Shown here: in pieces, positions 1 through 64,000 of the stretch | How the letters are laid out: every line of letters starts with the position of its first letter | Position numbering within the stretch: the first letter of the stretch is position 1 | Origin: Mycteria americana | Taxonomy: Eukaryota; Chordata; Aves; Ciconiiformes; Ciconiidae | Reading direction: 5' to 3' | Assembly: GCF_035582795.1 (NCBI RefSeq) | Contig: NC_134370.1 | Span: forward strand, 38,861,501-38,925,500 | DNA: 64,000 nucleotides | The notes under the pieces: model-generated | The model's input: only the letters and a program-made list of their open reading frames with translations | Database searches by the model: none | What the model was told of the DNA's origin: nothing | Made by a program: the position numbers and the translations under genes

Positions 1-321
1 GAGCCTTTGGCGAGCCCGGCCAGAGCCCGATAAGCCCAACAACTGCTCTTCCCTCCCGACGCAGCTCCGCTTTGTAGTTTTAACCGGGCGCGTCAAACGT
101 AGCAGAATAAACTCGGGCTGACGTGCCCCCCGCACGCCAAGCACGCCAACTATTTCTCACCCAGCCTCCATCTCCCCCGGTTGCCCATTGGAACCAAACC
201 CCCGCGCCGGCGGCAGCCCTCTCCTTCCTCCCCATCCTCCGGGGTGCAAGCCACCTGTCAAAACAACCCCCCAGCCCCGGACCCCCGGGACCCTCCCCGC
301 CGCCCGGGGAAGGGGCCGTAC

Positions 322-394
322 CTGGGGCGCTGCCGGCGGCCAGGCAGCCGTGCAGGGGGACGAGGCAGGAGAGCACCAGCCGCAGATAATCCAT
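322..394 (-). CDS. ADAMTS14: ADAMTS14, first coding exon (partial gene)
   Basis: This exon encodes the start of a secreted ADAMTS metalloprotease of the procollagen N-proteinase group (ADAMTS2/3/14), which trims the amino propeptide of fibrillar procollagen outside the cell. Only 24 codons plus one base are present. The peptide begins MDYLRLVLSCLVPLHG, a hydrophobic signal peptide that aligns with the human ADAMTS14 start (MxxLRxxLSxLxPLHxxL, then an Ala/Gly-rich end). The exon ends CCAG at 322, followed by a consensus GTACGG donor (321 downward). The ATG has G at +4 and lies at the edge of a CpG island. Position and strand, head-to-tail with PALD1 on the same strand, match the human order ADAMTS14-(PRF1)-PALD1. 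The metalloprotease, thrombospondin and later domains lie outside the window, so identity rests on the signal peptide plus synteny. Confidence 0.85.
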
Positions 395-655
395 TTGGGG
401 CCGGCGGCGCGGCGCGGCGCGGCGGGCTGCGGGGCGGGCGGGATGCGGGGCGGGCGGCGCCCGGCGCCCGCCTCCCCCCGCCGCCGCCGCCGCCGCCGCC
501 GCCGGGGCCGGGGCCGGGGCCGGGGCCGCTGCCGCTCCCGCCGCCGCCGCTGCCGCCTCCGGGGGGCCGGGCGGCGCCGCGCTGCGCGCCCGCGGCCCCC
601 GTGCGCGGCGTGGGGCGGGCCGGGGGCAGGGTCTGCGCGAAGGGGTGGGAGTTAG
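395..655 (-). promoter_or_regulatory. ADAMTS14: CpG-island promoter and 5' leader of ADAMTS14
   Basis: The DNA just upstream of the ADAMTS14 start codon is extremely G+C and CpG rich, with many GC-box-like GGGCGG/CCGCCC motifs. It switches abruptly at about 656 to a T/A-rich tract running to about 790. I see no TATA box at a fixed distance, as expected for a CpG-island promoter. The transcription start cannot be placed from sequence alone. Confidence 0.7.
478..527. repeat. (CCG)9 followed by (GGGGCC)4
   Basis: Nine uninterrupted CCG triplets (478-504) run directly into four perfect GGGGCC hexamers (504-527). Read in the ADAMTS14 direction these are GGCCCC and CGG repeats, about 85-135 bp before the start codon and therefore probably in the 5' leader or core promoter. 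Such repeats form hairpins or G-quadruplexes and are often length-variable. Confidence 0.9.
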
Positions 656-3600
656 GGGTTTTTTCTTATTTTTCTCAAATTTCTTATTTTAAAATTTTTT
701 AAAATTTTTTATTTCCTTCACTTTTTCTTATTAAAAAAAAAAAGTTCTCGGGCTGCGCTTGGATGGTTCTTCTCTTGGAGATTAAAAAAAAAACCTTTTC
801 GGGCAGCCGGCTCCGGCCTGCCAGCCCTCCCCTCCCCGCCCCGCGGCCGCTCGGCTCCAGCCCTGCCCGAACAAAGGCGAGGCGCGCCGGGAGCCGCAGG
901 GGGAGCCGGAGCCCCCTTGCTCTGCCCCTTCCCTCCCTGCCCTGGGGCTCTCCCAAAACCCACCCCTGGCCCCACGCTGGAGCGGGACCCCGCGCAGAGG
1001 AGCTCCATAAGGAGAGCCAAATCTCCCAGCACTTAAACCCCTGCCGCCTCATGAGGTGAGGGTAAACATCCTGTTTAGAAACATCTGGGATGATTTTTTT
1101 TTTTACTCCTCCTCTCTGTTTTTAGGAAGAGATATGATGGAGAAGGTGCTTGCGTCAGAGCAGCGCCTTGTTTCTGGATGCCGTGTTGCCGGCTCTCCAA
1201 GGATGACCACCTCTTGGGTTTGCCAAAGGGCATCGCCAAAGCTTTGCGGCTGGGAGCCACACAGTTCGGTACGTGCTGTGCGTCATCAGGCTCCTCGCTA
1301 CCACCCTTAGGAGGGGCAAATAAATTAGGTAGTCCCCTAAAAAATAAGCAGGATTTCAACAAATCCAACACCAGAGTAAAGGGGCTTCTCTCATCGCTTG
1401 TTTTCATTGCAGAAGACACCCACCATGTGAATACTTAAAGCCCAGGGCAGAGAACAGGCGGCCACAGGCGGCAGAGAACAAAGCTCTAAAGCAGGGCCTC
1501 TCGGCATCTCTTGCCCAAACTTCACCATCACCAATGCAGAGGAGCATGCCTTCTGGTACCATTTGCATTTGCTGGGTCTAGCTATATTTTTCTTCTGAAT
1601 CTCACTCTGGACAGGACTCTAAGGCCAGCTCCAGGGAGAGGGCTGTGCTGCAGCACCGGTAGTACCAGTTGTGCTGGTTGTGCATGGATTATACTTACCT
1701 GGGGCCTCAGGGGCAGTTAGGGTTACGCACAGTGACGCAAAGCCTGTCCTAAGAGGTAATCCCTGCCTTGAAGACTTTGTCATCTAAGCCACTGCAGGAG
1801 CCAGAGTGCGATGGGAAAGGCGAGCAGGGAAAACAACATGCCAGGCTGCAAACTTCACATCAGCTCTACTGTTAGGATTATTATTTTGGATCTCCTTGGT
1901 AGGACCTCAGTTGGAACTTTGCTCCCAGCCCAGCAGTACAGTGATGCCAGGATCGGCAGGAAAGGACCACCATTTGAGAAAAGCCACCTTTGGAAAGCCC
2001 TGCTTACCTCTGCTGTGGATGTGGGTGGATGGTGGGGCTGTTGGGTGCCGGAGGAAGGACCAACACGTGCAGATGGGGAACCTCTTGGAGATGGTCCTGC
2101 TGCAGCCATTTCTGGTGAAGCACTGAGGGAAGTGGTCTCCTCAGCACTCTCCAGTCATGTTATGCAGAATGGATGCTGCCAAAGCATCACTCCGGAGCTG
2201 CAGATGAGGATGAAGAGCCTTGCTTTCTAGCTGGGTGATTGGGTTGGGTTCTGGGGAGAGGAGGGGACATTGAGGTCTCAGAGATCAAAATCCAACCAAA
2301 AAAACCCAGTAGGTAAAGCCACAAGATATCTCTGGAAAAAGAGATGAATAAGCTTACTTCAACTAGAGAAAGAGAATTTCGAGTCGGAAGAACAGATTTT
2401 ATTTCCCGAATTAAATCTTCGCATGCTTCTGTTGCATAGTAATTAAACACAAGAAGTGATATGTAAGAGATTCTTTGCATTTAAGATAGAAAAAGAATTT
2501 CTGCTCCAAGCATTTTATGTGATTTAGGCAGATATGCACCCGTTAGAGCATTAAAGCTGGAACAAGCCCTAATTATGACTAAATAGATTTATGCCGAAAC
2601 ACGTAATAAAGACCATATTTTACTTGTGAAGAACGGCTCCACAAAACATCATTTAATTACTTTTTTGCAGAGGCAGAAACTATTTCTTCATCCATGAACT
2701 CATCCAGTCCCTCTAGACCATTAACACTTCCCCAACATCACCAAACCGTTGGCTTCGGCAGCGTAAATCTGGCTGAATGATGATTGCCACGGACTGGCAT
2801 GCAACTCCCCCTACGTGCAGACCTGCTAAAGGTAATAAAGAAATGGTATAGGGTACTGATCCTATAACCTGCTACACGTGGTGGGAACAAGACCAGTAAG
2901 TGGGTCTCATGAGCTCCAGGATGCTGAGATATTAATTTGTCACCCTTGCAGTAGCATCAGCCCTACCCATTGGTCTTACCTGCCTGAAATATTAAAATGA
3001 TCAGCCACTGCAAGTGGATTTTTATGTTATCTCTACCGATACACCGTCATTTAAAAACAAAAAGTTGCTCTTCTTTCCAGCCTTCTTCCTCCCGATTCCC
3101 AGCATAAAGAGAGGATGGGAAGAGTGAAAAAGCAAGGCAAATATGGGATGTTTCTTGCTAGGAAAGCTAGATCAAGATCTGCCACACTTTAATTTTTTTA
3201 TAATAAATTAATAACGGAGAGGAGACAGTGACTGCGTCATAGCATCGCCCCAAGCTGGGCAGGAGGAGACCCCGGGTGTCTCACACGCCCCAGAGGGGAC
3301 TTGGCCAAGGCAGCAGGGCAGGTACCCAGACATCCCAGCTTCTTTTCCCCACCAACACATTCACTCTTGCCCCCCAAAAGCCCCACAACACCCCGTTTCA
3401 GCTGCAGCTGAGGAGAAGCAACCCCTGCAGCGACCCCCGGCCCCTCTGCCCACCCCATTTTGTCCTTTTCTTTCCTTCCCCTCTTGTCCTTTCCCTCCTG
3501 TCCTTCCCCTTTGCTTTGGCCCCTCTATTCTCTCCTTTGTCTCACCTTTCCCCTCCTGGCCTTTAGCTCTGCCCCGACCCTTCTCCTTGACTTTAGGCTT

Positions 3601-6600
3601 AACCTTTTCCTTTCCGTTTTTGAGTTCAAATGGAGCCTTTTCCTGTTTTCCCCTCCTCAAATTCTATATTATCTTGAGCCCCCGTTTCCTCTGTTGACAA
3701 TACACTTTGTAATTCTGCTTTCTGATTCAACAGGCACTCCTCTCTTCAGCCCTGAGATTTGCCAGTGACATCTTTCTGGGGACTTTCCCATTTACTAGGT
3801 GACCTCTAGGTCTGGGGAGGAGCAGTTTTTCTTTCCAGCCTCCAGAGAAGAAAGCTGCCAACAGCTGCTGCTTTTAAAACCCCAAACCAGATTGTTTTCC
3901 CTCCAGGAGACTCCAGCATGTATTCCCAAAGCCTGATTTTTATCTGGCGGTAGCCAAGCTCTGCCCATCCTGGAGAGATGCAGTGTGACCAAGCTCTGCC
4001 CATCCCGGCCAGGTACCACTCGGAGCCGGCGCCCAGGCAACGTGCCCCAAACCTCCGCGCAGGGTGGTCTCTCCCTGCCAGCAGTAGATGTGGCTACAGG
4101 CCCCCAAGTGCAATTAATCCCGAATTTGAGGGCTGGGAAAACCTTCACGCCAGGCTGGAAGGATTTCTTAAAAAAAAAAAATACTTAATTGAGTCTATTT
4201 TTTGTGTCTTTATGGGCACCCATCGTTTTGCTCAGCTGTGCAAGCCTCCTGGAGGGGAGGGCTTTAGGTCTAATAAAATCATAGCAATCTCTACCAATTA
4301 CATAAACTGGCTTTTCTACCCATAATATCATGAGTTTAGGAGCCAGGAGCTCAGGATCTACGGGAGCGAGAAGCGAGGGCTGTATTTCCAGCCATTGGTC
4401 ACCACATTTCTTCCTCCCAGAGATTTAAAGCCTCACAATGGGCTGATTTCTGGCAAGAAGTGGTAAAAGTGGGAGAAAAAAAAAATTAAAGAAGGAAAAA
4501 AGTATTTCTCCAGCTGGTTGGTTTGCTTTGTGTTTTTAAAATCAGCTGCAAGAAGCAAGCAGGAGCACCAGGAGAGATGGACTAGCATCCTGGGCACAGG
4601 TAAGGCGGGCGGGGGGACGGCTGGGGCTTTTACCCGATACCTATGCACATCCCGAGTGCAACACACATCCATGCACAGAGAAGGGCAAAGGTCTGCAGTG
4701 GGGCTTGGTGTTTAGGGAGACATCCAAAACCCCACCGTGCAGGGACCCAGAGCCTCTGCAGGGAGTGCAATCCCACCCACCCCCAGCTCCCCAAACTAGA
4801 GGGACCGAAGCAAAAGCACCAGCAGGCTGTGGGCGAGCGAGCATGACCTCATCTCTCAGACACGCAGAGCCGCCATGAGATTAAACCAGAAAATAGCGAC
4901 TGCTGCAGCGCCGGTGGCAGAAGGGGAGCCTCGCTATTCAGAGAGAAAAGCCCCCTGAGCATCTTCCCCTCCCTCTCTAAAGCACCCCCCAGCCAAAGCA
5001 GGGAAAAACATCCCTTTTCCAGGATTTCAGCTCTTTCCAGGGAGATTTTTAGAAGTGCTGCTAGAAGACCACCAAGAAGGGTCACAAAGATGCCGTGCTC
5101 ATCCAGGAGAAGAAGAGAAGCACAAGCCCTGCTCTCGGAGGCAGAGAGCTGACAGGCACGTCATCTGGTCTCTGGCTGCCCCGAGGCAGAATCATTCCTG
5201 GCAGATCTCTCCCTAATCCACCCTTCAAGACCTCCAAAGATGGAGGGAGCCTCCACAAGCCCCCAGGACATCTTTTTTTTTTGCCGTAGCTTGCTTTTCT
5301 TATCTTGGAAAGTTCTTCCTCCCGAATGTTTCTTGCAGCTGCTTACGCCCAGGAGATTTTGTGCCATTTACTTGGATTTTCTTGCCTTTCCTACAGCCCT
5401 TTCCCTACACGAAGATAGCTGCCGTGCCCCTCCGCAGCCTTCTCTGATCTCCTCTGACCTCTCCCTGTTCAGGCCAGCGCTTTCCCTAGCTGCGATGCCA
5501 AGCTCGCAGTGCACCCTGTGTAAAATCCAATTAGCCACCCTAATCCTCCACAAAGGTCCGGGGATACAACTCAAAGGCTTCTGGGCTTTTCCTCCAGAAG
5601 TGCAAAAGCAAAGCCTTGCCCATCTGCCTCGCACACCCCTTGGGTCCCTTGCACACCCCTGGCCGCCTTGCACACAAGCCCCCACAACAGCCACGCACAA
5701 ACTCAGAGCTGCAAGCTTCGCTCAGGGAAAATACTAACGCAAATATACACGTCTGATACATCCTGCCACCAAACTCCTCCTGCTAACATACCAAAGATGA
5801 TGGATGCTATGATGAAGCCAAGTGGCAACGGCAGCGACTGGCAATGTTGTTCCACGAGGCCCCAAACACGCTGCCGTCATCACAATTTTTTAAGGTGAGA
5901 CTTTGCTGCAGCTGGAAAACCAAGTTCTTCGTATGTATTTAGCACCTAGGAAGCAAGTAGCACATGATGCTGTGGATTTTTGGGAGGACTCAGGCTCCCC
6001 ATGCCCTTTTCCAAGACCCAGAAGGGAGAGCCGGGTCTCCAGAGCGGCTGGGCCAGCCAGGATGGGAAACCACAGTGAACTTCCGTGGTGCAAGGTCCTA
6101 TTCTCTTCCCATCACCGGCTACTCTGCACCCCATGTCTCCAAAGGCTACCGGCCTCTTTGCTTCCTCAGTGAGGCCAGTATCCGACAAGCACGTGGCATG
6201 AGGCCATTTCCCGGCAGTCAATGACCCCTGGAAGCAGCTGGCCAGCAAACGCAACATCAAGTTATTGCAGGAAGATGGACATAATGCATGAAGGATGACA
6301 GCAAGGACCCTCTGGAGAGTGACAAATTCCCATACAGATGAACACCCTGTGCCAAGACGGGGATGGAGCCCAAACCCTACCGGGGCATGCATCCTCCTGA
6401 TGGCACCCAGGCGGCATTTGCTGGGATCAGAGCCCGGCACCCAGCCCAGTCCAAGGGGAAGCGTCTCCCGCTATTCCCACCTAACCACATTGTGCTGTGC
6501 CGCCGAGCCTCGCTTCTCCCGCAAGCCGGGCTCAGGTGCATCCCTAAAGCCCATCTTCTTGCAGAGCACTTGATTACAGCTGCATCTCCAAATTCCTGCA

Positions 6601-9600
6601 AGATATTTGCCTTGGCAACCTTGCAGGGACAAATGCAGAAGGCTTTTAGGGGCCAGGAGTCCCCCCTCCGCCCCCTGCCCACCCAGGGATGAACAGGCAA
6701 GCTTGGGAAACTAAACTGTAAAGCTGAAAAAGGAATAAATGAGCCAGAAAGTGGAAGTTGACACCGGCCCCGGCTGATGGGAGATGCTGAACTGCAAGTT
6801 AAGGGATGGTGAAACAAGGTCAGCGAGATTTATACCGACAGCCTTGGACGGCTTCCAGCCCCTACCAACAGCGGTGAAGGCTTGGAAAAGAGGAGGGAAA
6901 AAGTTGCTCTCCTTCTAGGAACCGCGCTGCAAGATTTGCAGAGAAAGCTCCACTGGTGCAGCTGGGTCCCACCGATGGGAAAGCAAAAAATAAACCCCAA
7001 AACCCCTTGTTTTCCAGTTGTAATGCAACACGGAGCCCAGCTGCAGCAGATGTTGAACTCCAGGTCAGTGGGACCGCAGAGGAGTTCAGGCGTTCGGCAC
7101 CACCTCAGTTTAAATAAGCCAGCTGCCTGGCCAGCCCAGACGCCTGGGTGAGGGGCTCCCCGCCGTGACAGGCGGAAACCTATTTAACCGCTCCTTCCCA
7201 AAAACACAGTGCCTACATAGAGGCTTAAAGCCGCCTGATCGCTGCGGCATCCAAGAGAAATACATACACCATATCCTTGGGACCCAGACGGCTGTTAAAG
7301 CCTCTCTGTGCTGGCGAGCGGCCGCGGCTCAGACCACCCGGGGGGCAGGATGCTGACCCCAGCATCACCCGCATCCCACCAGCATCGCTTCGTCTCTGGG
7401 GAGATGAGCTGTCCCTGCCGAAATATGCACCCAGGCCACGGGGCTGGCTGGTGGGAGACATCCATCCCTGCCCACTCTCTTGGCATCCCCAGCCCTTTCT
7501 TTATTTACAGCAACCTTTTTCCCATCGAGGCCCAACACAAACTAGGTTAGCCTTGCCCAGCATCCCTCCAGATGCGCCTTCCCCTCTCTACATGTTGACC
7601 GTCTTATTAATTTTTAATCATCCTCCTGCTAAAATTAAGCTTACTGGTGTGTAAAACCCGATTTTTTTTTTTTTTTGCCTCTTTAAGCTAGCCATTGACA
7701 ATTTCCCAGTCCCCCAGGGCCTCACTCATCCCCTCGGCCGACAGTTATCATTCCAGCACAACCCCTGCCAGCCAGTGAGTGCTTTCGAGTGAATCTCATT
7801 GAGCCCCATGTCCTCTTTCAGCGCTTTCAACTCGAGCTGGGGAAAATTAATTTTTCATTTGCATGGAGCCAGAAGCACCCTGAGGTGGTGGAGGGCCAGA
7901 AAGCAGCCTTTTTTTTTTTTTCCTGCAATATTCACAGGTCAAACATGAGAAAGAGAGGAGGAAAGTAATTTCAAGCCTGGGGACCATGGTTTGTACACAC
8001 TTCACTGCAAGGAAAGAACCAACCCTGGTGCTTTGCATGATGCCCCCAATTTTTGAGGCTTCGGAAAACCTCCCCTTGCTCCCCGAAGGGATGCTTTCCC
8101 CTCTACGGAGGACAGCATTTGCATTGCTCCTCTGGACTTAGCCAAAACTCCCCCTTCACTGCAGCATCCCCTTTCAGCCCGTGATTTATTCCTGCCTCTG
8201 CTGCACACCCTGGACCTGCCGCTCCACTCCCCGAAGCAATGCGGGGCTTGGCCCCCGAATAAGCCATGCTCGGGGGTCTGATGGGGCTGGGAGGGCGAGA
8301 ACAGGGGGGAAAGGAAAGTTTATGGTGCTCGGAGGTCTGGGTTTGCGCCTATATGGCTTTTATTTTTAGTTTTCCAAGCCCTGGCTCCGCAAAAGCATCT
8401 TAATTACTATTCTTCAGCTATAAAATGAAACACAGATGCGCTCTCTTTGCAGAGGTCCAACGGTTTCATCAGGGGGTTCTGCTAGAGAGGTACATCGTAG
8501 AAAGAAAAACATGGAAATTATTATTATTATTAATTTTTTTTTTAAAAGTCCCGTTATGTCAGAGCTATTTGCGGTGGCCCCGTGCCAGCACGTGCCTCCC
8601 CAGCATCACTTTCGCCCCAGCCCACTGACAGCTCCCCTGAGCTCAGCCTCTTCCCGGGCACCCTCCCCTGCTTCAGTAAATAGAAATTATATCACCCCCA
8701 GCCCCAAAACACGCTTTATTTTCACTGATGGTTAGGGAATACTCCCGAGTTGGTACGTGGAAGGCTGATGTCCGTGTGACTTGGGTGCATCTGACATTTT
8801 ATATTAAGCAGAATTGCCACAGCTGGGTGGAGAAAATAGGAAAAAGTTTTTTTATTTTAAAAAAAGTAGCCCTGAAGCCCCTGATAGCTGCGGTGATTAT
8901 GTGGGGCTGCAGCAGGTTTCCCCTTGCAGTCCCACATGCCAGTGGAATATTGGCTCCTCGGCATATTTTCCCCTTTCGATGTATGAAAAAACATAAAGAC
9001 ATGTGAAGTTAAGCTTCCAAGCATTTCTACTCACCCAGAAGAGGAGGGGGAAAAAAAAACTCTGGCTGAGGTAAGAGGAGCCCCGTTCCTTTTACCTCTG
9101 TTAAGCCCAAAGAGGGGTCCCTTTGCTAGGGCCCCCGTCTGATGGAAGGATGCAGAAAAGGAGAATCTGGCCAGGAACAGCTGTATTTGTGCATATTTTT
9201 GAGTCAAAAAATCAGCCTATCGATAATCTTAACAAAATAGAGGGGGGTCCCACAGGCTGTCTTGTTCAGGGGGAGTTTCACAGGAGGATGAGGGAGCTGG
9301 GATGTGGTCCTTGGCCACCTTTTCACCCCCCACGCAGTTAATTTATGTATTTATTTATTGGACGTATTTATTATATGTATTATTATTCTGCCAGAAAATA
9401 GTTTCTGGCAGAAAGCTTAGCTTTCTATGGAGGGAGGCAGCTGATCTAAGGGTACACATGGACGAACATGGTGCAACTCTCCACTAAAATATTGCTCACA
9501 AGAAACAAGCTCCATCCAAACATGCAGGCTGAGCAGTGAGAAAAAACGCCTGTACCCATCGCATAGCACTGATGGCCTTGCACATGCAAGGAATTAGGGT

Positions 9601-10511
9601 GTACCTCCATTTGCGAGGCACTTCCCACAGATCAAGTCACAGGGCTTTTATTCAGTTCCATAAAGGTTTTCCGCCTTTTTTTTTATAAGTGTTTTATATT
9701 AAAATATGTTTTAACAGGGATTTAAAAGACAGCCTTTATCCCTGTATGGACAGCGAATACCATTTAGCACTGCCAATGGTTACAGGTTCACCATGTCTCA
9801 TTATATACGGGTGGGTTTTTTAATTATACCCTTATTTGTGACCTTTGCTATGAGAAAGAAGCACGTGTGCAGCACATCTACTGCAGAGAAAAACCTGGAA
9901 ATGGTATGTCAGTGTACACCAAACCCCTGGGGACGGGAAGGCAAATAGAAGAATTAATAAGTACAAGCTTATCCATTTGAAAAATAATCTCATTAGCCAG
10001 TAGCAGAGCACGGCTACAAAAGCTGCCGTTGCCACGTTACCCCCACGCTGCAGCCAGAAGGAATGGGAAAAAAAATAATAAAATCACTCACTACTTTTAC
10101 GACAACGGAGCTGGACTCGCAAACTGGCCAAAAAATCCCCTTTGATGATGATCCAGGGTATTTTGGCGTGCAGGAGCAAGCGTCTCTCCTGTGCTCTGTG
10201 CTCGAGGCTTCCCAAGCAGCGTGGGGAGAAATGCAGGCTGTGCTGCTCTGCAGGCAGAAACTGGGGGGCTGCTGGTGCCCCCAGCTTTGGGTTCCAGCTC
10301 CCAGGGAGGGGTGTAAGGTAGGTCCCACCGGGGGGCAATGTGCCCTCACTCAGCACGGGTGCCCCTAAGGCTGCAGGTCCCAGCCCTGCGGGGAGGGAGG
10401 CACAGATGGGGATGCAGCGCCCCGATTTCTCTGGGAGAATGATGTGGTCCAGCCTGGTGCGCACGGGCAAGGCTCTCTTGGCATGGCAGCCTTTAAATTC
10501 ACTCCTACAGC

Positions 10512-10551
10512 AATATATATATAAAAATATATACAAAAAATATATTTTTTT
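10512..10551. repeat. short AT-dinucleotide-rich tract
   Basis: This is a (TA)n-like stretch interrupted by A runs and ending in T8, in the ADAMTS14-PALD1 intergenic interval. It is simple sequence with no other feature visible. Confidence 0.75.
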
Positions 10552-11776
10552 TCTCTGGCACAGGCAAAAGGCTTGCTAGCACTATTTATTAAGGCAGCTG
10601 TGGTCCCCTTCTCAAAAAAACTCCAGCCCTGCATCTCATCTCTTTCAGGCTCCATCAGGGCTGTTGCCACAAAGAACATTTTCAATGCCGCAAATAACTT
10701 TTTCCATAGGCAGAATAAGGGGTGGGTATTTTGTTTTACACAACGTTAAGAGTTTCCATGACCCACCCCAGCCTGTGTGTACAAACATGGGTGCAATGGC
10801 AGGATGCTGGGTGATTTCGGGAGGTGGTGGCTTCTCCCCTTGCCTCACCGTAACACAGTGCCCTTGGAGCCTAGCTCCGCATCCTTAGGCAGCCCAGACA
10901 TCACATCCCTAAAGCCGGCATGGCTCTCATGCTGCAGAGCCGGCTCTTTCCTGTTTTCCCAGGAGCCTGCAGGTTTGGGAAAAAGGGCTTGTAAATATAA
11001 CAAAGCCAAAAAAATGGGCGCTGATACCCAGAGCTGTAGGGGTGCCCTGTGTCCCCCCATGGAAACAAGATGCAGACCCAGGATGAACACTGAGATGTTA
11101 TACCATCTGCTAGATGGATGGACGCTATACCATCGGGCCAGTATAGCAGAAAACCAGCCAGGGACCTGTGTTTCCTGCTCCGAAATCAATCCCTTAGGAC
11201 TGCTGGCTGGGATTTAAATATTTATTTACCTGCCCCAAAATAACCTCAGATCCCCTTGGCTGTATTCCCGTGCTCAAGGTCCTGAAGAAGAAGATGGGGA
11301 GAGCAGAGAAATAGGAGTATAATGCAGTTAACCAAGTGTCAGAAACCTGCAGAAAACCAGTTTTCATGAAAATCAATGAAATCAATCAATGAATTCTCCA
11401 TCCATGGGCTTTCCTCAGCCGAGCAAAGCTGGCTCTGAAAAAATTGGGTAAATAGGAGTCAGGATTAATAAAGAGGTGAAGCAAATAAAAAGGTGAAACA
11501 AGTAAAGGTTTGTTTCGCTCCCTGAACCACATGTTAAGTGATTTGCAGTGAAAAGGTCAGCTAGCAGACCCAGCCGATGGAAAAATAGCTTTTTTTTTTT
11601 TTTTTTAATATAAAAACACCCTTTAAGTTTCTTTTTGGTAAGTATTTTTGTCTGCAGCCCCCCCTTGCTGATGCCTCCCTGGGTTGAAGTGCTGCTCCTG
11701 GCAGGGAATATACCCCAATGAGGCTGGAGGTCAGCTCATGAACCCCATCTTACCAATAGCTGCTTTTTTGCTATCT

Positions 11777-12045
11777 CTTTATATTTATGTTCTAGGTGTT
11801 ATATAGAATATATTATTCTATATAGTATCATATAGAATATATGTTATACGTTATATTATGTAGAATAATTATAGAATGTGTATTTTATATTATTATATAA
11901 TTATGTTCTATATAATATATAAATCTATATAATAGACAATAGATAATATACAATGTATACTATATACAATATAGTCTGTATAGTATATATAATAATATAC
12001 ATTCTGTAATTATTCTATATTCTCTCTATATAATATATGATATGT
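11777..12045. repeat. palindrome-rich AT tract
   Basis: About 270 bp is composed almost entirely of A and T with repeated ATAGAATA / TATTCTAT and TATATAAT-like words. Many words occur in both orientations, for example ATAGAATA and TATTCTAT separated by 3 nt near 11805, so the strand can fold on itself. It resembles AT-rich palindromic repeats. No coding content is seen. Confidence 0.7.
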
Positions 12046-13925
12046 CTGCCCCTGTTTACCTTGTCCCTAGCTGAATGCTTTCAGAATTGCCAATCTTTTC
12101 CTTGGAGCCGCCGTTTCAGCAGGCAGGGCTGAGCAGCAGAGCTGGGGCAAGCACAGTGCTGGCACCCCTGGTGACCCCACAAGCCTTTTGCCACTGGTGA
12201 GCAGCAAAACCATAGCTCGGAGGGGACGTGCTGAGCCCACGGAGGATGCTGAGGGTAAGAAAGTCCTGCAGGTCAGGATGGAGATGCACGGCCAAATATC
12301 TCAGCAGAACTCGATGGTTGCAACTGCGGCTGGTTGGAACGATGGGAAGAAGTGAAACCACTATCTGAATTTGCAGAATACCAACTTACTGCAGCAATCA
12401 GGATGGGAGAATTGATGGGGACCAGGTCACCCAGCACCCTTGAGGATGCTGTGCCCCATCTCCCAGCCATTCCCCCCACACTGGGATCCCTCCTGGGCTC
12501 CTCCCTGCCTTGCAATGAGATCTTCAGCTGAAACAACCCCCACCAAAACCCATTCAGAGCTGGGTTTCACTTATTATCTGGGAGAGGGAGCTAGGTCTCT
12601 GCCTTTCCCCCCCTGGGGAAAAGAAGAAATAAATACAGCAGGGTTGATTTTTCATGTTCAAACACATTCCCATCCCCGAGGCTTTTTTTTTATCCCAGGC
12701 AATTGCTTTTGCCCTGCATTGGAAATCACTTGTTAGGAAGGTGGGAAAGCGGAAAGAAGCCTTTGAGCCCCCCGGTCCAGGTGATGCAAAGCTCCAGCCT
12801 TCATTACCAAGATTAAAGGGGCTGAGATTTCCTAAGCAATTAAAAACCCTGCCTAATTAAGTCAGGACTATTAGGCAGGCCTTCCAAGGGTTGCATCAGG
12901 GGGCAGGAGAAGGGGACGGGTCTGCAGCCTGGCTGAAAGCAAAGAAGCCCACAAGTAATTTCTTTAGTAAGGCAGAATAAATGGAGATGTACTGTACTGG
13001 GAAGATGGAGAGCATGTGCTCCATTAAAAAGAAAAAGAAGAGGAAAAAAATAGCATCAACAGCCTCTTGCAAATAGCTAAGTCAACTGTCCTACTACATC
13101 AGCAGCAAATTATCCAAACACTGAAATACCAGTAAGAGACAAAATATTCAGGCAGGTATTTCTGCATTTAAAAAAAAAAAAAAAAAGTAAAACCAAAATG
13201 CATGGTTAAGTCAAAAAGAACAAGGGACCCATGGGAATCAGGGCTCTCACAGTCACAGCAGGAACCATCCCACTGTTTAAGAAAAAGCATCCCTTGCTAT
13301 TCAAAAATGATATTTTTTCTTTTCACCCTCTACTTTTGAATTTCTGCTGCCTGCGCCTCCCACCACTGGCAGCAGATGAAAGCAGCCACTGGGACAGATG
13401 GAGCGTGTGCTCCTGCTTTTGTGCTCCCCATCCTATTCTATCATCCCTCCATCCGGGCTCCCGCCCGTACCAGCGACTTCCCCGTCCCCCCCTCGGCCAC
13501 CAGGCTCCTCTCCCCCTGCTGCGAGGGAAGGGGGGGCATCGGAGCCCTCATTTGCATCTTGTTTTGATTAACTTGATTTTTTACTCTTCCACCTTTCTCC
13601 TTTCCTAAAAAAAAAAAAAACAACACCAAAAAACCACTAAAAAACACAAACCAACCCACCCCCACCCCCCATTATTTATGCTTTTAAGTCTACTCTTCGC
13701 TGAGCAGCTAAACCACCCCCAGCATCACCTTGGCACTGAAAAGGCAGGTCTGGGGGGGCAGCAGGGACCCCCAAATCTGGCACCATGTCTGCCTTTCCCC
13801 CTGCTGCATCCACAACTAAAAAAAGTTGGGAAAAAACCAACAAAGATGCCCAAACGTTAAAAATACCCAGGTCTGCAGTGACTGGCATGTCTGAGAGTCC
13901 TAATCCAGGCTACAAGTGTTTATGG

Positions 13926-14095
13926 CTCCAGATATACATATATATGCACACATGGAGCCATAAATATATATATCTGTATGTGTGTATATATATTTATGTG
14001 TGTATATATATGCATATATATACACATGTGTATGTATATTTGTGTATCTATGCATATATATACACATATGTGTGTATATAAATATACATATTTTT
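13926..14095. repeat. alternating purine-pyrimidine TA/TG microsatellite
   Basis: This tract of imperfect TATATA, TGTGTA and CACATA words is about 170 bp long. It lies shortly beyond the probable PALD1 polyadenylation site. Such alternating tracts can adopt Z-DNA or slip during replication. The open frames here on both strands are by-products of the low complexity. Confidence 0.8.
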
Positions 14096-14276
14096 GTGCG
14101 TATGCTGCACTGGTTTAAGGAGAAAGTGAGGATGGTCTCGAAAAATCTGGCGTGATTCCATGCATCCACCAAATTCAGGCAATGGCATCCCAGCATTTCA
14201 GAGCCGCTTTTCAAATCACACCCCCCTCGCAATTAAGCGCCTGCCTAAAAAGGATTGATTTTTAATTTACAGTATT

Positions 14277-14282
14277 TTTATT
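14277..14282 (-). other. PALD1: probable PALD1 polyadenylation signal (AATAAA)
   Basis: A canonical AATAAA on the minus strand lies about 150 nt beyond the PALD1 stop codon, giving a short 3' untranslated region. It is the nearest perfect hexamer after the stop. Use in vivo is inferred, and later signals are possible. Confidence 0.5.
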
Positions 14283-14430
14283 GCGTCCAAAAGAACCCTA
14301 GAAATTCCCACATTCTAAGGCAGTTTCGGGGCTCACCCCTCCCTCCCCACACCCCCATTTTTTGGGAAAACAGTCTTTTTCCTCTCCCCCCACAGGAGAA
14401 AGCAGCGGGGGGGCCCCCCGTGCCCCGACC

Positions 14431-17400
14431 CTACACGAAGTCCCCACGGAAAGGGCGGGGGGTGCCCCCCTGCGCCTGCCAGCGGCCCCGCAGCGTGCAC
14501 AGGGGCTTGCCCTCCAGGCTCTCCAGCTCAGGGAAGCCCAGCTGGTTCAGGACCTCGTAGACCCCGGCCACCGCCGCCACCTGAAAGCAGAGGAAGAAGA
14601 GAGATTTAACTCCCCCCAGCACCCTTAGCATGCTTTTGCCACCTCCTGGGTGAAGATGCACGGGGCAGGTCCCAGCATCTCCCTGCATCCAGGAACCCAC
14701 CCGACTCCCACAGCCCCCCCCAACTTTCCTCCAGCCAGGGTTTATACATTTCATAGGCCGCTTCCTCGCTGCTGGGGTCAGGGTTTGTTGGCTTTGGCAC
14801 CCTTCTGCCAAAAAGCTACAATGGCACCTTGTTTTCGCTAAAAACACAGGGATTATGCAGTGGGAAGGGGCACTTTTGGGGTCAAAGGCTCCTTGTATCC
14901 GCAGGTTGGGTGTATTTCCCCTCCTCCAGCAAACGGGGGGACAGCGGGCAGATGTAAACCCATGCATTAAAGATTTAAACCCATGCATCCAGCCAACAGC
15001 AAGCATCACACGTCTCTGCTACAAGATGGTCCAGCGCCAGGCACCGCCTCCCCCCATGCCACCAGGCAATGCAAACACCAGCATAACCAGGATGCCGTGC
15101 CGGGGTGGGCACCGGTCATCCCCCCCTTCCTCGCCGCAGTCCCTTCCAGCGACATGGCAGCGGAGCTGGCGAGATGAGCGGAGCTGGCAGCCACCACTTT
15201 CATCTCCCGCCCAGCGGATCAAACATGCCAATATGAATTAGCAGCGCTGGCGGAGGCAAGTGAAGGGACAAGGTTTTTTCCCACAAAGGCAGGCGCTGCC
15301 CGCTTCACGCCCCACAAACCCGGGGAGAGGAAAAACTAATCTCTGCATCATAATAAAAATAATTAAAAATAACAAAAAGCAGGAAATATGGAGAATTTGG
15401 GGTGTCTCACCCAATTCCTATTCCATTTTTTCAGCTGACTCCCAATTCTCTCGGATGCGTGGTGCCAGCACCCGCATGCCCGTCGCCGCCTGCCCCGGCC
15501 AGGCAAGGCAAAACGGAGCTGCTTTTAATTATTCTTTCCTTTCACTTCCCCAACCCGTTTGGCCAGGATATTGTATTTTTAATACGCTGCAAAGAGACTA
15601 GAGGTGGGTTTGGGTGCAAGGAGAGCCAGCCAAGATAACCAAGCCAGGCGGAGGGCCCAGGGGGGCTGGCTGGTGGCCTCCCACCCCCAGATGCTGTAAT
15701 CGCAACTGGCAGATCAAAATAAAACCCTGCAAAACTCAGGAAAGGGCAGGTTTGGGGTGGGGGGAGCACCCCATCCATGGCGGTGGGATGCCACCCATCT
15801 CCAGCAACCTGCCTGGCTTTCCCCGAGAGCCACCAGCCCAGCAAGATGGGAGCTTGCCCGGAGCGAAGGAACCTGATACGATGTCCCCAGCCACCATTCA
15901 AAAATCATATAAAACAAAAACGGGGGTCTGCTTCCCAGAGCCCTGGAGCGAGGTCCTGCTGGTGGCTTAGGCAGGGAAAGCCTCACCTCGCGCATCCAGA
16001 GGCTGAAGGGCCGCTGCCAGGAGTCCTTCTTCTCCAGATGCAGGTAGGCGTTGAAGAGGATCAGGTAGATGTAGCGCTCCAGGTACTGCAGGCTCCTCAG
16101 CTGCAGGGTCCACGTCTCCCTCTCTTCCTTGCCCGACTTGCCCTGGAAGGAGCAAGAAACCGGCTGAAGTGGTACCCGCTTCAGGAGAGCATCCGAGGCA
16201 GCTCCTGCACCGAGTCCTCATCCACAGTCCTGCTCTCCAACCCACGTGAGAAGTTTGGTGGTGAAGGACCCACGAGGACCTCTTGCGCTAGGGAAAAACC
16301 ACATATACTGCTACACATCAGCCCTCTGACCCCGTGATCCCCCCGAGCAGCCCAGCCCAGCCTGCAGCCCCTGCCTGGCCTCCAGCTGAGGAGGGAGGAC
16401 AACTTTGGGGACAAAAATAAGCACATCCTTCCAGCCTGCTCCTGCTGTGGCTTGGCAGTCCAGGCTCTCATTACCTTGTGGTTTCCAGCATATAAAAACT
16501 TCCCCTTTACCATGCAGACCTCAAAAATAGATGAGGGACTGCTAAATGTGGGGGGGGGGGGGGGGGGGGTGCGCCCAGGAGCCAGGGATAGATGCCCAGG
16601 TGCAAAGCATAGCCGAAACCACGAGCTCCTGGACTGCAAAGCATTTCCCCAGGGAAAAACATGTCCCTTCCCAGCATCTCCAGGTTGGATTCAGCCTCCG
16701 TCACTGGAGGAGGAGAGGCCACAGCAGCCACCGAGCGCCCTGCTCCGAGGCTGACGGCCATCACACCTCCTATTATTATTTTTATATTATTATTAGAGCT
16801 GTTATTTTAAGAACAGATGAGCCCTGCAGTGATGCCCCTTTTAGGAATTAATGAAAAAGGAATAAACAGCCAGCCGGCGTAAGAGCCCTGATCCCACAGT
16901 CAATCCTGCTGTGAACCCCGCAGACCATGCCAAAGAGCAGCAATTCCTCGCTCCGGTGTCAGCACCAACCCGCCCTCAGGGACAAGCCCGCTCCACTTTC
17001 TCTAGGTCCTTCCCCAGCCGCTCGTTGCCATGGCATACAAACATTTCCACCCGGGGGCTTTGAAAATTGGGGTTTGTTCAACCCATTTGCACCCCTATTC
17101 GTGGCAGCACCAGGCAAGTGGTTCTGCCCTTGGAAGAGGAGTCTCCTCTGCACCTATGTGCCAGTATTTGCAGAGAGCAGATCCTATTATCCTATTATTT
17201 ATCATATTAACCTATTTATTTTGTATTATAGTGTCCTATTATTTATCATGTTATTATATTATGCTATTTACTTTGTATTATAGTGTCCCATTATTTATCA
17301 TATTATTATATTATCCTATTTAATTTTTATTTTAGTGTCCTATTATTTATCATTTTATTATCCTATTATTTATCTTTTATCCTATTATTTATTATTTTCT

Positions 17401-20400
17401 TATATTCTCCTATTTTTTCCTCCCAGTTAGGGGTGGGAAGGGGTAGGACCAAACGCACGCAAGTACCAGAGCACCTTTTCCTTCCCTCCTGCTTGCCCTT
17501 ACCCTGCAAATCATCTCCTGGCAAGCTCCAAAAACTGCAAAGCAGCGTCAGCCCCAGGCGCACAGCATCCATCCCACGAGGCTGCTGGTTCACCCAAACC
17601 CCATGTTTCTCTAAACACTAACCACAGCTTAATTAAGAGTCCATTAGGGCAATGACTAGACTATACAATTCCCGTAATTCTCTTCTTCAAGCTGCCCATC
17701 ACTGGGGGAAAAGAAATACAAATAAAAATTAAAGCATTTGCACGTGCATCCCCCCAGCCCAGCCAAATCTAACAGGAGAGATGGAGCAGCCAAGAGAGAA
17801 ATGCAAAATGCAGGCAGCGACAAAAGGCTCTTCCCAGGGCAGAGGGTGTGGGGGGAGCGGATGACTCCCTCCTTATCTCGCATTCCCACCAGGCTGCCAG
17901 GGCAAGTTGGATACGGCCAGCCCGGAAACAGGATACGGCCCAGGAACACCCACGTGCCGGTCCTGACCGCCAAGTGCCGGGAAGAGGGGCAAGGAGGTCG
18001 CGGGAATTGTCTTCCAGAAAAAAAAAACCAACACCACCACACCAGGAGCAGCCTGGCGACACTGCTCTGCTGGGGTCTTCCTCCTGGGACCCCCAAGGCT
18101 GAGCCTATAGACACAGCGAGCAGGAGTCAGCAGCAAGGCAGGGGGATCATTCGGGGTCACCGGAGAACATAATTAAATCCATAAGTAGGCAGCCGCTTGT
18201 TTAGCATGGGAGTTTTTTTTGCTCTGCAGCAAAGCACACACGGTGAGACATCCCACCGGCCACGTGGCCACCTCCCCATAATGCATAAAGGGGAGGGGGA
18301 ATAAAATAAAATTACTTATCCCCAATAATTTCCCAGTAGCTATTGCTGCAAATATTTAGTCCCCAGCAGCTCGTCCCATGGAGATCAGGTTTTCTCTCCC
18401 AGCCCCAAAAAACCACAGAGGACCCCATAAACCAGGAGGCAAACACCCAGGGAGCAGCAGACATTACTGGGTGATTAAATGCTTCAGTTTTTCCTCCCCC
18501 AGGCAATCATTCATGGCCATTAATTGAAAACGAGGGTCAATGGCAGCTGTGGGCAAGAGCTGCAGCAAGGCATCGCCGGCAGGGACACGGTGCAAACCAG
18601 CCCGGGCAGGGACGATGCCAAGCCCCGAGCTCAGCCCTTCTGAGGCCCCATGAAGTAGTTGCACAGCTTAAAAAAAAAACCCAAATCTAATAAAAATTAT
18701 CCTTTCTCCCCTTCATCAGCTCCACAGAAGCTCCCACGTAAAACCGGGCTGTGGCCCACGGGATGCCTCCTGCCCAGACACGGATAGGTGCCCTCCCGAG
18801 CTCAGAGGAGCCGGAGGAGCCTTTGGGGCTGGAGCAGAGCGGGACGGACCGTCCCTGCCCTCTGCCGGCTGCGCGGCACTGGACGGGCGGGATGTGGGAC
18901 GGTGCCGGACAGGCGGGATGCTGGGTGGGACGCGGGATGGTGTGGGAGGGCGGGATGCTGGGTGGGATGCGGGATGGTGCGGGATGCAGGACGGTGCCAG
19001 ACAGGCGGGATGCTGGGTGGGATGCAGGATAGCGTGGGATGGCGCTGGATGGGTGGGATGCAGGACGGTGCAGGATGGGATGCGGGATGGCACCAGACAG
19101 GCGGGATGCTGGGTGGGATGCAGGATGGTGCAGAATGCAGGACGGTGCCGGACAGGCGGGATGCTGGGTGGGATGCAGGACAGTGTGGGATGGCGCTGGA
19201 CAGGTGGGATGCAGGGTGGGATGCGGGACGGTGCAGAATGGGATGAGGAATGGCACCAGACAGGCAGGATGCTGGGTGGGATGCAGGACAGCACTGGGTC
19301 ACCATGACCAAAAGAGCCCTGGCACCTCTCCCATGGCATGGCAGAAAGCTGCAGCCCAAGAAACCATCCAGCTTCAGCAGGGCTGGTCCCGGAGCCCAGC
19401 TGCACCCTCTGGGATCAGATGCAACCCCGTGCCGATGGGGCAGAGGGCACGCAGGTGCCGCTCACCTGCCGGTAGGTGCAGATGATGATTTCTCGGAGGT
19501 GGTAGTGCATGGGTGTCATGGTCTCGCTGACGGTGTCCAGGGCCATGTCCACCTCCTTCTTCATCCGGTGACCATCGGGCAGGAGCTGGACCACCTTCAT
19601 CACCACCTGGAGCATGGGCAGAAGCAGCACGGGCTTCACCATGTGCCTCCTCACCTCGACCCCATTGCTCCATCCCTGCCCGGGAGAGGACCCAGCCCCT
19701 CCAAATAAGCAGCTGTGGCTAAGGTAGCAAGGAGCGGGCTTGGAGGAGGACCCCTAAAACAGTCAGGCCCAAGGACTCACCTCGAACTCCCCTTTGGTGT
19801 ACTTGGCGTCAGGCACGCTCACAATTTCCTCCTCGCTCATCTCGGGGATGCCCTGGGGCAGTCAGAGAGAGCCGGGCTGTTAGGGGCTGCGTGCCCCGTC
19901 CCCACTGCCCAACAGCTGAGCAGAAATGCAGGCCCCGAACCCAACCCACCAGGACCCCAGGCATCCTCCACCTCCCCTCTGCCTACGCAGGGAAGACCAA
20001 AATTTTACCCCCACCATCCGCTCTTCAAGGAGGGAGCCACATCTCTCCTGCCCTTAACCCTTTGTCCTGGGGTGGGAGCTCTCGGGAACAGGGTAAAGGC
20101 TAACCAGGGATGCACCCACACTTCTCCTGGAGCTTGTTGGGGGCTAGGCACAGCAAGAGGCCACCGTACGGGCATCCACCCCCCGCAGCCCATCCTGGCC
20201 CTCGCCAGCCCTCCCCACGCTCCTTTCAACCCTCCCGCTGTGCCACAGCTGCTGTGGGCTGTGCTGAGCTTCCCCAGCAGCCCCCGCTCCAGTCTGACCC
20301 CCTGGGAGAGCTGCAGACCCCAGTACCCACGTTGAAGTGCCAGAGGGTGAGGACAGCGATGACCATGGCCGTGGTGGTCCTGCCCCGGCCGCTGGAGCAG

Positions 20401-23400
20401 TTGAACACAAAGGCTGCCTGCGAGTCCTCGGCCAGGGCACTCTTCATCGCCTCCAGCAGCCGGTCAAAGTCCTGCCGGGAGCAAAGCCGGGGGGGTTTTA
20501 TGGGTGCAGCCCGCCTCCCTTCCCCACCATGGGATCCCCCTTGTCCAGCAGCCTCCAGACTAAAATCTCCAGCTCCTCGCTGCACACACCGGATCCAGCC
20601 CAGCAGCCTTCCCTCCATCCCTGGCTGGCTGAAGGCACCCGGGGGACCCTGCCTGCGCCAGCAAGCACCCCGCACTGAGCCTGGGCACACCACCGTAGTC
20701 CTGGGGCTGGGTGGCACCGAGCACCCAAGTGGCGTTCACCCCGCAGCAGCAGGGATGGCTTGGGAAGGAGGTGGCAGCACCGTCCCATCCCCAGGGTACC
20801 TGCTCCTTGGGAGCGCAGAAGTCGGGGATGGGGATGCGGCAGTAGGTCAGCCCCTGGCAGACGTTCTTCTGCTGGCTGAATATTTCCTGCGTGGTCAGGC
20901 AGCTCTTGAACATCTTCATCTGCTTCTCCACCTCCAGGTACACCTCCAGCCACTTCTGGCACTTCAGCAGGTCGCCCTTCAGGGTAGCCTCTAGTTTCTG
21001 CAGAGGATGGAGAAACCCTCACCATAAGACCTGCTCGTCTTAATTTTTTTCAGGATTTTAATTATTTTTTTTTTTTTTTTTTTTTAGATACAGGCTAACA
21101 CCCCTCTCAAACACCCCACAGCCAACACAAAACCCCACACCAGCTCCTGGCTACCACCTCTGCCCAGGACTACGGTCCCCACCGTACTTGATGGGAGCCT
21201 CAGGAGCATCATCTCCCACCACCCCGGGCAGCTCCTCCACACAGCTACTGGCAGCCAAGCTCCTCTGCTGCCTGTCTCCTCTGGAAACCCAGCTGGGAAC
21301 ATCTGCTCTCCTTTCCCCGGGTGCCTTTTACCCTCGCTTTCAAGCCACACTATAAATTCTTCAGGGGAGGATCTCCGCTTTGCTCTGCCTTTGCAAACTC
21401 TTACACAGTGACAGCAAAGTCAGGAGGACTCCTTTATTTTTGCAGTATGATAAAGAGCGGGTCAGCCACCTGGTTTTGCATCAGCTGGGCTGTCCCCAGC
21501 CTCTAGCAGACATGGAGGGCACAAGCCAAGCATGGCACCCGATACGACCACTGCCCCTCATTGCTAAAAGAAAAAAAAACCAAAACAAGCAGCTCCAGGG
21601 GGTGAGGGACTACCAAAGCCTGTGGACATCACCCACGAGTGCTCCTGGGAGCGGGAGATCAGTCCCTGCTGGACGGGCAGAAATCCCCGCTGCCCCGGCA
21701 TCCCCCGGCAGGCAGGAGCTCACCTCCAGCTGCTGGGGCGAGGCACCAGGCACAGGGATCAGCTCCTCCAGGTGCCCAGGCTCCCGCAGCGTATAGATCT
21801 GCTCGTTCCCCTCCAGGACCACTTCTTCCCGGAGGTTGATCCAGACGATGCGGGCGTGCTTCCTCTTGGCATCCGTCAGGTACCGCAGGACGCTCCCCAG
21901 GGTCTAGGGGAAGGGGCAGCAAGGGTGATGGGAGGGCTGGGAGCCCATTGCGGGCGACCCTGCCCGCTGCAGGGTGCATGCCCCTCACCTTGGAGCTGGG
22001 CTGCGCCGTCCCGTAGACTGGCATCTTGGGCACCCGTCGAAAGTTGGCCACGCTCATCTCCTTGGCGGTGCTCAGCACGTCCGGGCAGAAGCGCTCATCT
22101 GCCACCTGCAGTGGAGCAAAGCCTGGGCAAAAGGGGTGTCCTCCCAGCATCCCAGCTGCCTCCTCCTACCCACGGGTTTGCAGCGGGGTTCCTAGCACAC
22201 CACAACCTCTCACCCATGGTCCCCGCTCAGGAGAAGTCCCCAAACCCTTCCAACCCCAGCAAGCCAGGGCTCAAAGCTGCATGGCTGCATTTTAAAGGTG
22301 GGAGATGCTCTTCTTGCAGCAAGGCCGTGTCAAAGCAGCAGCAAGCCACCAACAGCTCTGGCCTCCTTCCCCCTGCCACAGCCACCCAGGAGCACCAAGA
22401 AAGGTGAAGCTGCAGCTAGTCTTCCAGCTCAGGCTCATGTTATGGGGTGCTCCAGCATCCCAGTACCCAGGGTCTGCAGGGCAGACACACCCGTGTGCAC
22501 AGAGGGTCTCTAGCCACATGCCCATCCTTGCTGAGGATGCAGGGAGGACATGGACCTAGAGACCCCAACATGGACCTGCAGACCTCAAGACTCAGCACCT
22601 GCCCTACAACAGGGAAACCCCTCACTTCTCCCACCCCACCAAACCTCTTTGAGGGCGAGCATCCCAGGAAGGTGCCATTCCCAGGGGACGACAAGGAGCT
22701 ACCAGCCCGATCCCTACATGCAGGATGGGTACTCACCAGTACTCGTGTCCCCTTGGTGACGAGGTCCCCAGTGACAGTGAGCTCCGACAAGTTCATCTCC
22801 GCCTGCAGCCGGTAGAGCTCGGGGTGCCGGCACATCCACCTGCTGAAGCTGAGGGCAAAGCCCAGGGGGTACTGCCGGCGGGGGGCCGGGGGGGGACGCG
22901 CTGTCAGCCTGGGCTCACACCCCCTGCCCGGACGCAACCCACGACCCCACTGAAAAAGCCTGCATTTGCTTGGGAAACTCAGAGGCGGAGACCCCTTCCC
23001 TCCCACTACATGGGGAAGCCAAAAAAAAGAGCAAAGGAGAGGTTTTGGGGCTGGGGGCGGGGGGGTTACCTGCTCATGAAGGTAGGAGTTGAAAGCAATC
23101 AAGTAGAAGTAGCGTTCGAGGCTCTGCAAAGTCCTCTGGAGGAAATACTCTTTGGTGCTGCTCCCCTGAAAGCAGAGGCAGGTGGGATTCGTGATGCCCA
23201 ATGCCAACCGGTCCGGCAGCCCAGAGCAAGCCAGAAGGCTGGGGAAAAAGCCCTACACACGCTTGTTTGTGGCTGGCTTAGAAGAGAGACAAGCAAGTAG
23301 CAAACAGGCATGAGGAATATTTTTTTATGCAGCAGGTTTTGGGGGGGAAGAGGGGCAGCAATAGCATTTAAGCCGCTCCGAAGGGTTTTTGCGTATTCAT

Positions 23401-26400
23401 GCTAACTTCACCAAGCTGTTTGTTTGGAAAGAAACCACTTCCAAATGAGAAGGGGGGAGGCGGGGGGGGGGGGGGGGGGGGGGGAGGGGTGGAACTACAA
23501 AACCCAATCTGGAATAGTTTTTTACGCTGTTTTTTCTTTAAATGAAACGTTTCAAGTTTTCCATATTAAATTATGCTTAAAGACATAAATTTGCATGTCA
23601 GCTCAAACAAAACCTTCCCTTTAGCCCAAGGACACACCGGGAGCAGTTCCAACCAGACCCGAGGGGCGTTGCTGTCCCGGGGGGATACACAGTCCAGATG
23701 CTAACAGGAGACTCGAACCCAAGGGGAGCGGGGTTGGTTAATGCAAGGTCCTGCCCCCACCCCAGCCACCTCCGTGGTCTTCAGCCAAGATGCTCAGGTG
23801 GCAGCATCCCTGGGGAAAGAGGTCCCCATGACAGCGATGCCACGGGTAGGGATGCGGGGAGCCTGCCGGAGACATCACCTCCCAGACCCATGCTCTGGGT
23901 AATGCGAGGAATGCTCAGGGACCTCTTGGGGACCCCCCCATCTGCCTTCAGAGCCCAGCAGGACCCCCAAGACCCAATCCAGGGTCAGCATTTCATGGGG
24001 GGTGGCAGACCCCAAAATGAAGGGTGATGCTAGACAAACTTAAGAGCAAGACGAGCTTATTAATTAGAGACATAAGCCACATGCCCTGTACTATCCTCCA
24101 TTTCCAAGTGTCTCCTCTTTCCCTTCATCCCCAGAAGCATCATGATGCCTATGTAGCTGGCTTGAAGCAAACTCTCCTCCTCCCCATCTTCATCATTACC
24201 TCCCCAAACCAGGTGCTTGCCCCAGCACAGCTATCTTCTCCCGGAGACACAAGCTCAAACCCACAGGATTTTCCATAATTCGGAAACCACCACCACGCTG
24301 TCTCGGGGCAGGGTTTGTACTTCTGAGCATCCCATCCAACAAATTAACCCGCAACGCCAGCACCAGCAAAGGAGCACCCAGCATGGGGTCCGCAAGCATC
24401 CCTGGAGAGCCCATCAGGACTCCCTGCCCCAGGATACGATGGAAAATCCTATAAGATGAGGCTGTATATGTACAGGGGTGGGCTTGGCGAGCAGGCTTGC
24501 GCATCTCTGACATTATGTGGTTGACTCATGAATATTTACTTGTTCCTCGCAAGAGAAATCCGGCCTGCTGTCATTTATCAAGAGGCAGGGCAGTGGGCTT
24601 TGCTCTGGAAACTCAAAACAAAGCCTGCGAGGATGGAGCCGTGCTGGGTTTGCTGGCAGAGCGGCATTTCTCTACAAGAGCTTGCATTGCCTGCAATAAA
24701 AATGAGCCCTGCACTCTCACCCAAGGTAAGTCTCTTAATATTCCCCTTAAATAGGCTTTTGATGAAAAGGGGGATGATCTGCTCACGTTTCAGCCACGGA
24801 GAGCTGGGTGCCACGGGGGTCTGGCTGCAGCTCAGCATCCCATGCCAGGTTGCACCTACCCCTGCATCACCATCGCTTGAGGACTTAAATCTCCACTTTT
24901 ATCCCCAACACAGGGCAGAAACCCACAGTCCAGCAGGAGATCATTCCTCTGGACCCAGAAAAGCCCTTCCTCTCCCCAAAAGCAAGTGGGGCTCTGCCAG
25001 CTCACCCAGCAAAGCCCCCCGGTACCACCTGCAGCCCCTCCAGCCCTACCAAGCCCAGGCTGTTTTTTCGATGGCCAAGCATCAGCCCCTCTCCCCTCCT
25101 CATCCTCCCCCTACCTAGCACATTTTCCTGGCCCCTCGCCATTGTTTAAACCTGCTCTCACTCCATGCAGACTTCAAATAAACACTCCTCATCGCTAATT
25201 TACGGCAGTCCCCCAGCCGTTTGTTTCCCCGGCGTCGAGGATGACATAGAGCAGCCTTCCTCAGCGGGGAAAGAGTCAGGGAAAGGCTTCAAGGCAGTGG
25301 GAAAATCCCCTGCCCTGTGCCCAAGCTTCCCCCACTATACAAGAGAGTATCTGCCATCACATGAGCAGCACCAAACATACCCAAATCCACCCTAAAAAGG
25401 GGGTAAAATTTGGGATTTGGCACTAAACGCGAAAAAAGTGCCAGTAAATGCTTTCTTTTCCCCCTGCTTAATCATTTTCATGGTGCTGTTCTGCTCCAGC
25501 CTATTTGCTTTGGCTGCACAGCACCTGTTTTTCAGATTGCCCTTTACAACCGTCCCCGGCACCTCCACTCCGCATTCAGCATGTAAATGGGAAAATTAAT
25601 CTCCAAGCAGGCTGGGATCAGAGCAGCGTTTCCATCCGAGCATTCTCTCTCCATCCATCCATTGCCTGGTGAGGAGTCCCCCAGCTGGACAGGGAGATCA
25701 CGGCTTTCCAGTGTGGAAAGCCACCCTGATGGCTTTTCAAAGCAAAGGGGAAAAAAAAAAAAAAAAAAAATCCTACAGAGAGGAAAGCTTGACCTTGAGT
25801 GACTATATTTGCAGGAAAACCTCTAAGCAACAATCCCTCCCAGCTCCCAAGGACTTTTACCAGCCAGGCTGGTATGGATTTTCCAATTTTAGAGCTGACG
25901 AAACCAGGGCATGGGATATTATTTGCCCCCAAGGTCATCTACCAGAAGCAGCGGTGAAGCCCAAACCAGCCAGCTTTCCCCCATATCCCAGCCTGCTCCA
26001 TTTTATGGCTCTTAAACAATTGAGGGGGGGGAAAGCTCCACAACCTTCCAGGTTTCACATCCCTGGGAAATTTCCAGCTCACAGGAAGCTTTGGATTTCC
26101 AGAATTTACATTCTTCTCATCCCCATGCAAAAACAGCTCGATAAATTACCCTGCAGAGAGCAGGCGGCTTGCATCCGAGCAATCCTCTAATTAACATACC
26201 TGGATCTGATAGTCCTCCCCGATCCCTTCCAGCTTCTTCTTATACTCGTAGATGGCTTCCTTCATGTCGTGCATCTCCGAACAGGAGGCGATGGCACTGT
26301 CCACCTTGCGAGGAGCAAGCGGAAAGCCGCTCAGCTAGCCCCAGATGGGGGGGGGACCAACCTCGCCCCCTCCCATCCACTCCACCGGGGGTTTCACTGG

Positions 26401-28984
26401 CACCCTCTTACCTCCTCGACTATCTGCTGGCCTTTGGGGACCATCTCGATGAAGGTCTGGATGACCCGAAGCCTGTCCCTGGGAGACGTTTTAGGCGGGT
26501 GGGAGAGGCTGGTGTGGGGGAAGAGGGAGGTCAAACAAGCCCCAGGAGCACGGGCATCACCCCCACCCCAGCCCCAGGGGCTGCCCCACTTACTCGGGCT
26601 TCTGGGCGGCTCCTCGGTGGTGGTGGAGGACGAGTGTGCCCATGGCCATGGCCAGGTTGGTCCTGCCCACACCGGTCTGGCAGCCGAAGAGCAGCGCCGG
26701 TGGGGGTCTGCCAGGGTCCCGCAGCAGCAGGCTGGGGCTCTCCTAGGAGGAAGGGACAGAGGGATGGGGACCACAGGGGCATCCAGGAGGGCCAGGTCTG
26801 CCACCACAATGGCCAGGGTGGAGGTGATGGCCCTGCCCAGGCGCAGAGGGGTGGGTGGCATCTCCCCTTTGCTCAGGGGACGGCACAGATGGACCAGGAC
26901 AGCACAATGGGCGGTCCATCCACTGTGTCCCCATGCCCTCCACAGCCGCTGGTGGACGTTGGCTTGTCCACCCCAGGGGACATATTCCCACCACCAGTCC
27001 CCAAGCCACTGAGATGAAAACTCCCAGGATTAAAAAAAAAAAAAAAAAAAAAAAAATAGAAGCCCTGCCATCGAAAGCCTTTGCAACAAATCCAGATCAT
27101 TTCTCCCAAACCTGTTTAGGGAAGAGCCACCTATGCAGGGATGCTGGGAGGTGGCAAGGGATGGTCACCTCCAGCCAGGGGTAGGGACAAGCAGCTGGAC
27201 AACATGGACTTCTCCAGCAGGGTCCACAGCAATGGGAACAGGATGCAACTATGGGCATATGCATCCTCTAACAGGCAGTGTCAAGCCAAAAGCAGGAGAA
27301 GATGCTCTCAGGGACATGGCACGCATCCCACGCTCCCTGACATGGCACCCTTGCTGAGGCACAGGAGCAAATCCCAACCCAACGTGGCCCCATGGACCAG
27401 GTGCTTTTGCTCGGCTCACCCTGAGGAAGTGGATGAAAGCATCGAACTGCTCCTCCAAAGGGGCTCCCTCGGCGGGCAGGGGCAGCCGGTGGTACCTGCC
27501 GGGCACAGGGACAGCCCTCGTTAGGAGGACAGGGCTGTGGGAGGGCTTTGTCCCCAGCCACAGTGGAGGACACGTGGCTTAAGAGGGTATCAAGAGGAAA
27601 GGCAGCCCAGCTTGCAAAAGCAAAGCGTGAGGAGGAGGAGGAGGAGGGGCAGCACCTGTAGGAGGGCAGGAGGAAGACAGGTCTGCGGTAGACCTCCTCC
27701 GTCACCTGGATGTCCTCCTCACACTGCACCCGCACGGCATGGGGCTCATCCCGCAAGCGCTCAATATCATCGTAGACGTAGTAGACGCTCTCGCTCAGCT
27801 GCGCAAAGTCGTGGATCTAGTGGAGATGGGGACCACCATCAAAACCCACAGGGCACCCACCACCTCCAGCAACACCTCTGCTCATCTTTGAGCCGGGGGG
27901 ATGCATGCACCCTGTTATCACCAGGGTGATGACCCCCGCTTCTGTCCCACCTCACCTCCTTGCGGATGGCCAGCTCCAGGCTCTCTGCCCGCAGCCCTCG
28001 CTGCAGGAGCTGGAGGTTCTCATGCAGGTTCTCCTTGCCCCGGGGGGTGTAGGACACAAAGTCCCCCTCCAATCGCAGGAAGACCACAGGCTCCTCGCGG
28101 ACACAGAAGAAGACACACTCCTGCGAAGAAGGGGAGAGGCTGCCCAAAAGCTCTCCTGCCTTTTTCCACCCCAGTTTCCACCCTCCCACCAACCTTGTGG
28201 CCCTCTCTCTGCAGCTTCTGCAGCACAAGCTTGAAGCCGTTGAGGCTGGGTTGCCCCATGCCGAACACAGCATAACCTCCTTTGGCTTGTCGGAAATTGG
28301 GAGCGCCGCAGCTGCCAGTAGTGTTCAAGACGTCTAATTTGCCGTATACATCCCTGACCATGAAATATTTCCCCTGGAAAACAAGATGGGCAAAGAGAAG
28401 ATGGGGAATAAGTGGATTTGAGCAAGCAGGCTTGAACCCAGCTGGGAAGAAAAGTGGTTTTTTTCTTGGTGATCTTCAAAATTAGCCCCAAAAAACCTTG
28501 AGGTCCCCAAACCCCAGGCTGAAATGAGTTTGGCATGGGGTGGTGGCGATGCTCACCTGCACAAGGTAGTGTTCCAGCGTGGCCTCGGAAATGCGTCCCA
28601 CTGTGTAGTTGGCCTTCAGCAGGTCATCGTGGATCTGAAACTCCTCCCTGCAGTTGTACCTGCAAAAGCCACGTGCGGGTGGGTAAAGGAAAAAAATAGT
28701 GGCACAGGTAAAGGTTTTTAAAAAAGCAATATTTAGGGAAGATGGCGCGGAGGTCTGGAGACAGCAGCAAGGGGATGCAAGAGTCTGCCAAGGACTTACG
28801 TGATGACCACGGGCGCCACTTTGTTGGTGATGATGGACTTGGCCTTGCTGTTGTGGAGCCCCAGGGTCTGGAAGGAGTGGATGCTGAGGGAGTGCTGGTC
28901 CTCCATGCTGCCGTTGCCTGGCACCCCGCTCTCCAGGGGGGATGCCGAGACTGCCTGCTGCGCCGCACTGGCGGTCGTACCCAT
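14431..28984 (-). CDS. PALD1: PALD1 (paladin), complete coding sequence in 19 exons
   Basis: Paladin is a membrane-associated protein with two tyrosine-phosphatase-like domains, known from endothelial and neural-crest signalling and reported to act on phosphoinositides. Coding exons, in transcript order, are 28984-28800, 28659-28557, 28373-28194, 28120-27956, 27816-27656, 27495-27420, 26742-26594, 26508-26412, 26304-26200, 23165-23070, 22871-22737, 22105-21989, 21903-21724, 20997-20800, 20471-20331, 19852-19781, 19606-19466, 16142-15987 and 14580-14431. All junctions are GT/AG and phases close to give 868 codons (human 856). The protein starts MGTTAS, an N-myristoylation motif (G2, S6). C-X5-R loops occur at C311-R317 (CQTGVGR) and C674-R680 (CSSGRGR). 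The terminal region PDGHRMKKEVD to FPELES is nearly identical to human. The segment at about residues 590-612, which is proline-rich in human, is here a Lys/Glu-rich helix-like stretch. The start is fixed by conservation with human. Confidence 0.97.
16550..16569 (+). repeat. G20 homopolymer
   Basis: Twenty consecutive G residues lie in a PALD1 intron; on the transcribed RNA this is a C run. It is prone to length error in sequencing and could form a G-quadruplex on the plus strand. Confidence 0.9.
17180..17410. repeat. AT-rich minisatellite, about 52-bp period
   Basis: The word TAGTGTCC followed by TATTATTTATCAT recurs with GTGTCC at 17231, 17283 and 17335, an exact 52-bp spacing. It is flanked by degenerate shorter copies (TCCTATTATTTAT) to about 17410. 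It lies in a PALD1 intron. Confidence 0.85.
18889..19292. repeat. GGGATGC-type minisatellite
   Basis: About 400 bp is built from 10-12-bp variants of GGGATGCRGGA. The longer phrase ACAGGCGGGATGCTGGG recurs near 18911, 19003, 19099, 19154 and 19262, so the array has mixed higher-order spacing of roughly 50 and 95 bp. It lies in a PALD1 intron about 170 bp from an exon. The sequence lacks stops in several frames on both strands, which yields long but meaningless open frames. Confidence 0.85.
23166..26199 (-). other. PALD1: PALD1 intron between the 9th and 10th coding exons
   Basis: This 3.0-kb intron lies between the exon ending EDYQIQ and the one starting GSSTKEY. It contains a G23 run (23462-23484) and an A20 run (25751-25770). 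No exon-like open frame with conserved content was recognised. Confidence 0.65.
23462..23484 (+). repeat. G23 homopolymer
   Basis: Twenty-three consecutive G residues lie in a PALD1 intron and are flanked by further G-rich sequence. The tract is G-quadruplex capable, and its exact length is uncertain in any assembly. Confidence 0.9.
27032..27056 (+). repeat. A25 homopolymer
   Basis: This is the longest A/T run in the window, in the PALD1 intron between the 6th and 7th coding exons. Similar runs lie at 21065-21085 (T21), 25751-25770 (A20) and 42815-42834 (A20). No target-site duplication or retroposon body was recognised beside them. Confidence 0.8.
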
Positions 28985-31900
28985 AATCCGCAGGCAGCTG
29001 CGCCGGGACGGGAAGGCGGCAGCGACCGTGGGGAAAACAAGGAGAGAGGGAGGGGGAGGAGAAATTTCTTTTTCAGCCGCTCTCATTTTAGGAAGGGAAA
29101 ATCCAGGCGGGTGCACGGCACCCCCCCCGCTGACAGCCGGCGAGGAGAGGCCCATTTGGGAAGAAGCACTAACCCAGCCCTTCCCTCCCACTCCTGCAAA
29201 GGGCTTTCTTCCTCCCTGCCTGCGTGCCATGCGGCTCCCTCCATCAGGGAGGGTCCAGACCCAGAGCAGCTGAAAGCGGGGCTGGGGAAGTGGAGAGGAA
29301 AAAAGGCAAAACGCTGGATCCAGCCCCCCAAATCTGCTGAGTCAGCAGATGGCACTGCGGAGGGACCCAGCAGCTCCCTGTCCCAGCACAGCCCTTAACC
29401 TCCTCCTCCGCTTTCGCAGCACCCCTAAACCACGCCAAGGTCCCTCCCCAGGTGGAAAACACTTGTACGCCAAATAAATTTTACTAAATATTTAGTAATT
29501 TAGGATTTAGGTGCTGCCAGCATGCCTGGAGCAGCAAGGGAGGCTCGAGGAGGCTGCTCCCTGGTCCAGGCTGTGCATGCATGTGCATGCACACACGCGT
29601 GTCAATGCACAGGCAAGCAGAGGAGGAGCTGGAGGGGTTGTGAATCGCCCGCACGTGATTTTGCGGCCTCAGAAGTTGTGGGAGGGAGCAAGGAGGAAAG
29701 CAAGGGGTTCCTGAGAAACTCTCTTGATTGCACCGGAGGCATCAGGAGCCTCGAGGCAGCGGGATGAGGGATTTCCTCCAGCTATTAATGAGCAAATCTG
29801 AAAGCTGCCTTTAAAGCAGCCGCTTATCCCCATACTGGAGGAGCACCCTCTCCCCCAGGGCAGGTGGGGGACCCTGAAAGCAGACCCCCCCCATCCCCAG
29901 GGAGCTCATCCCTACACAAGGATGAAAGCAAAAGGGCCAGCCCGGGGCGGGGGGGCTGGTGGCGGCCAGGAGCATCCTGCCACACTCGACCGGTCCAGGA
30001 CAATGCGCCGACTGTCTGCACCAGCCAGGACTGGATCCTGGTAACCAAATGAAGCGAGAGATGGCAAGGGGGTAGCCTGGAAAAAAAAAAAAAACTCTGC
30101 CCACCCCTACCGAGATGGTCCCCAATAAAATCTCCTTTGTACTGATGCTGCATGGGGAATAACCCTGGCAGCATCCAAAGGGGGACGGTATCTGCTCGGC
30201 GGCAATGCACAGCACTGGGAAACCAGGGGTGGCTTTAACCCAGCCCTACAAATGCTTTTGCAGCTGCTTCTGCTGCCATGCAAGCAGTGCAGGATCAGAC
30301 CCTTACTGCAATCCCAGGGAATGCGATGCCCCCAGCAGCTGCAAATGCTTCAAGGGGGGGAAAAGCCTCTGGAAAATGTGCTATTTTGAGACGGCCATGC
30401 CCTGGCGCAGATTTTCCCCTCCTCCCCATCTTTCTTCTTCCCTGCTCCGCAGAAAACTTGTTGCTCTACCGTGAATTTTCTGCACCATTAGGCAGCCTGG
30501 TTTCTTTTACATGCGAGAGAGGGGGAGGAAAAAAAAAAACAAAACAGCTGTTTCAGGCCAGTGCCATTTCTCCAAGTCCCCTTATGCTTTTCTTTTACAG
30601 AAATGCTGTTGGGGCAAAAATAAAGCAAAAAAAAAAAAATATATATATAGGGAGGTTTTGAGTGTTTCAGAGCAGGCGCTCGTGGCTTTGGAGAGCTCAG
30701 CCAGCAAGCAGGAGGGGGGCGTTCAGCCAGGATGCTTTTTTTTCCTTATTTTGTTCAGAATCGGTGCATCTTTTCAAAAGCAGCCGGCGCAGCCCGATGA
30801 GCTGTACCAATCCCTCTGGGTTTGCTCCAGCACCCCTATGCTGGGGGATGGAGACTCACCCCCCAACTTGCAGGCAGACACAGGCAGCTTCTGTATTTCC
30901 TTCGTCCTTCTCTCCCCAGCGCAGTCACCCACCTTCACCGTAAATCCCCCAGAGATATGGTTTTTGCCTGACGAACCACTCCGGTAAATAATAGACATAA
31001 AAGACACCAGGCAGATTTGGAAATGCTCTTTCAAAGCACAAAATGAATGCAGAGAAGAAATCACATTTCAGCTTCTTTCCCCCCCTCAGCTGGGCAGCCA
31101 AAACCAAGCATCTTCCAGAAAAGTACCGAAATTACCCAAAATGGGTGCTCTGGGCAAACCACAGGAACTGCTCTAAAAAGCCATGGGAAAAGGGGCTTCC
31201 CTGCAAGCTGGGACACAAAATGGGATGGGTGGGGAAGCAAAACCCTATCCCAGGAAACCAGCTAAAATGATCTTGCCTGAAAACCCTCCCAAATATAGCT
31301 GGTGGCTGCGACGAGAAGAGATGCAATGGAGCCACCATCACAGGCCAGCCAAGGGGGACAGGAGCCCAGGGACCAGCCTGGGAGGGACCAGCCCACCAAG
31401 GGGCTCTGGATTAGCCCAAATATCAGGATTTTTCCCCATTTGTTGAACACAGTTAGCAAACACTAAGCAGGTGCTTAGGCAGGCAACTTACCCTTAAAAA
31501 AAAGTAGTTTTATTATTTTCCCTGTATTTTACAGAACCCTACTGTAACCAACATCTCAGCCTGGCACGTTAAGATTTGAGATATTCTCAAACAAATCAGC
31601 CGAGCTGGTGGGCTTTGCTCCGTTTTCATGCCACTACGAGAAGTTAGGATGCTCAGAAGTGGTCCGCATGGGTTTTATGATGGCATTAGCTTTCAGCCGG
31701 GGCAAGCCGGTTTTGAGCACCCCTTCCCTTGCACGATGCCATATTTAGGGGTTTCCTTTCTAGAAGAGAGAGGACGCAGAGACAAAACCCCCTGCACAGC
31801 ATCCTGGCCTCCTGCCTGCATCTTCTCCCCAGGGCGAGGGGCGCAGGGACAAACCCCAGAAATACTTGCCCAGACAGCTCATCCCCTCGCCGGCACTCGC

Positions 31901-34900
31901 AGCCCTAATCTCAGGGACCTAAAAGCCAAGCCTAAGACAAACTGAGGCTGTAGCTCGTTAACAAAGAGCCCATTTTCTCCCCAGCCGCAAAAAGGACCAA
32001 CATCCTGCAAGAGGGCATCCCGCCCGAACAAACCGGCACTGTTCTCCAGGTGTTTTGCTTAAAAGCTTAAGTATTCCTGCTGCCTAAAGAGAAAGCAGAG
32101 CCTACGGGTGGGCAATGTATAGATGCTTCCCTTCCCCTGTAGACCCTCTCCCAGCACCACCAGCCCTGCTGAGCCCAGGGTGGATGGGGAATGCTGGAGA
32201 AGCCACAGACTGCACCGGGATGCTGCTCGAGCACCCTGAGAGATGACCCCGAGAGGCTCTGCGGCCTCTCCCACATAAGTCACGGTGATGTACAGTGCTC
32301 AGCCCTCCACCTCCCCGAGCCACTCCTCTCCCCCACCGCCCAGCATGGGGGTTATTCCCGTGCCCGGGGACCTGGCGAGGACTCAAAGCTGGAGCAAACA
32401 ATGGACTAAATATAGCGGGGGATGGCCGGGCTGCAGCTGCAGGATGCATCTGCCCCGGCTGCCGCAATGAGGAGGAAGCGTGCACTTGCCTGGCCACTTC
32501 ATTGTCAGCAGGAAATAAATCAAATAAATCTCCCTCCATGCATCCCCATGTTATTTTCTAGTTTTTTAAATAAAATGCAAAGCCCTTTGGGAAGCAGCAG
32601 CAATTGCAGCATCCTCCTAACACATCCATCTCTCCCCTGGGCGCGGGGCAGCCCTAGCAGCTTTTTGGCACCGAGCCGGCAGGGATGCATCCGCGAGGGA
32701 TCGGGGGGCACCCGGCACTGGCGACCCAAGCAGGGAGGCAGGAAACACCGCAGCAGCCGGCAGGAAGCTCCGGCGCTGCCGGAGGGGCATCACCAAACCC
32801 CGGAGGAAGCACTGGAGCCAAGCCCCCCACCCCAGCATGCTCTTTAACCCTCTTTTTCAAAAAACAGTGAGAATAAGATAACACACAAACAGCAAGCCCT
32901 TTGCCAGGGGAGCCCGCATGTGTTAGGAGATATCCCGGAGCAGAGGCTGTGTGGGAACCGGGCTCCTGTTGTTCCAGGTGATGCCGGAAGGAAGCAGCTT
33001 GGCTTATTAAAAAAAAATATAATAAAACAAAAAGGAAAGGTGAGAAGTAACATATTAAGGTGTGGTTTATTTTAATTGTGTCGTTTGCCCACTGAGCTGC
33101 AAGGGTGAAATAAGGCAAGGAAGCAACACGACCCCAAGTGCCTTAAACCAACTGAACAGCGCTTTGCAATGGGGAGTAAAAGGCTCTGGAAAGCCAACTT
33201 TGCAGCAGACAGCTCTGATTTTACAAGCCTTGATTGTGTTGTTATTATTTTTAAACAAGAAAAGCAACCTCCCTCCATTCTCATGGGCTCCGGGCTCCTC
33301 AGAGAGCCAGTGCTGATGGCCAAAAATATAACTAAATAAGCAGTGTTTCCTAGAAAGTACAGAGGTATTTCTCAATCAGGCAGAGATCGGTGCTGCTGAT
33401 CCCCTGCATGCCCTGTGCTCCACTGCCAGCATCTGCCAGGAGGGGGGGAAAGCATCAGTGGGATGCCTTCCCCCAAATCCAAGCAGGACTGCTGGGATAA
33501 CGAGGACTGGGCATTTCGCACCCCCTCCCCAACACGCTCCTGCCTTTTGGCAGAAAACCGAGCGCCACATCCCCGTCCTCCACGTGACCAACCCACCTTC
33601 AGTTACTTGATTTAAAAGTCCTTACCCTGAAGTCAGGGAAAGCTGTTTGAGACAGGGAGAGGGGAGAAAAAGAAGGCATCCAGGCATATCACCCCAGAAA
33701 TGTGGGTGCAACTGCACCCCACCACAGAGGCAGCCACCGAGGGGGAGGATGCTGGTACCCGTTGGGAGGTACCAGGAGCAGTACCCAGGCTGCAGCTCCC
33801 GCTCCCAAACCTGGTTTACAGTGAATTATGAATCAGCAGTGTCAAACCTTCCTCACTAAGCAAAGCCTGGGCGATGCACAGGAGGAATTAAGAGAGAAAT
33901 GTGAGTATCTCATTAGCAGGATACAAAACAAACAGGGCTTTTTTGGCTGAGCCCCCTCGACTTTGCACAGAGCCCACCTGTAATGGCTCACAGCAGCCCA
34001 GGTGCAGGATGCCCTTTGGATGAGCAGCTACCGCACACACCCTCTCCCCTCCAAAAAACTCCTTTACTGCCCTTTTTAAAGACCCCGGCAGGTCCCCCCC
34101 CACATCACACCGGTCCCTGGGCTGCTGCTTTGCAGGGCCAAGAGGTGAGAGGCAGCTCACGGACATGCAGGAGATGCTCAGGCTGCCTGATGTTTAAGCG
34201 AGGGGTTTTATCAATGAGCATCAATGGAAAGAGGAACAAAGCCCTAATTTGCAAGCGCCAGCGCTGCTGGTTGTGCAGGCAGCTCGCTGCCTGCAGTTTC
34301 AAGGTCTGCGAGCATGCTTACTGAAGAGTTCCTTTTCAATAGTGCAAAGAAAAAAAAGCCATAAAGGGTGGAGATAAAGGCCGGGGACAGCTCCAAAGAG
34401 ACGACTGTCCTGCGGAGGAGCTTTCCTCCGACACCAAAGACTCCCCGACTCATCAGGAAGTGCCACGGCCCCACGCCCAAACCCACTCCGCCAAATTTTT
34501 CACCCTGTGCCATTTCCACCTCCTCCCTGCAGGAAGTTTTGCGGCGTAACCCCGCGCAGGCCAGCAGTCGGGGGGTCCCGAGGATGGGGACCCTGGGGTG
34601 GCACCCACGGCGCAGCACCCCTCTCCCAACCCCGGGAGGCTCAGCGCCACGAGAAGCCCAGCCAGGGCGTTTCGGGAAGGCGAGGGCTATGATTTTGTGC
34701 TATTCATAGCTAACCACCGGCTCCCCTCCCGACAGGGAAGGCTGGCGGAGCAACGGGACGGCTCCATTTACACGGGGCTGCTTTTCAAAGCCGGGCTGCT
34801 GCAGACCACACCTTTTGCAACACAAGCAGCACCTTATGTGCGCCTGCACCCGTCGTCGCGCGCGCCTTTGCACGCTCGGTGGTTTTGCATGCGGTAGCAT

Positions 34901-36513
34901 GCGGAGCGAGCTCTCCCAGGCTCTCTTTCTCCCCCACCCTGCTCTTAAATAAAGCAAAATCAAGCAAATCCCAGGGGGTATTTGCTCACAACACAGACCT
35001 GCCGGTTATTTTTAGGCTCCGTGTCATTCGTGCAAAGACATAATCACTTCCTGCCTTCCAGGAAGGAAATGTCCCACCACCACTGCCTGCCTGCCTACTC
35101 CCTCCCCAGGCAATGCCTGCACGTTCCCAGCACGGCCACCCCAAAACCTGCTGCCCCCCCCCCACCCAGCAGGGTAACAACCAGGACACAGCTTGGGATG
35201 TCACAAGTGCCACAGTCCTCAGTGCTGTGGGGAAGAGAGATGGTGTTCACCCCCCCAGCGCTAAGAGGAGTGATGCACCAGGGAAAGGGTAGAGGTAGGG
35301 GTCCGGAAAAGTCCAGCAGCCAAAGGAAACCCAGCCCGGACACAGTTTCTGGAAGTTTTCAGCCCCAACAGCTACAGAGGCTGAGCAGGAGCTCAGCAAG
35401 AGCAGGCAGCTTGTCCTCCTAAGGCATCCTCCATGTCCTGGCTCTGCCCAGGCAACACGGCAGCCGAGGTGACCCCGTCCTACACAGCGGTGGGAGCCCA
35501 CCGGGCTCTCCGACGTACCCTGCACTAACATGCCAGTGGGAAACCCATCACTGAGTGATCCCAGGTTTCGTGCTCTTCCTTTGCTCCTCAAACAGGAGGC
35601 TAAGGAGCCAAACCCCAGACTGGGATGGTCCCCGAGCAGGGAAGGGACTGTGGTTACATCCACTCCTCTTCCTCCTCCATCTTCATCCTCCAACAGGGAG
35701 CCATCCCACAGCTCCCCATTTCACAGCCTGCTCCCCAGATGGCTTTTGGGGGTGTAAGGGAGGCAGCGCAGGGATGCAAACCCCAAAACTCACTTTGAGG
35801 CACTCCGGCCGCAGCGGACACGGCTGGCACCAGCAGACAGCCATGCTGGGCTCTTCGCCTGGGTCAGCCTCCTGCAGGGCTGGCTTCCAGGCAGCAAGAG
35901 AGAGAGAAAAGCCCTTTTTAAATAGGAAACGGGACTGCAAAGGCACAAGAGCTGGGAGGATGCCGCAGGGCGGATGCTGGGCCTCAAAACTAGTTACCCA
36001 TCTATTTTCCAGAGGTTTGAAGCACAGCATTGGCTGCAGATAAACCCTCCTCGCCAGGGTTTGGGCACCTCATGCCCACGCTGTGGGGTTTGTGTTCCTG
36101 GGGCAAAACAAAGCTTCCCCCCATCGCCCCCCCGCCTTCGCTCTGGGGCGAGGGGACCCCTGCCCAACAAGCACCCCGGGCCCAGCGGGAGGAAGGCTGC
36201 TCCCAGCAGCAGCACCTGCCTCCCTCTCCCAACCGGGGGGCTGGCCGCAAACCCCCCCCGGGGCGGCGCTGGGAGGTGGGGGGGCACCCCCCGAGGTGCC
36301 GCCCGGCTCCAAGCTGGGACCCCACGGCCGAGCCTTGCCCCTCCATCCCCTGCCCCACGCACCGGGCTGGGAAACGACCACACACCCCCCACCACCCCCC
36401 CGGGGAGGGGATGAGCAGGGAAGCCGGCCCCGGGGGGGATGCCCGGTCCCGGGGCGGGGGGGATGCCCGGTCCCGGTCCCGGTCCCGGTCCCGGGGCGGG
36501 GGGGATGCGGTAC
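28985..36513 (-). other. PALD1: PALD1 intron 1 (probable)
   Basis: A CGCAG acceptor lies a few bases upstream of the PALD1 start codon, and a consensus CAG/GTACCG donor lies at 36514/36513, so this 7.5-kb interval is most likely the first intron. It has no supported coding exon. The only features are short simple repeats, such as an A-run then (TA)n near 30629-30648. It is a natural place for enhancers, but none can be identified from sequence alone. Confidence 0.6.
36430..36508. repeat. GGTCCC / GGGGCGGGGG short tandem repeat
   Basis: Copies of GGTCCC (CGGTCC phase) and two copies of GGGGCGGGGGGGATGC sit immediately inside the first intron, a few bases beyond the proposed PALD1 exon 1 donor. 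The plus strand is strongly G-quadruplex prone. Confidence 0.8.
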
Positions 36514-36760
36514 CTGGCGGCGGCTCCGGGCTCAGCTCCCGCGCCGGGCTGGCCGCGCCGTCGGGCGCCCCATGGGGGCGGCGGGAGCGGGGTGGCGGGA
36601 GCGCAGCCCCGCGGCCGCCCCGACCGCCGGAGCCTCGGCGGGGGGAGGAAGCGGAGGCGGAGCCGGAGGAGGGGCAGCGCTGCCGCTCGGCCCCACGCCG
36701 CGCCCGCCGGCTGCCGAGCACCGGCCCCCGCCCCGGGACATCCCCCCGGGCCCGCCCCGC
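36514..36760 (-). promoter_or_regulatory. PALD1: PALD1 CpG-island promoter and non-coding exon 1
   Basis: A dense CpG island (about 36150-36790) lies upstream of PALD1. On the minus strand it contains GCCGCCAG followed by GTACCG, a strong 5' splice site whose last exon base is 36514. Because the PALD1 start codon lies in a downstream exon with its own acceptor, this is the best candidate for a 5' untranslated first exon. The upstream end at about 36760 is approximate. The exon holds a short upstream open frame (36573-36532). Support is sequence inference only. Confidence 0.55.
36532..36573 (-). other. upstream ORF in the PALD1 leader (13 codons)
   Basis: An ATG in context CCCCCATGG opens a frame reading MGRPTARPARRGS and stopping at TGA, wholly inside the proposed non-coding first exon and 18 nt before its donor. 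The +4 G and C-rich context make initiation plausible. A short upstream frame of this kind usually lowers translation of the main frame. It could be skipped if transcription starts downstream. Confidence 0.4.
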
Positions 36761-36790
36761 CGTGGAGCCCCAGCGCGTTGCACACCCCAG

Positions 36791-37285
36791 CCCCGCGGGG
36801 ACCCCCGGCCACAGCACCGGCCCCCTCAGGGACCCCCTGGCACGCAGCATCCATCGCCCCGGGGACCCCCTGGCATGCAGCATCCCCCAGCCACAGCACC
36901 CATCCCCTCGGGGACCCCCTGGCACGCAGCACCCATCTCCCCGGGGACCACCCGGCACAAAGTATCCCCCAGCCACAGCACCCATCCCCCTGGGGACTCC
37001 CCTGGCATGCAGCACCCATACTGTCAGGGGCCCCATGGCACATACATCCCCCCGCCACGGCACCCATCCCTGAGGGGGTCTCCTGGCACACAGCAGCCCC
37101 CAGCCACAGCATCTTCCCCCTCAGGGACCCCACAGCACACTGCATCCCCCAGACAACACCCATCCCCTCAGGGACACCATGGCATGCAGCACCCATCCCC
37201 TTGGGGACCCCCTGGCATGCAGCAGCCCCCAGCCACAGCACCCACCCCCTCAGGGACCCCCAGCAGACAGCATCCCCCAGCCACA
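36791..37285. repeat. minisatellite upstream of PALD1, 33/49-bp units
   Basis: Roughly 500 bp is built from GGGGACCCCCTGGCATGCAG and CCCCCAGCCACAGCACCCAT blocks. Units with both blocks are about 49 bp and units lacking the second are about 33 bp. It begins where the PALD1 CpG island ends. It reads open in long frames on both strands (over 400 codons when joined to the island), but the repeat explains this and no gene is supported. Confidence 0.85.
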
Positions 37286-40200
37286 CTGATCCTTCACATC
37301 CCCTCCTGGTGTCAACCCCCTGGGACAGACAGGGGACCAGCAGATGCCACCACCCCAGCCAGGTTCAGAAGGACAACAGCAGTTTTGGGAGCATCAAGGC
37401 ACTGCCAGCACCTCTCAAAGCCTAAATGCCCTTTTCCTTCCCAGAAATGGAAGAGGAGAGAGGGATGTGTGTGATGGGGGCCAGGGCGAGGGATGCTGCT
37501 GGATCCAGGCTGGGACTGGTGTGAAAGAGCCTGCAGGGAGCCCCTGCCCCCCTGCTTTATCATTCCAAGGGGGATCGCTCCTCAAAACTCACATGGGGAA
37601 AGTAAAGGTCCAGCACTCGTTCCTGCAAGCCCTCAGCAAAACTTTTAAAAGCAGGCCGAGAGCTGAAGCTTACAGAGGAATCTGTGCTTTCTGCTTATTT
37701 TAAGCCTCCTCGCAGCCTGCTGGAGATGGACCCCCCCCCCCCCCGCCCAGCCTCAGCACATCTCCTCTCCTCCACGTTGTTGGACAGGCAGGTCCCAGGG
37801 CTCTTAACCACAGGTACAGTGGGAAGCAGCTGCCCTAAGTGGAGCTGGATACATAGCATCCCTTTCACAGACCCAAACACAGCTGCTTACAGCAGCCTGG
37901 CCTAAAAGCAAGCCATCTGCACTCCAAGCCTCCATGCTTGGTCTTCCCACCTTGCCGAAGGCTTTCAGGGCATGGTGGAGAGGGTGTAGACCTGGAGGCG
38001 TCCTCTGAAACATCAGGGTAGCTCCAGGCTCCCAAGTCTCAGAGCAATCCCTCCTTGCTTGCGCCACTCAAACACCTGGGGGAAAAAAGGCTGCTGCCCC
38101 CCCGGCTGCTCCCCAGCACGTACAGGCACCATGGTGGGTTCCTGCGATGGCTCTGCCAGTAGCAGCAGCGCCAGCACCGAGGTCTGCTCATCTTCTGCTG
38201 GTTTCCATCACGGAACAGAGTAAAGCCGTGAGATGACTTCAGGCTTCCCTCATTGCCAACAGGCACTGCACTTACTCTGCTGCCACGCAAAGATGCTATT
38301 TTAGCTAATCCATTAAAACCCAATTCCTTCATCTCCTAGCTGCCTTCCCCCATTTCATTTGGGTTGACCTCTGAGCCCTCAGAGGGCCCCATCTAAGAGG
38401 ACCCCAGCCCCACCTCCCTCAGAGACCCCCAACGCCCCAGCGCTACAGCCTTGCTCGCACCCAACACCGTCCAAGACTGCTGTGCTGCTCCAGGAGGCAC
38501 TACCAAATAAATGTTTATAGGACACCAACAGGCTGAAGGAAAAAGAGAAAAATGGCATTAACACATTCACCGGCACTGAGAAGGAGAGCCAGGAATGTAA
38601 ACGGAGCCCGGAGGCAGTCCGAAAATGGTAACGGCTGGAAAGCAGGGCTGGAAAGTTTGTTAATCGGGATCCTAGATACTAGCCAGGCTCCCGGCCTTCG
38701 GCTCAGCCAAAATATCCTTTTCTGAGCCGCTCTGCTGAATTTTACAGTCGGATGCCACAGGACAGACCCCAGCAGTTGCACACACAGATGGCAACTACTC
38801 CAGTTTAAAACTCAAATCGAGCTATAAATCCAACCAAGGTTTCATTCACCCTGCTGCATGTGAAATTACCCTGGTTTAGTTTGTTTACAGCTCGCTATCA
38901 TGAAGAGCTTCAGTCCTAGATTGAAATTTTACCCTTTTTTTTTAAATTCTCCATTTTTAGCTCCCAAATCGGCATCTAGACATTCCCCCTGCCCTAAGGA
39001 GCACACAAAAGCCAGGGCCCCCCATGCACATGCACCTCACTGCAGGGGCTTTGCAAAACAGGATTAAAAAAAAAAACTCACCCAAAAATTCGGGAGGAAA
39101 ACAGTTGTCGCTCCCCTAAGCTTGGCATCGCATGGGCAAAGCCAAACCCAGAAGAGGGAGCTCCCAAATGCCTCATCAGCATTTTTTTCATCTTGCTTCT
39201 CTTCTCCATACACACGCTGCAAAATTCGCTAACATTTCAGAATTAAAAAAGAGCAACCCACGATCCACCACTCCCATTCAGTGGTGGAAGAAAAAATGTC
39301 TTATCTTTATTTTCTTTTATTTCTTAAAAAGCCTTGCTGCCTGTTTCCAAGCAACACAGCTTTCCTCCAGATTTTTTTTGCCCCAACAGGCTTTAGGTAC
39401 CCCCTTAATAGAGACTTCAGGTAAGAAACAACCTGCAGAGCCAGAATTTGGGGAGAAACTGCAGGAGGGAGCAGCTGTACAACACACACACTCTGCACCA
39501 GCAGCAGTGCCTGCTCCGAAGGAAGGGGTTTCCTTGCTGCCTTCCCACCCCTCCTCCTACATCCCACTTTTTTACTCGGGATCAGGCTGGAGAGGAGCGC
39601 AAGAAGCAAGAGTATAGCAATAAAGATAATTTAATAGTCATAATTTAATAATAACCCGGGTAACAGCGCAAAGTGACAGCCCTTCCCCAGGCTCCCAGCG
39701 GAGCAGAGGCATTGCTGCTGCAATATGCACCCGCATCCACGGGAGGTCACGGCAGGACCACACCGGCTATGGCCAAGCCGGGGTGCACAAGGGGCCCCCC
39801 CAAACCCAGGTCAGTGGCACCCTTGGTGCTGCCCTCCAGGCTTCACCCGTGGGACCCGAACGGCCACGGGCGGTTCGGGAATGCGGCGTGCCGCTGTGGT
39901 ATTTCACACGCGGGGTCTGCATCCCAAAGTGATGCACTTTCAGGGGTGTCACAGCACCAGGGGGGTTGCTGGTAGTTTGCTGAGACACTCACAAAAATTG
40001 GGGGCCCCGAGGATCTGGCTGCTGCAGCCGGAGGGAGGGGATGCCCTGCTCCCACCCACCCCGCAGCACCCTTCCTACTAGGGGGGAAAAGGCTTTTGCT
40101 GCTCAGCCCCCCCCAGACAGCATGGATGGTATAAAAAAAGTCTGCCATTGCTGTACTTGGTTAAAAACTTAAATATATATATATAATTAAAGCGACAGTT

Positions 40201-41312
40201 GTCCTGGACCAGGACAATTTCTGGCAACACACCTGCATCAGCACAGCCCCCTGCAAGGGCACAAGCCTGGGCTGGGCCCCTCCAGAAGCAGCAGAGTCAG
40301 GGCAGCCAAGGCTACAGCATGGGCTGAGGGATGCAGCCAGGCCAGGGTCTGGGCTTAAATGTGCTCCTGGGCATGGGGGGACACCAGGTGAGGCTGCTGG
40401 GGGCTGTTAAGTCCATCAGGGCCCTCGAGGATGAGCCCGGGTGGGGGTGGCTGTACCCCCACACTCATACCCACCTGCTCTCACGGCCAGCACTGATTTG
40501 CTAAGACTGTTGTCTTGCTCTTTTGGCTGTTTTGGCTTTGCAGCCCCCAGCAGCTAAAACCCAGTTTATGTGATGGCCTTAGCAGCACAGCTGGTGTTTC
40601 GGGAACTCGCCCAGCACTTGCAAGGCAGGGACGGGCGCTGCGTACTGGCATATGCTCCTTTCAGCATCAGCTGGAAGGGGTCACCCGGGGGGTACCCCCA
40701 GGCTGATACAAACATGCATTTAGCAGCAATGTGGGAAATTGCTGGGGGTTTGCAATTTAAGCTCAGCTTAAGTTCAGGGGTTTATTTGCACGTTTGGAGT
40801 CTGGCTTGGACATGTCCCAAGCAGGGCTTTCTTTGGCACTGCTCTAGTTTGATGCCCAGGTCTATATAGGTTTTTGCACCTAGCGGTGCAGGATAAATGA
40901 CCAATTTGCAGTAATCTGTACGTGGGAGACCTTTCTATGGTAAAATCAGATTTTTCTGTACAGGAAATTTTGTAATCGAGTCCCCCCTTAACCCTTGGCT
41001 GTTGGTTCTGGGTTTGATCATCCCCTGCTCTTCGTAACACTGAGTTACGCCCGGCAAGAGGCGGGGGCTCGCTCCTGATTTACTGTCCTTGGCCTGGATC
41101 CGCTTTTTTCCAAATTGGAAATTTGGAAAGCAACTCGTCTAAAGAATTTGGGAGGGGAAAAAAAAGCTAAAATACATAGGAAGGAGAGTTGACCCACAAG
41201 GTGGGGTGAAGCCCAGGTGGCATCTGCTCTGAAAGGAAGGGAAAATCCCCCGTGCACCCTGAGTCAGGGTCAGAAGAAACCTCCAGCACCTTGATTTAAT
41301 AGAACCAAGATC
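37286..41312. other. intergenic interval between PALD1 and EIF4EBP2
   Basis: No gene is supported in these 4 kb. Frames are short and unrecognised. In mammals NODAL lies between EIF4EBP2 and PALD1. I looked for a TGF-beta cystine-knot region in translated frames here and up to 43.6 kb and saw none. Part of the right side may belong to a long EIF4EBP2 3' untranslated region. Confidence 0.55.
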
Positions 41313-43618
41313 TTTATTGATCTCACTGTAACAGCAACCACTGGCGAGAGCTTTTCTCCTCCGAAACACCTGCTTGAAGAGACGGTAAAAAATCCCAAAT
41401 CTATACCCTGACTAGCAGAGGAGCTGCCCCGGCGAGGCCAGGCACTCCCTCCCTGCTCTTCAGCCCCGAGCCCGGTTATAAAAGAGAACCAGGAGAAAGT
41501 CGCTGGGATGGGGAACGGAGACGAAAGGAGGTCGGGAAAGGGGGTGTTTAGAAAAAAAAAAAGTGGTTTCCCTCCGGCTCCTGTCCATAAGTTAAGCTGT
41601 CCTCAGATATTTTCTTTTTTTTTTTTTTTTGGCTTGGAGAGCAGGTTTCCCGAAACGAGTCGCTGTGCTGAGGGCACCGGGTCCCTGCATCCGCAGTGGC
41701 CGTCCCCGCTCTGCAAAGGATGTCCTCGCCCCATGTCCCTGCCGCTCCCTCGATCCGAGGACCTAACAGACCTCCTAGGATCTTCGCTTTAAGGAAAATA
41801 TATTTATTTATATATAATATATATATTTGTGTGTGTCTTATCACCACCCACCCACACGCATATACATATTTCTACTTGCACTCACTCAGTCACGCGCCTA
41901 TGACGGCTGGCTACACGTTCACGTTGCATCCCACCGAGCGCTACCCATGCAAGGGAAAGGATGGGAGAGACACCCCATTCCCTTGGGGTTTTTTGCTTTT
42001 TGGCCCAAAACGAGCGGCAGCCCTCCCCTCACGAGAAAAGCAGGTGGAAGATGGGAACTCGCAACCAGCCGCCATGCCGACCTGCGCCAAACATACCTAG
42101 AGAAATAAATTACCGGACGGAAAGTGCACAAAGCCTGCAGCACTGATGCCAGTGTGGGGCATACCCGTCCCTGGCATGCGGAGCCACTGCCGCGGCAGGC
42201 AATGGGTCCCCGGGGCTGGCTACCGGGGCAAAACGACCCGAGGGAGGATGGATGGAGCAGGCACTCAGGTGGGGGCTGATAAAATGGCACTTGAGAAGGT
42301 TGCAAAGCTCTTGACGGCTCCCAACAGGCAGTAAAAAAAAACCAGGGGGGCTGGTGGGCTCGGGGGGCAGAAGATGGCACTGCCATGGCATCCCCCGCCA
42401 CGCACGCCCTCACCAAACACTGCTCTTCAAGGCAAGAGTCGCACCGAGAGAGGAGAAAAAAAATAATCCCATCTCCGAGGGATTTCAAGATGCCAGGCAC
42501 AGGCAGGATGGCCACGACGTGCCAGGCTGGCAAAGGTGCCAACGGCGGGGAGTTTAACACGGAAACCCTTTATCCACGGCAGCATGACCCGGCTGGGGGA
42601 AGCCCCAGCACGAAAAGCAAGCGGAGGACGGTACCGACGCCGGCAGCCTGCAACCGGAGCACCCTGGGTGCAGCCGCAATGCTCCCAGCCGCAGCACTAC
42701 ATCCCTGCAGCACCTCACCCTGCATCCCCCCCGGGCACCCAGCTATTCCTGAGACATCCAACAGCGCTGAGGGATTTCGCTCCTGTATTATTCACATTTT
42801 AAAGGGGGGGATTGAAAAAAAAAAAAAAAAAAAAGCACTAGAAAGCACTTTCCCAGAGGCGCTCGTCCCCAGCCCAAAAAAAGAAGCATTGCCAGTAAAG
42901 TGCCCCTGTTTAGTACCAAAAAAATAAAAGCAAGGGGTTTTTTTGTAATATATGGCTACGTCGCTCTGAGTCCTGGCTGGTGCGTCGGGGACGTAGCCCC
43001 CAGTCGAAGGGCTGAGACAGAAGAAATCCAGGTAGGAGAAAAATGTAGGCACCCAGAGCACTGAAGGGAATGCGCTGCCAAAGTTGTCCTCCACTGAATG
43101 CCAGCAGGTCCTGGGGGAAATGAAAAAAACCCCACCCTGGGGTGCAAGTGGGTGCTCGCTTTTAGGCGTGACACTTTCCCCCTCCTCCCAAGAGGCTGCC
43201 CGCAATTTTCCGGCAGAAGGGGCAAAGGGGGTGACGCAGCTCCAGACCGCCAAGCTGCTGGCAACGGGAGGTTTGGGGTAACGGGAGGGGTTTTTTTGCG
43301 GGGGGGAGCATGAGGCGGCAGAAGAGGCAAAGGGATGTTTTAAAAAGAAGCCCGGTGGAGATCAGGCTGCTGGCGGGCAGAGGAGGAGGAATAGGGCCGG
43401 ATCCAGAAGGGATGCTCCATCCAGCACATGCTGGGACCGGTCACCTACAAAGGGGGAGAAGCCAGAACCGCGCTCTCCAGAAAGAGAGAGGGGTAGGCAG
43501 GCGGGCAGGGGGATGCCGATGGGGACCGCTGCCGCCTCTGCCTCGCTGGGATGGATCCTGCTAAGCCGAATGGGGTGTGCACAGGTCTGGGGAGTTGCTG
43601 CCTCTCCGTGGTTCCTGC
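41313..43618 (-). other. EIF4EBP2: probable EIF4EBP2 3' untranslated region
   Basis: Mammalian EIF4EBP2 has a multi-kilobase 3' untranslated region, so the sequence after the stop codon is probably transcribed. Minus-strand AATAAA hexamers occur at 41803-41808 (in an AT-rich repeat) and 41313-41318, with others further left near 39306. I take 41313 as a provisional end only. The interval holds a T16 and an A20 run (plus strand) and no supported coding sequence. Confidence 0.35.
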
Positions 43619-44756
43619 TCAGATATCCATCTCGAACTGAGCGTCGTCCCCTGGCGAGAGACAAGGGGAGAAGCGTTAGGGGGGGGTCACCCCCCCCCCC
43701 AAACCCCTCCACCCCACCCTGGGGGTCCCTTACCCATGGATGGCTTCCCCTCCTGGTGGTTCAGGCTGTTGGTGTCCGCTTTGGGCTCCTCGCCGGCCGA
43801 GCCGGGGCTGGTGACGCCGGGAATATTGGGGAGGTGACAAGGCGGGGTCTGGGCCATGGGGGAGTTGCGGCGGTCCAGCAGGAACTTGCGGTCGTAGATG
43901 ATCCGGGTGCCTGGGGGGGAACGAGAGGAGGATGGGGGGGGATCCAGCCCAGCAGCGCTTGTTTGCAGAAGGAGTCTCCCGGCAGGACGGGCGCCCTGGC
44001 CAAGGATCCCCGCCACAGCCCAAGGAGAGGCGGGGAGGGCAGGGGGGGTGCGCGCCGCCGCCGCCGCTCTGCCCGCTCTTATCTGGGCACGGCGGGCGAT
44101 AATGCGGCGCTGGACAAACACCCGCGGCAGCACCTGGGTACCGGCTGCCCCGGGCGCTGCCGTCCCGGCGCAGAGGCCTGGCGAACTCACGGCAGGGGTG
44201 GGAACGCATCCTGGGGCTGCCGGCGGACGCAGCACCCCGAAACGTCCCCTCCGTCCCTCTCCCCCGCCTGGGGACGAGGGATGCTCCGACCCCGGGGTGC
44301 CAAAGCGGGACGGGGCAGAGCTCCGCACCCCTCGCTGCCCGCGTCCCACTGGGGCCGGCTGCCACCCCGTGCCGGGGGCCAGCCCCCGCCCCCGCCGGGA
44401 CCCTCCGCGCCCCCCGTTATGCCCCCGAAAAATAATAAACCCTGCTCAAAGCGCTTGCTTTAAGGACAACCGGCGGCAGGCGCTATATATACGCGATACA
44501 GAGACGCGATATGGGCGCGATAGGCGGCGTTTAGAGAGGCGGGCGGGCGGCAGGAGCGCTCCCCCGGCGCGGCCCCGCGGCCGCCGCCCCGCAGGCCCCG
44601 TCCGCCCCGGCGCTTACCTCCCGGGGTGGTGGAGAAGAGGGTGCCGCCGGGGGTGGTGCAGTAGTCCGGGGGGAGCTGCGCCGCGTCGCTGAGGGCCACG
44701 GTGCGGGTGGGGATGGCCCGGCTCTGGCTGGGCTGGCGGCCGCCGGCGGACGACAT
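43619..44756 (-). CDS. EIF4EBP2: EIF4EBP2 (4E-BP2), complete, 3 exons
   Basis: This small cytoplasmic repressor binds eIF4E and blocks cap-dependent translation until mTORC1 phosphorylates it. Exons in transcript order are 44756-44618, 43910-43734 and 43650-43619; phases close to give 115 residues (human 120). Visible motifs are an RAIP element near residue 14, a TTPGGT segment carrying the priming Thr sites, the eIF4E-binding motif YDRKFLL (YxxxxL-phi), a downstream Ser-Pro ([10 protein letters not shown]) and the C-terminal TOS motif FEMDI. The third exon supplies only the last ten codons or so. The linker before FEMDI ([16 protein letters not shown]) differs from the Asn-rich human one and is shorter. 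The promoter CpG island is shared with a tRNA gene on the divergent side. Confidence 0.97.
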
Positions 44757-44909
44757 GGCCCCGCGCTATTGTCCCCGCGGAGGCGGCGCGGAGCGGGCGC
44801 CGCCCCCCGCCTCCCATCGCCCCCCCCGCCGCCGCCGCCGCCGCGCAACCGCGCTCCGCCCGCCGCCGGCAGGGGGCAGGCGCGGGGGCGGGCGGCGCTG
44901 CCCGCGCCC

Positions 44910-44981
44910 TCCCACGTGGTCTAGCGGTGAGGATTCCTGGCTTTCACCCAGGCGGCCCGGGTTCGACTCCCGGCGTGGGAA
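44910..44981 (+). tRNA. tRNA-Glu (anticodon TTC)
   Basis: This 72-nt sequence folds as a standard tRNA. The 7-bp acceptor stem pairs TCCCACG with CGTGGGA and is followed by discriminator A. The D arm is GGTCTAGCGGTGAGGATT. The anticodon stem CCTGG/CCAGG encloses loop CTTTCAC with anticodon TTC. The T arm is CCCGG-GTTCGACTC-CCGG. The pol III A box (TGGTCTAGCGG) and B box (GGTTCGACTCC) are intact, and a T4 terminator follows at 44987. It differs from the common vertebrate tRNA-Glu(TTC) sequence at few positions (G instead of T in the D loop, C instead of T at loop position 32) and looks functional. Confidence 0.97.
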
Positions 44982-44986
44982 GAGCG

Positions 44987-44990
44987 TTTT
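44987..44990 (+). terminator. RNA polymerase III terminator (T4)
   Basis: Four T residues occur six bases after the tRNA-Glu 3' end, embedded in G-rich sequence. This is the minimal vertebrate pol III stop signal and supports an active tRNA gene. Confidence 0.8.
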
Positions 44991-45078
44991 GGGGGGGGTC
45001 CCCTCCCCCGCCGGGACCCCCCGTGCAGGCGGGTGATCGTGGCCCGGGGGGAGCCTTCTGCCAAAACATTTTGGCTGA

Positions 45079-45615
45079 GCCGGGCTGATCAAAGTCACCA
45101 GGAAAGGGGACGAGCTGATCAAAGTCACCAGGAAAGCGGACGCATCCCCATATTCCAAATGTACCAACCCAAAAAATTGGGAATCCTGTGCCTCAAGGGC
45201 TACACCATCCCCAGATCACCGAGGAAGGGGATGCATCCCCATATCCCAAAGTACCAACCCGGAAAGTTGGGAATCCTGTGCCCTGAGGGCCACGCCAGCC
45301 CCAGATCACCAGGAAAACGGATATATCCCCATTTCCCATACCAGGAAAGGGGATGTGTCCCTATATCCCAAACCAGGAAAGAGGATATATCCCCATTTCA
45401 CCTACCAGGAAAGGGGATGCATCCCCATTTCCCATACCAGGCAAGGGGATGCATCCCCATATCCCATGCCAGGAAAGGGGATGCATCCCCATATCCCAAA
45501 CCAGGAAAGGGGATGCATCCCCATTTCCCATACCAGGCAAGGGGATGCATCCCCATTTCCCATACCAGGAAAGGTCTCAAACACACCATCCTGGAAAGCT
45601 GGGAATCTCGCTCCC
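45079..45615. repeat. minisatellite with 32-bp units and internal palindrome
   Basis: The core is eight head-to-tail 32-bp units from 45309 to 45564 (unit starts 45309, 45341, 45373, 45405, 45437, 45469, 45501, 45533) plus a partial copy at 45565. Five consecutive units (45405 onward) carry the perfect 14-bp palindrome GGGGATGCATCCCC; the first three are degenerate at it. The flanks hold longer related copies of roughly 95-100 bp that share TTGGGAATCCTGTGCC and the same GGGGATGCATCCCC near 45227. A 30-bp duplication (GCTGATCAAAGTCACCAGG at 45084 and 45114) begins the array. It lies between the tRNA gene and LRRC20. Confidence 0.95.
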
Positions 45616-45785
45616 TGAGGGCCATGCCAGCCCCAGCACAGCCTCCCTCCCTCCCTCCCCTGGGAACACTGATCCTGCCAGTTATTTTTAGCGTCCCTTT
45701 CCCGAGAGGCTGGAGCGGCTGGTTTCTCCCTCCAGCCGTGGATCCCCCCGGCCGAAGCACGTCCCCAGCGGGACCAGGCGCCCGC

Positions 45786-48700
45786 ATGCAGAAGAGGATG
45801 GGCGAGGCGGTGGCCCGGGTGGCCAGGAAGGTGAACGACACGGTGGAGAACAAAACGGATTCCCTTGGTAAGCCCGGCGCTCCGGCTCAGCTCCCGCTTG
45901 GGGCCCAGAGAAGGATCAGGTGTCCGGGAGCAGGGCTTTATTTTTTGCTGCCATGGTCTAAAAAAAGCTGTCAGCCCCCACTCTGGGTGCTGCTCCCGAG
46001 GCTCCCACAGCCCTGGGGAAGGGAAAGGCTCCCCCAAAGCACTCTCAGCCCTCCCAAAGTTTGAGTGGGTTCCCAGCAACGGCACATAATCCCATGGGAC
46101 ATGGCCCAGGGATAAAGTCCCCCTTTGCAAGCGATGGCAGAAGCCAGACCTTTCCCCGCATTACCTTGTCAGATTTGCGTTTTTCTGCAATTTCCCTGTT
46201 TCTAGCTAATATCAAGACCCACGTGCAGTTCATCCAAAGAGACAGATGAAAGCCACCCAGTTTCATTCATGCTGGAGTCCCGGCCCCGGGGTATAAATCA
46301 GTGCATGCCGAGAGTCAGAGCTTCATCGCTCAGCCTCTCGACGTCCTCCTGAGTAAGATGATAAGCAGGGGAGGACCGAGCTTGTGCAGCCCCTGCCATG
46401 GCTTTGGGGAGGGGGCAGAGCCTGGATGGGCATCACGGGGCTGGGATACAGGGTTTCCATGCCCTGGCATTTCCCAGGAGGGGAAACACAGAAACAAAAA
46501 TGCCAACAGGTGAGAAGCACAGCCAAATCCTCTTCCCTCCCCACTGTGTGCCCATCACCATGAGAAATCCAGCCAGGAGCATGCCCAGGGAAAGCCCTAC
46601 TCCATCTCCCTCAGCAGTGGAAGAAGTGTCCCCCCAACCTTCCCCAGGCAGTTAGGGACACAGGGAAGGGGGATTACTGAAGTTATTAGACATGGACATG
46701 CTGGCTGAGGGTTTGCAGAAGGACATTGTGGCATGGAGGTAAACGCAATGTGATTTGGGGTTGAACACACCTAAGGCAGAACAGCCTTAGCATTCATTGC
46801 TGATGGGAACAAACTATTGGTGCTTGTGGAGGTGATTGCAAAGATCCCTGCAATGGAGAGGAGTATGGCAGGGGACATTACAGCATCCATGGGTGGCAGC
46901 ACCCAGGCAGGCAAATTGAGCATCAACGGGTGGAAAACAAGATGGAAAGCATTGCTCCATCCCAGCTTGGGTGCATTATAAGGTGCCTGGGTCTCTCCGG
47001 GGGCAGATCTGGCCAACTGCAAGCTGATGACCTTCCCCGTTGGCATCTACAAAGCCATGAGGAGTGTCACTGAGGGAATCCACCGCATTTCCCTGGCAAA
47101 CAACGAGCTGAAGTCCCTCACCAGCCGATTTGTCACCACCTTCAGCCAGCTGAGAGGTAAGGGACAGCCCCACTGCTTTGCAACAGCCACTTCCAAACCC
47201 CCAGGGCCCAGCAAAGAGTCCCCAGGCTGCTGCAGACAGAGCACAGCACCAGAGAGTTTCCCCACCACAGTTTTTGCTCCTCCACGCCCACACCTCATTC
47301 CAAGCACTAGTTCAGCCCCCCAAAAATCCATTTTCCCTTACCCTTTCTGGCCCTTGCAGGAAGAGGGCACTGGTTTTGCTCTCACCCACCCTCCCAAACT
47401 CATGCCCTGCCACCTCCAGCCACTCTCAGCAGTGTCCAGGCTGCTGCAGGGTCGCTCATCATCCTCCATCTCCCTCTGAGGATGGGGCTAGGGATGAAAG
47501 AGGACGGGAAAGGCAGCCTGGGCATAATTGTGCATGGCAGAGATGGGGCATTTCAGGCTGCAGAAGGCATGCTGGCTTGCTGCTGGCTAATTAGCCCCCA
47601 TCATGGGACAGTGATAGTTGCTCACTCCCCCACTCACTGCAGGAGACATGGACAGTCATCAGTGCATGGCTGGTGCCACGGGGACACATCTCTGCAGAGC
47701 CCAGCAAAAGCAGCCAGAAGCTAACCTGCTACAACATGCTAAAGCATCCGGAGCATCCAGCACTGTGGTTTTGAATGCTAGGGATTGCACCGGGGCTTTG
47801 CTTGCCTGCAGCAGCACCCAGGGCTCTGGCAGCTTTTAAAAGCAAATATTTCGCTCACACAATGTACTGCACAACTGCTGCCATGGTGGGTGTCTGGGGA
47901 AGCTTCCCATGTTGTACGGGAGCTGGAGCATCATCCATGAAAACTCCCCTAGGCTGGAGAAAAGAAGCATCAAGCAAAGGAAATCAATTTTCATTTTCTA
48001 GACAGCATGGTCAGCCCCGAGGCAAAAGGTCTCATCTCCCAGCAAGGGCTTTGCTCCGCCAGTGAACAAATCACTCTTGTGATGAACATGCTGGGCCTCA
48101 GCAGAGCTGTTGCAGGGGAGAGATGCCCTGGGGCTGGGGACAGCCTTGCACCAGCCTGAATAAGGCAGGACCTATAAATACCAGGTATTAGCAGGGGCAG
48201 GGCAGCTTGCGTGGGTATTTATAGAGCAGAAAGCCCTGTGTCACTGGAGAAGGGCACTGGGGCAGCAGGATTTGGGTTCCTGTTCCCATGGCTAATAGCC
48301 TTTCATGCAGGAGTGCTGCTCCTGGCCCCCCAGGAGCCCATTTCTGGTGTTGGGGATAGCATCACAGAGGGTTAAAGTCTGTAGAATAGATATTTTTGAC
48401 ATATAAATACATTTCTTCCACCACTCTGTTTATACCTCAGAAGGTCTTCAGGCACATGAAGATAGAAAACTAGCCTTAAGCCATGACAAGTGTCCATGGG
48501 GGGCAAGTTGCACCAACTTCACTAAGAAATATTGCTTATTTTTACAGCCCCTGCTTGCAAAATGCTGCACGGGTTTCATTAGGAAAGCCTGAGGAAGCCA
48601 AGAAACAGATTGCTCCTAAAAGCGGTATTCACAGCAGGCAAAATTATGATGGCAAACCATGGAGATGAGCAAAAAAACCCCATTTTCAGAGTTGGAATCC

Positions 48701-51700
48701 CATTACTGGACCTGGTAGCCCATGGGGGACAGAGGCTGTAAATGAAGCTATGCATTAATTATTTTCCCATCTTTCCCCCCCCATCCCATCACCTCTCTCC
48801 TCTCTTCCCCAAACTGCAGAGCTCAACCTGGCAGGCAACTACCTGCACCGCCTGCCCGAGGAGGTCACCTCCCTGCTGCACCTCCGGGCCATCAACCTCT
48901 CCCGCAACAGGTTTCGGCATTTCCCTGAGCCCCTGGCCACCGTTGCCACCCTGGAGACCATTGACCTGGAAGAGAACGAGATCGCAGGTGAGATGGACCT
49001 TTTCCCGCTGGAGGCGAGGACGAGCATCACCCTGGGGGCAAGTGCACTTCCCAGCAGTGATGCCAGTCCACATCCCTGGGCAGGGAGGGATGCTGGCTTG
49101 AAGCTTTGCTCGTGGTCCACCATCCCCTGCAGATGCAGCCAGGCTGAGGGATGGCCTAGTGATCCAGCAAAAGGAGCATGAATTTGGCAGGAGGAAGGGC
49201 ACACAGGTGCAGGGGAGATGCTAAATAGACAGAGCCTTGTTATCCGCTTGCTTTTGCCAACGTTTGCGCTGCCTCCTGGGGCGAAGCTGTTGCAGTCACA
49301 GGGAGAACCAAGCCACCCTATTCACCGCACTGGGATAGGGCTCTCAAAGGCAGCTCCCGCTGTGACTCAGAATCACCAGGTTTAATTAAAAAAAGACCTG
49401 ACTGCAGAACCCAGCCCCAAGGACGCTGGGCTGGGATGTTTGCTGCCAGGCAAAGTAAGGGCACAAGCCCACCTGAACATTTCCCAGAGCAAGTAGGAGC
49501 CATAACACTACAAAATCCCCTAAAAAAAGTGAAATTAAAGGAATGGTAAGAGGCGCTCATCCCCCGACTCTGCAGTCAGAGAAAAATCTTTCATGCGCAA
49601 AGCTGAAGGCTTTGGAGTCCCCAAAAGCTGGGCAAAAGGGGCAGCTGTTGCACGTAGATAAAAGGGGATTTATTCAGGAGTGAGCTTTCAAAGAGCCCAG
49701 GCTGGAGCATCCCACAGCCCACACGGATCCCCAGGGAGGCAAATATCAAGTCCACTCAATTTTGCTCTTTTATCTGGGATGGCTTCAGCTGCTGCTGGGA
49801 AAGCTGCTCCCTGCAACACAAGTTTTATTAACAGCATCAGCTGCTCCCTGGCCATGCCTGTAGAAGCACAAGACATTAAATACTGCTTCCGTGAGAGCCA
49901 GCAAAGGATGTGGTCCTTCCTCACCCCTTTTTTCTCTCCCACCTTCTAGAGGGAGCTGTCTCACTCCATCGCTTTTTGAGCTTAATTGGCCAACTTCAAC
50001 AGATGCAGGAGCTGAGGTCTCCAAACTTCACGTTTCCTTCGCATTTTGTGCAAGCAGGCTGCTGCAGGGAGGGAATACAGCTTTTTGTTGCTTTTTTCCC
50101 TGCTTAAGTGCAGAGAGGAAAGGATGCATCAAGGGTTGTACCCAGCTGGATTAATCCTGAGGGAGAGGGCAGCTAGAAAACCCAGCTGCCAGGTTTGGTC
50201 ACCTCCCGCCAGGCTCCCCTCAGCTGCTGTTATCAGACTCCAGAAAAATAATGACAGGGTAGGAATTAACAATTTCAAGCTAAAATGTTCAGGGACATAT
50301 CTTGGAAACAAGCACAATGCTGTCTGGCTGCAGAAATAGGTAAGATTAGCCTATTTTATGCATTTTCTGGAAAGGGAAGAGGTAGAGATTAGAAAGCAGG
50401 GGTGTTACAGCCAATTTTTGCCAAGGAAACAAAAGTTTGGGTAATTGCATCACTCCTGGGTACCTTCCCCAGTACCTCCTGGGCTCATTCGCATGATGGC
50501 CTCCCAGGGACCAGAGCACCCCAAGAACTGCAGCAAGTCCTTCACATCCAAGGAAAAGCATCTCATCCCCAGTTTCACCTTCTGGGACCATGATGAAACC
50601 TCCTGGATTGCCATCAAGCCTGAGCTTGCCCAGCACTGAGCTAGCACAAGGATCGAGCTCCCTGCTCTTCTCAGGCACAGCACGCTGGGAGCTTGCAGCC
50701 AGGCTGTGGGATGAGCCTTGGTGCCAATTATCTATACGCAAGTTGGCATTTATATATATATATATGCATTTTTATTTGCAGTTTTATATATTATTTATGA
50801 GCTTGTGTTTATAGATACCTTTTCCTCCCACACTAGCCTGGCACAACAGGGGAAGGAGTGTTAAGGAGAGCCCATCAGCTTGAACTTAACTGGCACAAAT
50901 GTTGTTTTTCCTTAACAGCCAAGTAGGATTTGAGCCCTTCACACTCATTTCACCCCAGGAGATCTTAGGCCAGGCTGTAGGAGATGGCATCTTCTCTTTC
51001 CCCCTCTACATACATATACAACTCACCCACTATAGCCGGCTGAGGACCCTGTTTTGGCAGCAGGGTCTCATGAGCAGCAGCTGGCACATCCTTGGAGAAG
51101 CTCTCGAGGGATCTGAAAGTTCATCCAGGTCCTGTTCTCCAGCAGTGCCTGCACACCTCCAGCCAGCTCAGCACAAGAAGGAGCTTCCCCAGTCGTGCAA
51201 AAGCTGTATTTTGCTGCCTTTTATAATTTGGGACCCAGGTTGCACTGCTTAGCCCACTAACAAGTTGAGGACCCCGCTCCAGGTAAAAGACCAGTAGGCA
51301 AGAGAAAAATGCTTCACAGACCATGTATGGGAGATGGAGTTTGGAGAAGGACCGGGGCTTTCTTTAGCAGCAGGAAGGTTGCGGATGGTCTGCTTTTTGT
51401 TGCTGCTGCTGCAGCTATTCCCAGCCCTGCCTGTCCTCCTCTGCCCTCTCAGTGATGCTGAAGGAACTGATAGCAGGGCTACAAACCAGATTAAAAGCTC
51501 CTGCTGAAAGAGGGCTGAGTCACCTACCAAGACATATCGAACTGGAGATAGTAGTTAATGTTTTCCAGTTAAAGGGAAACAGGAGTAAAAGGAGATTAAT
51601 TAATGCCTGCCTGGAGTCTGTGGGCTCTGAAAGGAGACATTTAGTGCCAGGAACTGCCCTTTTCATCTCAATGAGCTCTTAACTGTGGAGTGTAATTATG

Positions 51701-53926
51701 TATATATTAATGTCAGTGCTTTTAACTCTTTCCCTGCTAATTAGAGTGATCTCAAATTAGCATTTTCAGCTCCCAAGTCCATGGGGTTTTTTAGTGCCTG
51801 AGGCTTCAGTTTCTTTTTCCCTTATTCCTTGATTAATGGTTTAATGTAGAAGATGTTGAGACAGCAAAGGGGATGCTGGAGACCACTAGCAAGGCTGGGC
51901 AGGTTGCTGCTGGGGGCAAGTGTGGCTGATTTTCTCCTCCTGAGCATCAGAGAGCGCCACTCTTAAATTGGGGTGATGGCATGGAAAACGCGTCTTTGTT
52001 AATAGCTGCAGAGGAGGCAGCGAGTGGGTTTCCATCAGCAGGTTTGGAGGAGGCTGGCAGGAGCTGGTGGCCACCAAAGGATGCGGGTAATGCCGAAATG
52101 TGACAGGGAAGCGGCTCTGCTGAGCGGAGCAGGGTCCTTCTGCCTTCAATTTGCAGCTGTAGGTGGCTGCAAGACCTTTGGGGTTGTTAGTGTTCATTAC
52201 CCAGCTCCTCAGATGCCTCGGCAGCCCTTTAATATCCCTCTCCTTGGATGCCTCCTGATACCTCAGCAGCCCTTTCATCCAAAGGAGCTAGGTTTTTCAC
52301 TCACTTATTATCATATTCTGATCGGATAAAATTACTGTTTGCTTTAATTATGAAAAAGCCTTTTTTTCCCTTTTCTGCTTAACTGGTGAAGCCAGCATGA
52401 ATAATTCAGGCTCAAACACGAGTGCCTTATCCACTGGGGAGCTGGCAAGTGATGCTTCTGGTTGCTTATAGAGGAGTTCGTGGCTCCCACGGCGCAGCCG
52501 TATAGCTATAGGCTGCATTGCATGCCTTGCCTGTCGCTTCATGCTGGGGGTGAGTCACTGCTCCTTACCTTGAATTAAGCTGCAGAGCTGGGCTGTTCCC
52601 ACTTTGGGCAAGGCTTGCTCCCTAAAATACTTTCCTTAACTCGCTAAATTTAAACCTAGTGGGGGTTTATCACTCTGCATAGCCTTAGAAGATCATTAAA
52701 CAGGAAGATCTATCAAAAAAATTGATTTTTGTGCATCAAGGGAAAAAAAATGCAAAATGATACAGGAAGAGTGGTGGTGAATATAAATCCACCATAGAGA
52801 AGAGGTATAAAAAAAATCCATGTAAAGCTCAGCCTGATGAGAGAGATGCGCTGCTAAGAAATATGTGTATTACAGAAAATAGCACTGCTCTCTGGAGGGG
52901 AAAGAAAAAAGCCTGCAAGGTGTTTGAGTCTTTTTCCAGCATAAAATAAGTTTCATGGTTTAAAAATCACACAATCACCTGCCCAGCTATAATTACAACA
53001 TCGCAATTCTGCTCCAAGTATCGGCAGAAGAAATCAGAGCTGGAGATATAAAAGGCTCTTGTCGTTTTGGTGGCCAAATTAAAAAGAAATTGTTCTTGGT
53101 AAACTCAGGCAGGTGGGCTTTTCAAGCCCAAAATATTGTGATTTGCAACAATAAGCTAAAACTATAATCTTTTAATGATCTTAATTGTTAGGTTTTTGTA
53201 TTGGTCTCATTCCTCTGTGCTCAGTGGATTCTCATTGAGACCATCCAGAGCGCTGCAGGTTAAGGTACTTTTTTTTTTCCCCATGTAAAAAGGGTTTCCT
53301 TTAGAAACTCTTTCTAAAAGAAAACATCTGAATTCATGGAAATTGCAAAATAGGAGGGTGCCTGGAGATGGCCGAGAGCCGTTTTGCAGCCTGTCCAACA
53401 AGGGCAAGGAGCATGTGCTCTCCCATTAGCCTGGTCAGGGCTCCTGGGCATTGCAACACTGGGAATAAAATAAGGAAATAAGTCTTTGATTACCAGTTTA
53501 GCACCCCAGCAGGGTTTTTTTAGGACTGGGAGAACTGGAAGGCAGTGTCCACATTTAATATCATGGTGTTTGCATCTTGCCAAGACATTTGCTTGAGTAG
53601 TCGTATAATTTAATATTTCATTGTGTTTCTGGTTTGATAAAAGCCTGGAGACCAGCAGGAGCGGGGTCTGCTCTGGGCTGCCCATCTTACCACAGCTTTC
53701 ACTCCCTCTGCTGCTCCGAATTCCCCGGCAGCTGATGCCGGGCTGGGTGCTCACCTCAGCGCTCTCTTTTGCAGAGGTGCCGGTGGAGAAGCTGGCCACC
53801 ATGGCATCGCTGCGGAGCCTCAACCTGCGAGCGAATCCCGTCAGCCCCGAGGTGCGGCTGCTGGTCCGGCCCCTCGTCCCCTTTGACCTGCTGCTGTCAC
53901 CGGAGGAGCCTGTCCCCAAAGCCTGA
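45786..53926 (+). CDS. LRRC20: LRRC20, complete, 4 coding exons
   Basis: LRRC20 is a small leucine-rich repeat protein with no established function; LRRs usually mediate protein binding. Exons are 45786-45867, 47007-47156, 48820-48987 and 53775-53926, all GT/AG, with every junction after the first base of a codon. They encode 183 residues (human 184). The start MQKRMGEAVARVARKVN aligns with human MLKKMGEAVARVARKVN, fixing the first ATG. LRR consensus segments are visible: ISLANNELKSL, LNLAGNYLHRLP, INLSRNRFRHFP, IDLEENEIAEVP and LNLRANPVSPEV. The C-terminus is FDLLLSPEEPVPKA. There is no signal peptide or membrane segment, so it is probably cytosolic. A CCTCCAG acceptor at 45735, just upstream of the start exon, suggests a non-coding first exon further left. 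It lies divergently from EIF4EBP2, as in human. Confidence 0.96.
47157..48819 (+). other. LRRC20: LRRC20 intron between coding exons 2 and 3
   Basis: This 1.7-kb intron has no recognised coding content. It contains an 11-bp perfect inverted repeat at 48172-48224, described separately. Confidence 0.7.
48172..48224. repeat. inverted repeat of CTATAAATACC
   Basis: CTATAAATACC (48172-48182) and its exact reverse complement GGTATTTATAG (48214-48224) flank a 31-nt GC-rich spacer in an LRRC20 intron. Each arm resembles a MEF2 or TATA element (CTATAAATA). It could be a regulatory pair or a small hairpin, or chance. Confidence 0.6.
48988..53774 (+). other. LRRC20: LRRC20 last intron, 4.8 kb
   Basis: No supported exon or nested gene is seen. 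The middle (about 51690-51860) is A+T rich, with several homeodomain-type cores such as CTAATTAG and AAATTAGC, which could mark a non-coding control element; that is only a suggestion. A short (TA)n run lies at 50753-50764. Confidence 0.6.
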
Positions 53927-54069
53927 GAGGGTCTCGGGGTGCCCGGGCGAGCTCTCCCGGGGGGTGACTGCCTGCGAGAGTGGTTTGGCTTAGGTCAGTC
54001 CCTGCTACACCGCTATTTCTATCCCAAACCCGCAGCAAGGCAGCCAGTCCCTCTCTTTTTTTCTTCCGT

Positions 54070-54075
54070 AATAAA
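54070..54075 (+). other. LRRC20: probable LRRC20 polyadenylation signal (AATAAA)
   Basis: AATAAA occurs about 145 nt after the LRRC20 stop codon, in a T-rich neighbourhood. A variant ATTAAA lies near 54364 as an alternative. Either would give a short 3' untranslated region. Confidence 0.5.
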
Positions 54076-54375
54076 AAGCAAGCAGCGGGGCTCCTCTGTA
54101 AAGGGATGGCTCTGCCAGCTCCAGAGCCGGGGAATCTCCTGCTTTGTGTTTTGCCAGCGCTTGGGGAGGAAGTGGAGCTGTGATGCGTGCGGTGCAAGGT
54201 TTGGGTAAGATTGAGGGAGTTGGATGCTCAGCCGCATCCCTCCCACCTGGCCGGTGATAGGTAGCATCTGCTGCCCTGGTCCAGGGCCAGGACGGTGGGT
54301 GACATCCCTGCAGCTGTAAGGGTTCCCCCTTGAATTGCTGATATGGCAATGTGCCAAACGCCTGATTAAATGTTT

Positions 54376-55330
54376 TCCTGTTACGTGTGGGGGGTTTTTT
54401 TGTATTTGCTAAATTTATGAGTTATCAGTTGTCTTCTCCTTAAAGAAGCCCCTTTGCACATCCCCGCGGGTGCTTGCTGCAGCTTGGGCTGATGCCTCCA
54501 GCTGGATTCTGCCCAGACCTGAGCAGTATTACTCTGGATTTTCCCAGAGAAATTTTTTTCCCCATGGTTTTTCACTGTGGAAATCAAAGCAACCCAGTGC
54601 CAGCAGGTCCCCACACACTGCTCACCCCATGGGTGTCCCCAGAAGCATGTGCCCACCTCCTGGGTGGTGTGGGTCTTCAAGTCATGCTGCTTTCTTTCCA
54701 AGGAAGAAATGGGCTGTGGGGCTCAGGATACGGCCCAGGGAGGGTGGCTCCTTGGTGGCAGGGAGGCTACTGCTAGGCACACTGGTGTCCTTTGGCAGCT
54801 GGCTGCCTGCAGAAAAACTCCTGGCAGAAATCGCAGCTGTTATCTCAAAATGCCTTGTTGAAACATCTCCCATGTTTGCCCCTTCATGTTTTTAAGCTTC
54901 CCCGTGCTGGGGGATGGCTGGGGGCAGGCAGGAAGGGTTAATCCCGGTAATATTGGACTTCTAGAGTTGCCAAAGCCAAACTTTGGTAAAAGACCATGGT
55001 AAAAGGGGGTTTGTTGATGTTGGCAATGATGGAGGAGCTGGAGTAGAGCAGAGCAGCTTTGCACCAGGACCAGCATCCCTAAGGACCGTGCTGCTTTTCC
55101 CCACCGCATGGGTGATTTACACGGGGTGGAGGTCGGGGGTCCTCCCCACTCGTGTTGGGGCTCCCACTGTGTTTCCCCCCCTGGGATGGGCAGGAGCGCT
55201 GCTGGGGACGCTGGCCATCAGCTGGGGGAGAGAGAGGCACCAAGTGCCCGCATCAGCGTGGGGACCTCAGGGGTGGCAAGGGGGACCCAATCCTCCCTGG
55301 GGAGCAGACCTGCTCCGGCGCTCTCCCTGC
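54376..55330. other. intergenic interval between LRRC20 and NPFFR1
   Basis: Under 1 kb separates the candidate LRRC20 poly(A) signals from the G+C-rich NPFFR1 5' region. Frames here are short and unrecognised. No repeat array was seen in this gap, unlike the 5' sides of PALD1, LRRC20 and PPA1. Confidence 0.6.
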
Positions 55331-55578
55331 CTCCCCGTGGACTGTCCCCCCCGCGCTGCCTCAGGCGTGGGGGGTGCGTGCGGGTACCCCGGTATCCATG
55401 GCGATGGGAGGCTGTCCCCCCGCCGCCCCTCCCCTCTCCGCTGCAGCCGGCGAGCAGCCGCAACCGGCGCGGCGGCACCGCGGTACCGGCACCGGGGCTC
55501 AGCCCCGAGCGGGGGGACCGGGGGAGGGACGGGGACAAACTCCCCCCCTCCCCCGGCGGCAGACCAGCCCCTGCCCGC
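55331..55578 (+). promoter_or_regulatory. NPFFR1: G+C-rich NPFFR1 promoter and 5' leader
   Basis: CpG-rich sequence runs from about 55.33 kb to the first coding exon and includes GCCGC and GGGGGACCGGGG blocks. It is the likely promoter and leader. No TATA box stands out, and the transcription start cannot be placed. Confidence 0.5.
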
Positions 55579-58500
55579 ATGCCAGCGATGCAGCCCTCGG
55601 AGCCGGGCCGGGCCGGCGGAGGTGAGTACCAAGACCTGATTTATTTTATTTCACCCCCAAAAAAGGTGTCCAGCCGCCCCCAGACCCCTATTCCACTAGC
55701 CCAGCTTTTCCCTGCCGTGCTTTCCCACGGCCAGGCAGGGAGGCGGGTGGCCCATCGTCCAACCGGCCGGTCCCCGCAGCCCCTTGTCACCGCGTCCGAG
55801 ATAAACGGAGGATGCCTCCATCCATCCGGCACCGACCCGGGCACTTGGCAGCCCCTTATTTTCCTTTCCTCGTCTTCCACCTCGCTTTTGAAACCGCCTG
55901 TGATTCCTCATCCATAGGACACCCACTGCCCACTAATGCTGCAAGACATTGCAGTCCAAACAGATAAAGTCCAGCAAAGTTTCGGGCTTAATACTGCAGG
56001 TTTCGGGCAATCTCATTACAGTCGTTGCTATCGCTTCTGCTAACGAAGCCTTTTTGTGTGGGTGCACCTGATGCTGACCGGCCGGAGCATCTTGCCCCAG
56101 CAGCCCTGCCTGCTTCCTCGCCTCTCCCCAGAGGCTCCTTCTCCCGTGCCTGCAAACCCCCCAGCACCTTTCTGAAGCCCTGCTGGAAGCGTGTTGGCCG
56201 AATCCTGCGCCCAGGGCAGGGGTACAGAGACCGGGCAGGGCCTCCCTGCGTGCCGGAGCCTCAGGGAAGCCGGTGGTCCCGGCAGCTGGGAAAAGCATCT
56301 TGGCTGGAGAGCTGAGCACTGGCACGGGGATGGGGGGACGATACGGCCACCCACCATGCAGCAGCTTTGCAGTGCTTTCGCAGAACAGGGCTGACCTGCA
56401 GGCGGTTAGGCTGAGCCTTAAAGCAAAAATATGCCTTCTTCTGCCTTAAAATCGCAGCCTGGGTTTGCCCGGAGTAAGTCCCGTCACCGCTGCAGGCAGC
56501 TCCTACCTGCACCCGGCATCCTCCTGCGTCCCTGCCTGCGTAAAGCTGGGGAAACCCAAGGGCGGGTGCTACACAGACCTGCTCCCCCTGTTAAATCTGT
56601 AGCAACAAAATGCCATTCCACCCTCCATCAGAAGCTCTCAGGGTCCCAGATAATGATCACAATTATGTATAATTATTGCTTTATATGTAAGGGAAGGGCA
56701 GGGTCTCCTCTTCCCCAGCCCACCTCCCTTGGGTACTACAGCTTTGCTGGGGAGAAGAAGATTTTAGGGGATCTCAAATTGCAAACCTTGGAAGCTCAAG
56801 GAGAAGCAGCAGCAGACACCCGGGAACAGGGATGCTCCCAGGCCGGCCGTGCCAGGGACCGCACAGACACAGCTCCTGCATGGCTGGAGCATTGCGGTGT
56901 CAGGACATGGATTTCTCTTCCTTGCATCATCCCTAAAAAAATCCCATGAGAACAGGATGTCTTCTGGGCTGCTTTAAATCCTCATCAAAATAATGATATA
57001 AAATAATAATGATATAATAATTCAGCCGAGGTGCTGCGGTACCTTGGGCTGCGTAACCCAATGAGGAGGAGACTTGTTGGGGCACTGAGATGATCCCAGC
57101 AGGACACGTCCCAGCCAGGCTGGGCACTGGTATAAATATGAAAACCCACCTCCAAGGGCATTAAGAAATGAAGGGAATAATCGCTTTACTTCCAGCTTCG
57201 TTTTCCTGCCTTCCCTTCCCCAGGCCCTTCCAACAGCAGCTGGCCCAACTCCACTGCAAGCAAGAGCCACCTCCTGAGGGAGAACTACACCTTCTCAGCA
57301 TACTACCAGCACTCCTCCCCCGTGGCCGCCATGTTCATCCTGGCCTACACCTTCATCTTCCTCATGTGCATGATCGGCAACATCCTGGTGTGCTTCATCG
57401 TGGTGAAGAACCGCCAGATGCGGACGGTCACCAACATGTTCATCCTCAACCTGGCCATCAGCGACCTGCTGGTGGGCATCTTCTGCATGCCCACTACCTT
57501 GGTGGACAACCTCATCACGGGTGAGCAGGGCAGCTAGGGAGAGAGAAATTGGTGGGGAACATCACCCACCTTCTGCCCCCCCATACATGAGGCCACCCCC
57601 AAATCTCCTGCCTGTGGCTGCTTTTTTTTTGCTGAGGATGAGGAGAGCAGGTGGTGGCCACTCAACCACATCTGATGAAAGGTATCATTTCACTTAGACC
57701 TACTATTTTAGAGGGAAAAGTCCTTTTTTTTTTTAGGTTTTGGACACTTTTGGCAAAATAAGTATGACCTTAATGCTACATGTACATATTTATTTAAAGT
57801 TCAGCTGTTCTCCGTCAAGCAGCACTGGAAAAAACCCTCCTCTTCTTGCATCGATCTTCTCCCCACACTGGCTCAGCTCTACCTGTTGACCTTTCCAAAG
57901 ATAAAGTGCAGTATTGGCATGGTTGGCAGAGTTTAGCCAAAGTGGTAGCCAGGGCATGGGGCAGAGTCTGTATTTATTTATTACGGGGTGCGATTTATTT
58001 ATTGCCAACGCCTTAGCAGGGGTCAAGAAACAAGATGAAAGCCCTTCTGATCAAGGATTCCAAGGTCAGTCCCTGTGATAACAGCTACAGCCCTAAGTAA
58101 GGGCAGGAGAAATGAAAACCACCATGCTCCTTGAGTTTCTAAGAAGTGTAATATGCATCTTTTTTACCAGTTTGGGGGGGTTTCTCCAAGCATCTGTACT
58201 ACTAAAGGCCATCTCTGTATGAGCCAAAAATGCAGCCTCCCCTTAGGAGCAGGATTTAGCATCCCCCAGCAACGACATGGTGGTTGGGGACATCTAGAGG
58301 GAGCTGCCAATGGGCCCGGCCAAGTCAAAGGCACCTACAACCTCTGTGGTGTCCCCTCACAGGTTGGCCCTTTGACAACGCCATGTGCAAAATGAGCGGC
58401 CTGGTGCAGGGCATGTCTGTCTCCGCCTCAGTTTTCACGCTGGTGGCCATCGCCGTGGAGAGGTATGTTGGTGCGGGGATGTGGGGACATGGGGACCAAG

Positions 58501-59613
58501 CCACCCCCAGCATGTTCGGGTGTCCCATGTGGTTTCCATCACGGGAAAGCTCCTGGGGATGTCAGGAGGGTGCCCCAGCTCTCCAGGAGGACCCCAAAGC
58601 TGTCCATGGGGCATCCCAGCAAGGTGTCCTTCCCCACCTTGGGCTGAAAACACCAAAGCTGGAGAAATCCCAACCTATATCTGCCACCAAAAGCCATACG
58701 TAAAGAGCAACCCACCTTACCCTTCCTTCCCACCTCTGGGTCCTGGCCGCCCGCCTTCCCCAGGGACATCCCACCAGGTCCCCAAAGCCACCACCGTCTG
58801 CCCTCCCGCAGGTTTCGCTGCATCGTCCACCCCTTCCGGCAGAAGCTGACACTGAGGAAAGCCCTGGTGACCATTGCCATCATCTGGGTGCTGGCCCTGC
58901 TCATCATGTGCCCTGCCGCCATCACGCTGACTGTCACCAGGGAGGAGCACCACTTCATGGTGGACACCTACAACAACTCCTACCCCCTCTACTCCTGTTG
59001 GGAGGCCTGGCCCGAGACGGGGATGAGGAAGATCTACACCACTGTCCTCTTCTCCCACATCTACGTGGCTCCACTTGCCCTCATCGTCGTCATGTATGCC
59101 CGCATCGCCTTCAAGCTCTTCAAGTCGACAGCACCTGCCCGTGGCCGAGAGGAGCCAGAGGGGAGGAGGGTCTCCCGGAGGAAGGCCAAGGTCATCAACA
59201 TGCTCATCATCGTTGCTCTCTTCTTCACCCTCTCCTGGCTGCCCCTCTGGACACTGATGCTGTTGACGGACTACGGGCGGCTGAGCGAGGGCCAGCTCCG
59301 CCTGGTCACCGTCTACGTCTTCCCCTTCGCCCACTGGTTGGCCTTCTTTAACAGCAGTGCCAACCCAATCATCTATGGCTACTTCAACGAGAACTTCCGA
59401 CGGGGCTTCCAAGAGGCCTTCAGGGCCCCCTTCTGCTCGCCCCACCGCCATTGCCACCGCAGGCCCTACGCCCCCAGGAGCCACGGCCGTGGGATCCTCT
59501 TCGGCGCCCGCAACCGTATCTTCGCCCAGGCACGGGCCAGTGACTCGCCGCCCGCCTCCGAGTCAGGACCGTTGGCCCTGCGCCGCGCCGGCGTCCCCGC
59601 GTGGGACAGCTGA
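55579..59613 (+). CDS. NPFFR1: NPFFR1 (neuropeptide FF receptor 1), complete, 4 exons
   Basis: This is a class A GPCR of the plasma membrane for RFamide peptides (RFRP/GnIH and NPFF), coupling mainly to Gi/o. Exons are 55579-55621, 57224-57520, 58363-58462 and 58812-59613, giving 413 residues (human 430). The extracellular N-terminus has N-glycosylation sequons at N18, N23 and N35. TM1 begins near residue 49, and TM2 carries [19 protein letters not shown]. The DRY box is ERF, as in human NPFFR1, with the ER/F junction split by the last intron. TM6 has FTLSWLPLW and TM7 ends [12 protein letters not shown]. Conserved extracellular cysteines are C in NAMCKMSG and in [10 protein letters not shown]. 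The C-tail is Arg/His-rich and diverges from human. A second in-frame ATG lies three codons downstream, so the exact start is slightly uncertain. Introns of 1.6, 0.84 and 0.35 kb show no other feature. Confidence 0.97.
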
Positions 59614-59699
59614 GCAGCCGCGGCCACCGGGCACCTCTGGACCAAGGGCTTGTGGGGTGGGGAACGGGGATTGCCACGTCGTGGGCCATGAGTCACCGA

Positions 59700-59705
59700 A
59701 ATAAA
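59700..59705 (+). other. NPFFR1: probable NPFFR1 polyadenylation signal (AATAAA)
   Basis: AATAAA occurs 87 nt after the NPFFR1 stop codon, giving a very short 3' untranslated region. The next gene's promoter begins about 0.5 kb further on. Confidence 0.6.
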
Positions 59706-59929
59706 GGCGCGTCCTGCTGACGCCATGTCCCTGCCTTGGCTCCTCCCTCCCCCCCGCAGCGCCGCCCCGGATGAGGGGCAGAGGAGGGGCCGCCAGCTGA
59801 GTCCCCCAGCACCATGGGCCCCTGTGCCCTGCCAGCACCCCCTTTACCCAGCCCCGGCCAGGGCACAGGGCCGGGGAGCACAGGGAGCGGTGGGGGAGAA
59901 GGTGTGCGAACGGGCCATCCCGTGCCATG

Positions 59930-60235
59930 CTTGGCTACACCATGGAGAACCATGCGGTCCTTTGCTGGACCACACCACGCTGTGCTCAATCATGATACAC
60001 CGTGCTGTCGTGGCCATGCTGGACCATGCCAAACCATACTGCCGTGGCCATGCTGGACCCCACCACGCTGTGCTGGACCATGCCACACCGTACTGCTGTG
60101 GCCATGCTAGGCCACGCCATGCTGTGCTGGACCAAGCCATACCACACTGTTGTGGCCACGATAGGCCACACCATGCTGTGCTGGGCCATGCCACACCATG
60201 CTATCGTGGCCATGTTGGACCGCTCCACGTCGCGC
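59930..60235. repeat. minisatellite upstream of PPA1, 54-bp period
   Basis: Variants of GTGGCCATGCTGGACC and CACCATGCTGTGCTGG alternate. TGGCC words at 60045, 60099, 60153 and 60207 are exactly 54 bp apart, preceded by a shorter 34-bp step from 60011. Each 54-bp unit looks like two diverged halves of about 27 bp. The array fills the gap between NPFFR1 and the PPA1 CpG island. Confidence 0.9.
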
Positions 60236-60261
60236 ACGAACACCCCACGCCGCGTTGCCCT

Positions 60262-60344
60262 CCCCGCGCCACGCGGCCGCGCGCCCCCGCCCCGCCCCGC
60301 CGGGGGCGGGGCGGGGCGGGGGCGCGCGGCCGCGTGGCGCGGGG
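60262..60344. repeat. perfect 40-bp inverted repeat, 3-nt loop
   Basis: The left arm (60262-60301) and right arm (60305-60344) are exact reverse complements over 40 bp, separated only by GGG. The arms are G+C except for a single A/T pair. They contain CCCCGCGCC, the NotI-like GCGGCCGC core and stacked GC boxes (GGGGCGGGG). Pairing stops at 60261/60345. The structure lies 112 bp before the PPA1 start codon, in its CpG-island promoter. It could extrude as a cruciform or form a hairpin in RNA. It may instead be a fold-back assembly artefact. Confidence 0.95.
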
Positions 60345-60456
60345 CGGGGCAGGAGTAGTGAGTTTGGCGCCTGCGCGGTGCCCAACCCGTTGGTCGGAGG
60401 GGGCATGGCGAGTCGCGCCTGCGCAGTGCGGTAGCCGGCGAGCTGCGTGCGGCACG
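60345..60456 (+). promoter_or_regulatory. PPA1: PPA1 core promoter and 5' leader
   Basis: This is the CpG-rich sequence directly before the PPA1 start. Visible sites are a perfect E2F-type TTTGGCGC at 60363-60370 and two NRF1-like CGCCTGCGC words (about 60368 and 60416, the second continuing AGTGCGG). GC boxes lie to the left in the inverted repeat. NRF1 and E2F sites suit a housekeeping metabolic gene. Factor binding is inferred from motif only. Confidence 0.55.
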
Positions 60457-63400
60457 ATGGCCGGCTACAGCGTGGAAGAGCGCGCCGCGCCTCACAGCCT
60501 GGAGTACCGGCTCTTCTTCAGTGAGTGTCTACCGCCTTCCTTCTCCTCTTCCTTCCCCTCATCCTGCCAGCCCGGGGGTTGGGTGTCCGAGCTCCTCTGG
60601 AGGCGCTGGGGGAGCCCCCACGGCCTGAGGTGCGCACACCCCACACCCCCCCCCCCCGCCCCTCACCTGAGGCGTCCCCTCAGGCAGGGCCTGACTCGTC
60701 CCCCTTGCCTTGCAGAGGATGCCGCCGGGCGCTACATCTCTCCCTTCCACGATATCCCCATCTACGCGGACGCCGGCAAGGTGAGAGGGGACAGGGGCCG
60801 GCTGTCTTGCGGAGAGCAAGAACCGCCTAGCTAGGTGGCTGGTGTGGCCCCGTTGCTTGGAGCCGGTGACAAGAGCAACCGCTGGAGCTCTGGGCCCAGG
60901 GGTTGAGTATTTTGCCAGTGCTTCTCAGGGGGTGCGGTCCTGCAGGCCTGAAATACCCGAGGGAGGCTTTCGGTTCCTTTCGTTGCTTTTCAGCAGGAGC
61001 ACCCTAGAGGAAGCATCGCCAGATTTTGCAAAGAATGGGTGCCTTTCCCTCGCAGTCTTGTCCTCAGGTAGAGTGATGCAGGAGAAGGGAACGGATTATG
61101 TCACTCTCATATTCGTGTCGGAGATACCAGTGGTTGTCTTGAACTTGCTCATGAGGTCACATGAAAGCGTTTTGGGTTAAAAGAAGCAGTTTTATGTTTA
61201 GCTAAATACCTACATCCATTCCTATGGAGGCATATGCTCAGGCTGCATGATATTTCAGGCTTCCGTTTTGACTGCAGTGAGGCCCCTTTATGCCTGCAGT
61301 ATAATCAGCTGCTGAACAGGAGGTGAGGATGTTAGATTTTTGTTGTAGCAGCTCCTGGGGACCTCTTGCCTCACCAAAAGCGCAGCTGGGGAACCTGCTG
61401 CATGCAGTGATGCAGGGCTTTTGCATCCTTCCAGCAGCCAGCAGTTAGTCAAATTAGGCTGTTCTGAATCACTGTCTAAAATGCCCCAGCTCTAGGAAAC
61501 CAAAACAGCTGTGCTTCAGTTTTTACTGAATGCTTTTTCAGTGCTAACTCGGGCTGTCTCACTGTGTTCCTTACCTTTGTAGCTCATTTCTTCTTTTAAC
61601 ACGTACTAAAAAACTGTGCAGCTTGAGAAATGTAGTGGATGAACTGTTCTAATATTCATGACAGAGGTGTAATTTGGAGGTGGAGAGTGGTTATGGGAAA
61701 GGAAAAGAGTAAGCAGAATTGAAAGATCAACCTCTAAAAAGTAGCTGATTTAGCTTTGGGGTGCAGGTGTTGTCGGAATATGCTCTGGGAAGTCTGAGGT
61801 GGCTTTTGCCTGCTCAAAAGGGAAAAGAGGGATTGTAATCATCAAGGACAGTGGTGAAGCAGTTTCTGTGGCTGACTGGGAAAGCACTTTTCAAAAGCAG
61901 GTGTCTGAAAGGTAACTCAGACACGAAAAATCTAGATAATGCTACGCTTTGCAGATGCTTGCAGAATGGGAGGGAAGAGCAGGGGAGTGAGTATAGGGGT
62001 GAGGAGGGTTTCCGCGGACTGGTAATGATTAACAGGGGAAACTGGACTTCTGGTGTGCCTTCAGGCGCTTAGTGCTGCTTGCCAGCATCCCTGTGCCAAG
62101 TCATTAAAGAGAAGCAAGTATCACTGAAGGTCGCAGTCCCTGAAGTTACACAATAGTGCTGATCACATTAGACCTCTTTCTGTTCCTGGAGTGCCTCTCT
62201 ACAGAGATTTTACTCGTTACTTAACAGGTTCATTACCAGCTATGGTAGGGAGCCCAGCTTGCAGAAAAAAGGTTGCCGAACTCTGTCTGGACTCATTGAT
62301 CTTTATCCTTAGACTTCTAAGACACTGAGAGGATTGCAGGGTGTTTTTTTCAGTCTAGGGCTGGGATGTGCTGACCTTATCTGTACCTGTGTGTCTTGGC
62401 ATTGTGAAGGAATGACCTTGGGCTGCTCACTGGGTGTCTTAGACCAAGGCAGATCTGCCAGTTGGACTGTGGGGAAACTGCAAGCCTAACAAAGATGCAC
62501 CCCCAAGTTGTCTTTCCTTGCCTGCAAAGCCGTAAGCACCCTGCCTAGCCAGTTCTGATTACCTCATTCCTTTCCTCGAGTTACTTATAAATGAAAATAG
62601 TATAGACCGTTTTACTTTCAAATTGCAAATAAGCAGTGACCCCCTGCAATTAAGGGTATGTATTAAACTTCTGTTAGGGAAGGGTGTGGGCAAAGTCAAT
62701 GATGTAATAGCACTTGTTGCACAATAGCAATCGAATTATGGTGCAGTACAGGTGCGAGGGATTTTGCAATGCTAATACTGCTTAACCTGGGCATTAGAAA
62801 CCTTGTCGATGCTAGGGAGCAAGGTTTGACTTTTTGTTAAAAGCCATAATCTCTTCAAACAGCAAATGTTAAGGTTCAAGCATGGAAAAGCTTGTTTTCT
62901 TGAAGAGTCCTCTCTGACATTGAACTCTCAAGAGTCCTCTCTGACATTGAACTCTCAAGAGTCCACTCAGCCCAGCTGGAGTCAACAGGAGATGTTTTCA
63001 AGTGTCACCTGTAAACTAGATACTGCAAAATGTGGTTCTACATTTCTCCCCCACATGTTTATCCTTGCACTGTGCTGCTAACAATGTCTGTTGGCTTGGA
63101 GGGGGGAAGTTCAGGCATCTCTCCCTACTTCAAGATGGACTAGAATATTTGGGAGTGACGTTCTCGGTCATTCAGGATAGTACATAGGTACCCACATTAC
63201 TAAGTAGATGGCTTATTCCTGCAAGCCTTATCTCTCCTAAATTGCCAGGGTAGCTCTTGCTGTAGCATTAAGTGCTTTGCATTTAAAAAATAATGCCTAA
63301 AACCTCATTTTGTTATGCCCAAGATAGTTTGTCTTCGATTCATTTAAACCTGCTATTCTGTAACCTGGGAACATGATGGAGGTGTTCATAGGTGGCAACT

Positions 63401-63698
63401 GATGGAGCGTGTGTGGGCCACCTCAATCTGGCTTTCATGGGATTCAGCTTTCAGTGATGACATGTGACTGACTGGACTATGGGACTTCTATCAACTGTAT
63501 CAAAACTGGCACTGGAAAAAAACCAGAAAAAAGTTATGGTTTTCATGTGAACTGGCTGGTTTTCATGCTTACTTATTTGTGTTCCCTAGTTTAAAGTGTG
63601 GTCTTGAGATTCCTTTCCATTCACTGATATTTTGCTTTCTTTAGAATGCGTTCAACATGGTTGTGGAAGTACCTCGGTGGACGAATGCTAAAATGGAG
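60457..63698 (+). CDS. PPA1: PPA1 (cytosolic inorganic pyrophosphatase), first three exons
   Basis: This enzyme hydrolyses pyrophosphate to two phosphates in the cytosol, using divalent metal, and so pulls biosynthetic reactions forward. Exons here are 60457-60520, 60716-60780 and 63645-63698, encoding residues 1-61; the gene continues beyond the window. The start MAGYSVEERAAPHSLEYRLF aligns with human MSGFSTEERAAPFSLEYRVF and has a good Kozak context (GCACGATGG). ISPFHDIPIYAD in exon 2 is identical to human. Exon 3 carries MVVEVPRWTNAKME, whose E51, K59 and E61 correspond to active-site residues E48, K56 and E58 of the yeast enzyme. The Asp cluster of the active site lies in later exons not present here. 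The donor after exon 3 is GTAACT. Confidence 0.96.
60781..63644 (+). other. PPA1: PPA1 intron 2, 2.9 kb
   Basis: This intron is A+T richer than the rest of the window. No exon, RNA gene or mobile element was recognised. A 27-bp tandem duplication lies at 62903-62964. Confidence 0.65.
62903..62964. repeat. 27-bp tandem repeat, about 2.3 copies
   Basis: AAGAGTCCTCTCTGACATTG begins identical units at 62903 and 62930, with a truncated third copy starting at 62957. The two full units are perfect, which implies a recent duplication. The repeat is intronic in PPA1. Confidence 0.9.
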
Positions 63699-64000
63699 GT
63701 AACTATATTACAGTTCCTAGCTTAAGTGCTTGAGCTGACTAGTCTATTAATATTTGGCTTCACTGATTCTCTCCTTCTCAATTCCACCTCCTGAATCAGA
63801 GTGGTTTCTAAGTTCTCGTGTAAATACTTGCTTAATGCTAGAGGTCTAGTATGGAGGCTGAGACTTGAAGAAGTTGCAATAACTTAGTATTCTTCTGTGG
63901 CTTCTGATTGAAGGAGAATCTTTTGGCTTTCAACCCCATGTGGTTCTGACATTTGTAAGTCTGTTGAAAACTATATCCCAGGAGATGGAAATGCCACAGG

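Follow-up and report, generated by a model that had tools for sequence, protein, structure and literature searches.

The window, the whole 64-kb stretch of Mycteria americana DNA that was analysed (C6:38861501-38925500), contains two genes that flank the feature considered here. The left-hand gene ends near position 59613 and its product is a rhodopsin-family receptor (Pfam 7tm_1, E 3.7e-30), presumably NPFFR1. The downstream gene is PPA1, as named in the preliminary description: the peptide encoded by exons 1 and 2 matches the inorganic pyrophosphatase entries 8j7q, 6c45 and 7btn (E 1.9e-15), which we take to be human. The same 43-residue peptide matched no family in Pfam. The coding part of PPA1 exon 1 lies on the + strand at 60457-60520, begins with MAGYSVEERAAPHSLEYRLFF at the ATG and is followed by the splice donor GTGAGT; it was assigned from the peptide match, and its end was placed by eye. 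Between the receptor gene and PPA1 sits a degenerate minisatellite with a period of 54 (108), at 60017-60229, with weaker similarity from 59935 onwards. It stops about 30 bp before the left arm of the inverted repeat described below. The segment 60215-60261 resembles the minisatellite unit (1 of 300 shuffles as good), while 60230-60261 taken alone bears no such likeness (74 of 300 shuffles as good). On the other side, a 27-bp tandem repeat (2.4 copies, 97% matches) is found at 62903-62968, probably within a PPA1 intron.

A long inverted repeat upstream of PPA1

The palindrome is made of a C-rich left arm (60262-60301, possibly the copied one), a GGG loop (60302-60304) and a G-rich right arm (60305-60344, possibly the parental one), all given for the + strand. 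Base-by-base comparison reproduces the perfect 40-bp arms and GGG spacer reported earlier, the two arms being exact reverse complements at 40 of 40 positions. The sequence is also nearly all G+C, as had been stated (39 of the 40 bases of each arm). Pairing was said to end abruptly on the outside. There is indeed a mismatch right at the edge (T 60261 / C 60345), but three more pairs follow beyond it, so that the fold-back comprises 43 of 44 pairs over 60258-60348 if this one mismatch is allowed. The three outer pairs could be due to chance. The single-stranded 83-mer, folded as DNA, reaches -74.1 kcal/mol (z -12.3 against dinucleotide shuffles). With the PPA1 ATG at 60457, the palindrome spans -195 to -113 and ends 112 bp before the start codon, in agreement with the distance of about 110 bp first given.

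An origin from a vector, phage or plasmid was considered and dropped. Positions 60230-60460 of the window gave no match by blastn against plasmids, an exact 26-mer from the left arm had none in viral_contigs, and a blastn search of positions 1300-1800 of L025, a related locus described below, against phages was equally blank.

It could be argued that an island so rich in G+C, and so asymmetric between its strands, made the palindrome by chance, since composition raises the per-pair match probability to 0.57. However, simulated arms never exceeded 14 bp under Markov models of orders 1 and 2 with loops up to 10. Three backgrounds were used (the local island, the palindrome with its flanks, and the whole window in 5-kb draws, with 300, 300 and 60 simulations per order), and the training sequence contained the palindrome itself. 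The worst case, calculated from the arms' own composition, is about 1e-4 expected per window. Set against this simulated maximum of 14, the 40-bp arms rule out a chance origin, whose probability we regard as close to nil. In the 64-kb window, the longest perfect hairpin of different sequence has 14-bp arms (loops up to 30), and a TA-rich repeat at 13999-14066 pairs at 26 of 29 positions around a 10-nt loop when mismatches are allowed. The PPA1 palindrome displays what is expected of a template-switch hairpin, namely a reverse-complement copy that adjoins its source and is beyond chance.

Smaller symmetries occur elsewhere in the window. A 14-bp palindrome, GGGGATGCATCCCC, is present at 45413-45554 in copies 32 bp apart, and the TA-rich repeat, taken over 13919-14066, contains several short perfect hairpins.

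Promoter elements and the mammalian PPA1 genes

The 250 bp around the palindrome have a G+C content of 0.80 and a CpG observed/expected ratio of 1.12. Motif scans place GC boxes GGGGCGGGGC, presumably the Sp1-type consensus, on the + strand at 60303-60312, 60308-60317 and 60341-60350. In the left arm, on the - strand, GGGCGG is found at 60287-60292 and 60292-60297, and the longer consensus at 60289-60298. Judged by sequence, the region upstream of the PPA1 ATG thus has the GC boxes of an Sp1-driven promoter. The preliminary description invoked symmetric recruitment of SP1-type factors. Both strands do carry boxes, but the GGGCGG cores within 60200-60520 number four on the + strand and two on the - strand, and are not mirror-symmetric. 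A four-tract G-quadruplex motif that includes the loop Gs (60302-60322, regex scan) occurs on the + strand only within 60200-60520. Between the palindrome and the ATG, the motif scan detects two GCGCCTGCGC sites on the + strand, at 60367-60376 and 60415-60424, which we take to be NRF1-like; a stricter NRF1 pattern had no match in their region.

Human PPA1 has a 266-bp minimal promoter and Sp1 sites at -127/-104 (site 1), -167/-145 (site 2) and -232/-208 (site 3), and footprints at -185/-163 and -244/-215 are reported for the rat gene (PMC4414593). The numbering is counted from the ATG in one figure legend of that paper and is assumed here to be so counted elsewhere in it. Mutation of human site 2 or site 3 abolished about 74% or 63% of reporter activity, respectively, whereas activity did not change significantly when site 1 (-127/-104) was mutated (PMC4414593). 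A feature common to these two Sp1-driven promoters and the bird promoter is the presence of GC boxes 104-244 bp upstream of the ATG. Human site 2 and one rat footprint fall inside the stretch occupied by the bird palindrome, which also overlaps human site 1, while human site 3 lies outside and the second rat footprint is not reached. By this analogy the palindrome would overlap, in part, the positions of the mammalian Sp1 sites, and the SP1-type role proposed earlier finds a counterpart in some of these sites, but not in the others. The bird promoter differs from the mammalian ones in having an inverted duplication of the GC-box block; none was found in the available text on the human and rat promoters, and the string 'palindrom' is absent from the main text of that paper (PMC4414593).

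The human PPA1 gene has transcription start sites 67 and 57 bp upstream of its ATG (PMC4414593). By analogy, the start in the bird would lie about 50 bp downstream of the palindrome. The palindrome would thus be upstream of the transcribed region, which makes the RNA hairpin envisaged in the preliminary description unlikely.

Other fold-backs in the assembly

The whole assembly (1.348 Gb, 279 contigs) was scanned with GC-box seeds. The first, a 12-bp GC-box hairpin (CCCCGCCCCGCC-N0-10-GGCGGGGCGGGG), gave five forward matches that represent four places, and all four extend to 40-46 perfect pairs. One is the PPA1 palindrome. The others are L024 and L025, each with perfect 42-bp arms and a 4-nt loop (L025 at C1:124.23 Mb), and L028, which is perfect over 46 bp with no spacer and pairs at 52 of 54 positions with mismatches. 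No gene was recognised by eye among the ORFs listed next to L024, L025 and L028. At about 1400-1620 of L025, the two sides carry, by eye, a similar direct module consisting of CCCCGCCCCC, 7-8 bases and ATATT(C/G)ATGAG, an arrangement that resembles the duplication of a promoter module on either side of the fold-back.

The second seed, GGGGCGGGGC-N0-30-GCCCCGCCCC, has 124 matches. The 50 that were listed correspond to 40 places after overlaps are merged, and all 40 were read. Among the matches listed, five places extend, over 32-49 pairs: L045 (49/49 pairs, loop 0), L055 (32/34, loop 3, with in addition a perfect 26-bp register around a 17-nt loop), L056 (33/34, loop 3), L059 (39/40 with one gap, loop 3) and L062 (33/35 with one gap, loop 3). 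The remaining 35 of these listed places score 19 or less, the best being L047 with 27/31 pairs at a 24-nt gap. An outward extension score of at least 10 is reached at 5 of the 40 listed places, as compared to 9 of 1560 flank pairs mixed between places. An earlier mixed-flank null (5 of 1560 with at least 20 pairs, maximum 32) was not used because its anchors were other copies of the seed. At a score of at least 25, extension is seen at 5 of the 10 listed places with loops of 0-4 nt and at 0 of the 30 with wider gaps (one-sided Fisher 3.8e-4). This threshold was chosen after seeing the data, because the wide-gap place L043 (31/37 pairs, 3 gaps, score 13) passed a count of 30 pairs. The tight apexes that do not extend, among the second-seed matches listed, have arms of 15 (L041) or of only 10 (four others); the length gap between extended and short arms at tight apexes is not absolute.

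The third seed, GCCCCGCCCC-N0-30-GGGGCGGGGC, has 67 matches, of which 50 were listed, in 49 places. Among those listed, the places that overlap known loci are L025, L028, the PPA1 palindrome, L042 and L049, and the tight apexes, picked by eye, are L025, L028, PPA1, C2:72270133 and C6:808198. Read backwards, the three patterns matched 1, 33 and 52 times in the forward direction, versus 5, 124 and 67 for the seeds; being GC-box hairpin patterns too, they provide no clean null. The link of fold-backs with GC boxes and CpG islands is itself partly built into the search, since every seed used consists of GC boxes.

Altogether, the places read yielded nine fold-backs, with arms of 34-54 bp (mean 41.6, SD 6.9), loops of 0-4 nt and a G+C content of 78-97%. 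The flanks are CpG-island-like in all nine cases (G+C 0.66-0.83, CpG observed/expected 0.81-1.11). If arm length fell off exponentially beyond 20, the probability that all nine arms reach at least 34 would be about 0.003, a rough figure from a small sample. One or two mismatches or 1-nt indels are present in six of the nine, PPA1 included (five among the eight others). They lie within the arms in L055, L056, L059 and L062, and merely join short outer stretches, which may be fortuitous, in PPA1 and L028. The GC-box seed aside, arm sequences differ between loci, and the flanks are unpaired; the fold-backs therefore do not look like a transposon family. The existence of at least eight other perfect or near-perfect fold-backs in the same assembly is at odds with the earlier statement that such palindromes are rarely stable in genomes.

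An inverted-repeat transposon (MITE or foldback element) or other repeat family was also considered and found no support, no arm sequence apart from the GC-box seed being common to several copies. A DNA search of the bird's own genome with positions 60162-60444 of the window, which scores the best candidates only and skips simple repeats, returned only the query itself, the self-match of the palindrome on the other strand and one minisatellite stretch. Outside these loci, no tight fold-back scoring above 14 was found in the rest of the window or in 24 further stretches of the assembly, which total 240 kb and include several of 52-72% GC on short contigs.

Possible origin and consequences

We propose, with a probability of about 0.58, that an intra-strand template switch left the PPA1 palindrome as its scar, through fold-back (snap-back) DNA synthesis primed by a hairpin. 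In this mechanism, a 3' end inside the PPA1 GC-box cluster would form a small hairpin with a tight turn, for which CCGCC-GGG-GGCGG would be sufficient, and copy some 40-44 nt of its own strand. The copied end would then re-anneal ahead and synthesis would resume, so that a second, inverted version of the GC-box block came to lie next to the edge of the minisatellite. Sp1-type sites facing the other way would thereby be added in a section of the promoter that contains Sp1 sites in mammals. Long exact arms, sequences unrelated between loci and loops at the lower size limit for self-folding together fit self-copying of a strand. That extension is tied to a tight apex points to self-priming, since hairpin primers need such an apex; wide gaps would be tolerated if a nearby strand served as the template. 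Indeed, as expected for the intra-strand subtype, loops are small and widely spaced seeds remain unextended (5/10 tight versus 0/30 wide, among the matches listed), and the assembly contains similar scars at eight or more further GC-rich loci. The evidence comes from one bird assembly, and the comparison is made within that genome.

The sequence weakly favours the right arm as the source, because the GC box at 60341-60350 crosses the right outer edge intact and T60261 interrupts its mirror image on the left. The occurrence of perfect fold-backs beside slightly differing ones suggests events of different ages. At a neutral rate of 2e-9 per site and year, the one mismatch in 44 pairs at PPA1 would correspond to a few million years, which is meant as an illustration and not as a date.

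Template switching is described as making perfect hairpins in one step (PMC8794818). The bird loci would share with these hairpins (Monttinen and Loytynoja 2022, PMC8794818; Walker et al. 2021, PMC7954356) a single event that lays a reverse-complement copy beside its source, and a stable descendant hairpin that is perfect at first and acquires mismatches later. The reverse-copied fragments of great apes have, however, a median of 12 nt and a maximum of 128, and the switches favour AT-rich, poly(dA:dT) surroundings (PMC7954356), whereas the bird loci have 34-54 bp arms and loops of 0-4 nt and are GC-rich and CpG-island-like. Both the length of the arms and the AT-rich preference in apes speak against fold-back copying as the origin. 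Snap-back priming at short inverted repeats, as described in PMC7999016, likewise involves a tiny inverted repeat, a spacer of a few nucleotides and self-copying. Those systems give large palindromic duplications, while synthesis in the bird would halt after about 40 nt and resume its original course. The human palindrome catalogue also contains near-perfect palindromes able to form hairpins or cruciforms, but the longest are reported to be AT-rich and only 2% to exceed 80% CG (PMC7680136), as against 78-97% G+C in the nine bird fold-backs. Perfect inverted repeats of eukaryotes are mostly GC-depleted, according to PMC13155455. A literature search for template switching in birds, for palindromes in their promoters and for library artefacts of the fold-back type found no paper.

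The competing origin raised in the preliminary description is an artefact of assembly or library preparation, in which a polymerase or the consensus procedure turned back on itself in GC-rich DNA and the product was incorporated by the assembler. The rather narrow arm length common to the nine loci (34-54, mean 41.6) could be read in this way. These loci are also high in G+C and hard to sequence, and L059, imperfect by one base in a homopolymer run, could owe this to a consensus error. However, a simple fold-back read repeats one flank, and the outside sequences differ on the two sides at each locus read. Arm lengths vary, internal mismatches are present in L055, L056 and L062, and no tight fold-back turned up in the 240 kb of the 24 other stretches, which include 52-72% GC sequence on short contigs. 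Weakened on these counts, an artefact is less likely than fold-back copying and we hold it to be unlikely, the shared length of about 40 bp, in DNA that is hard to sequence, being what keeps it under consideration. Genuine DNA synthesis might also have taken another route, through an inter-strand template switch at a fork (four-point model) or the repair of a hairpin-capped break. The end product would be the same; such routes are described in PMC7954356, PMC8794818 and PMC7999016, and a nick or gap of constant size could account for arms of about 40 nt. We nevertheless find this route improbable: among the 40 listed places, which allow gaps up to 30, the extended folds have loops of 0-3 nt, and L055 has its best fold around a 3-nt loop even though a 17-nt-loop register is available to it. 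Moreover, the leading-to-lagging switch of ODIRA uses repeats 40-80 nt apart (PMC10766186).

It is conceivable that the symmetry itself was selected, paired Sp1 sites or a cruciform/G-quadruplex switch controlling PPA1. GC boxes on both strands, the G-quadruplex motif and the very stable fold (-74.1 kcal/mol, z -12.3) are compatible with such a role, as is the fact that Sp1 drives the mammalian orthologue (PMC4414593). But perfect pairing runs through stretches free of GC boxes at PPA1, L024 and L025, 40 exact pairs are more than a 10-bp binding site requires, and both the G-quadruplex motif and the GC boxes are asymmetric. A selected symmetry is therefore very improbable in our judgement, and the cruciform function suggested at the outset finds no support; the seed searches point to a copying event instead.

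If the palindrome arose by fold-back synthesis, the GC-box block has likely been doubled, with sites in both orientations, and extra Sp1 occupancy would be the likeliest effect of the new arm. On the strength of the sequences compared here, fold-back copying errors may have reshaped GC-rich gene-control regions. A broader and quite tentative idea is that a separate fold-back process, with a scale of about 35-50 nt and a need for a tight hairpin, reshapes the CpG-island promoters of birds, GC-box clusters priming their own inverted duplication of Sp1 sites. Should the fold-backs be real, each GC-box cluster would act as a hotspot for its own mutation, and a single event would both double and invert the activator sites of a promoter. 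This would offer a testable claim on the gain of sites in vertebrate CpG-island promoters, and another on a polymerase or repair activity that extends over about 40 nt. Should they be artefacts, the nine loci would form a compact test set for GC-rich fold-back errors in chromosome-scale bird assemblies.

Two other inverted arrangements were observed in the assembly. L022 contains at 4745-4789 (C25:1.005 Mb) a homopolymer fold-back, in which at least 17 G are followed by about 10 bases and then by at least 17 C. An identical 43-bp GC-rich sequence occurs at C4:61897088-61897130 and C4:62719982-62720024, in opposite orientations and 0.82 Mb apart; the two copies are perhaps parts of an inverted duplication.
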